Positions 1 to 64,000 of a stretch of DNA of 64,000 nt are shown here, in pieces. Position numbers and translations under genes: made by a program. Below the pieces are notes generated by a model that made no database searches, was not told the origin of the DNA, and saw only the letters and a program-made list of their open reading frames with translations. Numbering within the stretch: the first letter of the stretch is position 1; the number at the start of each line of letters is the position of its first letter. The DNA comes from Gonapodya sp. JEL0774 (taxonomy: Eukaryota > Monoblepharomycota > Monoblepharidomycetes > Monoblepharidales > Gonapodyaceae), in the NCBI GenBank assembly GCA_027604505.1, contig JADIIX010000089.1, positions 1 through 64,000 of the forward strand. The letters are read 5' to 3'.

Positions 1-237
1 CCTTCACCACACCCAGATTGACATACAAGCCTTTTCCCAACACTCCTTAGATTCCTGAGAACATCCAAACTTGACATTGTCTCCTAGCAAGGTGGGGCAT
101 TCTGGATCTCTTCCACCATAAACATTAATTGCACCTGAGCAACCAAGTCCAAGTTCCTGTAGAAACTGAGTAATCCTTTTAAGGATAAAGAGAGAATCCA
201 GCACTCTGCCCCTGTACAGGTTTTGCCACCATAGCTC

Positions 238-254
238 AACAGGTTATGAGCCTG
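238..254 (+). other. Second copy of a half-tRNA-iMet primer-binding-like motif
   Basis: The 17 bases here match exactly the LTR end plus primer site seen in the opposite orientation at 2179-2195. They read ACA followed by GGTTATGAGCCTGG, the complement of an initiator tRNA-Met anticodon stem-loop. It may mark the inner edge of another copia-type LTR whose outer part lies to the left of the window. It sits in sequence otherwise resembling hAT debris, so chance or nested insertion are both possible. Confidence 0.35.
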
Positions 255-556
255 GCGTCCCAATGCGTCTAGGAGCATTTTGAGAAGCTGAAGAGAAGGA
301 GATTGTGGATCTGGGCGAAATTGGACATTGGCTCTTTCACTATTGAGTTCACACTACATCCCCATAGTCAAACATATCTGACACCATCCGTATCACATCT
401 GACGGCTTTAAAAAGGCTGTGGGCGTTCTTGACTATGCCGTGAAGTTCCGAAAGTGGAAGAAACGGGAGGAAGTGGCATTTCTGGCGTTGGAGGTGATGC
501 GAATTGTGGATGGGACAGAAACCTGCCCAACCAAAACCAGCAACAAGAAAACGCTC

Positions 557-1450
557 TCAGAGCAAAAGGACCATCTCATTCATGCTGTTCAATATTCCGA
601 AATGTTTCAATGACTTCACAAACTCATCTCCAAGATTGACCTCAGTATGGCAGCCCTCATTGACAATAAAATTGAGGAGAGTGCGTTGTAACTTGAACTG
701 GCGGTCGACAAAGTGAACTGTAGTGGCCTTGAACCTGTACTTCATGCCTGGACTGGTCCATTTGTCAGTTGTACAAGCACACGGTGATACCTCATTCTGA
801 AAAAGAAGATAGACTGACAGAGAGACTCTCAAGTGGTTTTGTTGTACTCACCTGGAAGTAATCTTTTCTGATTGGAACACATTGATCAAACTCCTTCTCC
901 AGGTCCAACCAAATTTTCAAATCCGAGATCCCACAGACATCAGGGTTTGGTACTCTCAGGAGTCTCTGGAAAAATTCTCCTTCAACATCGGTGAAAGGAT
1001 GGCCTCGAGTCACTATCCAGTCGACAAGCGCAGCTCAGAGGTTGCCCTCATGAAAAGCCTGCATGAACGTAAGAGAAATATTATTTTCAGTGACAATAGT
1101 CAGAATGCAGACTTACAAATTGCTTTCTTTTCAACATGTCATCCAGAGTGAGCTGACAGCAACCATGCCATACATTTCCAAGTGCTTTCGCACAGTACTT
1201 TGGTCACGGGATTAAATGACTGTGATATTGAAGAACGTGCTCAATGAGATGTGTTGAAGCGCTATTTTTGGTGATGTTGTATGGGCTCATGATCAAGATG
1301 ATCGTATGGAGACTGTGAATTCAGTGGTTGGCAAACAAGAAAGTACAACAAAAGCGAACCGGACCTGTGATTCCAATCACGCAAACAAACGGCTCTACGC
1401 TCCCGTTCCTTGAATTGCATCTGGAAGTGACCTTCGGTGTACACAAACAA
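557..1450 (-). pseudogene. hAT-family transposase relic
   Basis: On the minus strand, 792-1013 reads as a peptide with GHPFTDVEGEFFQ followed by an NP..GI.DLK segment, and 557-832 reads ACTTDKWTSPGMKY...HFVDRQFKLQRTLL.F...GCHTEVNLGDEF. This order (QPFTVVE-like block, then TTDxWTS, then HF(I/V)D, then H(T/S)GENL) is that of hAT (hobo/Ac/Tam3) transposases. The two pieces are in different frames, with stops and splice-like breaks between them. I could not find the catalytic C-terminal dimerisation block in 1-556, or a convincing BED zinc finger upstream, although 1321-1776 is open on the same strand. I therefore call it a degenerate copy. Terminal inverted repeats were not found. Confidence 0.6.
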
Positions 1451-2192
1451 CCAAGACTTCTTGCCACTGTCATACCAACCCTCCTCATCAGCAATCTCAT
1501 CTGCCTCGGGGTCCTCTTCAGAGTCTTTGCTGGCTGAGTCAAGTGGGTCTCTTCTGCTTTGTTCATGGTCTGGACGTGCTGGATGGATATGCAGTTTTGT
1601 TTTACTTTGTATACAACAATTTTTGTTTCACACGTAACATGTGGTGCCCTGTGGCAGGCTGGGCCGAGGTGGCACGTGACAAAAGAAAAGGCAGAAAAAA
1701 ATGTGAGTTGAAACAAGCTGCTCAAAACTCGCAACTTAAACTTGTACTCAACTCGCATTTTCAAAGTCCCACTCAAACTCGTAGTTTACAAGTTGAGCAA
1801 GCAAGCACGAGTTTAGCCGCTTGCTCGTTAATAGCATGAGTCTCTGTCATTGTCTCCAACATGAACTGAATGATTGTCAAGAATGAGGGATGTCCTTCTC
1901 TGTGCAACTTAGTATAGTGCACTGCTGGTGCACTCATAGGCTGTCATACAAATATATACTACACATGATGCACATACATACAACACCACATGTATCCAAC
2001 AATCATTCCAGATCTTGTTAGCCTTATACCCCTCAGGGCCTTCAAAGTGCCCAGTATGTAATGTCTTTGATTATTGTGCATGTTAGAAGTTGCAGTGTGC
2101 AGCGACAGTGCCAGTATGTAACTGGATGATTCTAATTTTATCCAATCTCCTAATCTAAATGAAGCAATCAGAATTGGTCCAGGCTCATAACC

Positions 2193-2552
2193 TGTCGGAA
2201 TACAGGCCAATGTCCTCAGACAAACAGGTGGCTCCAGAGTTGTTAGGACAGGATGACCTTTGTCTGTGCACAACTTGATGTATTGTGTTGTGGTATTGAT
2301 ACCTTGCACATGACCACAGCCTACACATGTATATAAGGCAGAACTAGCACCACATAATAAGATCACACTTCACATCATCTCATACTCCAGGCCTATCACT
2401 AGGCCACCATCCCATCGTAGAGGGCTGAGACTGATACGTAGTGACAGCCCCACTACAATTGCATGTGCCATCACTCATCTATGTGCAGACGGCTAATCTA
2501 GTTTAAACTTATGGTACACATATCGTACACAATGTCCAAACATATAACAACA
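2193..2552 (-). mobile_element. Ty1/copia-type LTR (about 360 bp)
   Basis: Read on the minus strand, the element begins TGTTGTTATATG and ends ..TATTCCGACA, so it has TG...CA ends. Immediately upstream (2553-2560) is a purine tract AGGGGGAG, a typical polypurine tract. Immediately downstream (2180-2192) is GGTTATGAGCCTGG, complementary to the anticodon arm of initiator tRNA-Met, as in half-tRNA-primed copia elements. A TATATA box lies inside at about 2327-2338. Because both a polypurine tract and a primer site flank the same LTR, it is either the shared LTR of two head-to-tail elements or a recombined product. Confidence 0.65.
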
Positions 2553-2554
2553 CT

Positions 2555-2697
2555 CCCCCTGATCATGAACATCGTGATCCACTCTAATTTGGGACACTCC
2601 CATTTGTGCTCTATGTCATTTAAATGAGGGCTTAGGAAGTGACTTCATAAGTACATCTGAGGTATTCTGATTCATAGGAATATGAACCAGGCAAAGA
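2555..2697 (-). pseudogene. Copia polyprotein C-terminus (RNase H tail) remnant
   Basis: The minus strand reads VHIPMNQNTSDVLMKSLPKP.SFK, then a stop, then HRAQMGVSQIRVDHDV. This matches the tail of copia Pol, usually of the form HVPT..N.ADILTKALP...F...R..MGV. It ends directly at the polypurine tract of the LTR at 2193-2552. The in-frame stop at 2616-2618 shows it is dead. No integrase or reverse transcriptase could be read upstream, because the TFB4 gene occupies that sequence. Confidence 0.65.
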
Positions 2698-2844
2698 GTA
2701 TTCTTTTTGATCTTGTACAGACAAAGAAATACTTGATCAGGAGATCCCAACTCCTCTCTATCAGTCTCCCTCATTACCACCCAAAGATGTGTAGACTACT
2801 CTACATGAGGGGCAAATTTGGAGGTCATCTTTACAGTAAACTTA

Positions 2845-4010
2845 TCATCCAGAGGATATTTTTGCAATAGAGCCAATGATCTGGTGAAACACTTTACAAA
2901 TTACCACCACAGATTTACACTCACTTGAGAGACAAACTGAGCATACATAACCAACCTCCACCATTCTTTGATGACAGAAACATGCTGCTCGGAAGTCTAT
3001 GTCACTTTGTTTTGGGGGATTAATGAGTTCCCGAAGGCTGTTTCCAGCAAGGTAAACGGACTTTGTTGTAAATAACATGATAACATCCATTCAATCATCT
3101 GGGACTTAAGGTAGCATATCTCAATACTGTGGACTCACCATCATGGAAGAATGCAACATCATGTCACCATGGGCAAGCAAGTAATATCCACTTGTGAGGT
3201 GTGAGGCTTGTTGAAGGAAAATAGAATCCACATGAACCCTGCAGACATCCATGGGAATTTGCTACAAGAACAGAATCAGCAAACAACCCATTCTAAAGCT
3301 AAACCCAGAATGAACTCAACCAATTTCTGAGCTGTGAAAATGCAGTTCATCACTTGGATATATTGAGATGACAAATCGTCAGATACAGACAGCAAAAGGA
3401 TTCTTGGCTGCAACTCGTGCCTGGCTTTCATCTTTTGAGCAAAGCAAAGGCACAGGGATAGTGCACCAGCAACGTGAGATTTGTCATGAGCATTCCTCCC
3501 TGTCAGCAGGGAGATGGTAAACATTACAGGTTCTCAGAAGGAGATACTAATTCATTATTAACCAGTCCCATCGTCCTCCTGCAACATCCCACGTTCCATA
3601 ATTTCGTTCAGTCGAAGCATCAGAGCGTTCTTCACGGAGGAAAACTTGTGATATGCGTGGGGAGACTTCGATTGCGACGTCGGGGCAGGGTAGAGGAATT
3701 CGCTGCCACGGCGGGTGTAACAGTAGAGTCCACCGACGTGCCAAAAACAAGACACACGAAAGGCGAGCTACCTTCCGTTTCCGTGGGATGCGACTACCGC
3801 TACTTGGTTCTCGTTCTTTCCAGCAAGAAACGCATTCACGAAAGCGAAGAGAGAATCCAAAATCGTTCCGAAACGAAAGCCCGAAGGTAAGGCTGCCCAA
3901 GAACGAGCATTGCAGTCAATGACAAGCAGTAGAAGCTCGCTGATCCGGGTTGTGAGCTCAATACCATAAGCCTTCCCGAACCGAATACGATAGTGCCCTC
4001 ACGAGTTCAT
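2845..4010 (-). CDS. TFB4: TFIIH subunit Tfb4 (p34/GTF2H3)
   Basis: Tfb4/p34 is a core TFIIH subunit used in RNA polymerase II initiation and nucleotide excision repair; it has a vWA-like fold and a C-terminal zinc domain. Exons show LLLLVIDCNARSWAAL and NQVAVVASH near the N-terminus, then RILLLSVSDDLSSQYIQVMN, CIFTAQKL, the QIPMDVC...FLQQASHLTSGYY block, and the zinc region DFRAACFCHQRMVEVGYVCS. The start at 4008-4010 is inferred: ATGAACTC joins across a 63-nt intron to CGAGCTTCTAC. After the first CxC..CxxC cysteines, the last exon reads into SECKSVVVICKVFHQI and stops at 2845, so the second half of the zinc domain looks altered. It is divergent from ARPC3. Decayed copia sequence follows only about 150 bp downstream. 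Confidence 0.88.
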
Positions 4011-4195
4011 TCGAGGTGAGAAGCAGACAACTGCTTCGATTCGTCCCTAAAAGAGAAGACCTGGAACCCCCGCAAATAGAGTTTGATGAAAAGTCTGGAA
4101 AGGCCTGTGAAGTCACATTTGAAATGGCACGCCACCAGAAGGTCGGCTTGCCCACTCCCAACTGGAAAAACACAGATTCATCCCTCCAAACAACC
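4011..4195. promoter_or_regulatory. Shared divergent promoter, TFB4/ARPC3
   Basis: These 185 bp separate the inferred start codons of two divergent genes, so both promoters and 5' UTRs must fit here or overlap the coding regions. No clear TATA box was seen. The call rests on gene positions only. Confidence 0.45.
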
Positions 4196-5021
4196 ATGCC
4201 CGCTTACCATTCGTCATTTCAGGACACGGAGTACCGTTCTATCGGAAATCTCGCATTACTACCAATCAAAACAAAAAGTCGTGGACCGGCTCCGACTCAA
4301 GGTTGAAACACGTCCCAGTTGTTCAACCATGATATGTATTCTGCTCACTGTGGATTCTCTGATGGATACAGGAGACCCGAATGCTGATGATATAATTGAT
4401 GAAGCGCTTAATCTGTTTCGTGCAAACTGTCTGTTCAGGGTGAGTTCAGGTTTGCCCTCCAAGTCTACATGGCTTGTTTCTCAAAGGTGGCGTCGCTCCA
4501 GAACTTCGAAGTCAAAGGTTCTGGCGACCGCGTTTTGATATATCTTACGTACGAGCTCCGCTTTTTTTGGGGGGGAGATGTGATGGGTACTTGCTCAAAG
4601 CACCGCCAACATCAGAATCTTCATTGGCGAATGTCTCACAAAGCTCGCAACCAAAACACCGACTCCCAGTCTTCAAGAAGCTCTGAAGATCTTGAACGCT
4701 CATGCACTGCAATCTTTTTCTCTTCCAGGCGACCCGAGCTTTCCAGTTAATGCCTTCATGGCGAGGCCGTCGAACTCAACGGAAGCAGGTTTGTCTTGTC
4801 ATAGTTCGTCCAACACTGTCATCTAAATTATAATGCATTTGTCCGCGGGGATTATCACAGACAACATGAGAGCATATCTGGCTCAACTACGACAGGAAAT
4901 GGCTCTCCGCCTACCTCAACGGATCTACGAAGGTGACAAACCGAGCAAGTGGTGGCTAGCGTTCAGTAAACGCAAATTTATGAATATCACCAAGGTAATT
5001 GTACACTCGGATGTTATATAA
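4196..5021 (+). CDS. ARPC3: Arp2/3 complex subunit 3 (p21-Arc)
   Basis: This is a structural subunit of the Arp2/3 complex, which nucleates branched actin filaments in the cytoplasm. The protein begins [23 protein letters not shown], the hallmark N-terminus of ARPC3 (MPAYHS...IGNMALLPI). Later exons give [69 protein letters not shown] and [18 protein letters not shown]. Every conserved block of the roughly 175-residue family is present, over about five exons. The end is the first stop after KFMNITK; a donor-like GTAATT at that point leaves a small chance of a further exon. It is convergent with delta-COP, with 71 bp between stops. Confidence 0.93.
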
Positions 5022-5092
5022 TATGGTTGGAGGAGGTCAGAAAATTGATTGATTTGGTTGCGAATACACTCTATTCACACAGCCATTGTAAT

Positions 5093-7343
5093 CTACTGAA
5101 TAACGTACTCCAAGGGTTCAAAGCTAATATCTTTGCTGTATGGAACATCTGATCCATCGTCGACATTGGAGACGGATGTCACCTGTGTAATTTTAAAGTT
5201 TGATGAGAAGTTTATATGAAAACGGTTCGCACACACAGGAAAAAGGCTATACCTCGACATCGCAGTAGGACCGATTGCAGCCGAAAGAAACTTTAATTGG
5301 GAAGAAAGAGTTGACGTCCTCCCCTGGGACGCTGAACTCCATACTTCCTGTCTTGGAGCTGGCATCAACAATGGGAATCTGCGTTTGAGCCGAACCAGAA
5401 ATAACACTGGTATCTAACAGCTTCAGGCGAACCTAACGTCCTCATGTCTCACCTGCCAATCAATCACTCTTCGAGATTTGTCCACCGAGTATTGTCCATC
5501 TACTTCACCAATTGTTGGAACACCCCCAGAGCTGTACAGGAGACAAATGCCATTGAGCTTCGATTTGCTTTGTGACACTGAAAGGATCCGACTAAAGTTC
5601 TCACGGATATGGTATTGAAATGGATACGTCTCGAAGTTCCAGTCGGGAGTTCATGAGTTCATATTCTATGCTGACCTCGGATGTACCATCGCCGGTGGGG
5701 CTCGGCCAACAGTTGACTTGCAGAAACGGACGTTGCGTGTGTAAACCTTGATAATCAGGATCTAGTTTGCAAAGCGGTATGACATACCTGAGAGCGGAAG
5801 AGCGTCTTCGCTCTTGGAGGAAAAGCGGTATCGAAGAATACCGAGAGCCTGGTTAATGGGGAAAGGCTTGGATGGATCTTTCAGCGCGAGAACGTTGCTT
5901 GATGAGAAAAGGTTCTTGTCGACTTGAGGGTGGGTCTGCGCACAGTTCGCCCACACAATATGGGGTGTTACATGCATTGTATGAAATGGCGAAAGGAGAC
6001 AATTGAGGCAAAGTTTGGCTTGGTTACGTGGCTGAACCCAAAAGCGACCCACGTTAAATTTAACATCTTCGACTCCGCTTCGCATCTGCAGACGCAATCG
6101 GGACCTCGCCGGATCCGAGACCCGCAAGGTGACGTCGCCCTTGACTTCGAGAGAATCCAGTTTATCCCGTTTCATGATGGCAGAGATCTTCTCGTCGATA
6201 ACAATGTGAACACTGTTTGCACGGCCGGCATAACAGTGGATGGCACCAGTGAGATTGGATGAAATGAACCTAAAAACCATTATCTCACCTCTCCTGGGAG
6301 ACGGTCGAAGATGCGGCAGCACGGTTTGCACGTGCTGGTGCCTCTGATGGAACTTCCTGAAGACCCTCTTCTGCCCTGAGTGTCTCAAGCAACTGAGAGG
6401 CTTGTGGTTTCCGTCCCAGTTGCATTCCCTTTGAGGGAGGTCTCGGTCTATGCGAAATAGAGATGACATACCACCCAACGTGGTCGTTGCGTTGAGATTA
6501 ATTGAGGGAACCCTCTCAGCATCAAGACCACCAAAACACCCACTGTTGGTAAGAAGGCATAGAAGATGAGGAAAGCACCTGCGGAGGCTCGGAGGTTGTT
6601 CTGCCAGATGACGATCCTCCCCCGAACCCTGAACCGAAAGAGCCCATGCCCATGCTCCCCATCCCGCCCATATTCCCCATGCCCCCCATACCCCCGCTCA
6701 TTCCACTCTTCCCGGATTGTTTTCGTTGGATTTCCATGGCGCGGACCTTCCTATTCAGCTCCTCCTTGGCTTCCTTCTCCTTGTTCCTCTGAATCTCAGC
6801 CGCAATCTTCTCCTCGTGGCTCTCCATCTCACTTATGGTGCGAATCTGTGCGAGTGTTACATTTTCTCGGTATCCAAGAGATACAATCTCGTCGAAGACC
6901 GATAGAAGTTCGTACGCTTTGCTGACAATCTCCTTCTCCTCGATAGTGCGGCACGTTTCAGAGAGGGTTCGTGCAAGAAGATGGAGAGTGTCAATATCCT
7001 GCAGAATATTACTGGATTTGTTGGTGACAAGGATGCAAAAAAGCTCTTCCAGGGGCTGGTAGACATATCGAACCGAGTCCGTCTCCACAAATGTGTGCTG
7101 GTCACCAGTGCCGATGAGCTTTGGGAAGGAGGCAAGCAGACCCTCGATTCGAGAGCGAGGCATCTCGACAAACTGTCGAGAAACAAGCGCTATAGATGAT
7201 AGTGATTAAATTGGAGCAGTTGAAGCAGGTCACGGCAAAATAAGGCGGTTGGCATTGGTGAATGAGCCCATGAAACAGGCCAGTGAGAAAGGAAACGCAC
7301 CCTTCCCATTCTTTGTAATAACGCTGGCAGCCAGCACAACCAT
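5093..7343 (-). CDS. RET2: Coatomer subunit delta (delta-COP, archain)
   Basis: Delta-COP is part of the COPI F-subcomplex that coats Golgi-to-ER vesicles. Exon 1 (7301-7343) encodes MVVLAASVITKNGK. It splices through a GT-AG intron to 7189, giving ALVSRQFVEMPRSRIEGLL, the standard delta-COP start with a longin-like domain. The first large exon also holds YVYQPLEELFCILVTNKSSN and a helical tail with GMGGMGNMGGM-type repeats. The C-terminal mu-homology domain is seen as SVHIVIDEKISAIMKRD, LRLQ.., QTHPQVDKNLFSSSN and PFPINQALGILRYRF, in exons between about 6480 and 5095. The last residues are FEPLEYVIQ. It is divergent from ARP4. Internal exon borders in 5.1-6.5 kb are approximate. Confidence 0.93.
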
Positions 7344-7471
7344 CGTTGGCAAAGCTTGGTGGGGTGGAGAACTGTGACTGTCTTATGCAGTGGGGCCTGG
7401 GCGGGAGAGGATCGGTGACCAAAGCAGGAGCGTATGAACTCCACAAATAACTTACACTGACTGAAGAGAAG
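7344..7471. promoter_or_regulatory. Shared divergent promoter, delta-COP/ARP4
   Basis: Only 128 bp lie between the two start codons. No motif could be assigned by eye. The call is positional. Confidence 0.45.
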
Positions 7472-9620
7472 ATGGCGCCTGGCACTTTCCCCTCAGGCGG
7501 AGACGACGTATCCGCAATAATTTTTGGTGTGTGTTGCCATATCTGAGTCACTGAATGTGCTGCTGAAGAGTTTTTACATGCCGCGCACTTTCATTACGAT
7601 CGTATTTGTTCATCTTTGCATAACCTCAGATGCTGGAAGCTCGTGGACGCGCGCGGGATGGTCGGGGGAGGACATGCCCAGATCCGTCTTCTCCAGCAGT
7701 GTTGGCGTCGGGTCTGACCAACCTCCCGGCCCTCCTCACAACTGGTTCTCGAACTCGGACGACATGCTGATCGATGGGGCGTTTTCGCGGAGGCGTCCAA
7801 AAGATCTCAAGTATGCTGTCGGTGATTTGGCTACTTCCTCGTGGAAACCAAATCAGGAGATTGTGAATCCTTTCAAGGAGGGGTTGGGTGAGTAATTGAC
7901 TAGGCACTTTCCTTCCTCCTGACTTCTCCGTCAGCACGATTGGTAGCGATATACACCCATTTGCAACAGGCGGCATGTCTCCAAACGGAATTGATACGTT
8001 GCACGATATTGTGGGACAGACGAACATCTCGGCCCTGGGCAGTTTGGTGGAGGAACCTCATTCTCAGCAATCCTAGTGATATCTAGTCCGCATACAGTGT
8101 CTGAACATACCAATCGTTTGCGTGGCATCGAGGTATAATCGCAGCCACAAGCAACGCCGGAAACTCGTTGAATCTCGTGCTCCCAATTGCAACTGACATT
8201 CTGGTTCATGTCCGCTCTGTCGCAGTGAACGACTGGGATGCCTATGAACAACTCATTGACCATGCCCTTTACGACCTCCTTCGAGCCAACCCCGCCGAAC
8301 ACCCTCTTCTATTTTCCGAGCCCGTTTGGAACACCAGGGACCTAAGGGAGAAAGTGACCGAACTCATGTTCGAAGCAGTGCGTTGATCGGGTCTGAGCGG
8401 TTACCACCATTGGCCAGGAAATCACTCTTTATCACTCTCGTGGTACCATTCGAATCTCACACAATATTCTTGATGAAGTACAACGTTCCAGCGTTCTTCC
8501 TCGTTAAAGACGCAGTTCTCACAGCCTTTGCGCATGGCAAGACAACCGCACTTGTTGTCAACTCGGGAGCAACAACCACAAACGTGGTCCCCGTATACGA
8601 AGGATACGCAATCAAGAAAGGTGTGTTTGTTGTTTCCTAATATACACATGACATACAGACATACATATACCACAATGGAGCATTGTTCATTCTGCAGCAT
8701 TGACCAAGCAGCCTATCGGTGGGGATTTCCTCTCTCATCAGGGCCGCTTACTTCTCCAAGAACGTTTCCACATTCAAATGACCCCTCAGTACCTTGTAAA
8801 GCGAAAGGCATTCGTCGATCCAGGGAAGCAACCCGAACCCATTTTGCACGAGCGATCAAAGACATCCAACAGCTTTCACAGATATCACGTCCTGGTGAGC
8901 TGGAGCTTAGGTGCCTCTCCACGCATCTCGCCTTGAGTGTTCTTCTGTAAACCACTCTAGCGAACAGTAAACGACTGGAAGGAAACCGTTTGTCAAGTCT
9001 CAGAGGTGCCATTCCAGGAAGAGATTCTGAGCGGACGACCCTCAAAATCATACGAATTCCCGGACGGGTACAACAACGCATTCGGTGTTGACCGGTTCCG
9101 AATCCCAGAGATTGTATTTGACCCAAAACTTGCATTTCCGGTAAGAACCTGTTATATTTCAGGGTTTTATCCATCTGGACCGCTCACCTCGTTCCTTAGG
9201 ACCCCGAGAATCCTCTCCCTGCGGACGCTGTTGGCATACAAACTTTGGTACAATCATCTGTTCAAGCTTGTGATCCTGATATGCGAGCTGCTATGTACAG
9301 TTCCATCTTGCTCACTGGTGGGAACACTTGCTTTCATGGGTTCCCTGACCGCTTGAGCAATGAGCTCACACGGATAGCCCCAGGAGTAAGTGTATGACTA
9401 TGGAAGAGTTCCGATTGTTATGTCGGGATTAAGTGTGGTATTATACCTTTCGTAGCCTAAGGTCCGGGTACAGGCTGCAGGCTCCAATGCGGAGCGGCGG
9501 TTTAGCCCATGGATAGGAGGTTCCATCTTATCGTCACTGGGAACTTTCCACCAACTTTGGATCTCGAAACAGGAGTATGACGAAAATGGAAAACAGTTTG
9601 TGGAAAAGCGATGCCAATAG
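7472..9620 (+). CDS. ARP4: Actin-related protein 4 (Arp4/BAF53-like)
   Basis: Arp4 is a nuclear actin-related subunit of the NuA4, SWR1 and INO80 chromatin complexes. Exon 1 (7472-7526) encodes [23 protein letters not shown] intron leads to 7630 and [19 protein letters not shown], the nucleotide-binding phosphate-1 region. Further exons give [106 protein letters not shown] and a C-terminus with [20 protein letters not shown] and EKRCQ. VNSG replaces the canonical actin D(S/T)G phosphate-2 loop, as expected for Arp4, which binds ATP without hydrolysing it. [17 protein letters not shown] is diagnostic. The stop codon lies 33 bp from the convergent DNAI7 stop. Confidence 0.93.
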
Positions 9621-9653
9621 TGATACGACTTGTACATAGATTTGCCTCACGGT

Positions 9654-12600
9654 CTACGAAAATGCTATGAGTTTAATTGCCTTTAATAGTTGACCAACGG
9701 TTCTTGTGAAAAGAGGAGAGCTAGCATCTATTCGTGTATGATTATCGTCCGTTGTAATCCCCTTTAGTAAATGGTAGACTGAACAGTGGACCTGCAACAT
9801 TGTTGTCAGGTCAGCTCAATGGTTGGGCTTCCGGGAAGAGAGAAGACTCACCTGGCCTTCCTTGATCGCAAACTTTATATCATCCGCCAATCTGTCTTTC
9901 GGTGAGGCAAACGCAATTGTGAGCTCCTGTCCATCGTCGACTTTGTATGAAGCGTCCACCACAATGTGATTCCACGGAACCTAGGAGACTCCCCACGTTT
10001 ACGCGAGTACAACGTAGGAAGGAACGTTTCATATATAATACCTCGATTGCCTTAGGAAGCTCTGGCAGTTGAGCTTCTCCACTTGACCCTTCACTCCCAG
10101 ATACCGGATCGCTCGATACTACCCCAGTCTCACCCTTCGTATCGGCCTGGCGGCCGGCAGACTTTGCGGCACTATCGCGATCTGGGCTGGAAGCTCTCGA
10201 CTTAGTTTTGCCGTCTTTGCTCACGTCACCTTTTGATTTGTTTTTGGAAATAGAGGCAGTGGATTTTGCCAGAGTTGGAGTGGATTTTCTTGACACCCCT
10301 TCCGGTGCTTGTTCTGGAGAAGCCATTTGCAATTGGAAATCGGGCATTTCAGCAGGTGCGGGGATGTCTGCCATGACCGGTATCCCTTGAGAGTTTAATT
10401 GTCGAAACTGGATGGCGCATCGGTTCACAGATAAAGAGCTGTTGTCCGGTGACCGGCGGAATTCATACGCTGGGCAACAAATGCTGATCCCAGAAGCCAT
10501 GATATCCTCCCCAATAGGGTTCTTGGGTGTGTCTATTGTTAGAATATTGCCGCATCAAGCAAAGAACGGGCCACTCACCTTCAACTTTAATACGTCCAAA
10601 TCCACTCCCTTCATTGTTCTGGGACCGATAAAAGCTAATCCCAGTCGAGACATTTTGTGCAAAAGAATGGAAGGTTGAAACCACGCTTCATTATCTAGTC
10701 CTGCTAGCTCAGCCCGCCCACTGCGGATTATACGAGGCTTAAGCAACCTGCATTCTCCTTCTCCGATTTCGATCTCGATTTCATTAAAGCGACCTCGAAC
10801 TGTGAGGATTGCATGGTTTGCACTCGCGGTTGGTCGAATCTGCCAGTCTTCCAACGGATACTCGAGGAACGCGTCCTGTCTCCATCGCGATTAATGCATG
10901 GCTTAAATAGCGAGACAGACAATTGTTTGCGTCGCGCTCACCTGAACGACGGCAGTCGGTTTGAAATTTGTTGTTCGAAACTTAACGATACCGCTTTCCA
11001 GCTCAATATCCGTTTGCTCAATGCCATCTTCCCGCCATTTTCGAGCGCTGTCGTCCCACCACATGACTTTCGCCTTGTCTTTGGAGACAAAGCACGAGGC
11101 CGGAATACGGAAGCTCAAAGATATTGCCCACTGTCCCGCAGTCACCCCTTCATCTCCGTTTTGAGAGTCTTCCACTACTTCCGTTGGGGAACGCTTGAAA
11201 GGATAAGAGACCCGACGGAGAGTTCCACTGGCGGAAAGGACTGGTTTCATGTGATTAGAGAAGACCTAATGCAGAACTGCACCTCCATACTTTGCCTGAC
11301 AGTCCAGTTATTGACGACATGAGGACTGTCGGGGAGTTCCACTAGATCCAAATTCAATACACCGCCAATCACCGACCAGTGCTGACCGGGGCTTTGGTAC
11401 AGATCATACATAGGGGCGACAGTGCCACTGGTCTCATGGAGGAAGCGAATTGCGAGATTAGAAAGAATAATGGGTTTCGGGAGAGTTGCAGAGATTGAAA
11501 GCTCAGAAAAGTCAAGAGTCTTGTGTCTAAACTTGAGGATATTTGTGAAGACACGTGACCACCCCGGTAAATCGCATTTGCGCTGGCGCACCGGGGATTG
11601 CGAGTGAGGTTACTCCAAATGGCTAACTTGTAGCCTTTTGTGACGTTCGTCAAGTGAAAATTCTCATTAGGACCCTGGCCTGGAGAGAACAAATCCATAT
11701 GCTGGTTGTTCAAAACCAAAATCTGTCAAGACAAGGTGCATCGGCATTTAATCGTTAGGGGTGAAGCCTACCTGTAATACGTGTGCTGTTATAAGCTCCC
11801 ACTTTCTGTTGGGCTCCTTCCTCGTGGACCATAAGTGGTCTAGGAGACGGTCAACCTGTTTTTCATTTCCAAGATCCAGTGCCATAGAAATTTCATTTTC
11901 AAGCACTGAGCACAGCTCTTCAATTTCTCCGAGCCTGTCGGTAACTGAGTGCAAGTTGGTCTTCTCGCCACACACAACAGGCTCTTCTCTGTAATGGGAA
12001 AGGTACGTGTTCATCTCACGATCCGACGCAGGGTTAGGCAAATGACTGCAATCTTGAAAGCTTTGCCACTACATTTACGAAACGGTTAGAGCTCGATAAC
12101 TTTACATGTGCGCTTTGAGACATCCCCACCTCGGCTTTTGCGCGGATACTGTTCTCGAGAGAAGTGAGTTCGGCAGTTTTCGTATCGAGAATTCGTTTGA
12201 TCTCCTGTGACTCCGCTTCAAAAGTGGCTTGTTCCTACAAGAAATGCCAGTCAGAAGATGCTCGGAGGGGAAGGTGGCAGGGGACACGAACCCCAGCAAA
12301 GAGCTTCCGAATGTCCTGTCGCTCTTTCAATTCAAACAAATCTCTGAGGCGCCGAACTTCCGCCTCGCGTGCTATTCATCAGTCATATAAGTATGCGTGA
12401 TGCAAAAAGCTTCTTCAAATGGTCTTTCCTAACCTTGTCGAGCTTCAAAGCCGAGCCGGTATGTTGGAACCATCGGATAGGAATTGGTACAGCAAATAAC
12501 CCACCATCTTCTTCTCGCTTCCTTTGTTCCTCGAGCTCTCTTGCTGTTTCAAGTTCGACGTATTATGAGCGCCGCACGGAAGCCTATGGTGAGTTCTGGG

Positions 12601-12674
12601 GACAGGCACAACAACTGCACACCTTTCTCCGCTGCAGACTGCTTTTTCGGCTTTTTGTCCACCTTGGGGGGCAT
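9654..12674 (-). CDS. DNAI7: Dynein axonemal intermediate chain 7-like (DNAI7/CASC1)
   Basis: DNAI7 (CASC1) is an axonemal dynein-arm factor of motile cilia. Exon 1 (12624-12674) starts MPPKVDKKPKKQSAAEK and leads into a Lys/Glu-rich helix with ELEEQRKREED and EAEVRRLRDLFELKERQD, as in animal CASC1. Then come DREMNTYLSHYREE (animal EMNTFIS..KEK), a LLDHLW..RKEPNRKWE helix region, and YKLAIWSNLTRNPR (animal LYVWANLKKNPR). A Ser/Lys-rich segment from about 10040 to 10400 precedes the final domain, which includes PWNHIVVDASYKVDDGQE. The last exon ends LIAFS at 9654. At least eight introns are present and several borders are uncertain. This gene is the main evidence that the organism makes flagella. 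Confidence 0.82.
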
Positions 12675-12805
12675 AGCGCAAAGCACGAAGTGGTTGTTAT
12701 GGTTGGTGCCAGTGGTGGGGTTTTACCATACCACCGGATGTCACATTGGTGAATCTGTTGCAGGCCGGTGAAGCCGGTTATATACATAATATATTAGTTA
12801 GCGCG
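12675..12805. promoter_or_regulatory. Shared divergent promoter, DNAI7/R3HCC1-like
   Basis: Start codons are 131 bp apart. The stretch contains an AT-rich run, TATATACATAATATATTAG, just upstream of the R3HCC1-like start. The call is positional. Confidence 0.45.
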
Positions 12806-13886
12806 ATGGACGAATCAAAGGAGAAATCCCGTAAACGCGGATTTGGAGGAGTCTATGTCAGCCCTCACAGACGATCCAACGTTGTCGTCGACTCCACCAC
12901 GACTACTACTCCATTCCCTTCTCCCCATCTCCAACCGCCTTCTCAGCCAACTTCCTCGCCAGCATCTCCATCAACAGTGAAAATTAGCGAAGAGAAACAG
13001 TCGGTAGATATCACTTCAGAGACATCAGCGAGTTCCCCCGAGGAAGAGGATTGGGAGAAACTTGTCGACGGCGTGCGTGAAATCACTCTACGAACTTCTT
13101 CCCATGCTGAAGCGAAAAGTAGCAGAATAGAGCAAAAGGCTGGGTTGCTAGATCGCCCTCGGGAAGGTGAAACCAATTTTTTTTTAGATGACCTTGCTCC
13201 TGATGGTGTCTCATTCTTGGGTTGTTCGAAGTTCCAGAACACGAACGGATTCGAACGAAAACACTGAAACTGTCTTCCTTTCCCGCTTCTTGGAAGTCTC
13301 ATGATATTGAGAATATGTTCAAGGAATTTCTTGGAGCGTTTCGGATCAAATGGATCGACGATACATCAGCCTACATTATTTTCTCTGACCCGAACAAGGG
13401 TAGGCACCACTAAAGTTCTGTGTTTTCTCCTCTCGCTCACATATCAATATCCCAAAAAGCAAAAGTGGCGTACGCTTACACATCTGGGGATCCGTTTGTC
13501 ACAGTCACACCACATAACGACTGGGAGTGGTCCGAACCTACGAGTGGACATGCAGACCTCACCGCGCGACCTGTAACAACAGGTGCGTTGAAGCGCATTG
13601 TGGCTGTGGAGAGGTGGAGAAACAACCCAAGTTGAACGCCGTATGTTGCAAGATATTGTCGCCCGTCGGCTCATTTCCGGTGCGCTGGGGATCAATGTTC
13701 GGAGACCCACCGATGAGCAAAAGGTGGAGCAAGCGAAGATGTCGGATGCACGAGGTAAGCACTACACTCCAAAGTCTCCTGTGCGCAGGCGTGATCAACA
13801 TACTCTGTGTATTAGCGAAGAAACAAGCGGAAGCAGCCGAGAAACAGCGAAGGGAAGCAGAAATAAGTGCTGCATTTGGCGATTGA
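12806..13886 (+). CDS. R3HCC1-like RNA-binding/coiled-coil protein
   Basis: The protein starts MDESKEKSRKRGFGGVYVSP, the basic lead common in R3HCC1/R3HCC1L-type proteins. A low-complexity Ser/Thr/Pro region and an acidic EEEDWEKL segment follow. The conserved C-terminal RRM-like block is KTLKLSSFPASWKSHDIENM, then FRIKWIDDTSAYIIFSDPNK (family: F.IKWVDDTHAL.VFSS). The end has DIVARRLISGALGIN and a Lys/Glu helix AKKQAEAAEKQRREAE. No R3H motif was seen. Around 13170-13230 the frame changes between the acidic exon and the RRM block. Only very short candidate introns fit there (27 nt, or one ending after a T9 run), so a missed exon or base error is possible. An in-frame ATG at 12746 would add 20 residues, but 12806 fits the family better. 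Confidence 0.72.
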
Positions 13887-13938
13887 CGAAACGTACACGA
13901 ATCAATAATATAATTCAAAACATGATTTAGTTGCTCTA

Positions 13939-16838
13939 TTACTCCAAGTCACCAATCTTGCTTGATATCAATCGCAGCTTTACGTCTCCAACCTCGAGGT
14001 TATTGTCCGTGTCAAAGGACCCTTTTCCTAGGATCTCCAAGTTCCCGGCATTTGCAAGATGAAGCATTGCAAGGAAGAGCCGACAGATCTCATACGACTC
14101 GTGGTGGATGGCGACAGTGCCGAAAGATTGAATTGCACCTTCGACAAAAGGATGTCAATGAATACTCTCCAAAGTCACTTCTAGAAATTTCCTCACCGGG
14201 TTTCGAACGATTTTGGGCCAATCCGTTGACCACCTTGGTTCCATAATCCATTATATCACATGAGCCCCGAAATTCCTGAATTCAATGGAGTGCTTAGCCA
14301 ATCAACGAGGTCTTAGTACCGAGCATGTCTCACCTGTGTCTCCAAGATCGGTTTCATTTTGTCCTCCCAAGATCTCACACGCTTTGCTATGCCATTCTCT
14401 CTGTCCTCGGAAAATTGCTGCGCTTTTCGTAGATAGTCATCCACATACTTCTTGCAGAGGTCTTCGTACGAACTCGTGAGGGGACCGGCGAGTGCGCCAG
14501 CAGAAATGGCGTCCGCCAAATTGCGATTTGCAGCAGATCCGAGCGCTGGAGTATCATCAGGCACCTGAAAATTATAATTAGCAAAACAGCTATGTAAACT
14601 TTGAGTTCCAATGCGCAAATATACCGGGAACATACCCAAGGCCCGTCCTGCAGGAAATCAACATCTGGTGCATTATTTGCATCATCAACCTCAGGTGCAT
14701 GAAACACACCAGCAGCGACAGTCTCAAGATCGTAGTCGTCATCGGAGGGCGGGTTCATCTGCCAAGGTAGATCAGATGCCTCGTGGCGATCGCCCGATTG
14801 CGCTGTCATTGCTGCGCCTCCAGTATCCTAAACAAGGCGATTAACACATGGAGTTAATCGTAGAAATTTCCTGCAACGCTCACTGCGATCGCGAAGCTAG
14901 CTGTGAATTGTCGCAAGCGATCCTTCCGGCGATTAAGTTCGTTGGCGTATGCATACCCGAACTCTGCAAAGATTTCCGGTGAGCTTGGAAGAATGGAGAC
15001 AAAAATAAGTGTCAGAGACGGACCTTCCCAGTACAAGCCTTTCATAGGGCCATGTGGAATCGAACGCTTCGATGCTTGTTGTGCATCTAGTGATGGTCCG
15101 CTGATGTTAAGCCCAAATTTTGGCGACAAGCTGGGAAAGACTCACTGATATTCTTGAGGAATTGCCGCACGTTGCCGTTTGCCTGCAGTGGGGGAACAGC
15201 GGTCGCCGTTTCACGTTTGTTCCGACGTGCAGGCCGAACTTTGCCTTCGATAAATCACACCTCGCGATAAGCAACTCTTGAAAGCAGACTGCGTATTAAA
15301 AAGTATGAAAGAAACCTTTCCTAGGTGCCTTCGACTTGAGGACTCCGGATTGGTGAGGATCCAACTCCATCCCCCAAGGATCCGGAAGATCCTCCTCTTC
15401 GCCTTGAAACTCAGATAGCGGGAGGTCAGTATCATCGCCAGCGTCGACATAATCAGGCAGCGCAAGACCTGTGTGGATGTAGCCTTAGAATTTCGTCGTT
15501 TCACGGAACATCACGTTGGCACCACTCACCCTCATCGAGAGTCGGGACATCCGCATCCAGGCCCTCACGAATATCCATATGATCTTCGACAGTCACCTCC
15601 ATATGTTCATGCAAATCTGGCCCAACGTCTTGTGTGTCTTCGCCTGCCGCAGACAAGTTAGCGGCAAAAAAAACATCATCCGCTTTCTCGATGACGGCAT
15701 CGGAGACACCGACCCCTCCTTCAACAGTTGCGGCACTAAACTGCAGTCGGTCTTCGCCTTCTTCAAGGTCCATGAGATCGGGGATGGGAGGTTCTTTGAA
15801 TATCTCTGGAAGGGAAAATCGCAGTAGTACAGAGCGAGAGTGATCCAGAATCAAGATGGAACAACCAACCAGGAAGGACACTGTTTGTTTTCCGCTCTAG
15901 TAACAGTTCACCAATTTGGTCGATTAAAAGCGTCCCGCTCGAGTGAACACTAGTAGCATTTATCATCATGTCCCTAATTTTTCCAATTGCCTCTCCGTTT
16001 CGAGAGAACAGGTCCCGCGTCATCCAGCCTTCCCGTAGATCCATCTTCACAAGAAGAGCTGCGGGAACTTGCGGTAACGGGAGAGCATCTCGGATGAGCG
16101 CACGTTCATGAGCATCATCGTCGTCGTAATCCAGAGATGTGCAAACTATTAAGAAAGGGAAACCTGAGACTCGTTTGACGATTCAGAGAAGCAATAAGGA
16201 AGGCTCTACCTTCAATATCGTCAAGTGCTTTCCACTCCATCTCCCCATCTTCGTCGCGACCTGCATCCCCAAGTTTTGGAGGGATTTTCCGTTTCTCCCT
16301 GCGGCATTCAGCGCGCAGTGAGAAGACAATCGAAAGCTCCCGGATAGACTTCCTTATTCTTACTTTTGATTCGTGACATCGGTGAAGAACTGATGGAAAA
16401 ATTTGGCTAGACTTTCAACTTTCTTGCTGTAGATGCTTGATGTCGCCTGCACTAGAATTCCCGCTAGAAACGTGCCATAATAATCGGCGATTGTCACGCA
16501 AGAGACGAGCAGCCAACAAAATCTTCTCATACAGAGGATCCAAACTCACCCTTCCGAAAATCAAGTTGGGCGACGTCAACGACCAACGCTTCCGCAATGT
16601 CTTCCAAGTATTCATCAAGCTCCTTTGTGATATCAATCTTCCATGATTCTGCAAAGTCCCTGATCGGCTTCGTGAGTTTAGCGACCCGGAGTCCTTCTGC
16701 AGATGGCTGGTAGTGGAGTGCAATGTGTGTGGGGAAGTGGACGGCGGAAACCAGGGCATGTACCGATGTCCAACAAACCTCATCGGAATCGTGCGCTATA
16801 CGCTTAATTCCTCCCGTCTGCGGCTTCTGTGATGGCAT
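13939..16838 (-). CDS. NCAPH2: Condensin II kleisin subunit H2
   Basis: NCAPH2 is the kleisin that closes the SMC2/SMC4 ring of condensin II in the nucleus. The N-terminal block reads VAKLTKPIRDFAESWKIDIT and KELDEYLEDIAEAL, matching animal [28 protein letters not shown]. It continues YEKILLAARLLRDNR. The middle is acidic and low-complexity, with a DPWG.ELDPH motif like animal DPW.SLDP. The C-terminal block reads SYEDLCKKYVDDYLRKAQQF and RVRSWEDKMKPILETQ (animal SYEELVRRNVELF..RIRDWEDTVQPLLQEQ). It ends with a winged-helix-like segment containing YEICRLFLAMLHLANAGN and a stop at 13939. The start is inferred from MPSQKPQTGGIKRIAHDSDE, spliced over a 73-nt intron to PSAEGLR. It lies 52 bp from the convergent R3HCC1-like stop. 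Confidence 0.82.
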
Positions 16839-16906
16839 CGGGATGGTTCAAATGATTACCAATTGCGAGGAATGGTCAACGAGTCAGTGCACAGGCCAGG
16901 ACAAGT

Positions 16907-18389
16907 CTATTGCAAACCAAACGTCTTTCGGATCCAAGAAGACGATACATCATAGACGACAAGAAGAATTCCGCCACCCGGCTTTCAAAAAACAAAACAA
17001 AGGGTTGTGATAAGCTCCCACCCTAAACACAAAAGAGCGTTCTAAACTACTCACACCAAGCCGCCAGACCTTGGGGACAAAACCCTTGTAGAGCGCCCGA
17101 AATCCTTCGGTGCGATATACAAGAGCGTATCCTTTCAGGGTGGGTTTATACTTTGAGATTTGCAAGCCAACAACGCAGTTCCCTTTAATTTCAACGTGAA
17201 CGTAAAACTCGGAATCCAACATACTGTTCGGTCATCTGGTGGTGAGTTCTGAATCCGTGATTTTAACATCTGGAGGTAAAGAGCACGATAGGATGCAGTT
17301 AAACAGCGTACCCATTTCAGTAAAACGTACATCGAACGGTGTGTTTATCATCTGGACCAAATTCAAAGGTTAGACAATCAGCTGGTAGACAGGCAAGAAT
17401 GTATTTCCCTCACCGTTCCGACTGTTCCTCCTGATCAAATTTGAAATGGTTTCACTCAGGAGTCCGCAAGAGAAGGCATAAACAAACGAATGGATTCTCT
17501 TTCGTCGACATACCTAATGCCCCTGAGAGGAAGTTCTTCGTCATGGCAACAGACTTTGAATCATCTTTACTGACGGGGAACAAACTCCGTGCGTAGCTTC
17601 CATTCCAGTGGGTAGACAGTTGTGCAAAGTGGGATACCACACGAGTGCGAACCATTACACCCACTGAATTACACCGAAGTAGCCTGCATTCCACGAACCA
17701 TTCCGCCATAATGTCGCTCCAAGTCCATTGTAGAAAGCGAAAAGACCTTGGAGGATTGGAGGCGCATCGCACATGGGGCAATTAATGGGTGGGCGAGGCA
17801 ATCGTAGCGCAATGGACGCTCAGATCAAAAACCTTCTGACCGCGCAACCTTCATGACGCAATCCACGGTGCCGCTGTATTTCCCCGCATTAGCCCGATCC
17901 TGCAACCTGATTTTTACTAAATCACTGGGACAGATTATGACACCTTCGCTCATTCCTGCAAAAAGGCCCACTACGGTTGATGTCGCCTGAGAGGGGGCGA
18001 ACCCCCATTTTCTGGCAATTGCTGTGTAGGTATCATTGGCACCAAACTTGACCGCACGTTTTGGCGCTTCTGCGAGAATTGGTGGAATGATTCCTCGGTA
18101 CAACTTCAAAGGTCCTTCATTCTTGACGATTTGTCTTAAACAGTCGTACATGGAACTGTACTGGCCTTTACCAATCTCGAGCTGAAATCGTGTTTTTACA
18201 ACGTCGAGTGGGTACATGGTCATGATCTCTGTGCACCCGGCAATGGCACCAGCGAGGAGAGCAAACTGAAAAGGGAGAGGCTTGGGTGGTGCTTTGTGGC
18301 CGTGGTATCAGTATGCGAAGTGTTACAGAATCTCCACGATGATGCGTGGGAGAAAACGCACAGGATGACGGAGAGGCCGTTGAAGTCAT
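16907..18389 (-). CDS. ODC1: Mitochondrial 2-oxodicarboxylate carrier
   Basis: This is a member of the mitochondrial carrier (SLC25) family that exchanges C5-C7 oxodicarboxylates such as 2-oxoadipate across the inner membrane. The first repeat shows FALLAGAIAGCTEIMTMYPL then DVVKTRFQLEIGKG, the PxDxxKxR signature. KLYRGIIPPILAEAPKRAVK is diagnostic of the Odc branch (GI..PI..EAPKRA.KF). The second repeat has CPSDLVKIRLQDRANAG. The C-terminus is YRTEGFRALYKGFVPKVWRL, then PGGGILLVVYD.SSW and a stop at 16907. A first exon MTSTASPSS (start 18389) spliced to PPKPLPFQFALLAG is inferred from a GT-AG fit. The middle, 17250-17820, is broken by introns that I did not fully resolve. Confidence 0.85.
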
Positions 18390-18530
18390 TTCGTGTTTCA
18401 GATGTAAATCGATTCCAGTCAAGGAGAAAGGCAGAAAGCAGGTCTGAAGAGTTTTCTTTCAAGCTTTTACCGGCAAATCTTTTAGCCCGTTCTTCGCCTC
18501 TGACTTCCCATCCCACTAACTTTATTTCTC
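18390..18530. promoter_or_regulatory. Shared divergent promoter, ODC1/PSMD9
   Basis: The inferred start codons are 141 bp apart. No motif was assigned. The call is positional and depends on the inferred short first exon of the carrier gene. Confidence 0.35.
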
Positions 18531-19408
18531 ATGTCTTCCGAAGAGCTCCGCAAAGAAGCGCGCAACCTCATTGCTCAACGAGACAAGATAGAGTCGGAGA
18601 TTGGGGCTTACGAGGATGTCTTGAAATCCAATAACTCGGACATGACCAGTTCACTCGTTGATCGGGAAGGATTCCCACTCGCAGACCTGGATCTCGTTAC
18701 GATTCGAACTGCGAGAAACTCCATCATTCGTTAGTGACTTCCCCTGTCCTCGTTCCTCTCCGTTGCCTGCTTTGACCTGCTGATCTCGCCCCCAAGGCTT
18801 GCGTAATGATTATAAGAATCTCACGAGTCGCATTGAGTCTTCCCTCCACCGTTTTCACGAGCAGGTAAAGACAGAAAAACAAACTTCCACAGAAGCGTTG
18901 AAACCTGTCCACCTGCCGTTCGCCCGGGTCAACGCTGTCGCTCCAGACTCTCCAGCACAAAGTGAGAGCGCAAGTATATCCTTTCATGTGTGCTCATAAT
19001 CGTTCCACCGTTTGCATTCCTTACGAAGGTGCTGGACTCAAAAGAGATGACGAGATTGTAACTTTTGGGCAGGTACGTTTTTGCTCGCGTCCTTCATCAC
19101 ATTTACGCATACTCTGAACCCCATAATCATTCATTCTTTTCAGACTCATGAATTCGCTTCTCTCTCCGCGATCGTTACCGCCAATGAAAATGTGAGTGCA
19201 AAGGTCACTCTCTGTAGTCTTAATTGAGAGCAACAGGTCACGGTGGCTCTCATTCTGTGAACCACGAAAACTCGTGCATTCACTGCAATAGAAACATATT
19301 CAGGTGGTCATCCGTAGAGCAGGTGTGGAAGAGTTGCTAACTTTGATCATCGTACCCCAAAAGTGGAGTGGAAAGGGATTATTGGGTTGCCATATTGTAC
19401 CAGCATGA
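18531..19408 (+). CDS. NAS2: 26S proteasome assembly chaperone PSMD9/Nas2
   Basis: Nas2 (PSMD9, p27) is a chaperone that holds Rpt5 during assembly of the proteasome base. It has an N-terminal helical hairpin and a PDZ domain. Exon 1 begins MSSEELRKEARNLIAQRDKI and holds GFPLADLDLVTIRTARNSII (family GFPR.DIDVY.VR.AR..I). Exon 2 gives LRNDYKNLTSRIESSLHRFH. The PDZ region reads FARVNAVAPDSPAQ, AGLKRDDEIVTFGQ, THEFASLSAIVTANENVTV, then VVIRRAGVEELLTLIIVPQK and WSGKGLLGCHIVPA, ending at 19408. All family blocks are present in order, in about six exons. Confidence 0.9.
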
Positions 19409-19745
19409 TTTAACTGGCAAGAATTCTCTGGTGTTTCGATTTTCATATCGGGGCTTTCTCAGCTCGTGTGGGGGGGTTGAGCCGAAGTGTTGGGGCTGAG
19501 CAAGTCTTCAAGTTCGCCCAAAACGCGTTCCTCTCAGTACTCTCTTGACTGTTTACCTCAGAACCCTCCACGCCGAAATGACCTCTATTGAGTACTGTGA
19601 GAATCTCCTGACTATATGCGGTCACTGCTTCCCGCATCTGAATGAGCAGCGGGCCAGAGGCGCCATCCCCACGACGGGCCTCCTGGCGACGCGCGCCTGA
19701 GCGTGGCGAGTGGACACAGAGCGCATCTTATTTAGATTTGAATGT
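19409..19745. other. Intergenic, PSMD9 to VMA3
   Basis: These 337 bp hold no open reading frame with a recognisable match. They presumably contain the PSMD9 3' end and the VMA3 promoter. Confidence 0.4.
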
Positions 19746-20709
19746 ATGAGTATGTGGTCCCGTTGCTGACGATCCGTTTTCTGGTTTCTCTCCGGTCCTA
19801 TTTTTGTGTCTCCCGCTTCTACCTGCGCCGTCTTCCTCTTGACCCCATGAGGCCCTATCTACGCCTCCTTCTTTGGGAGCATGGGAGTGGCCTCGGCTAT
19901 TGTGTTCTCCAGTGAGTGGACTCTACCCTGAAATTGACGTATCTACCGTTTGCGCCAGCTCTCCGGTCGCTCATCGCCATGGAACAACCCTTTCACCTTT
20001 GTTAAAGGCTTCGGTGCCGCGTACGGCACCGCGAAGTCTGGTGTCGGTATCTCGGCCATGGGGGTCATGAGGCCTGAACTCATCATGAAGTCCATTGTCC
20101 CTGTCGTCATGGTGAGATACCCAGCTTTTTATTTGTCATTGCTTAGCATTATTTTGCTGCGATTTCGGGCATCGAATTGGGCTTTAAGAGGTCGATTACT
20201 GAAACTTGATAAATTCCCACTAGGCGGGTATCATTGCTATCTACGGCCTGGTCGTTGGTGTACTTGTATCTGGTGGCCTTGATATCAAACAGACTCTTTT
20301 CTCGTACGTAGAGTCTCTTGTTACAGTTTTGTTATTGTATTGGGTTGTTTGGGTGAGACTTTGACGGAATTGCATTGCACTTCGTCTTTGCGCTTGGAAC
20401 CTGCTAGGGGTATGATCCAACTTGGGGCTGGTCTTTCGGTCGGTCTCGCTGGTCTGGCCGCCGGATTCGCCATCGGTATTGTCGGTGACGCCGGTGTGCG
20501 CGGAACTGCACAGCAGCCCCGTCTCTTTGTGGGCATGATTCTCATTCTCATTTTCGCAGAAGTGCTGGGGTGGGTATCCGATTTCCATGAGCCTTGTATC
20601 CGTTCCTCACGGTTTTGTGACCAATTGCGCCCCTCCCAGTCTGTACGGTCTCATCGTCGCTCTGATTCTTAACACGAAGGCAACAGGTGACCAAGCCAAA
20701 TGTGCTTAA
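19746..20709 (+). CDS. VMA3: V-type H+-ATPase proteolipid subunit c
   Basis: Subunit c forms the rotating membrane ring of the vacuolar H+-ATPase. Exons read [125 protein letters not shown] and [16 protein letters not shown]. This covers all four transmembrane helices, including the proton-binding Glu in IFAEVLG. The stop at 20707-20709 follows [10 protein letters not shown]. The frame is closed just upstream of PIYAS, so a tiny first exon is needed. ATG at 19746 followed by GTATGT (giving M-S-P-I-Y) or a slightly longer version (M-S-M-C-P-I-Y) both fit the splice signals. Confidence 0.92.
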
Positions 20710-20966
20710 TCTACAAGTTGGAGATGATTCCGTGTGATTTGTAGCCAGTCAACGTATGGTCAGTCGAATTCGGGAATTGTATCATTGAAGGTTGCAGGCA
20801 AATGTGTGTAGGGGTAAACTTGCGTGAGGTTTTTAATCATGGCTTGATGGTTTAATAGAAACCTGGATACTTCTGTTTGTGTTTTTCGTGTTGTTTTTAC
20901 TGACAGAGGAGGATAAGTAATGGGGGTCGGTGAAACATGACAGTGCTGCAAGTCTGCACTCCCATC

Positions 20967-23553
20967 ATGACAGAGGACCAGCCCCCATGGCGGACTCAGG
21001 TACCATTACCTTACAGTGAAGAAGCTATCGATTGCATCGAATTCCTGACTCCTCAATTCCTTCCGGCCACAAATCCCTGCGCTTTTGTGCATTCTTATCT
21101 GATCGACATGGAATCCACCACGATTCACCATTTCCATTCTTGCAATTCCACGATTGAATTCTACTCCAGTACCATACTATTGCTGCCACAAGCTTCAAAA
21201 GTCCAACATTCCTCACCACCGACAAATGTGCAAGTGGGTATTCGAAGCGTTGGAAGTCGTTCACGGACAAGGTGCTCCAAGGCACATATCATGGTTTTTT
21301 GTCGGAATAAGGTATGCTCGAAAAAACCCTCGAGATGCACACGGACTCGGATTACTCGTGGGCCATCGTGAGCAAACCTGAAGGTACGGCGAATATGGCG
21401 AATGTTACACTCGAATACTGCACCACACCCTATCCTCGTTCTCATTCACCCCAACGCACTCGCCTTCCGTTCTCGCCTCGTACGGGGAATTAGCCTCCCA
21501 CCTCTTTTTCTTCCACGTGCCAGACGCCGCCACGAACGAGCCACTCCCACCGGACGGGTACGGATGGTTGGATGACGAGGTGCTGCGGGAACGGAAGACG
21601 TTGCCGGGGGCCAGAGTAGGTATCGCATGACCGTTTAAGGAATGTCATTGCTTTTGCGATTGTGGTGGTGCGATGATGAGAGCCTTGATCCTAACCATCG
21701 GGTTCCCGTTTTTCGAACCCGTCTAGGAAATCGAAGTGTACGAACGGTTGCAAGGATTTGATACGGGAGAAACAATGGCATCTGTTTCTCGACGGAGGTA
21801 CAGGTTGTTTGGTGGGAAAAAGCCAGAGATGTGTGCGATGCATTATGTCAAGCACGAAGGTGAGCTCCGTGGTGGCCGCACGCTCGCTCGCTAGAGGACG
21901 AACCTTTACAACATGTAACCCACACACACACACACACATTTAACGACTCACCCGTCGCTCCATGTCTCGTCACCACAACTACCTTCGCCACCCATCAAGG
22001 CCCCCTCGTCCCTGTCACCCCTGCACAAATCAAAGTCCATCCCTCGGCACGCCTGAACCCGTACCGGTACCCTGCTCAAGCGACAGCACCAGCCCCGCCC
22101 GGTGTGAACCCCGTCGTTCGACACAAGGTGGCTGCGAAAGCCGCTGCGGTACAGGCAACAGCGGCGGCGGTGGCGGCGGTCGTGGGAGGACATGCGGGAC
22201 AGCAGGGTCAAAGAGCGGGAATGAAGGTGGGCAAGGCGGGACGATGGGCGGAGTCTGTTGTGCAGTGGGAGAGAGAGACTTGGGGCACGGTCTTCTTGTT
22301 CCAATTTATATTTTCTTTCTTTTCTGTTCGAATGTACTCGCCAGCGCCCACACCCTGATGATGGTCATGAGACTACTGGTGGTGTGTAGAAACGGTGGTG
22401 GTACTTTGTCTGACGCGATGTGGTGGTGCTCATCGCCTCGACCTCACACACCACACGTCACACCGTTTCACCTCATACCCTTCGTCCCTTCGGGCACCGA
22501 CATTTTCTCATCATTCAAACTCATTCTCACCGCTTCATCGCGAATTACACCACCGCACCGCGCCTCCGGGTCACCCTTTCGACCTTTCGACACAGACGAT
22601 ATGGACCAACTGACCCTCCGCGACGTGGCGCTGGAACGGTACATGCGGAACCACGAATCCATGGCGGAGATTCTGTCGCCGTTTCAAGCGAGTGAGTTTG
22701 AAGGAGGGGGGGGGGGCGCTGGCAGGGGAGCCGATTGATTTGTCGGACATCACCGCGCGGCGCCCGTGTTGTGCCGTGCCGTTGCTTCTCTGATTTGATT
22801 CGACTTTTAGCCCAAATCACCCCACCCGACGCTGTACCTAAGTATTTGGATCAAGAAGCGAGGACCAGAATACGGGAGGAGATAGTGGGTAGTACACCGC
22901 CGCTATATTTCTCCCCCCCCCCCCCGTTTGCCCTGTCCGCACTCAGTGTGTGGTGAAGTTCTCTCCAGAGGCACTCCGTTCCTTATCATTTCCCGTTCCC
23001 CGACCCACGCATGCACGCCCCCATGTTCCATGTTTCCGTTCGTTGCTCTCAGGCCCGTATACGTGACGACATCTCGGCAATGGCTGAGTCGCATAAAGCG
23101 GCTACGACGGGGTTTCAAGAGAGGGCCGCCAAGGTGTGGCAGGCGTATGAGAAGGTGGAACAGGTGGAGAATAAGGAGGTGGGTTGTGGGGTGCTGTGAG
23201 GGGGTGTGGGTCTGTGAGACGGGTGCAACTTGGGCGTCCAGGTGTGACACTGCGCAACGTCAGTTGGCAAACTGCCGGGTTGTCCCTCTACCCAACATCC
23301 CTTATGCAGTGCTAGTGTGGTGCGTCCTCAAGCGTGCATGTCCCCATGTTCAAACCTTCGCACATCTCACTTCACATTTCCCCACCCACTGACTCGTCCT
23401 TTGTTGCTCGTTCTCCGCGGGGGGGGGGGGGGNNNNNNNNNNCCTGGACGCGCCATTCAGGCCCTGACCGCGCTGATCCAAGACTACGAGGTGGAGCACG
23501 GTGTCACGATAGAGAGCAGTGCGTACAGGAAAGTGCACACTGTGGTGTCGTAG
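20967..23553 (+). CDS. SSR4: Ssr4-like SWI/SNF and RSC complex subunit
   Basis: Ssr4 is a fungal subunit shared by the SWI/SNF and RSC chromatin remodellers. The N-terminal domain is seen as ATNEPLPPDGYGWLDDE, EIEVYERLQGFDTGETMAS and VSRRRYRLFGGKKPEM..MHYVKHE, then a Pro/Ala-rich linker, then LTLRDVALERYMRNHESMAE and ILSPF..QITPPDAVPKYLD. The C-terminus is coiled coil: IRDDISAMAESHKAATTGF, QERAAKVWQAYEKVEQVENK, then RAIQALTALIQDYEVEHGV. The start MTEDQPPWRTQ at 20967 and exons before 21420 are uncertain; several frames look partly coding there. A 10-base assembly gap (23433-23442) falls at the start of the last exon. The family call comes from memory of the Ssr4 domain and should be confirmed by a profile search. 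Confidence 0.62.
23419..23442. other. Assembly gap after a G14 run
   Basis: Fourteen Gs (23419-23432) are followed by ten Ns (23433-23442). The N count is a placeholder, so the true length is unknown. The coding frame of SSR4 is open up to the gap edge on the right, so the gap likely hides the splice acceptor or some coding sequence. Confidence 0.95.
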
Positions 23554-23613
23554 CAGAACAGCAGGAAGGGTGCCCTGTCATGTGTCGTAGCAGAACAGCG
23601 GGAAGGTACCCTG
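23545..23613 (+). repeat. Direct repeat x2 across the SSR4 stop codon
   Basis: GTCGTAGCAGAACAGC followed by AGGAAGG or GGGAAGG and a CCCTGT tail occurs twice in a row, about 34 bp per unit. The first copy contains the TAG stop of SSR4. Confidence 0.7.
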
Positions 23614-23761
23614 TAATCAAAGTTGAGGATAAGAGTGTGGCGGCGAAGTAACACAGAGACACAGAACATTGCGAGACAGATCATGGTCACTGTTTCATTT
23701 GATGTGTATACAGAATACAGCTCAAGACATTGTTACTTTACTTGAATACCATCTGCGCATC

Positions 23762-26700
23762 TCAGTGTGCAGGTGGGACCCTCCTAGAAATTTCCGCTGC
23801 AAATTCAACTTCATCCATATCAAAGCCTTCAAACTCTTGAAGGCTCCTTACTTTCTTCCTGAAACGTCTCTCCATCCTGAAGAGTAATACAGCATCAGCT
23901 CAAATAAGCACAAAGAAGAAAAAGAAATGTTGAGATCACAAAACCCACACACGGCAGGAGACAAAGTATATCTGTTGATCAGGATATCCAAGCTTCTCAA
24001 ACTTGGGAGCCAAAAATGATTCAACCTCTTTTCGAAGGGTGTTCTTTGCATCCAGAAGATTTCTTTTATAAATTGAATCATCATCATCCTCATGCTCCAT
24101 CCTATTGATCTTTGCCTTCAGACTGATATCTGTCTTGCAGTGAACAAAAATGACAGGAATTTCAAAAGGAAATGCTGCAATTGTTTCGAGCATGCGCATT
24201 TCCCCTTCTGAAAACCTGCAGTGGGAATGCGCTCTTGAATTTTGTTTCAAAGCCCACTGAAGAAACCCAATCGTACCTGTTTCCTGTTACAATAACAACA
24301 GAATCAAATGCAAAGAGTCTTTTGTCTTTCAAATATGTCAGAGAAGGATGTGCAACTGTGTCACACCCTGGGAGATCAAATAAATTAATGTCTGGTGGCA
24401 AATCATACTTCCTAGTTATAATGGAACTCAGTCAGAGAGTCTAGAGCAAAGGGATATAGGATTTTTTCCTTACCGAATTGTATTTGTTGTCTCAATTTCA
24501 CCAGTAGGGGCAGCCCCATCTTCCATATCACGCACTTGCCGTAACCTGGCACAAACTTAGTAAAAACTTGATGGCAATAGTAGAGATTCATAACTCACAT
24601 ATTGATAATTGTGCTCTTGCCTGTTCCTGCCTTTCCACTTATTGCAACATTCTTCTTGTCACTGTCTACTCCCAACTCATATTTTGCCACATTGATAGCT
24701 TTCTCAAACCACTTCTCAGCCTCAGAAAGATCTTTGTCTACCCCACATTCTCCATTATAAAAAAATGTCCCAAGTGCAAACTGTGCATCCAAGTTCCCAA
24801 ATTCTCCATTAGTTGCAGCTTTGTTGTACCAAAGGATAGCAGATTTGAAGTCCTTCACAAGCACACCCAGTCCATGCTGATAATAAAATGCTAGCCTTTC
24901 CTGAGCCTTGGAATTGCTCAACTCTGCAGCTCTCAAGAGTAGTTGGGAGGCTTCCTTCAAGTCCTGGGAATCTTCTGCAAGTTTGCAAAGATAAGATGGA
25001 TCAGATTCATTAATCTGAAGCTTTGGATATTCTGGAGTTTTTGGTTCTGAGCTGTAACTCCCAGCAAATGTTCAACCTTGAACTTTGTTTAAGGGTGGAA
25101 AATACTCACACATGTTCAAAGATTCTCTGCTTAATGGTGGAGAATGTTGGCCTATGTTGGGGAGCATCCAATAAACACTCATTCATAAGTGTTTGAAGCC
25201 ACAGTGGCATGTTTGAGCCTTGTGGGAGGGAGGGTCGCATTCCATCAAAAATGATGTGCTGAAATACTGTTGGTGTGAGTCCCTTATATGGTTCCTCCTG
25301 TGTCCACATCTTGAAAATGATAAAAAATTGTGAGCTATGAAGTATGGGCACACAATCCCTTGTTACATGACTTACTGCATATATTGATATGCCAAAAGCA
25401 TAGACATCATCCTCCATACTTGGGCCTTCACCTGCTAGACGTTCTGGCGACATAAAAGAAGCTGTACCAGGTGTACTGGCAGTATTTAGATCTGAAATCT
25501 CCCCACTTGTTGTAGCAGGAGCCACAGATTCCAATGGAGCAACTCTTTCTGTCTGTGAATATTGAACAGAATGACTGCAGAGTATGAAGAGCTTACGGAA
25601 TATTAAAGAATCTCACCCCCAGGTTTACTGGCAAATGCGCTGTGACATTTCTCATTGTTGACTTTGCAAATCCAAAGTCAGTTATAACACCTCTTCCATT
25701 TTGAGACACCAGAAGCTGTTGAGGCTTCACATCACAATGTACCACACCCTGGCCATGCAGATACTCAAGAGCCTCTGCAAAATCACGCAACTGTGATTGT
25801 AAAATGGGGGTATCCATTCATGATCAGTGCTAGCAAGAAAGTGATGAATGAGCACTTACAAGAATGAGTGTTGGAGCTGCTCTCTGAGGCCCTGCTGGAA
25901 ATGTCTTCAGGTATTTTTGTGCATCTCCATTCTCCATAATGGGTGAAATGAATGTCCAAACAAGACCATCACGTATGACACCATAAAGTGGCAGAACCCT
26001 GGGAGATGTAACATTGAACCAAATTGCAGCCTCATTATTGAACTCCTAGCAGAGAGCAACACATCAGAAATTCTGTTAGATAATGACGACTGATTGACCT
26101 ACTTTCTTACTGTAACCCTCCCTCTGGAAATCAATTGTTTTAACGGCAACTGGAACCTTTTTAAGCCAAAGTCCCCGCCACACGGTCCCATATCCACCAG
26201 TACCAAGGATTTGATCCCGCTTGCAAAAGACATCCCTCTCGTCGACCTCCCAAATTGCAGGAAGGCTGAGTTGACGCAGCTTGAAAGGTCTGGACCCTGT
26301 GCGGCCCCGCATTTCGTTCTTCTTCACAACTTTCGGCGGGGCCAAGGTAACAACTTTTTGGACGTTCAAATCTACAAGCCGCGCGTCGGTTTCCCAGGCG
26401 TTGGGGAAAGGTCGTCCGGTTTCCCATTCGTTGGGGACAGTACTTGCAGGCACATGGACAGACTCCGCAGGTCCACCATTGTCCGTGTCAACTGCGGCAT
26501 TTGCAACGGGGAGTGAGAGATCTGTGAACGCTGTCTCGAGAACCACATGGTTGGTCGCCTCAACTGGTTCCTCGTCGGCACGCCTGTTGCCAGATTCCAT
26601 CGCCTCGACGGAGATGGTTTTCATACGGCGCGGTGGTTGGAGCCCCATTTGCGACGGGAGTGATTTGGTTCGTGGGTGGATGAGGGGGGGTCCTGAATCC

Positions 26701-27047
26701 TCCAATATGCCATAATGTCCTGGGTGGAGTCCTGTCATGTTCGTGGGCAAGCCATATCGTGGGGGACTTGTCTTCTTGATCGCAGATAAATAATCGTAAA
26801 ATTCCATACTGTCTCTTGGGATTGCTCGCAGGGGCCGCCGCTGCGAGAAACCACCTAACCATGGTGGTGGGAACGAGTCTTCCGGAAACCGAGATTGGTC
26901 CACCGCCGCTGGTGGTAGTGGTAAGGGCCACGCTCTCAGTGGTGGTGGCCCCGAGTCTTCGTCCACAGCCGCCCGAGCCGCGCCTTCCACACCGATTTCT
27001 CCGCGATCCGGGTCGAATGCATCCGATTCTTTCTCGCGCGACTCCAT
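23762..27047 (-). CDS. Protein kinase-Sel1 repeat-IRG-like GTPase fusion
   Basis: Three domains follow in one exon series. (1) About 270 residues of disordered Pro/Ser-rich lead. (2) A TKL-like kinase: Gly loop GTGGYGTVWRG, lysine in VAVKTI, catalytic loop VVHCDVKPQQLL (HCD for HRD, about 25733-25752), ITDFGFAKS (25662-25680), FMSPERL, DVYAFGISIYA, and C-lobe NECLLDAPQHRPTF. (3) Sel1 repeats: SKAQERLAFYYQHGLGVLVK and DAQFALGTFFYNGECGVDKD..EAEKWFEKA. (4) A GTPase: P-loop AISGKAGTGKSTIINM (about 24600-24645), TGEIETTNT, DLPGC (about 24360-24385), IPVIFVHCKTD and QQIYFVSC, the G1/G3/G4/G5 order of immunity-related GTPases. It ends ISRRVPPAH. About ten exons; no transposon break seen. Joining is inferred from continuous splice-compatible exons. 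Function unknown; the layout suggests a signalling or defence switch. Confidence 0.8.
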
Positions 27048-27216
27048 GCGGGGGCGGGTTTCTTGAATCTGGTGGGTTGGGTTGTTTGGGATGCTGTGTC
27101 GAATGGGGGGTGCTCAGCCCTTGCACCCTTTCTGCTGACATGGAATCAGCAAGGGAGCTGGGTAAATGAATCACACAATAATGCAATCTTTGGATAACAC
27201 GTACTTTTATGTCCTT

Positions 27217-27975
27217 CTATCGAGCAAACGCTCTAAACTTGATCTTATAGTCGTGCGACCCTTCCACACGGCGCCTTTTCAGTTTTGTCATTCCTTTTTC
27301 CGACCCCCGCCAAACCCCGCTCGCGCACCATGTCCCGCCCCTACGCAGAACCATCCACGTGATGTATTTTGCAGGTTGAAGCATACTTTGTTTGGGTGTA
27401 CGCCATGTCGCCGGGCACAGGGGAACGCTGGACGGGGGAGGCAAGAGATGGCTGGACGGGGGAGGCAAGAGATGGCCGGTGAAAGCAACACCGTCCGCGC
27501 AAGGGAGGACCAATTCGTCGCGTAACCCCTTCCCGACACGAGTCCCGGACCACGCCAGTTGAAACACGGGGTTCCCGAACGCGACGAGGTCGTAGGTGTC
27601 GACGCACCCAGCCGAGCCCACGCCACGAGCCACACCAAAAAATAAGTACGGCTCGCCCCCATGCATGACACTCCACAATGGGGTCTGCTTCATCGTTCCC
27701 GTGACTCTGTATGCAGTTTTCACGTGTTGGCGTGCCCCCATCACTTCCCACGCTCGCGTTTGCGCTTCCGAGCCCAACACCGCCTCCTCGTCCCCCGCAC
27801 ATCGCGATGCTCCTGCCGATCTCGCCGCATGGTCATGCCTACCACACGAAGGATGGATGTACGGCATCGGGGTGAGCACCGTGGTGCGCCGCGCGGGTGC
27901 ACAACGATCGGGCCTGGTCCCTGGGGGCGTGGTGCCCGGACACAGTGGAGGGTACTCGGGACTGGCACGTGCCAT
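27217..27975 (-). CDS. Possible coding region, unrecognised
   Basis: A 252-codon open frame with a stretch that looks globular (HVKTAYRVTGTMKQTPLWSV, EPYLFFGVARGVGSAGCVDT, YDLVAFGNPVFQLAWSGT) followed by a repeated LLPPPSSHLLPPPSS. I do not recognise a family. High GC makes chance open frames likely, and the flanking frames are also open. It could instead be an exon of a larger gene or non-coding. Low confidence. Confidence 0.2.
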   Translation of the reverse strand: MARASPEYPPLCPGTTPPGTRPDRCAPARRTTVLTPMPYIHPSCGRHDHAARSAGASRCAGDEEAVLGSEAQTRAWEVMGARQHVKTAYRVTGTMKQTPLWSVMHGGEPYLFFGVARGVGSAGCVDTYDLVAFGNPVFQLAWSGTRVGKGLRDELVLPCADGVAFTGHLLPPPSSHLLPPPSSVPLCPATWRTPKQSMLQPAKYITWMVLRRGGTWCASGVWRGSEKGMTKLKRRRVEGSHDYKIKFRAFAR

Positions 27976-29032
27976 AGAGGTCGCTGGGCGGAACTGAACG
28001 GACAGACCGAGCCTGAGCCGCGGGGGTGACTATAAAGGGGGCGGTGGAAAAACTGGAACAAGGGGGTGTGCGCGGTGCCGTTGCCGGTGTCGGAGGTGTG
28101 GTGTGGAGGAGGGGTGGGTTCGCAAGGGGTAAGGTATCCTTGCACCGATCCAATCCAGCCGATCCCTCCTCGCAAATTCGCCGCTTCATTCACGCTTTTA
28201 ACGCTCGGTGCTCATGGTGCTGCGAGGTGCGCTCGTCATCTTTCATGTGGGAACCAAATGCTCTGTGGTTCGCCCGAGTCCCCAGTCAAGACCGAGTCCC
28301 GACGCATGGTGCCCTTCCTCTGTCGGTCTGCCCATAACCATCACACCGAGCACTACAACTCCCACCTCCACGTCCACCCCTCCTTATCCCACATCGGCTA
28401 CGCACTTCTCTTGTCCATCTCCGCGGTCCGCAAGCCCCCGCTGTGGCACCGCCCGCCTTTCCCGTCCGTCACCACACCACTGTGGGGCGCGGACTTTGAC
28501 CCGCACAGGCAATCGCCCCGTCCGTCCCGTCGTGACCTCGCGCGCGGCACCTCTTTGTGCCCGCCCCATCGTGCATTACGCATCACGCGTGCCCCATACG
28601 ATTGCCGCACAGCACAAGGTTGTCCCACCCACTCCTTACCGTGACCCCGTCCCCGAAACCGAGTCACGATCCACGAGCCATGGTTCCACACGCGACGGGG
28701 GGGTATGCATATCGGCGCGGTTCAGTGGTCAGTGTGTCAGTGGTCGGTGGGCGGTGGAGACGCCGACAGTGGACAGTGGACTAGTGGGTGGTGGAGACGC
28801 CGACAGTGGACAGGTGAAAGTGGACAGTGGAGGATGCAACATTGTACCTTGCCCGCCTTGTTGGAGTGAAAGAATCAAGTGCAGCCCCCGGTCCTCGTGC
28901 CTAGTGTACGGTAAAGTAAGAATTCAAAAGATACATCAAAAGGTATATAGATATTTCCTATATTTCTACCTCGGGCCGACGGGGATCATTCGCCTCCGGC
29001 GGACTGTGCCCGTCGGTGGCGCGTGGGCGAGG

Positions 29033-29068
29033 CCGGGGGGTGGGGTGGGGGTGGGGTGGGGGGGAAGA
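29033..29068 (+). repeat. G-rich tract with quadruplex potential
   Basis: The run GGGGGGTGGGGTGGGGGTGG.. has at least five blocks of four or more Gs separated by single Ts. It lies about 460 bp upstream of the kanadaptin start codon, in the promoter side of that gene. Confidence 0.7.
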
Positions 29069-29530
29069 AGAAGAGGAGGGAGGGAGTAAGAGAGAAGAAG
29101 GCAGGGCAAGACAACAGAGAGAAGGGACGAGTCCATCCATCTGGAGGGGCCATGAACTGCAGGGTCCCGACAACGTCTCAGCAATAAAAGAAGAAGAAGA
29201 AAGAGAGATCCGGCATGGAGATACTGCGGATTGTTGAGCTTGAAAGAGTAAAGACATCACAGACGAGTCGAGGGGTGTGGGATGGGACGATGGTGGTGGT
29301 GGTGGGAGGGAAGAAGGGAGAGATTGATGGACTCACCAGGGGAGAGAGAAAGAGAGGGGAAGAGAGGGGAAGAGAGGGGAAGGGGATAGTATAGAGGGAT
29401 GGATGGGAGAGAGGGATGGAGCGGGGAAGGGGAGAAAAGAGAGGTGCCAGGTGGCCTGTGCACGACCACAGTCCGATCACTCCCTGGTGTCTTGAGTGAG
29501 TCTTCACCTTGCACCAGCACCACCACCACG

Positions 29531-32500
29531 ATGGAGTCGACCGAATGGGGAGAATCCAGGGACTCTGCAGATGCAGTGGATGCAGTGGATGCATTGGATG
29601 CACAGCCCTCTGCGCCACTCCCCCCTCCACCCTCCAGGGGCGTCTTTGCCGTCCCCGCAATTCCCATCAGACGTCTGCCGCCTGCCAACCCTCCCGACCC
29701 TCCCGACCCTGCCAACCCTCCCACTCCCACTCCCACTCCTCCCTCCTCCTCCGCCCCCACGCCCGCCCCCACTCCCTCCCCATCTCCTGCTCCAACTCCG
29801 GCCCCGCCTCCCCTCAACTACGAAAAACCTCACTGGAGCGGCCTCCCCAGAGATGTATGGTCATTGGAGGTCATCAAGCAAGGGTGAGTCGAATGGACAG
29901 GGCAGGGGGGAACACGGTCCCTCCACAAAGGGACGGGATTGGCAGGGGATGGTGATGGGGGGCTCAACACGGTCCCACGACAAGGGACAGAAGTCTCTCT
30001 CTCACCTCTCACCTCTCCTCCCTTCTCCCCCGCCCTCTCTCCCCCACCCTGCCCCTGCACCCCGCACCACGCACTCGCCCCCGCACCCCAAAAAGTCTCT
30101 CCCTCTCCACCCTCGAACTCCCCTCCAACAAGGAATATCTCGTCGTCGGTCGACTGCCCTCGTGTGATGTTGAAATGGTCAGTAGATTATAAAGTGGATT
30201 TTGAGTAGGTCGTTGGTGTCCTTGTTTGCTCGTTTCCTCCGTACGGCCTTGTTCACCATACCGTCCCCCCCCACCCCTCACCAGGAACACCCCGTAAGTA
30301 CTCTCCACAAGGGAGATTGGGTGGCGGTGGATGGATGGATTGGATGGATTGGATGGATGGCATGTATGGCACGTATGGCGTGGCCGAGAACCGAGACCCT
30401 TGCGGTGCGGCGGGTCACAGGCACGGGGTGGACGGTGGAGGGGTGGTTGCTGGTCGTGGGGTGACGGTGATGGTGGTGGTCCACCGGAAACGACGGGACC
30501 ACCGGGGACGCGGGGTCGTGGTGCGTTGTGCGTTGTGCGTTGTGCGTGGTGCGTGGTGACGGAAACACACACGCACGGTACACGATCACGGCGGGTCACG
30601 GTCACCACCACCACAGACAGACAGACGTACGAAGGAGATGAGTCGGAACCAACCACGCGACGCAACTCTCACACCCCCACCCATTTTACCGTTCCCGTTC
30701 CCCGTTCCCCGTTCCCCGTTCCTCGTTCCCCCTTCTCCTCCCCCCACCACCGGCAAAATAAAAATTCCCCCACAACCGCCCCCAAGTCCGTCTCCCGCCT
30801 GCACTGCGTCCTCCAGTTCCACGGTACCGACGGGTCACTCCACGTGTACGATTTGGGAACCGCGCATGGGACGAGGGTGAACAAGGTGGGTTGGTGGGTT
30901 GAAGGCGAGGCTTGCGGGGGGGAGAGGGGGGAGGGGCAAAGGGGGAATGGGGATGGGGTAAGGATGGGTAGGTGGGTCGGGAGATGGGGAGGGGCAAAGG
31001 TGGAATGGACACGGGAGGCGGGAGGAGGGAGGAGGGAGGCGGGCGCGCGGTCTGTTGTTGGGTGCCGTGTGCCGTGCGCCGTGTGCCGTGTACCGTGTGC
31101 TGTGTGGGGAATCCCCCGGGCGGGCCCAGGTGCTTTGCGATGTGGATCCGAGTGTCTGATGGTGGCTCTACGCGGCACACCAGCACACGCGTGCGGTGTG
31201 TGGTGTGGCCCCTGTTCTCTTCCCGCTACCCCGTCCCCGTCGTGGCCGCCACCGTGTCGTCCCCGCCGTGGAGCCCATGGCGTCCCGGCCCTTCCTTGCG
31301 ACTCGCCCAACACTCGGACCGGAGTCGCGGCGGGGCGGGGTGTGATGAGGGTTTGCAAGGGGACCGGACTGCACTGGACTGCACGAGACGGGACGGGACT
31401 GGATCTGGATCTGGAACTGGAACTGGAATGGTTCTCGAGAGGTGATGGTTGGAGGTGGGAGGTGGGTGCGGGGGCTCCTCCCGATACCAACACACCACCT
31501 CGCACCCAGCAACCCCGCAACCCCGCAAACCCCCCCTCTCCCGACACGACGGAAACGATCCGACGTCGCGTTTCTTTCCGTGTTTTTGGTTTTTGTAGTG
31601 TGCTCAGTTGGGGCCGATTGTGTTTTGTTCTTTCCATGTTTGGACTCGGTTCACTCACTCTCCCCATACCCACACCCTCAACACTCCTGCCCCCCCAAGA
31701 CCACCCTGCCCCCCCACACCCACCACCGCCTCCACCCGGGCGACCACCTCCGCCTCGGCGCCTCGACCCGCACCCTCGTCGTCTCTGGCGGCCCGCCTCC
31801 AGAACGCTCACGGGGGGCCACGGGGGACGGAGACGACGAGGATGGCGAGGATGGCGAGGACGCGACTGTGCGGGGGGCCCCGCGCGCGGCAGTACCGGTG
31901 GCCACGCCGACACAGGCGGAAGACTTGCACACCGTGACGTGGGGGTTCGGGGAGGACGCGCAGGACGAGGACGGCGGGGTGGAGGCGGATGGAGGGGTGG
32001 ATGAGGTGGTGGAGGTGGATGAGGGGATGGTGGGTTGGGTTGGAGGGAATTGGGGGGGTAGTTGAGGGTGTTGCGGATATTTGCTGGTGGGCATGGTTGG
32101 TGTGGAAAGGTGGCGCCCGGTCCTACCTTGGTTGGATTTATTTGCGAGTCCCCACTGCCGATCACAACGGTGGATCGCAGTGGGGTAAGGGGAAGGGGAA
32201 GGGGGATATCCGTTGCAACGTGCAACCCAACAAGCCACCCGTTACACCTGCCCGGCCCGACAGTGTCCTCCCTCGCTACCAGCGGTGGCGGGGCTCCGGT
32301 CCCGGGTCCCGGGTCCCGCATCGTGGTGTGGTGTGGTGTGGTGTGTCGTTGTTGACGAGTTGACCGTGGCTCGTGACTTGTGGCTCATCGTTTCGGTCCT
32401 TCCCCTCCTACTATGGGATCTGTACACCTCCCGCACCCAAACCGAACATCCATCTGCACTCGCACGAACTAACCGGTGATTGGCACCACTCTACCGTTAC

Positions 32501-34269
32501 GCCCAACCCTTCGCTGCCAACCTCCCACTCTGACAACCAGTTCTACTTCAAGGACCCAAAGAAGGCGATTCGGCACTGGTTGAGCAATCGGTGAGCAAGA
32601 TGAGGGGCGGGCCGCGGGTCTGATGTGGACGGTGGGGAGTGTGGGATGGGGTGTTCGATGGTGGATCACCCCTGTACGGTGGCGTGTTGCTATTTCGATC
32701 ACCCTTTACGGCCACTGTTGGGCATCCCTCATGTGCTGCCTTTCCTCGAAAATTTCACTGCCCCCCAACTTGACTCGCTCCGCATTTCGCCCCCTCCCCA
32801 CCACTGCATCCAACTACAGCGGCTACGACCTCGACTACACCTTCTCCGAAACCGGCAGCGGCCAGTCCCACCTTTACATCGCCACGCTCGACCTTCCCAT
32901 CTCCGACCCAACCTCTGGCGCTCCCATCTCGGGTACGGGCCAAGCGCGTCGAAAACGTGACGCCGAGGTGGAGTGTGCCCTGGACGCGTGCAAGAAGCTG
33001 GACAGGAGGGGTCTGTTGGTGGCTAGTGTGGGCGGGGAAACGGCGGCTGCCAAGGAGCGGGCCGTGAGGAAGAAGAGGGAGGGGGACGACGGGGACGACG
33101 AGTATTTCGACAGGACGGGCGCGGTGGGGAGGAAGAAGGAGAAGGAGAAGGAGAAGGAGAAGAGGGTGGGTGCTGGGGGGGCGGGGGCAGGGGCGGGGAA
33201 AGGGAAAGACGGCAAGGACAAGGTGGAGACATACGAGAGTTTGTCCGCCAAGAAGGCGGAGTTGGTACGCAAGATCGCGGAGGCGAACGCGATGGTAGAG
33301 GCGCTACAGAAGGAGCATGATATAAAGGAAGAGGGCAAGGTCAAGGCAGTGGTGGGGACATTTGAACGTGGGGGGAGTGCGGAGGCGTCCGAAGGGCCAG
33401 GGCACGGTGTGGAGGACGACATGGACGTGGAAGGCGTTCTCAAATCGCTCGAAAAAAAAACAGCTTATGAGAAGGTGGTCAAGGCAAAGCGGGAGGCTGC
33501 GGCGTTGGCGAAGGTGAGTTTGGGCCGTCGCGAATGTGGGGCGGTAGTAGTGGTTGTGAGGCGTTCGACGGTGGTATTGACGCCGATCTGTGATATCCAG
33601 GAACGCGATCGACTCAATCGACTTCTCAAACTCGTCAAGCCCAGTGATATTCTCACGCGCCCTGCCGATCGCTCGGCAACAACGAACCCCCCTTCCGCCA
33701 CTGCTGCCGCTTTTGAGTCACCTGCGAATCCCCCCGTGTGGCCTCCCCCGCAAAATTTGGTCAGCAAAACTTCGACGTCGACTTCAAATAGTGCTGAATC
33801 TGCGCTTCCACCACCGCCTGTGTGGCCTCCGCCTGTGTCGATCTTGGCCAAGAAGCACATCACCGAGGAGGAGGAGTTTATTCCAGAGGAGGAGGAGGAG
33901 GACGACAACAATGAGCATGATAACAGACAGTCGGAGGCGCAGAGCGGACGGAATGAGCGAGAGAGGGAAAGGTCCGTGGACCCAGATGTGCAGGAGCGGA
34001 CAAACAATGACAGCGTGGAGGTTCCCGGAGACCCCCCCACCTCAACGACTCAAAGAGTCCCGCAAAAGCGCGCCGCGGTTGTTTCGCGCCAAAGAGAGCT
34101 GGATGACGATCGTGACATTAAACGGCCAAAACGAACACCAAGGACTTTCGATGCCCGAGACGATGTTGGAGGCGTTGACGACGGTGAAGTTGACGTGGAC
34201 TTTTCTCTGTTAAAGGCCAGTAAGACACAGAAATCGGTCGAAGAGATGAACAGATTGTACGGATACTAG
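29531..34269 (+). CDS. SLC4A1AP: Kanadaptin-like FHA protein (SLC4A1AP)
   Basis: Kanadaptin is a nuclear protein with an FHA domain and a dsRBD-like domain. Here the start MESTEWGES is followed by a Pro-rich lead ending YEKPHWSGLPRDVWSLEVIK (animal PPWSG....LEVLK). The FHA exons give SNKEYLVVGRLPSCDVEM, VSRLHCVLQFHGTDGSLHVY, DLGTAHGTRVNK and HTHHRLHPGDHLRLGAST, the core Gly-Arg and Ser-x-x-His FHA signature. The dsRBD region reads FYFKDPKKAIRHWLSNR, DLDYTFSETGSGQSHLYIAT and RKRDAEVECALDACKKLDRR. Then EYFDRTGAVGRKKEKEKE and [20 protein letters not shown] (animal YYDRTG.IE.KR, ETFESLV.KL). The end is EEMNRLYGY. Introns in 29.9-32.5 kb are GC-rich with simple repeats (GTTCCCC x4-5 near 30680-30722; TGGAT repeats near 30325-30360). 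Confidence 0.88.
30680..30730 (+). repeat. GTTCCCC tandem repeat in a kanadaptin intron
   Basis: About six units of the 7-mer GTTCCCC or close variants run in series, ending GTTCCTCGTTCCCCC. The repeat lies in an intron between FHA-coding exons. Confidence 0.75.
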
Positions 34270-34479
34270 GGCATATTCCAGTTTCGTCCTAGCCACTGAC
34301 TCGAAGAACCTTAGCTCACTTCCGAATGTATGAGAATGCATTTGACAAACTGAATTTATGGATGTAATCAGTTACTAGCTGATACTGCACTGTGAGTACA
34401 GCCTACAATCGAGGACACCTATCAAGTTCTGGAGGAAGTGGCGTTGTGAGGCGTCTTCCTTCGTTTCTCGGGAGCAATT

Positions 34480-36060
34480 CTAACTCCTCACAGTGAATGT
34501 AACGCATGCATTCTCACAGTAATCAGTTACTCTCACATGATCCTCCGAAAACGCAAAGTTAATGGCGTCTGCAACCCAATACAAGTGCGGCTCAAGAAGG
34601 TTTAGTACAGTGTGAGCCGACACCCTACCATAGTTTTGATAAATCAATATTAGTAAATCGCAGACATCACACTGTTACTTGACTCACCAAAGAGAGTCTT
34701 TGAAGCTTTGCTTCTTCTTGGTCAAACCCCGGAACGTCGCCCTGCCCCACTCCCAAGCGCTTATAGAGGAGTGACGACCACCCTCCATTCCAATAATTTG
34801 CCGGTGGCCTTCACCCTTTGTGAAGTAAGTGCGAATTAAATTCGAATAACTTTCATTCCCCTGAGAGATCGGAGAACATGCTAACTTCAAGGTAAAGTTG
34901 AGATCAATTACTCTCAAAAATCACAAACGAGAAGATGTAAAGCAGTGATCAACGACTCCACTGAGAGACAATTCCCTTCGATTGCTATTGCAGCAGACTT
35001 GAGGGATTGCTCGTGAATGCGAAAGTACACAAGGACCTGCCGATCCTTCGTGTCCTTGTTTTCAAAAATGTCACGGCCCAAAGCTTGATGTTGACCATAA
35101 AGAAAGTGCCTGAGGGGCAAGTTTCACCAATGAACTTCGTCACGTGACTGCAAAATTCTGTGTAGTCCTTGAAACGTTTCGGACACATTTGGTTAGCACA
35201 TGAAACCATTACCTCTGAGGAGATGCTGTGGAGGCTATTTCGGATATCTGGGATCCCAATGCTTTGTCTGCTTGAACTCACTCGTCAATGCACAAATTAT
35301 TGATGCCCAAGGTCGACAGGGTTCCAATTTCATTAAATGTCATCCTTGCTGCCTTATTGACTGCCATCCGAGTCTTTAAAGTATGAAAACTTGATGGACC
35401 ACTCGTTCTCGATCAGATGTAACTTGTGTGATGTTACAATGGACTGCTTACCTCTGTACGATGGATGATAACCATCTCTCGATCGCTTTCACCACCCTCC
35501 CCGACTTATTGACTCCTGTCTCGAGTTTGCCATCGGGCCCAAAAATTTGACAGCCAATCAAGAGCGATCCCAAGAATAGAAGCGAAACGAAGTTCCCGTT
35601 GGCCACGACGACATGGCCGTTCGGTGACTCAATGGGGATGATAGCTGTGTGGGCGTGTTCTATGAGAAATTCGATGCCAGGGGAAGTACTGAGGGCAAGG
35701 CCGGTGTTAACAGTATTCATCAATGTGTAGAATCTGTCCTGAGCGACTCACAATAGCATCTCACACCACTGAGAGAACTGCCCCAATGTACAGCCAGATC
35801 TCAGTGATACAAGATTCACCATTAGATAGGTCACAAATTCTTTAAGGAACACAGTGGAAGGATATTGTCTGTACAGAAATAAAATGGGCAAGGCCGGAGT
35901 CGAGACAACGTCAGACTACTTATGGAGACAGGAGTAGGGAATATCACATTCACGTGGGGACTAATGTACGATATGCCGGTCATCGGGAGAACCCTATTTG
36001 ACCAATGTCCTTCATGAAAACTGCGTGTTCCGAATCAAGCACTCACACTTCCCCACTTGC
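34480..36060 (-). CDS. Unrecognised protein, paralogue A of a tandem pair
   Basis: Minus-strand exons show a series shared with paralogue B (36919-38415). (a) SPGIEFLIEHAH..IIPIES, PNGHVVVANGNFVSLLFLGS, RVVKAIERWLSSIV. (b) A C2H2/C2HC-like finger, SCANQMCPKRFKDYTEFCSH. (c) DTKDRQVLVYFRIHEQSLKS, AAIAIEGNCLSVESLITALH. (d) SYSNLIRTYFTKGEGHRQI..RHSSISAWEWGR..TKKKQSFKDSL. (e) WVSAHTVLNLLEPHLYWVAD, AINFAFSEDH, stop at 34480. Exon d ends at the same phase (TG before GTGAGT) in A and B. I do not know the family. The 5' exons are unresolved; the start given is an estimate. Function cannot be stated. Confidence 0.5.
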
Positions 36061-36918
36061 TTCTCTGAATACAAGAAGCCGCTATGTTAATCAGGAAGAT
36101 GTGAATGATTCATAGCCAATCAAAATCTTCAACCAACCTGGCAGTCTCCGCGGGCAATGGCAGCCTTAAGGTTTGGTTCGTGTTACTGTGGGAGCGGGAC
36201 GATGCTAAAGGCCCTCAACGACATAAGAACGGGTGCAATTCCAATTATCACATGCGCTTTGAGACGAACGGATGGGAAGAACGACGAGCCGAGTGCTTGT
36301 TCAAGTACAGGAATCGTGTTTCAAGAATGGGATGGGATGACGTAAGCGAGGCTGACGACATCCCATCCCCACAACTATCCAGCACTAAGCCCAAACTCAA
36401 AAGCACCAGGTCACTGCATTTTTATGCCTGCTTGACTATTAGAATCCCAATTAAACTAGTTAGGATTGGTAATACTAACTATCAGAGAGGGCATTATTGC
36501 ATACGCAACACAAAGTAACTGTTATCGTCTTCCTCCCCTCCCCCTCCCTTCTTCTTCTGTGTCCTCAACCAAATTGCTGTCGGTGCCCACAAAACACTCC
36601 GCGAAATGAAAGAAGAGCAATTAAACAACAAGCATATTCTATGAAAAGAGTGCATCTTATCAAAATGTGAAGTTTTAAGCCCTATATCTTCTGTCTTTTC
36701 TTGCACTTGCTTGACTTTTTTCTGGGGGCTGACAATGAAACATGAGCTCTACTAGATTTCCAGCATTTGTGCCTTTCTATAGAAGAGACTTACTTGAATT
36801 TGAAGATGAGCAAGGTGGCAGTGTTTGCGTGCGTGATCCCCCTCTTTTCCCCTCCTCTGAGCGAAAGAGCAAGAGAGAACTCTGATTGCTTATTTCAGTG
36901 CTTATTTCAGTGGTCATT

Positions 36919-38415
36919 TCAGTGACGTAAACTCACTAACTCTTGGAAGTTGAGTGATGAGGTGTCATCCAGCCCAAACAAGATTGCATCCTTCAGCCAG
37001 TGGGTCATTGGTGTAACCTTCTCGAGAAGTACTTTTACTTCCACCCTTCAAGAACACAAGTCAGACCGTTTCATGTAGGATTATTCACTTCAGGGCAGCA
37101 TCACTCACCATAGCCAATCAAGCGGCTTCATCTTCTTCTTTTTGTATGCATTCCTCAAAAACGTCCAGAAACTAACAGAGGACACCGATTCGAGATGGTT
37201 GTCTTTCAAAACGTATTTGCGTGCAGGTGTGTGTGTGAAATAGTCTTTTAACAGTTTCGTATGTGCCTCCAAATCCTGAATCCATCAGCGAACCAAACAT
37301 TGATAACTCTGCAGTCCACCACCACCTACCACAAAAGTAAGAGCCAAGCTCAAAGACTCAATTGGGATATGGTGTCCCTCAAGTGCAAAAGGGGCCATTT
37401 TTCCAAAATTCGTTTTAATGTGAACGAATACCTTTCTACCTTTCTTGACGGCGTTCGCACACCAATTCCAGATACTTCTCGATGTGCAGCTTCGATGTTG
37501 TAGTCTAATAGCTCACTAAAATGATCGTGGTCCCATGTCAGCCGTGGAACAATGGGGATCATATAGTACCCACGAATGTTTTTCTGCCAAGTGCTGGTTC
37601 ATTTTACCGATGTTTAGGGCGAAGGAACTTGGACAGATTTCAAATGGACACTTGACAAAAAGCTTTTCACTGTATCTTGGAACCAAATAGTTTGATGTGA
37701 TTGTCAATACCGTAGCGACTACTGCTCATCACCCACCCATGCAGGCCAACATGGGTAATCCCCTCGTTTGCTTTGAGTCTGCTGATGTCAGCCTGGGACA
37801 CAACAGTGTTTAATCGCACAAAACTAAAACTGTAAAGCTTTGGTTAATACAATGAAGCGGCCATACTATCTTACATCCTTGCAAACCTTTTCACAACACT
37901 TGAGATCAATGTAGCAAACCAATTGAAGATATGCCCATTGGCTTGGAAATCCTCCCTCGGTTCACCCATATACACGAAAAATTGCCTCCCAAGTAGTCGC
38001 CCCATCAAGCGGATAAGACAGTGAAGTTTCCGTTCACAATTGCAACATGTCCATTAGGGCAGTTCACAGTCCATACGTTATTGTCGGCGTTTTCAGAGAG
38101 AAATTCCACTTTAGTTGATTCACTAAGTAAAATGGTGGCTTAAAAGTCTTCAGTTTAATGGGTGGGAAAGTGACTCTAACAGCAGTACAACACACCACAC
38201 CAGAAAAGTATCATCATGGATTCCCTCTCTCAAAGCCATATGATTGGCCAGAACAAACAAAACAAAGTTTTCGATATCCATTGTCATCGACGGATACACT
38301 CTGGATAAAGCACGAAATCATCGAATCAGAAATGTGATCTGACGTACGTGGTTGATGATACTGACGTGTCGAGCAGGGCGGGTAACCAAAAGTCTACATC
38401 AGCGATTCCGGCCAT
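36919..38415 (-). pseudogene. Unrecognised protein, paralogue B with a frameshift
   Basis: A start MAGIADVDFWLPALLDTSVS at 38415 leads to MTMDIENFVLFVLANHMALR and then the block shared with A: STKVEFLSENADNNVWTVNC, PNGHVAIVNGNFTV. Just after NGNF (about 38020-38035) the frame meets a stop, while the neighbouring frame continues with GRLLGRQFFVYMGEPREDFQ and WFATLISSVVKRFARM as in A. Later exons: KCPFEICPSSFALNIGKMNQ..HLAEKH (C-x4-C-x12-H-x4-H), AVKKGRKVFVHIKTNFGKMA..ALEGHHIPIESL, AHTKLLKDYFTHTPARKY..SFWTFLRNAYKKKKMKPLDW, WVEVKVLLEKVTPMTHWLKD..AILFGLDD. The frameshift could be real decay, a sequencing error or an unusual intron. Everything else is conserved, so decay, if any, is recent. Confidence 0.5.
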
Positions 38416-39183
38416 TGGTAAGCTGATTCATGCAAGCTGTTAGCAGTCTCATTTCAATTGCTGGTGACAATGCACTTACTTCCCCTCTGGTGGAAAGGAG
38501 AGATATCATCAACTGTCATGCGAGACACACGTCAATTTCCTGCTTCTGCGCCAACACAACAGGTAACCTCACCCCGGAATCTCAAAGGGGATGGGAAGCA
38601 TAATAGTCAGTGTAGACTTAAATTGAGAGCTGTCAAGCGTTCCAAATCGGGTGCAGAAAACAGTGACGTGGAACTTCGAGCTGGGCACAGGCCACAAAGC
38701 GAACTGAACCGACTCCAATAATGTAAATAATGTTGCAACAACAATAACGCAGAAAATCAGCAAGTACCCTCGTATCATTCAACATGTGAATTGTGAGATA
38801 CTGCACCACCTATTACATTCCCACGATTCGAAGCAAGGACTACTCTGTCCATGAGTTCAATCATTTCGAACGGAGGAATCATAAAACTCAATTACACGAG
38901 ATCTACTTTACTCAGAAGCGTCACTCCGACCAATGATAAGCTCGGTAGGGGAAAAATAGTTTGATCACAACAATGCCTAGTTTTGATGCATCAACAATGC
39001 CACCGCGACAGGCAATACCCCACTGCGCAGCGTGCCCCATCGTAAACTTCTTGAAACAACACTTACCGCATCGATCTAAGTCCCTGTTCCGCCGATGGTG
39101 CAGCGAACGTAATGCGGAAGCGCGGGCCTGCCGAAATACTGACCAGAGACAAGAGAATGAGCGGACGCAGCAGTTTGTGAGGA
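38416..39183. other. Intergenic, left of the inverted repeat
   Basis: No protein match was seen. On the minus strand a GTAAGTG donor at about 39060 with a CGATGCG exon end resembles the exon ends inside the array to the right, so decayed array sequence probably reaches to about 38950. Confidence 0.3.
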
Positions 39184-39227
39184 ACTTCATGGTGTGTGGT
39201 ACTGCCCAGTACCACACACCATGAAGT
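39184..39227. repeat. Perfect 21-bp inverted repeat, 2-bp spacer
   Basis: Arms 39184-39204 and 39207-39227 are exact reverse complements (ACTTCATGGTGTGTGGTACTG and its complement), separated by CC. Transcribed RNA would form a 21-bp perfect stem. There is no T-run, so it is not a simple terminator. It sits between the paralogue pair and the array. Confidence 0.95.
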
Positions 39228-39379
39228 CCAAAAATGTTGCAATCCTCTGTTACATAATGGCAACATAGAATCTCCCTCGCTGAATCCTCTGTTCAGTGTT
39301 TGTACTTGTCTCGAAGCCCGTCCCGCACCACAATTGGTGTTGGTGCCCCGAAAATGTCACGGAGGGAAGAAACCAAGAT

Positions 39380-41640
39380 GAAAAGTCGAGCCACGAGATT
39401 AGTTATGTGGCTCATTCCCAGAGGCAGGACGCAGTGAAACCTAGAACCCGCGAAGATCATCGTACCAATGTTTCACCCGCGAAAAATATCCATTATGTGG
39501 GGAGCCAACACAACTTCATTGAATCATTCTAACCTTGTTTCGCTCTGACCGCCATCACAACCTTCAATGCAGGCTTGATGTTTGTGTTCTAGAAGGATCG
39601 AAATGTTGTTTGGGGGGCGGAGAGAGCAGCACGAGGTTAGTTATGCGGGCCATGATCAAGGTAGGACGCACGAAGGCAAGAATCCACGACTCACATCGTA
39701 CCGATCCTAAGTACAACAAATCGACGACGAGTAATCTCGGCAACGACCGTCGCCTTGTGTGGATCAACAACGCCACGATGGGAAAGAATCTACCATGCAA
39801 CCCCCCTGATCGAAACGGATTTCTGAAGCAACATTTACCACAATCGCTACGTCCGCGCTTGTACAGTCCCACCGCAACCTTCCTCGCGGGAACATTTTGT
39901 GCAGAACATTCGCGCAGGATACACGTTGGAGCAAAGAAACCGAATAAACTTTACTTCGCATATTTTTACCAACGAGTCTCCTCGGCCAAAATTGTTCTCA
40001 ACTGCGCGACTGCTCCATGCGCGCGCCCATCGTGAACAGAAACTACGCTTACCGCCAAGTTGATCCACGCAAATCACATGCAGTTCCGAGTTGTACATTA
40101 AACGCCTCACAGCTGTTTCGTGGATAAAGGTTGGTGAAAGAGGGAAATACGATACCGCATTATGGATGAAACAAATCAAGGTTAGTGTGCTGTAACTCGT
40201 TGAATTCCGTAAAAACGCCGAAATCCTGATGGTGGCGAGCATCCTCATACCGATCCTAAGTACCTGAGCCCGGCCGGACCGAAGTGAGTACGAACCCCTG
40301 TCTCATGTGGACCAACAAGTGTGCTCCACCAAGATTGTTCTCGTGCGCGCAACTGCTCCATGCAGCAACAGCCAACAGAAAAAATACTTACCGCCAGATT
40401 AATCAACACAAACAACGGCAGGCCCGAGATGTACATCAAATGCCTCACAGCCGTTTCATTGCAATCCTCAAGACAAACTTGGTGTCCGTGTTCTAGGAGG
40501 ACTCGGCATATATCAGTGTGGAGCGGAGAGAGCAGCAACAGGTTAACTATGTGGCCCATGATCAAGGTAGACATACGAACAGCAAGAATCCACGACTCGC
40601 ATCGTACCGATCCTAAGTGCAACAAATCGACGCTGAGTAATCTCGGCAACGACCGTCGCCTTGTGTGGATCAACAATGCCGCGATGGGAAAGAATCTACA
40701 CTGCTAATCCCCTGATCGAAACGGATTTCTGAAGCAACACTTACCTTCCATGCAAGTCCCGTTCTTGCGATCGCAAGACAACTGTCCTCGTTAGTCATCG
40801 TGAGGCTATATTGGCGGAGGGTATACACTGAAACAACGAAACAGAATCAGTTGTAACCCCAACATGGAGGCAAGTGTAGTGTTTGATGTTTCGCTCGTGA
40901 AAATCTCGTAATATTCAAGATCGCCAGCACGTCATTCACTTTCAAGCATCCTTGAAAGCTTCTTTCCCCGTTTGGCTCTGGTATCCATCAAAATGTACCA
41001 TGCCGCGGCAGGTCTTTGTCCAAGCAAGTCTCAGCAGACAGCAAAATTATGTTGATGAGGGAGAGAACAGAACAAGGTTACTTATATGGCTCATTCTCTT
41101 GGCAGGACGCAACGAAATAAAGAATCCACGAGAATCATCGTACCGATCCTAAGTACAAGAAACCAATGACGAGTAGTCTCGGCACCGACCCTTGTCTTGC
41201 ATGGATCAACAATGCAACACGAATGGGAGTTCCATTTGCAACCCGCTTCGTAGCAACGCACTTACCTTAGATGTCGTAGTGCATTCCCCCAGGTACGTAC
41301 GACGTACATCAAACAGATGAAGAATGAAACCAGTTGGATGAACGGACCCTTGCGAACACCGCTCTGATGTTGGTGCAAGAGGGGGATGGGTCCACCAACC
41401 CTCCATCGTAGTTCATGTGATCTTCGCTATCCAAAGTTTGATGCCCGACTAAGGAGAAAGAACGAGAAGAAACAGAACGAGGTTAGTATGTTGGCGCTCT
41501 TGACACCAACTGAGTTAGTCCCACGGCCATCAGTGCACCGACAGCATCGGGCAGATCCTGCGAGAGAAGAGGATTTGACCGGGTGCCGAGCATCGCTTTG
41601 TGTGGATGAACGATGCTACCTGAAGAGTGAGTACTTCGCA
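39380..41640 (-). repeat. Decayed tandem array of an unrecognised multi-exon gene
   Basis: A minus-strand exon reading GIVDPHKATVVAEIT, then RxFVxLRIGTMxVVDS, recurs at 40577-40680, about 39677-39773, about 41118-41216 and, more diverged, about 41530-41616. Tails of further copies lie near 39455 and 40250. The plus-strand marker CGTACCGATCCTAAGTAC tags most copies. A second exon, ETAVR(H/R)LMY.S.L, recurs at about 40081-40130 and 40400-40470. Each copy is followed by a very short intron (40020-40062, 43 nt; 40353-40391, 39 nt) with GTAAG and GCATGGAGCAG ends, then (L/R)RTIL(A/V)E. GTAAGTGTTGCTTCAG donors recur at about 39060, 39840, 40745 and 41268. Some copies have in-frame stops. No family recognised. 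Confidence 0.6.
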
Positions 41641-41825
41641 GAAACAATGACCAATCTCAAGTGCACAAACCAAATAGAATGAATTTCTGTGAAGGAATAA
41701 AAGGAATGAGTGTGCGACGTTAACCAGCTGAAGGACGCCATGATTCAAAGGAGCCGTGCGGGGGTGGGTATTCTTGTGACCTACATAGGTGGCTTCAAAT
41801 TGAGCCCAACATGCCAGAATAGCTA

Positions 41826-42029
41826 CTAGAGCAATGATATTACTGTGCGTCGGTAAGTGGTGGAGCTGCATGCCTCGCGGTGGGCATGAGGACTCAAATG
41901 TCTTTGAAGCGGAAGCTCACCCCCTCTGGCATTTGGGGGGTTTGAGGACTCGCAGAAGAGCAGGCTGCGGATAACGTCATAGAATTGGTTGAGCGTGGGA
42001 GTTTGCTGGGTAGATTGATGTGCGGGCAT
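41826..42029 (-). CDS. Possible first exons of the array's lead copy
   Basis: ATG at 42029 opens MPAHQSTQQTPTLNQFYDVI, RSLLFCESSNPPNARG, followed by GTGAGC. A compatible acceptor leads to LHHLPTHSNIIALVAILACW, AQFEATYVGHKNTHPR and further hydrophobic sequence that runs into the first array copy near 41616. There is no database-grade similarity that I can name. It may be the 5' end of the least decayed array member or a separate small membrane protein. Confidence 0.3.
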   Translation of the reverse strand: MPAHQSTQQTPTLNQFYDVIRSLLFCESSNPPNARGGELPLQRHLSPHAHREACSSTTYRRTVISLL

Positions 42030-42676
42030 GGTCTGCAAGGACATTCAGAATGGTTGAAGCGATGAGGAGCAGAAGATGCACTGGTCGAGGAAGCCCGCAG
42101 AAATGATGGACATGAAGAGTACTCAAAGCAGCTCAGTGCAGAGCAGGAGAACGTTCGGTCTTCTGGAAAAGGTATCAGTGGTGCAGGTGGAAGCATTCGA
42201 GTAGCAGTGCAGTGACCTCAAACACGGCGCCAGTGCACCCGAGATGATCTTTCTACACGTGCACACACTACGGGCGAACAATAATCTTTATGTAAAATGA
42301 GCAAGCTACTTGGGTACGTTGAGTTGCGTATTTTCTGCTTTCTCCATCATTCCCTTCCCCTCCTTCTGGCCTGCAAGACAAACAACACTTGGAACGGGTA
42401 CTAGGTTTGTATATTCAGTCAGGAGGCGCAAACTACTGATAATGTAAACGCCGCTCTACGGTTCGTGCATATGGAAAAGGGGATCGGGGTGTGCGTTTCG
42501 GCATTGGGTGGTTATGGACAGGGAGAGGAGAGAGTACGTTGCGGAAATGGATTTCAGCATAGAGCGATGAGCCCGAGGAGCTCGTGGACTATGGAAGGAA
42601 GTGTACGACAGATCCGAGACAGAAAGTGCAGGAGATTCCGATACTAGCCCCACACTCTACTTCTTCTCGAAGGGAT
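42030..42676. other. Intergenic, array to importin beta
   Basis: Short open frames only (longest about 100 codons, Ser/Pro-rich) with no recognisable match. The left part is presumably promoter for the exon at 41826-42029, the right part the KAP95 3' region. Confidence 0.35.
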
Positions 42677-45600
42677 TCACGCGGCGTTCTGACGCTTTAT
42701 GACCGCTTGAGCCCATTTGGCCACCTGAACAACGCGAAAGCGATTGTCTTTTGCAGTCACCGAACGGAAACACTAGCGTGCACCTACCTCCTTGACGGAG
42801 GCACTACCGTCCCCTCTCCATGAGCGCCCCTCCCTGATGAGATTTTCGACCCACTGCTCCTGAAGGAACGGTTTTATTTCTCCTCGTGGGAAAGACTCAG
42901 CAAAATCACTGCAAAGAAATCAGAAGGGAACAAAAAAACAAAGAGCGACAGTAATAAAATCATAAAAATGGTCATCAAACCTTGCCACCGGAAGGGACAC
43001 GCGTTCTCTCACCCAACAAGCCCAATGAGTTGCCGTGTAAGGTCCGGACCACGATCCGCATCCTCGCTATTGACTGCCTGAAGGAATCGGAACACACTTT
43101 CGGTGTGGGGCAACAGGAGCGAAGCTGAAAGGCGAGGTCAGATGCATTCTCCTCCGATACACAATACAAGAACAGAACAAAAACATACCTTTATCGCCAC
43201 TCTTAAGACCTTGAACAATTCCAACATAAGCTTCAATGATGCCCTCTCGCAATTGGTTGACATAATCAATCATATCGTAGTTGTTCTTCGAAAGAGTAAA
43301 GCATGGAGATACATTACGAGGTACCAACTCCGAACTTCCCAGTTCAAACTCACAGGTGGTGCATGAATTTGGCAGGCTTGTTGGAGCACCATCATGACCA
43401 CATCAAGGTAAACTTGGAAACGACCACCGATCGCAAGCGCAATATCACCGAAGCACGACAGGATAGCAGGCTTGACATCCCGATGGAGCTGAGGGCTCTG
43501 TAGGTTCTGGAGCAAAAGCGTCATGAAACTGTCGCAGTACGGAAGCGCCTGGTCGTTGAGAGCTCTGCAAATGTCGCCCACTATTCCAACTGCAATGGAA
43601 CACATCTGGTGCTCCTCGTGGTTGCGAAGAGCCATTTCCAAGAATGGAGTGAACTTGTCAATGTAACGAATAAAGTCGCCCTCGACAGCTGCGTGACATA
43701 AATCAAGGGTGTGAAGCCTCTCAAGTATCTCTTTCGTAATTTTTGGGCAGACTTACCGGCCGTAAATGCGCCTATAGTCAAGAATGCGTCCTCGAGCACA
43801 GTAGAGCTCCTTGCAGCAGCTCCCATCAGATTGAGAAGGGATGTCATAATTCGGTCCGCATTCGGAGCGACGAGGTTGCGAAGCCTCCGAACACAACTCT
43901 GAACAAGACGGTACACAAATTGAGTTCTGCTGCCGCAAGTAGAAAACACAACGCAACCGCTCACTGTTAAAACACTGCAAAGGTTTGCTTGCGTCTCGTA
44001 ATGCACGTTCCTGTCGTCCTGGTTAACCAGCTGTGACTGCATAGCAATACTTGCGTCAAGGCGGTCCAAGATCGCCACCATAAGCCGTTCCACCGAAGGG
44101 TAGCAGTCCTTCGCGCAGTGACTGACAAGAGACGACATGGCTTCGTGTGCGGTCGCACGGAAGTTGACCTCGGAATGAGCTTGAGCGGTGATGTTGAGAA
44201 GAGCCGATATAAGGCCGTCAAAGTAGGGTGACATGACGTAGGACTGCGGTTCAGGCTCATCGGGTGCAAGCTGATCAGACAGGTTGATGATACACTGACG
44301 GATTTCGGTATTGCCGGCATCAGAGGAGCCATACAATAACACAAAGAGTGTCGACTCACCCAACAACAATTGGAGGCGACCCTAGGCGAGTCCACGAGGC
44401 CATGTACGACCGCCTGCAGCACGTTCCGCAAAACTGCATCCTCCTTGAGCGTGTCAGCCAACACATCTGATATCCGTCCAAGTGTCCACGCAGCTGTGTC
44501 TTTGACAGACACCTGTGTATCACGCATCATATTGAGAAGGAGGGGGAGAGCTTGCTGTACAAGAGGCGCCAGGTTTTTCGATTGAGGCCCCTCGAGAATA
44601 GAACCTGAAAGAGTTTCCAGTCAACAATAAAGGGCGAAACTCCGCAAAAGGGCTCTCGCTTACCAAATGCCATGACAGCAGCCTCACGATACCGCCAGTC
44701 TTGACTCGTGATGTTTTGCTCCACAAATGGAATCACCGGTTGCACAATCACGTCCCTCACGCAGTTCGCCAAAAGGCTGAGACAAGTTGCGGATGCCATG
44801 GGCAGATTCCATTCATCCTCGTCGTCCTCCTCCTCCTTCTTGGTTAAGAGGTGGAGCAGCACAGGGACAAGCTCCTTCACAGCAACACCAGCAAAGTCTT
44901 TTGAGACGCGAGAAGGTTCATCACCGGACAGTTCGGCCTCCTCCGCGTCGCTTTGGATTTCGATCTCCTCCTCACAAACTGTGGACCAGAACTCAACGGC
45001 TTGGAGTGCAACTTTTTCGTTCTGGTGCTTCATCCCCATAACAGTGAGCTGATCAATAACCAGAAGGATGCGTGCAAAGGGAGAGCAGTTTGGCTCGCAG
45101 CCTTAGCTTTCGTTCGTGGGTGAAACACAAGATCACTCACGCCAAAGAGCGCCTTCTCCATATAAAATCCCATGTAATCGTAGTACAGCTGCATAATCCT
45201 CACAAGACACTCGTATGCCGACACTTGAACATCCTGGTTATCCGACACCGTCGCCTCGCACACAACTTGCATGATATAGTTGCGCTCGCCATCCCGAGCA
45301 AAGTTGGCCTTAATAAACTCGAGGGAATTATAAAGAGCCTGGAGAGCGGCCAAGCGGACTTCATTGGAAGGCTCCTCTTTGCGGGCACCTTGAACAACTG
45401 CCGTGAGGACATTGTTGGCTTGGCTGACTAGGAGTTCAGGTTCCTAGCGTTAAATCATGTAGCATGAAGATATGAAAGATCAGTAACTTTCATCATAGAT
45501 GGGTGGGCTGACTTCCTTCGCCCTCATGAAGTCAGATTGGTCAAGTGTGTTTCTGTTCGCTCAACTCACAATCGTTTCGCAGATAAAGCCAATAGCTTGC

Positions 45601-46714
45601 AAAGAATGAAGCCTCAGAGCCATTTTCTCCGTGGACATATTCTCTAGCAGCTTGGGCACCAGCTCCGGCCAGTCGTTCCTGGGCAGGTCAATGGACGCCA
45701 TGGCGGAGATAACCTGTGCTGCTGCATTTCCGGCCTGCTTATCGTCCGAGCCAAGTGTAATCATAGCAAAGTTGCGAACAGCGGCTTTTGTTGGGGGATC
45801 AAGAGTGATCCAGCGTTGTGCATACTGCTCGGCGCGTTGATCCTCCTGAGTCAGGTAAGATGTGAAGGTTTGGATGAGGCAACCATGACGACGATAGATA
45901 CGAGAAACGTGAGATTGAAAAATTCCAATGAATCTTAATGTCGGGGCAAAGGATGTCAAATTAGAGATAAAAGCGACAGTCAACTCACTTTTGCTTGCAG
46001 TGAATTTTTGATCTGGAGACCCGCCGCCTGCCGAATGTGGGATAAATTTGGTGCCTCATTGGCAAGCTCCTGTGATAATGCGGCTAAAAAGGCAGCCTTT
46101 CGACCGGATGTAAGGTGCAAATGTTGGTGACGCGATGCGGCATTGTATTCCCAGAGAGTACCATCAACGATAGACATGCCAAAGCAGACGAGTTTAGTCA
46201 GTGCCGTTGCGATCTCTCTCTCAGCTGGTGCTGTCTAGCAGGATAACGCACATAGTTGTCGGTCGCGGCTTTCTCAAGCGCCGCGGTGGCCTCTTCACGA
46301 AGTCGCTGGTCTGCACTCCGCCCATCCACGTTTTCAAATCCGCATTCGAGCACCAAGTCGTTGAGTAGTCGAAGCCAAGTTAAGTAGATGAGGAAAAGCG
46401 TGTCAGAGAGAAGAACAACAAACGGTCGGTTCAACTGGATGTTTTCTTGAGCATCGCGGGTTCCAATCCTGTCCGCGGACAAGAAGGCCTGCTATTGCTC
46501 CGATTCTGACTGATTCTCGCCTCGTTTCCGTGGCGTCGGTGATTCGTCCTAGTGAATCAATGTAGCATGTTCGCCCCAAAGAATCACCGGTCGGATCCGA
46601 CCCGAGAGAAGGCAGTAGGACAATGGCACTGGGCGGAACAGTGAATGTAGACAGAAGGCGCGACGTACCGGGCTGGAGGGTGTTGGCGAGAACGGCGCCG
46701 AACGCGGTCGACAT
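42677..46714 (-). CDS. KAP95: Importin subunit beta-1 (karyopherin Kap95)
   Basis: Importin beta carries importin-alpha-bound cargo through nuclear pores and releases it on RanGTP. Exon 1 (46669-46714) encodes [15 protein letters not shown]. It splices over about 370 bp to [20 protein letters not shown], then to [14 protein letters not shown] and [16 protein letters not shown], the family N-terminus. HEAT repeats follow: [81 protein letters not shown] with an acidic patch, [60 protein letters not shown], and [20 protein letters not shown]. The last two exons end [14 protein letters not shown] and [15 protein letters not shown], stop at 42677. At least ten introns. Confidence 0.93.
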
Positions 46715-46834
46715 GTTGTTTTGGCGGGGAGAAGCTGACACCTGTGCCCAGTCCCTTGGTCAAGAAAAAGGGGAACCCAACAGAAGCATAGGTATGTGGA
46801 CAATGCCTGCAAATAAATGGGGCATCCAAGGCAT

Positions 46835-48916
46835 CTAATTTTGCTCGTTTGAGAGCTCATACAATGTCCAGACGCCGAATGCAATAAACAATACAGCCCC
46901 AAAGTATGTGACTAGAAGCGCAATGCATGTGAAGAACACAACCGTGAGTGTTATCACGCAAATGGTGGATATCCGAAAATGGCATGAAGTGAGACGAGAT
47001 GTTGCCAGCACAATGGCAGGGTGCACGTGAAGGGAGCAAATTGGATCAGTTTACACCAGTTTCAGTCCTCCTTCCATCATGCACCCAAACAACCACCATC
47101 CTCTCTCCTCTCCCAACTAACTCACCCGTTTTGACGGAAATGCGACTTGCAACCAGCTTTCCACCAACCACCGCCCCACCAGTACAGAGAGAGTGCCCGA
47201 GGATGGCACCCAGCGTAACCCAATAAGGGTTCTTTGCGTCACAGAGGATAGACGAAGGGGAAACAGAAAGAGCGTAATGGTGACGACACGGTAGAACCAT
47301 TGATAATTAATCCCCAAACGAACGCTTCTCACGAATGTTCCCATTAACACTCAGAATTCAACCAGTTAAAACTCTCTACAACGAACATCCCATCGCTCCT
47401 CAAAGTTAAGTGAAAGGGTCCGACATGAACACACCTTAGCTGCCGCCAAAACGATTGTAGAAATCTGACTCCGGTCTCCCCATTCCGCCAAAAACGTCAT
47501 GACAAACGTTTGTACAAACACGGGGCTGAGAACGTATTGAGCGAGGTTATTAAGTGCCGTCAAGGCATTGGCAAACGACGCAGGGGGCATCGGTGATGTG
47601 GAAGGAAGACCACCAGATTCTAAATGACAGGGGCAAGGAGGGAAGGTTTGTTAAACCGTGACATTGAAAAAGCAACATGAGTACCACCAATCTAGGTCTT
47701 GGGGTGAGACGCTCCCTCCGGAGGAAGGAACCATCGAGCTCTGGCGATGCACATGCGACTGGTACACCAGAATCGTCACACAAACGTAAAACTTCGACAG
47801 TCCCCTGATGACCATCCCAGAGAAATCAAAAAGAGAACCGTCCCCAAAAGTCGCGTGTCGGAGTGCCAGCAGTCTATCACACTCACCCATCTTCTCGTCC
47901 CTTCCTTCGTTTTCTTTCTCCTGCAACTCTTGGCTTACCTCAGCCAACTCCACTTCAGCCGCGTCGTCCCTCATCTCCTTCGCTTCCTTCACCATCTTTA
48001 TCCCAAACGCCACGAACAGCAGTGCAGCCAAAAATTGTGTGACTCGTCGGGACAGGAGGGCGGGAAGCGCATAACCAAGGCAGGCGGATAGGACGGACAT
48101 CAGAGCGAGGGCAGACATCGCGGCGGAGAAGACAAGGAGACGGGGATGACGCATAGCCATGACACTGAAAAGAACAGTGGGGCAGTGATTGCAGGAGATG
48201 AAACGCAAACTGAAACGGAGGCACCTTCTGCCGACCATGGTATGTTCAAGTGTGCCCTCATGTTCTTCGAATACCAGCATTGCCATCCAGTCGAGTCACC
48301 CCATTTCTCTCAGTTCTCCTTCTGATACAGGGCCATAACTCGCTGGGGATGAGATTCCCATGTTCGCTGCAACCCACTCCATTTCACTTCTAAATACTCA
48401 ATGGCACCTCTTTCTCCTGGAAACTATAAGTCATCTTCTGACAAGGAGCATCCGTGGGTGCAAGCAATCCAATCCTTGACCTCGCAAAGGGAATGGATAA
48501 CCGACGGAACCATTCCTTGTTCTTCGAAAACTTCCATAAAAAGACCACTTGGTCTGCTATCACCGCGCCACAACGACATCTCGATAAGCCTGAAGCCCAT
48601 CACGAGTGCGGGCGTCATCTTAAGGGGTTGACGGACCGTTTTGAACAGACTCACCAGTTGATGAGAAATGTCTTGTCTCCAACTGTACAGAACAAGGCCC
48701 GAATCACCTCGTCAGAAATACAAAGCGTGCAATTTAGGAACATAGAAAGTCACCAAGAAACTCACTCTCGGACACCAGAATAACCAGAAAAGAGGACGCG
48801 AAAGCACCGTATGCGCCATTATCTTCAAGGCCGATACCTGAGGGAAGGTTCGCGTGGATTCCACCCTGCGTGTGAGCAGGCGCAAGATGCGCGTTTGACG
48901 ACCCGAGAGCGTCCAT
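46835..48916 (-). CDS. GDT1: Golgi Ca2+/Mn2+ transporter, GDT1/TMEM165 (UPF0016)
   Basis: GDT1 moves Ca2+ and Mn2+ into the Golgi lumen in exchange for protons. The family needs two E-x-G-D-(K/R)-(S/T) motifs. The first is assembled here from AFASSFLVILVSE, a 28-nt exon (48655-48682) giving IGDKTFLIN, and VMAMRHPRLLVFSAAMSALA, giving EIGDKT. The second is FLAEWGDRSQISTIVLAAAK. Other blocks: LSACLGYALPALLSRRVTQF, LAALLFVAFGIKMVKEAK, an acidic loop, NPYWVTLGAILGHSLCTGGA, VVGGKLVASRISVKTG and FGAVLFIAFGVWTLYE. Stop at 46835. The start MDALGSSNAHLAPA at 48916 lacks a clear signal peptide, so an upstream exon may be missing. It lies 120 bp upstream of KAP95 on the same strand. Confidence 0.88.
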
Positions 48917-49065
48917 TCGGAGCGGTGCCGAGATAATAATTCTGCTGTAACAGCCACACCTCTCAGGGTCAACGAGTTTAGCCAGTCTACTACTGGTCGT
49001 GCACCGTGCACGACCGTAGAATGTGATTGGTTACCTGACTTCTTTATGTATCCAACCCATACGTA

Positions 49066-49702
49066 GATGGCGAGTCACGGGACATACTCTGCTTCTTCTG
49101 ATGAAGGTGATGACGCCGCAAACTCTATTTCTGATAACGGAAATGGGGATCGTATCAAGGTACTTCGCGACGAACATATCCCGAGGAACAAGGAACACTC
49201 CATTTATTCCCTCTTCCTAACCTCCAGCATCCCAAACGAATATCCAGCAAGAAAACACTCCAGAAGCGACACAAAAATGCGGACTTTCGACGTGAACAGA
49301 GAAAGCTGAACAAGGCAAACCGGGCCCATGTGAGCGAACCCAGTGAAGATGGAGAGCTTATGACAAAAGGCGGATCGAATGAATTACAATGCGACCACTT
49401 AGGTCCCAATGATTGTCCGTCAAAACATAGTCTTTCGCCGGGCCCTACTGTCCGCCATTCACACTCTCGCGTCGTGCCAAACGGATCCCGAAAACACATC
49501 TGCACTACTTCTCGAGAACTCGATGGGTTCTCCCTGTCCCTTACCAGAATGTCCTGCTTCAATGGCCATTGTGGAGCAACTATCTCTAAGTCTGGGTGAG
49601 GACATTGCTGCCCTTCTCATGAATGAGCCCGACTACTCGGTGATCGATCCCGCCAATTACAAGGCTTCCAAAGCTGGTGGACAACAGCAACTTGCCAAAT
49701 GA
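49066..49702 (+). CDS. Small basic protein, unrecognised
   Basis: An acidic lead MASHGTYSASSDEGDDAANS..DNGNGDRIK ends at a GT donor. A compatible acceptor leads to a strongly basic segment, HPKRISSKKTLQKRHKNADF, RREQRKLNKANRAH. A further GT-AG pair leads to VPMIVRQNIVFRRALLSAIH, TLASCQTDPENTSALLLENS and a tail EDIAALLMNEPDYSVIDPAN, YKASKAGGQQQLAK. The total would be about 165 residues. I do not recognise it. The acidic-basic-helical layout would suit a nuclear or nucleolar protein, but that is only inference. The start lies about 150 bp from the divergent GDT1 start. Confidence 0.45.
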
Positions 49703-49733
49703 AAAGTTGAAATAGGTAGTTCTCCCTTGCCAA

Positions 49734-49987
49734 ATGGAAACGGATGGCTGCGAGGCCGTGAACTTTACACATCTTCCAGGTGACGGTATCGCAAATGTAA
49801 TTACGGCAAGGAAGAATATAACGGCATACTTGCCCCGTCACTTTGGCAAGAAGGACGCTCGTTCAGGTCAGAGATAGTTCGAAGTTGCACGGAGATACGA
49901 GAAGCGTTGAGTTCGCTGAGGAGAGACTGGATATTCTCTCCGAGCGCGTACAGAGTGCACCGGAAGAGGAACGGGATTGTGGAATGA
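49734..49987 (+). CDS. Possible short gene or exons, unrecognised
   Basis: From ATG at 49734 the frame reads METDGCEAVNFTHLPGDGIA, NVITARKNITAYLPRHFGKK, DARSGQR and stops. In another frame of the next 120 bp, SVEFAEERLDILSERVQSAP, EEERDCGMK ends at 49987. Both look more like protein than chance, but I cannot connect them by a normal intron. They may be terminal exons of the gene at 49066 or a separate small gene. Confidence 0.25.
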
Positions 49988-50514
49988 AATGACTGGATTC
50001 GTGGTGGGAATGAAGAAGGAGAAACTTCCTGAACTGGGTAACCTTTTCAACTCACACCACCTCCATCCTCCTGCGTCACCCGGAACCCTGCTACCGTCCC
50101 CGCCTCGTGTCTGTTCTCTCTCGAATCCTTTCCCCCACGTTAGGGCGATCGCTCTGCTTCATCTTCACCCCTAACGGCAGGTCAGGGCAATTGAAATCAC
50201 CAAACACAAACACAGGTCTTCATCCCTCGTTCAACAAGACAGTTTCGTCAGGATCCCCTCCACCTCTTCTTGCAACCTCAGCTTCCATATCTACCCTCAC
50301 TGCCGATCGCACCATCCGTTGCATGTCCGAATCAATCAGCTATCATTTTTCAGAGAAAATGTAATCAGTTGATTTGTTGTTTGTGAACCATAAACTTGCA
50401 GACTTGATTATGATGATGCAAGGAAGAAATATCACCACCTGGCATGAGGATGTTGTGCATCCCTCTTTACATAAGATGAACATTCTCCTTCACTCACAGT
50501 CCACCGGGTGAGAG
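49988..50514. other. Intergenic before MTHFS
   Basis: No recognisable coding sequence. CT- and AC-rich stretches near 50050-50300 look like UTR or promoter sequence. Confidence 0.35.
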
Positions 50515-51608
50515 ATGCACGCTCATGCAAAAGCCAAACTCCGCAAAGAAATGCGCGCGAAAGTTGCTGCGATTCCAATCGATGTCATTGAGGATCAGTG
50601 TGGGTGGAGTTTCCGCACGAATCAGTCAGCATCCATTGGTTTCCATCTCCGACAAACCTTCACTCCTCTCATTTCATATCCCATCTACATCTACCCAGCT
50701 GCGACTGTCCTCACGCACTTGCGTGGCCTCCCTGCCTACACCCACTCCCAACGGGTCTCAGTTTACCTTTCAATGAAAGGGGAAATCGACACTCGTGATG
50801 TCGTTCGCGACATTTTCGAGCAGGGGAAGACTTGCTTTGTACCCCGGTGCGATGGAAAGGTCATGGTGGGTTTGTGTGAGAGTTGCAACGGGACAAGTCA
50901 ACCATTCGAACCAACTGTGCTCCGGCATTACTTTTGATGCTTTGTTCGAATCCCTGCAACCTATTTTTCCCTTTTGAACTCGAATCTCCGCACCCATTCC
51001 CCTTGCACCCGCACCAACACCGACAGTAGACAATGCTACGCCTCAACTCGCTCTCCGACTACCTCTCGCTCCCTCTCAACAGGTGGGGAATACCCGAACC
51101 AGCGGCTGACGAAGTCAGGGAGGATGCGCTTGAAGGAGGCGGACTGGATTTGATACTTGTGCCTGGTGAGCAATGTGTATTTCAGTGCGCAACTGCGGTA
51201 GGGAATGGGAAGGAACGCTGAAATGGCCCTTGAATCGGACTGAGACGTGAAATGAGGTGGCGAATGAGACTTAGATGCTTGTCATGGCGCAGCCTCTCCA
51301 CTCACCCTCTCTTTGTGGGGCCCGATATCACCACTTCGGACAAAGGCCTCGCCTTTGATTCCACCCACAACCGGCTCGGACATGGCAAAGGCTACTATGA
51401 CACCTACCTCTCCAAATACTCCGCATGGCGCACTGCCCAAATTGCCTCGTCGTCATCAGACCTTTCTGAGTCCGTCACATCACATACAACCCGCCACCTG
51501 CCTCACACAGTGGCTCTCGCATTGAGGGAGCAAATTGTGCCCTCAGTACCGGTGGATGAGCGGGATTACAGAGTCGATGTACTCTTGACGGCGGATGGGT
51601 TGTTGTGA
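50515..51608 (+). CDS. FAU1: 5-formyltetrahydrofolate cyclo-ligase (MTHFS)
   Basis: This enzyme converts 5-formyl-THF to 5,10-methenyl-THF using ATP, returning stored folate to one-carbon metabolism. Exon 1 starts MHAHAKAKLRKEMRAKVAAI (family: K..LR..M...L..I). Next come LPAYTHSQRVSVYLSMKGEI, DTRDVVRDIFEQGKTCFVPR, then MLRLNSLSDYLSLPLNRWGI and PEP.........GGLDLILVPG. The ATP-binding loop NRLGHGKGYYDTYLSKY is intact. The end reads VALALREQIVPSVPVDERDY, RVDVLLTADGLL, typical of the family. About five exons, complete. Confidence 0.92.
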
Positions 51609-51835
51609 TGCACGTAGATGCACTTAGATGACGTCGCAATGCATTTGGAAATAATCGTGTCGATTTGTTCCATACTCAGCAAGAATGTAATGACGTGAAA
51701 AATAACAATCTGAAACGAGTGTTTCGACGACCAATGCAACAATATTAACTTCTCCTGTCCCTTCTTGTTCCCCCCCCCCTTCGCCCATGTGAAAAGCGGA
51801 AGAAACATGCTCGGCCTTAACCAATCCTGTGAGTC

Positions 51836-52892
51836 CTATGCCTCGGAACTATGAGCAAAATCCTCTGCATCTTCTTCATTTCTGTCCGCCAAAGCCCACC
51901 CGTCCGCCTCCAAAGAAGTGAGCCACTCCTCCACTGGATCGCACACTCTATCCTCCTCCCCGCCAAAAAAGTGATCTGCACCCGCCACCACGACGAACCC
52001 TTTCCTCCCTTCTATTTGTTCTTCCACAAGCTCCCTCACGCTCTCCACACCAGTGAAATTGTCCGCGTCGCCCATCACGAAAAATTTGGGCACGTTTGAG
52101 CACCCTGATGTGCATGCTTCTATGAATCGAGAGGTGTCGAACAGAGTCAAAGCCCATGTGACTGCCAGGGGGTACGCGATGGCGATGACCGCCAGGCAAA
52201 CGGATTGGAGTTCTGGCTGGGAAGCGAGGGCGGCAAAAGGGTGGAGGGAGCCATAGGAGTAGCCGGCAAGGATGAGACGGGTAGGGCGGGCGACCGGGGG
52301 TTGGTGCGGACCGACGTTGATAGAGGGTGTGTTGAGAGGAGGATGGGAGGATGTGGATGAGGGCAAGGTGTCGGCTGAGTCACCAAGGAGGAAGCGGCAA
52401 ATAGAAACCACATCAGTAGTTTCACCGGCGCCCCTCAAGGTAGGCCAGCCCGAACTCCGGCCGACTCCTCTGCGAAACCACAAAGCGAGGACAAGGGTGA
52501 TGCCGTCCATGAAGTTATACATCACGCACAATGCAGGAAATGCAGATGATCAGACAAATTGTGTTGAAGAAAAGAGAGTTCTCTCGATTCGAGCGTACCT
52601 AAAGTTGAATCTCAGGCACATGAATCCCATCTCATTTAATCGTTCCACCAAGGCAACGACAACGTTATTGCTCAGATTCCCACCTGAGCTCGCGTTTCAT
52701 CGAGAATCGAAGAAGTTGAACGGATTAATATCAGTTCTGACCTGAAACGTGTGACATCTTACCGAGAAAGCCCCAAGGATGAGAAACTACACAGCATATT
52801 CCGTTTCGCTCTGGATTCAGGTTTGAAGGAAGTGAGAGACGCGACTCTAGAACGCAACCGTCGGAAGTGGGAATCAAGAGGGGGAATGACAT
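51836..52892 (-). CDS. Alpha/beta hydrolase-fold protein
   Basis: The reconstructed start at 52890-52892 reads MSFPLLIPTSDGCVLESRLS, then GICCVVSHPWGFL joined to GGNLSNNVVVALVERLNEMG, FMCLRFNFRGVGRSSGW. This is the HPH....GG...NNVV......L...G....RFNFRGVG.S pattern of the uncharacterised dienelactone-hydrolase-like family found in many fungi. The nucleophile elbow is LAGYSYGSLH. An Asp follows in FFVMGDADNFTG, and the catalytic His is probably in VAGADHFFGGEEDRV. This completes a Ser-Asp-His triad. Three exons: the CAG/GTGGG acceptor and AG/GTACGC donor fit exactly. Substrate unknown. Convergent with MTHFS. Confidence 0.85.
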
Positions 52893-53115
52893 GATCAGAA
52901 TGGAAGGCAGTCCCCTCTGTAGACCCCCGCCGCCTCACTTGAACTCTTCAATCTATTTTGTTATATCAATAAAATAAATTATCACGTAACTGCGGCTTTC
53001 AAGAACCAAATTGTGCGGGTAGGTACGGTGGTACATAATATACTGTGTACGGCGGTTGGATTCGCTTTTATGAAACCAGGAGGTAGCGTCATACGCACTG
53101 ATTGTGGCTACCCAC
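52893..53115. other. Intergenic
   Basis: No coding sequence seen. A run TTTTGTTATATCAATAAAATAAATTATC at about 52955-52982 is AT-rich. This stretch must hold the hydrolase promoter and the PKC1 3' end. Confidence 0.3.
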
Positions 53116-57634
<4,519 letters not shown>

Positions 57635-57971
57635 TATGGTAGGAGACGAAACTGAGTCTTCCCGTCGGGGTTGGAGTCGGTAGTTCGATTTCTGTCAAGT
57701 GTGTGAGTTTGCCCTGTTCCTCACTAGCCCAACACCTCCGTCAGCATAAACATAAGTAATGGCTACGTGCTACTATGTAGGCTTGCATACCATTATAAAA
57801 TTGTTTTTTGTCGAGCGCAATTTGGCCAGGTTAAAGGTTTGTTACATCTTTTCTCCTCTTTACTAGCCTGTTACGTGCAGCGGAAATCTTACATGATTTG
57901 TGACTTACTGTCTTCCGGACTTGCAATTAAAAGAGAGTTCCTCAGGATTTAGGGTGGAACCATGGCTAAAC
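57635..57971. promoter_or_regulatory. Divergent promoter region, PKC1/GPAT
   Basis: 337 bp separate the two start codons. No specific site was identified. A possible extra 5' exon of PKC1 (frame MTEIELPTPTPTG near 57698) lies within it. Confidence 0.35.
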
Positions 57972-60631
57972 ATGGTGAATGCATTTGAATGGGCTGGCTC
58001 CTTTCCGCCAACCAACGAGAACCCGCCCACACCACTAATGAATGCGAATCCAAGAGTACCTACCAATGGACACGTTGCGATGACACCACCGTCTTTGGGT
58101 GCTGATCTCATCCCACTGAACGGAAAATTGCCCCTGAAACCGGAAGGTGTGTCCTCCTTACATTTTGCAGTAGGAATCTCATGACATCCTGTTGGTGCTG
58201 CAGACACCGCTACTAGGCGCTTGGAAAACTACGTCTCCACAAACGAGGATGATTCAACTCTCAGTGGAGACGTGTGAGTAATGTTGACGTGCGTTTCCAT
58301 ATGTATGTGGAAGAAGCACGAATGACAACTCGTTTATCAGATCAGCACTACAAGACGGACTTGCATTCATCGCTTTTGGTGCCCAGGCTATCGCTCAAGA
58401 CGAGTTCACAAAGTGCTTTGCCTCGAAACCAACTCCCCAGTATACATTCACCCCTCGGGACACACTCAAATTTCTAGGGGCTGTTATCAGATACGGGATT
58501 CTCTTTCCCTTGAGGTGCGTACCAAACAATTTTCATCAAAGGACGCAATCGATAACTTGTACGCTGTACCTGGCAGGCTTATCTTCCTCCTACTGGCATC
58601 TCTCGTCTTCTTCTTAGCGCTCCCTTTCATCAACGCCGCAAATGATCCCGCGTGGCAAAAGTGGTCTTTCCAGATGTATGCTGGTGCCTTTCTCTTCTCT
58701 TTTGGGTCTCGAATCCGGTATCGCAACCATAAGTACCGCCCAAGTGTCCCCCACATTTATGTCGCCAACCATACGAGTCCCCTCGATTTTCTCGTTCTCT
58801 GTGCCTACGATTTCCCACACGCTGTCATAATGCAGAAGCAGGGTGGCCTGTTCGGTTTCTTCCAAAAGCATGTGCTGAGGCTAAATGGGTCCGTGTGTTT
58901 TGATCGAAAGGACAAGAATGATCGCAGTGCGATTGGCAAACTGTGAGTACAACTTTCCCTTTGCGGTACGTGGAGTTCTCAACATGTAACTAGATGGGTT
59001 CGTGTCTTCCAGTATGAGAGCTCACGCTGCTGACACCTCTCGAGCCCCTCTTCTCCTGTTCCCGGAGGGAACATGTGTCAATAACGAGTACACAGTTCTC
59101 TTCCATAAGGGCGCTTTTGAGTTGGATGTGGCCATTTGCCCAGCTGCCATAAAGTGAGTCAGCATGAACTCCCTCATTTTAGCCTTTTGAGTAACCATCT
59201 TCTCAGGTACGACAAGAGCTGGGGTGACGCATATTGGCAATCTTCCTCTCAGTCATTTTCCCAACACTTTCTTTATCTCATGACTCGTTGGGCGCTCGTC
59301 GCCGATGTGTGGTTTCTTCCCGCCTCCACCCGTTTGCCCAATGAGTCTGCCGGAGACTTCGCCTTCCGAGTGAAGACCTCTATATCTGAGCGCGCCCGGC
59401 TAAAAAATCTATCGTGGGATGGCTATATGAAACATTCGGGCCCCGCCAAAGAGAAACGGGAGAAAATGCGCGAACAAGGACAAGCACGAATGGGTCAGGG
59501 GATCATGCGCAAACTTGGGGAGGCGTACCGCCGCAAGCACCTTATTCGCCGAACGCAACGCTCTCACTCGATCTCGTGCCTTCGGGAAGTGCGTCCGCCC
59601 TCAGACGAAGCAGTGGGAACTGTCGCGGCGCCTGAAGACCTCCCGTCCTTTGAAACGGTGGAGTTTCGCGGGGCACGTGCCGGACCCACAGATGATGTTT
59701 TCAGCGACGTTCGCAATGACGTTTTGGTTGCGCAACAGGCGCAAGAGCTCCAGAAGACGGACTTGGCAGCGGATTTGGAGACCAAGTTGGGTGGATTGGT
59801 GGAAAGCTGGACGCATTATGCGAAGATGTCCGCGAAATTTGGTGGCTGGGACCAAAGACGATTGGAATACCTTGGCTGGAGAATTTGGTTTAAGCAGCGA
59901 CAAAGGTGCGTTTCTGAAAATGGGCCCAAGTGGATCACATCACTTCTGCAAAGCACGTTATTTCACCGATCAGGTACATCGACGAAAGAGTGCAAAGAGG
60001 ATTTCTTCGCCGACCTTCCCTTCCCCGCATCGCGTCGGCTTCTGAAATTGTTCGCGATACCGTCACCGGAGCAGTAGAACTTGTCGGTGGGATTGTTGGG
60101 GAGCTCACGAAGCGTACCAGATCTATATCTGGTGGAGCAGTCAAGGTTTCTGCTTTTGCCGGTCTGACAATGTCACCCCTCTTCAGAGCCGGTGGACAAG
60201 AGTCAGATCAGGACGGCAGTGAAAGTAGTGGTGATGACTCCACTCCGATTGCCAAAGTATCGGAGCGACTCTCGACAACCCACCCGCGAGTGCCGTTGAA
60301 GTCGACACCTCGCTCGTCGGCTGCTAACAGCAATCTTCTGTTGCTATCAGTACCCAAGAAGGCGTCGTCTCTCCGGGTCGAGTCCAGGCGGGGATCTATT
60401 CTCATGACCGATAAAGAAATGGCGCGATTGAAGGACATGGAAGAAGAATCGGGCTTTGATGATGGGGAAGAAGAGTGGGCTGACGCGCCATCTCGCTTGT
60501 CAACGGCTCGGCCTTCTCCAGTTCGCTCGAGAGCGGTTACCGATTCTTCACGGTCAGGGGACGAGGAAAATTTTGAACCTGGAATTGCAAGTATTAGACA
60601 GAGGAAGGTCGTTCATGATACGACCGAGTAA
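57972..60631 (+). CDS. Glycerol-3-phosphate acyltransferase, GPAT3/4 type
   Basis: GPAT3/4-type enzymes acylate glycerol-3-phosphate at the ER as the first step of glycerolipid synthesis. The start MVNAFEWAGSFPPTNENPP leads over several short exons to FTPRDTLKFLGAVIRYGILF and a hydrophobic segment RLIFLLLASLVFFLALPFIN. Acyltransferase motif I is VANHTSPLDFLVLCAYDF (HxxxxD). Then QKHVLRLNGSVCFDR, LLLFPEGTCVNNEYTVLFHK (motif III), GAFELDVAICPAAIKYDKSW, GDAYWQSS and WALVADVWFLP, which match GPAT3/4 rather than plain AGPAT. After the catalytic domain there are about 370 extra residues: basic helical KHSGPAKEKREKMREQGQAR, SWTHYAKMSAKFGGWDQRRL, then a Ser-rich acidic tail ending KVVHDTTE. The extension uses in-frame splicing and looks genuine. 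Confidence 0.88.
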
Positions 60632-60757
60632 ATCCATTAGATATTCATGTTGAAATCCAATCGTCTGTATGAATGTTGGGTTCTTGGCCACAGCCACGAC
60701 AGCTCCGCAGCATCAGCAACCAACCTCACCTTACCACACTCCACCTTTCAACACGCC

Positions 60758-62834
60758 ATGGCTTCGCTCGCCGATGAATTGATCGCAGAGCTTGATGATT
60801 TAGGGGATGGAAATGAAGATGACGTTGACATGGGGGACAGCGTAGGGGACGAGCTCGGTGGTGAGGACGACGGCGCGGACGACGATGACATGGAGTTGAA
60901 CGATGCCGAGGCGAAGCGGAGACTCGATGCAGAGATTGAAAAAAAATTGATGGGCGCGGACGATGTCAAAAGTGTAGCGAAGCTGCTCAGCAGTCGAAAC
61001 TACTCCGAAATAATGAAGGTGAGAATAGTTGCGCTTCGTCGGAGGCTTTCGAATACCAATCTCTCTGAGTACGCGAAACCTCCGTCTCACTTTATGCTCC
61101 TTCTATCGTGTTTAGAAAATAGAGTACTTTAGGAGTGTCCCCCGGTCTCAAACAATCATCGGACCTGTGGAGGAAGATCCAGAGTACAAAGTCATCATCG
61201 CGGCGAATAACATTGTTGGTGATATTGAGTCAGAAATCCTCCTTGTCCACAAAGTGAGTTTGCGTTCATTCTCTCCATTTCACGCATCCTGGAACAATGG
61301 AAACGAGGTCCAGAATTGAAGACTGAACGTGCCATAAACTCCCCCCTATCTCGTGTTAGCTTTTGTGCTCTGATTACTTACGGGGATTTCACGGTCTCCG
61401 TTTCCAAACAGTACATCCGCGACCATTACGCACCTCGATTTCCCGAACTTGACAACCTGGTACCAAATCCGTTCGATTACTCTCGCACGGTCCGCGCTAT
61501 TGGGACCGAGCTTGATCTCTCGAAAGTCGATTTGCGACCTGTCCTGCCACAGTCTCTGGTAGTGGTTCTGAGTGTCACGGCAAGCACGACCATAGGGAAG
61601 CCACTACCGAAAGAAGAGATTAAGAAAGTAATGGATGCAGCAGACATGATCGAAGAACTTGATTCTGCCAAAAGGAAGGTGTGTTACGTCAAAAGCAGAC
61701 TCCAATTACTTGAAAGCGAAGTTTTTGTTCTCTCCACCATCGATCAGATTTACGAGTACGTCGAGTCTCGCATGTCATTCCTTGCTCCGAACCTCACAGC
61801 CGTCGTTGGATCTTCCACCGCTGCAAAGTTGGTCGGTGCAGCCGGCGGCCTCTCCAATTTATCGAAGATCCCTTCATGTAACATTGAAGTCATTGGTGCG
61901 GCGAAACGAGCAAATACTGGTTTGTCAATCTTGGGTCAAGAGAGGCATCGTGGCTTCCTCTACGCTTCAGAGTTTGTTCAAGGTGTACCACCGGAGTGGC
62001 GACGAAAAGCAGTTCGCCTTGCTGCAGCGAAGTGTGCTCTGGCTGCGCGCATGGATCGTGCGAGAGACTACCCAGACGGCAGTCAAGGTCAGGGCTGGCT
62101 AGAAGAGATCACGAAGCGAATCGACAAAGCCATGGAGCCTCCTCCAGGGAAGGCGCAGAAACCCCTTCCGGCACCGGATGAGCTTCCGAAAAAGCGTCGG
62201 GGCGGTCGGAGAGTTCGCAAGATGAAGGAACAATATGTGATGACTGAGGTTCGAAAGGCCTCGAATCGTATTCAGTTTAACGTTGCGGAAGAGGAGGCGA
62301 TGGTGATGGGAAGCACAAAGGGGCTTGGGGTGATGGGAAACACAGGAAAGGTTAGAATGGCCAAAGACGACAGAGTCAAACGTACGTGTTCAAGGCAAAA
62401 CACTCTGGTTTGACTTGAAAGCCGGTTTACAAACGTTATTGATATATTGACACCTCGATTGTTTTGTAGCTGGACTTGGTAAGGCTATGAATGCCCGCAT
62501 TCAGAAGCTGTCGACGCCCAGCCAATCATCAGGTACATCTGGTTTGGCATCGTCGCTTGCTTTTACACCCGTGCAAGGTAAGCTGGAATAATCGGGAAGA
62601 TCTCAGGTTGATAGTTCATTCATAAACCACCTTTTTCAACCAGGTATTGAACTTAACAACCCGGAGGCACAAAAGCAAAAAATCAATGACGTTAATGCGA
62701 AGTGGTTTGGTGCTTTCAAGGGTTTTGTAAAGGTGGGCAAAGCGGGTGAAAGCTCTGCTGGAGGGGAAAGTGCCGCCCCTCTTCCAGTCAAAGGGACAAT
62801 GGCACCACCTCCACCGAGACCGCCAACTAAATAA
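60758..62834 (+). CDS. PRP31: U4/U6 snRNP protein Prp31
   Basis: Prp31 bridges U4/U6 and U5 in the spliceosomal tri-snRNP by binding the U4 k-turn with Snu13. The start MASLADELIAELDDLGDG and an acidic lead are typical. Later exons: DDVKSVAKLLSSRNYSEIM, FRSVPRSQTIIGPVEEDPEY, KVIIAANNIVGDIESEILLV, YIRDHYAPRFPELDNLVPNP, DYSRTVRAIGTELDLS, LSVTASTTIGKPLPKEE, LEYVESRMSFLAPNLTAVVG, the Nop core SSTAAKLVGAAGGLSNLSKI, PSCNIEVIGA, HRGFLYASEFVQGVPPEWRR, KAVRLAAAKCALAARMDRAR, KKRRGGRRVRKMKEQY and RIQFNVAEEEAMV. The C-terminus is Pro-rich, ending PPPPRPPTK. Complete, about seven exons, 126 bp downstream of the GPAT stop. Confidence 0.95.
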
Positions 62835-63074
62835 TAAGATATTCTAGCATCACTTAGTGTAAATAACGAAATTGCTTGTTCAAATATCCCAGTAAACTCG
62901 CTTCCCCGATAATCAGAGGGAAGAACACTCCATTCAAGTACAAATTGCATTGTATTGGCCTTCTAAACATGGCATAAGACTCACATGCCGAATAATGTCC
63001 GGGTATATAATCTGAATTTACTGTAAATGGGAGCTACAGGAATACCATCTCTCCAATGTCTCGACCGTGACGCT

Positions 63075-64000
63075 CTACATTATATTACACCGGCCGCCCC
63101 TCTGAGAGCTGGCAGTCCTTCGTGATTCGTTGCGAAGCCATTGGGCAACTGTGTGTATACGCTTACGTACGGAGGTTATCTATAATGTGATAGTCAGCAG
63201 GAATATCGTGACTTCCAGCACAGCAACGCAGACCCACTTTTAAAAGCTCATACTTCCACTCGTCCGTAACCGGCAATACATTCGCCACCCAGAAAGAGAA
63301 TTCTGCGGGTTCATCCGGCACAGAACCATGAATGGCCTCAAATTGACGCCGCTCGTGAATTGGAATGCGGGACATAAACGCATCCACGACACTCCGTATG
63401 GCTTTGCAATCGGCATCAAATCCATCTAAAGCGTTGGCGGAGGACAGTGACAGCAGCGCGGGTGGAATAAAAGGGTGAGGCGAACCCGGAGGTCTGATGG
63501 GAGAATTGGCTGATAGAACGGAGGGAGGATCGCTTGCGACTGGTGCCGATTCAATTTCGTCATCTTCGTCGACATCTTCCATACGTTCGATTGCACCGAC
63601 GTGGTACCCATCGATGGATCCTCGTTGTAGGACGCGGAATCTAATGGCACCACGAGAAACGGATCGGAGGGCAACGAGTCTTACTTATTTCTGAAGACTT
63701 GAAAGCAAAATAAAGCTGTCAACACACCGGTACTTTCCGACGCTGTTGACGAGATATCTGGGGAGACCGCCCTCCACCATCTCTTCAGCCGGATCTTCCA
63801 ATGCCTCGACCCCGCGAATTTCTGTCCGCACGAGATGCAAAGAATGGATGACATGTTCGTCACTCAATTTCAAGTAATTTATTTCACTCACCCAGCATGC
63901 ACCCATACTCCGCAAATGCATCGGATCCACCCAGACGATTTGGCAAACACATTCCGAAGAGCCGATTCGTGTCTAAGCATCGCTTTATCATAAGACGATA
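63075..64000 (-). CDS. LON-domain protein (LONRF-like), 5' end outside window
   Basis: The exons read FGMCLPNRLGGSDAFAEYGC, RTEIRGVEALEDPAEEMVEG, GLPRYLVNSVGKY, RFRVLQRGSIDGYHVGAIER, an acidic spacer MEDVDEDDEIESAP, then DEPAEFSFWVANVLPVTDEW, KYELLK joined to ITSVRKRIHTVAQWLRN, stop at 63075. This is the LON substrate-binding (PUA-like) domain: LFGMCLP...FAEYGT.L, V..VG..RFRVL.RG..DGY..A.VER, and FSFW.A..LP....EKY.LL..TSVRERL. In eukaryotes this form follows RING fingers in LONRF-type ubiquitin ligases. The RING, if present, lies beyond 64000. No Lon protease domain follows, so it is not a mitochondrial Lon protease. Confidence 0.82.

Follow-up and report, generated by a model that had tools for sequence, protein, structure and literature searches.

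A predicted protein of Gonapodya sp. JEL0774 joining a non-RD kinase, Sel1 repeats and an IRG-type G domain

The window, i.e. the whole stretch of 64,000 nucleotides of Gonapodya sp. JEL0774 that was analysed, carries on its minus strand a gene of 10 exons and 9 GT-AG introns (53-72 bases), running from 27047 to 23762, start to stop codon. The spliced model encodes 907 residues and displays, from N- to C-terminus, a proline-rich N-terminus, a protein kinase domain, a pair of Sel1 repeats and a G domain of the IRG type. The original prediction had described kinase, Sel1 and GTPase motifs in this order, in splice-compatible exons of a single chain; all of the motifs are present within 23762-27047, and one spliced frame carries all three parts.

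Exon 1 (26103..27047) encodes the N-terminus, residues 1 to about 262, which is rich in proline (13% P) and probably disordered, as well as the glycine loop GTGGYG and the VAVK lysine K303 of the kinase. The kinase domain (residues 277-556, 25124..26219) is distributed over exons 1-5 and matches the Pfam profiles PK_Tyr_Ser-Thr (PF07714, 122.5 bits) and Pkinase (PF00069, 121.2 bits) in the spliced protein; against the PDB, the best 60 of 2248 rows are all tyrosine kinases, and these matches do not establish the TKL-like nature that the original prediction had given the kinase. K303 (VAVK at 300), E320 (NEAA at 319), D397 (HCD at 395), D415 (DFG at 415) and an SPE motif are present, so that by its residues the kinase appears catalytically competent, and the catalytic loop HCDVKP places it among the non-RD kinases. 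The two Sel1 repeats (PF08238, 59 bits over 2 stretches, above cut-off) lie in exon 6 at 24694..24912, the single repeats being located at 24805-24912 and 24694-24789.

The G domain spans about residue 690 to near the C-terminal end of the model, and the extent of the IIGP profile match within it is residues 688-815 (24113..24672, exons 6-9). Its P-loop (G1, GKAGTGKST, residues 700-708, 24610..24636) shares the one open exon 6 with the Sel1 repeats. Intron 6 (24546..24598, donor GTGAGT) follows, and beyond it lie switch I (APTGEIETT, residues 724-732, 24485..24511), aligned to T102, G103, E106 and T108 of Irga6, G3 (DLPGC, residues 748-752, 24363..24377, by motif and alignment) and the G4 region (VHCKTD, residues 805-810, 24128..24145), with cysteine at the usual [N/T]KxD position. 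A G5-like strand, YFVSC (residues 864-868, 23954..23968), was assigned by eye from its motif, and exon 10 (23762..23876) encodes a C-terminal tail whose frame is set by a choice among three splice donors.

GC content falls sharply inside the gene, between exon 1 (26103-27047) and the stretch 23762-26045; GC3 is 0.55 in exon 1 and 0.20-0.44 in exons 2-10. Ten N, an assembly gap, occupy 23433-23442 of the window, near the 3' end of the gene. Seven of ten other long open frames in the window match ordinary eukaryotic Pfam families above cut-off, i.e. adaptor-complex medium subunit, FHA, Dicer dimerisation domain, importin beta, GDT1, GATA_AreA and Nop/Prp31, while one of the other three matches C1_1 below cut-off and two are without match. 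Since these neighbours match eukaryotic families, the locus lies within a eukaryotic genome rather than on a stray bacterial piece. The Dicer dimerisation domain frame (32584-34269, plus strand) lies in a GC-rich stretch beside the FHA-domain frame at 30298-32004.

The GTPase had been called IRG-like in the original prediction, which had proposed a profile search of this part against the IRG, GIMAP, dynamin and septin families. The search bears the assignment out. Pfam IIGP scores 77.9 bits on the full protein and 79.6 bits on the G domain alone (cut-off 24), far above the other families named: septin (13.0 bits) and Dynamin_N (17.4 bits) both stay under cut-off on the G domain alone, and the AIG1 (GIMAP) profile gives no Pfam match to it. 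The next GTPase family is MMR_HSR1, with 22.5 bits on the full protein and 26.0 bits on the G domain (cut-off 21.9). The PDB matches lie far above chance: of 83 matches (E up to 10) for the G domain, the best 60 include 13 distinct sequences of IRG proteins with E of 1.2e-17 to 4.7e-13; everything under E 0.01 is IRG, and the match that follows the IRGs is an AAA ATPase at E 0.016.

Using the alignment from the PDB match, residues of Irga6 were mapped onto the fungal G domain, including the 12 residues of the catalytic interface given in PMC3042988. Five of the 12 are identical (T102, G103, E106, T108, R159), two are conservatively changed (S132 to T, D164 to E) and five differ (E77, K161, K162, N191, K196), so that the full interface, as described there, is not retained. 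E106, T102 and T108 correspond to E730, T726 and T732, respectively, and the E77 position holds a lysine. According to PMC3042988 and PMC4774019, the G domains of IRG proteins pair when GTP-bound, with switch I activating hydrolysis, and E106 is the glutamate required for GTP hydrolysis; mutation of E77 abolished oligomerisation of Irga6 (PMC3042988), and PMC4774019 presents a parallel Irga6 dimer model that supersedes the earlier antiparallel one. G4 reads CKTD rather than [N/T]KxD, with its lysine and aspartate kept. The position of Ras Q61, for which the IRG criterion is a large hydrophobic residue, is C752; it is cysteine in all ten bacterial or metagenomic sequences of the alignment described below and isoleucine in the fish sequence.

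IRG proteins have helical domains on either side of the G domain (PMC1297648). No part of an IRG helical domain was found in the 907-residue protein by alignment, the IIGP match ending at position 159-160 of 375. The idea that later exons might hide a helical domain was considered and rejected: the later part of the IRG profile gives no positive score in any of 229 open frames (at least 20 residues) at 20000-27600 on both strands, a search that a very divergent domain could escape. By eye, neither end of the protein carries a lipid-anchor motif. The membrane-acting GTPase of the original prediction therefore lacks support, as no IRG helical domain turned up in the protein or in the 229 surrounding frames, and the predicted product is an IRG by its G domain and not by its whole protein.

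For comparison the fungal G domain was aligned with a single fish sequence and ten sequences of bacterial or metagenomic origin, these 11 being chosen from 32 matches. In the fungal and fish rows the loop before switch I is 5 residues longer, and both rows have the run GAAPTGEIETT; the longer loop is absent from all ten others. By loop and run the fungal G domain looks nearer to the vertebrate type. T732 is invariant in the 12 rows; T726 is common to the fungal and fish rows, whereas each of the ten bacterial or metagenomic rows has valine there. The IRG proteins Irga6, Tgtp2 and Irgb10 share with it the IIGP profile, the P-loop, switch I and equivalents of T102, G103, E106, T108 and R159, and mouse Tgtp2, like the fish IRG, also has GAAPTG in the longer loop before switch I; in contrast to the IRG proteins, the fungal G domain stands behind a kinase and Sel1 repeats, in a fungus, and neither an N- nor a C-terminal helical domain was found with it. 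Bacterial IRG-type GTPases (Brumimicrobium, Polaribacter and others) are 26-30% identical and share GEIETT or GEVETT, DLPGC and RF motifs, but they stand alone, at about 365 residues, with a long C-terminal part and the shorter loop before switch I.

The original prediction knew of no described fungal protein with the order kinase-Sel1-IRG, and none was found in protein searches, whose database is apparently thin in eukaryotes. The G-domain search of 1814 candidate proteins of 499-1587 residues returned no match, and no other protein of this order is among the best 120 of 578 protein matches. No mouse IRG is named among the 32 G-domain protein matches, and HDU93_009632 is the only Gonapodya protein named among the best 120 of 578, despite many paralogues in the genome; the database thus seems thin in eukaryotes, and absence of the order elsewhere is suggested only weakly. 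Among the papers listed in literature searches, none deals with a fungal IRG protein or with this domain order. Some basidiomycete proteins presumably carry the automatic name 'interferon-inducible GTPase-domain-containing'. As of 2005, unambiguous IRG homologues outside vertebrates were not known, according to PMC1297648. Within the organism's own genome an exon-wise protein search matched the IRG part at this locus alone. The Pfam IIGP search of the genome confirmed none of its 4 candidates; in both searches exons were scored one by one, so that a much-interrupted second IRG gene could escape them. AIG1 was not found in the genome, and of 47 pattern matches to IRG relatives in viral contigs none was confirmed. 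The gene is a new combination of known domains, seen once and in a single genome.

HDU93_009632 (protein P0033, Gonapodya sp. JEL0774), a public gene model made independently, matches exons 1-6 letter for letter; its protein is identical to residues 1-712 of the model and then ends. The end is a TGA formed by reading through the intron 6 donor, AT|GTGAGT, just past the P-loop, and the cut falls within the G domain, such that the P-loop is kept while switch I, G3 and G4 are lost. The donor of intron 5 is also GTGAGT, with TGA as the second codon if retained, and the public model splices it. Since the stop interrupts the G domain and falls within a GTGAGT donor, we read the public record as truncated by annotation, with loss of the GTPase. 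An end between the Sel1 and GTPase exons, which the original prediction had named as evidence against a single chain, is nearly what HDU93_009632 displays, yet its stop lies past the P-loop and inside the G domain. With P-loop and Sel1 repeats together in exon 6, scaffold and GTPase are linked without any splicing, which is required only for the remainder of the G domain.

The splicing of exons 7-10 is predicted from profile, phase and splice signals. Exons 7-9 carry on the IRG profile in correct order and phase, and when scored singly against it, order kept, exon 8 gives 28.2 bits and exons 7 and 9 weak scores of 4.9 and 4.5. The last exon, and with it the final 39 residues, is uncertain. Three nearby GT donors are available for the last intron, of which 23949 alone yields a long C-terminus, 39 residues after YFVSC compared to 16 and 9 with the other two. 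Selection by IRG profile score was tried and discarded: the three donor versions and the unspliced one all score 82.9-83.6 bits, with 23949 marginally lowest, and the profile cannot decide because the match ends before the tail. The 23949 donor was retained because its tail is longest and, by eye, resembles the last helix of a G domain.

The kinase-Sel1 part belongs to a large family. In the organism's own genome (25 Mb, 381 contigs) it matches 135 places, 6 of which are this gene (99 candidates out of 194 were scored), and 150 Sel1 repeats, including the two of this gene, were obtained from 252 candidates. From the matching places 20 stretches, two of them overlapping, were chosen as a paralogue sample. 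Near these paralogues, 15 of the 17 catalytic loops found by pattern are non-RD (HAD, HCD, HTD, HSD), no loop being found in 5 of the 20 stretches; this expansion of non-RD kinases includes L026, L028-L029, L032-L035, L037-L039, L041 and L043-L044. Genome-wide, HADLK codons occur 35 times (reversed-pattern control 5) and HRDLK with CGN arginine, AGR being left out, 28 times (control 13), so that HADLK is at least as common as HRDLK in this codon form.

Pfam searches covered 20 open frames taken from 18 stretches, i.e. from all but L028 and L043. Twelve frames match Sel1, six match a kinase only, one a VIT domain and one nothing. Ten of the Sel1-matching frames contain 4 to 19 repeats that pass alone, compared to only two in the present gene, and L026 and L040 contain one. 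L026 (contig C12) is the closest of the 20 stretches, with a summed score of 235 bits over four kinase segments, followed by L030 with 186; for the Sel1 segment L030 (80) and L031 (78) score slightly above L026 (76), and other stretches outrank L026 by linked E-values because its matches are split over frames. Homology to L026 reaches residue 694, at the border of the G domain, beyond which the Sel1 part of L026 (50.7 bits) is followed instead by a TPR array (TPR_12, 147.3 bits). The L026 locus (3200-5949, plus strand) reads as kinase, Sel1 and then a kinesin-light-chain-like array (TPR_12, TPR_10). C-termini generally differ between members of the family. At L044 a VIT domain (89-802, minus strand, 84 bits) lies just downstream of a same-strand kinase in another frame, a possible kinase-VIT fusion if spliced. 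The genome also has 17 MMR_HSR1-type GTPase matches, among them four places on C98 and others on C175, C85 and C86, and two adjoining Peptidase_C14 matches on C32.

Partly similar arrangements occur in other fungi. A protein of Hyaloraphidium curvatum (P0038), also of the Monoblepharomycota, is 27% identical over 35% of the query and likewise joins kinase to another module, both kinase domains being HCD non-RD by eye, but that module is a caspase-like Peptidase_C14 instead of a GTPase and no Sel1 is listed. In Glomeromycotina, kinase and Sel1 families resemble the kinase-Sel1 part of this gene, the passages on them not describing the two as fused, and MLKL-like proteins with Sel1 repeats are described (PMC8778642); a GTPase is mentioned in none of these passages.

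The reading preferred here, tentatively and with a probability of about 0.4, is that a GTP-dependent dimerisation switch of the G domain controls the kinase in cis. LRRK2 and the ROCO proteins have a GTPase and a kinase in one chain, and the GTPase is thought to control a dimeric kinase. The gene would follow this logic with IRG parts; it differs in the GTPase family and in having the kinase first and the GTPase last, and neither Roc nor COR was matched in the 907-residue protein (Pfam, E up to 1). The single chain would consist of a non-RD kinase, a short Sel1 part serving as linker or docking scaffold, and a G domain of the IRG type lacking a helical domain. In the GTP state two G domains would pair via switch I, as in Irga6; the two kinases would thereby be brought close enough to autophosphorylate in trans, and the signal would end once the dimer hydrolyses GTP. 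Feedback may be added if the kinase phosphorylates T726 and T732 of switch I, and the protein could sense or relay signals in the cytosol, perhaps those of defence or stress. Dimerisation, direction of control, feedback, location and biological role are all inferred. With the G domain tied to a kinase and without known membrane parts, a GTP-controlled dimeriser of the kinase is the simplest role.

Support for the dimerisation switch comes from the IIGP score, the IRG-only PDB matches, the retained E106, the catalytic kinase residues and the sharing of exon 6 by P-loop and Sel1, as well as from L026, whose homology stops where the G domain begins and whose next part is a TPR array. Against it count the stop of HDU93_009632 at 712, the change of E77 to lysine and four other changes relative to the interface given in PMC3042988, CKTD in G4, the uncertain last exon and the restriction to one gene in one genome.

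A reading that addresses role, and that can be combined with either the dimerisation switch or control of the GTPase by the kinase, is that the gene is an immune-type module: the kinase-Sel1 family would sense non-self or damage, exchange its C-terminal parts and have acquired an IRG effector in this member. The size of the family, the differing C-termini and the 15 of 17 non-RD loops agree with such a role, the non-RD type being common among plant receptor kinases that detect microbes (PMC3426755). However, the non-RD loop is a correlate and not proof, and Sel1-kinases could serve any signalling, so that the reading is possible but doubtful.

Control could also run from the kinase to the GTPase, close to the original prediction, in that the kinase receives a signal and phosphorylates T726 and T732 in cis, toggling a GTPase that is the effector. 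In mouse Irga6, T102 and T108 are phosphorylated in trans by ROP18, a kinase of Toxoplasma (PMC3042988, PMC3393671), and both target threonines have equivalents here. They belong, however, to the catalytic surface, so that their presence does not show phosphorylation, and T732 is fixed in all 12 aligned rows while T726 is shared with fish and replaced by valine in the ten bacterial or metagenomic rows. A membrane effector role is likewise unsupported, with no helical domain found and no lipid-anchor motif seen by eye, and this direction of control seems rather unlikely. Unlikely, too, is the joint claim of an in-cis kinase-IRG pair, in which the kinase acts via the ROP18-type threonines or the G domain clusters the kinase, set within a fungal sensing family of non-RD kinase-Sel1 proteins that exchange Sel1 arrays, TPR and IRG as C-terminal modules.

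The G domain might instead be a degenerate nucleotide-binding scaffold, a decoy or a structural replacement for a TPR/Sel1 array, with no switch function. Lysine at the E77 position, CKTD in G4, the helical domain not found and the repeat array at the same place in L026, the closest paralogue, all fit such a scaffold, but the P-loop, switch I with E106, DLPG and the G4 lysine and aspartate are kept, which makes it quite improbable. Least probable, and to be given little weight, are two products, i.e. the annotated 712-residue kinase-Sel1 protein as the real one, as its end at codon 712 would have it, with exons 7-10 as a separate or dead gene, because the cut falls mid G domain between P-loop and switch I, the stop is a TGA from reading through a GTGAGT donor of the kind that the public model splices in intron 5, and exons 7-9 extend the IRG profile in right order and phase, each also matching singly.

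The locus carries a lesson on annotation, in that a splice donor apparently taken as a stop hid the fusion and removed the GTPase from the public record. The minimal form, a G domain without helical domain, would allow asking what the G domain does alone, and a kinase physically linked to it is a simple testable system for mutual control. Animals use the IRG-type GTP switch against germs inside their cells. An in-cis kinase-IRG pair, if true, would put this animal-type switch into fungal signalling, and the presence of a vertebrate-like IRG G domain in a fungus would bear on the age of the IRG switch.
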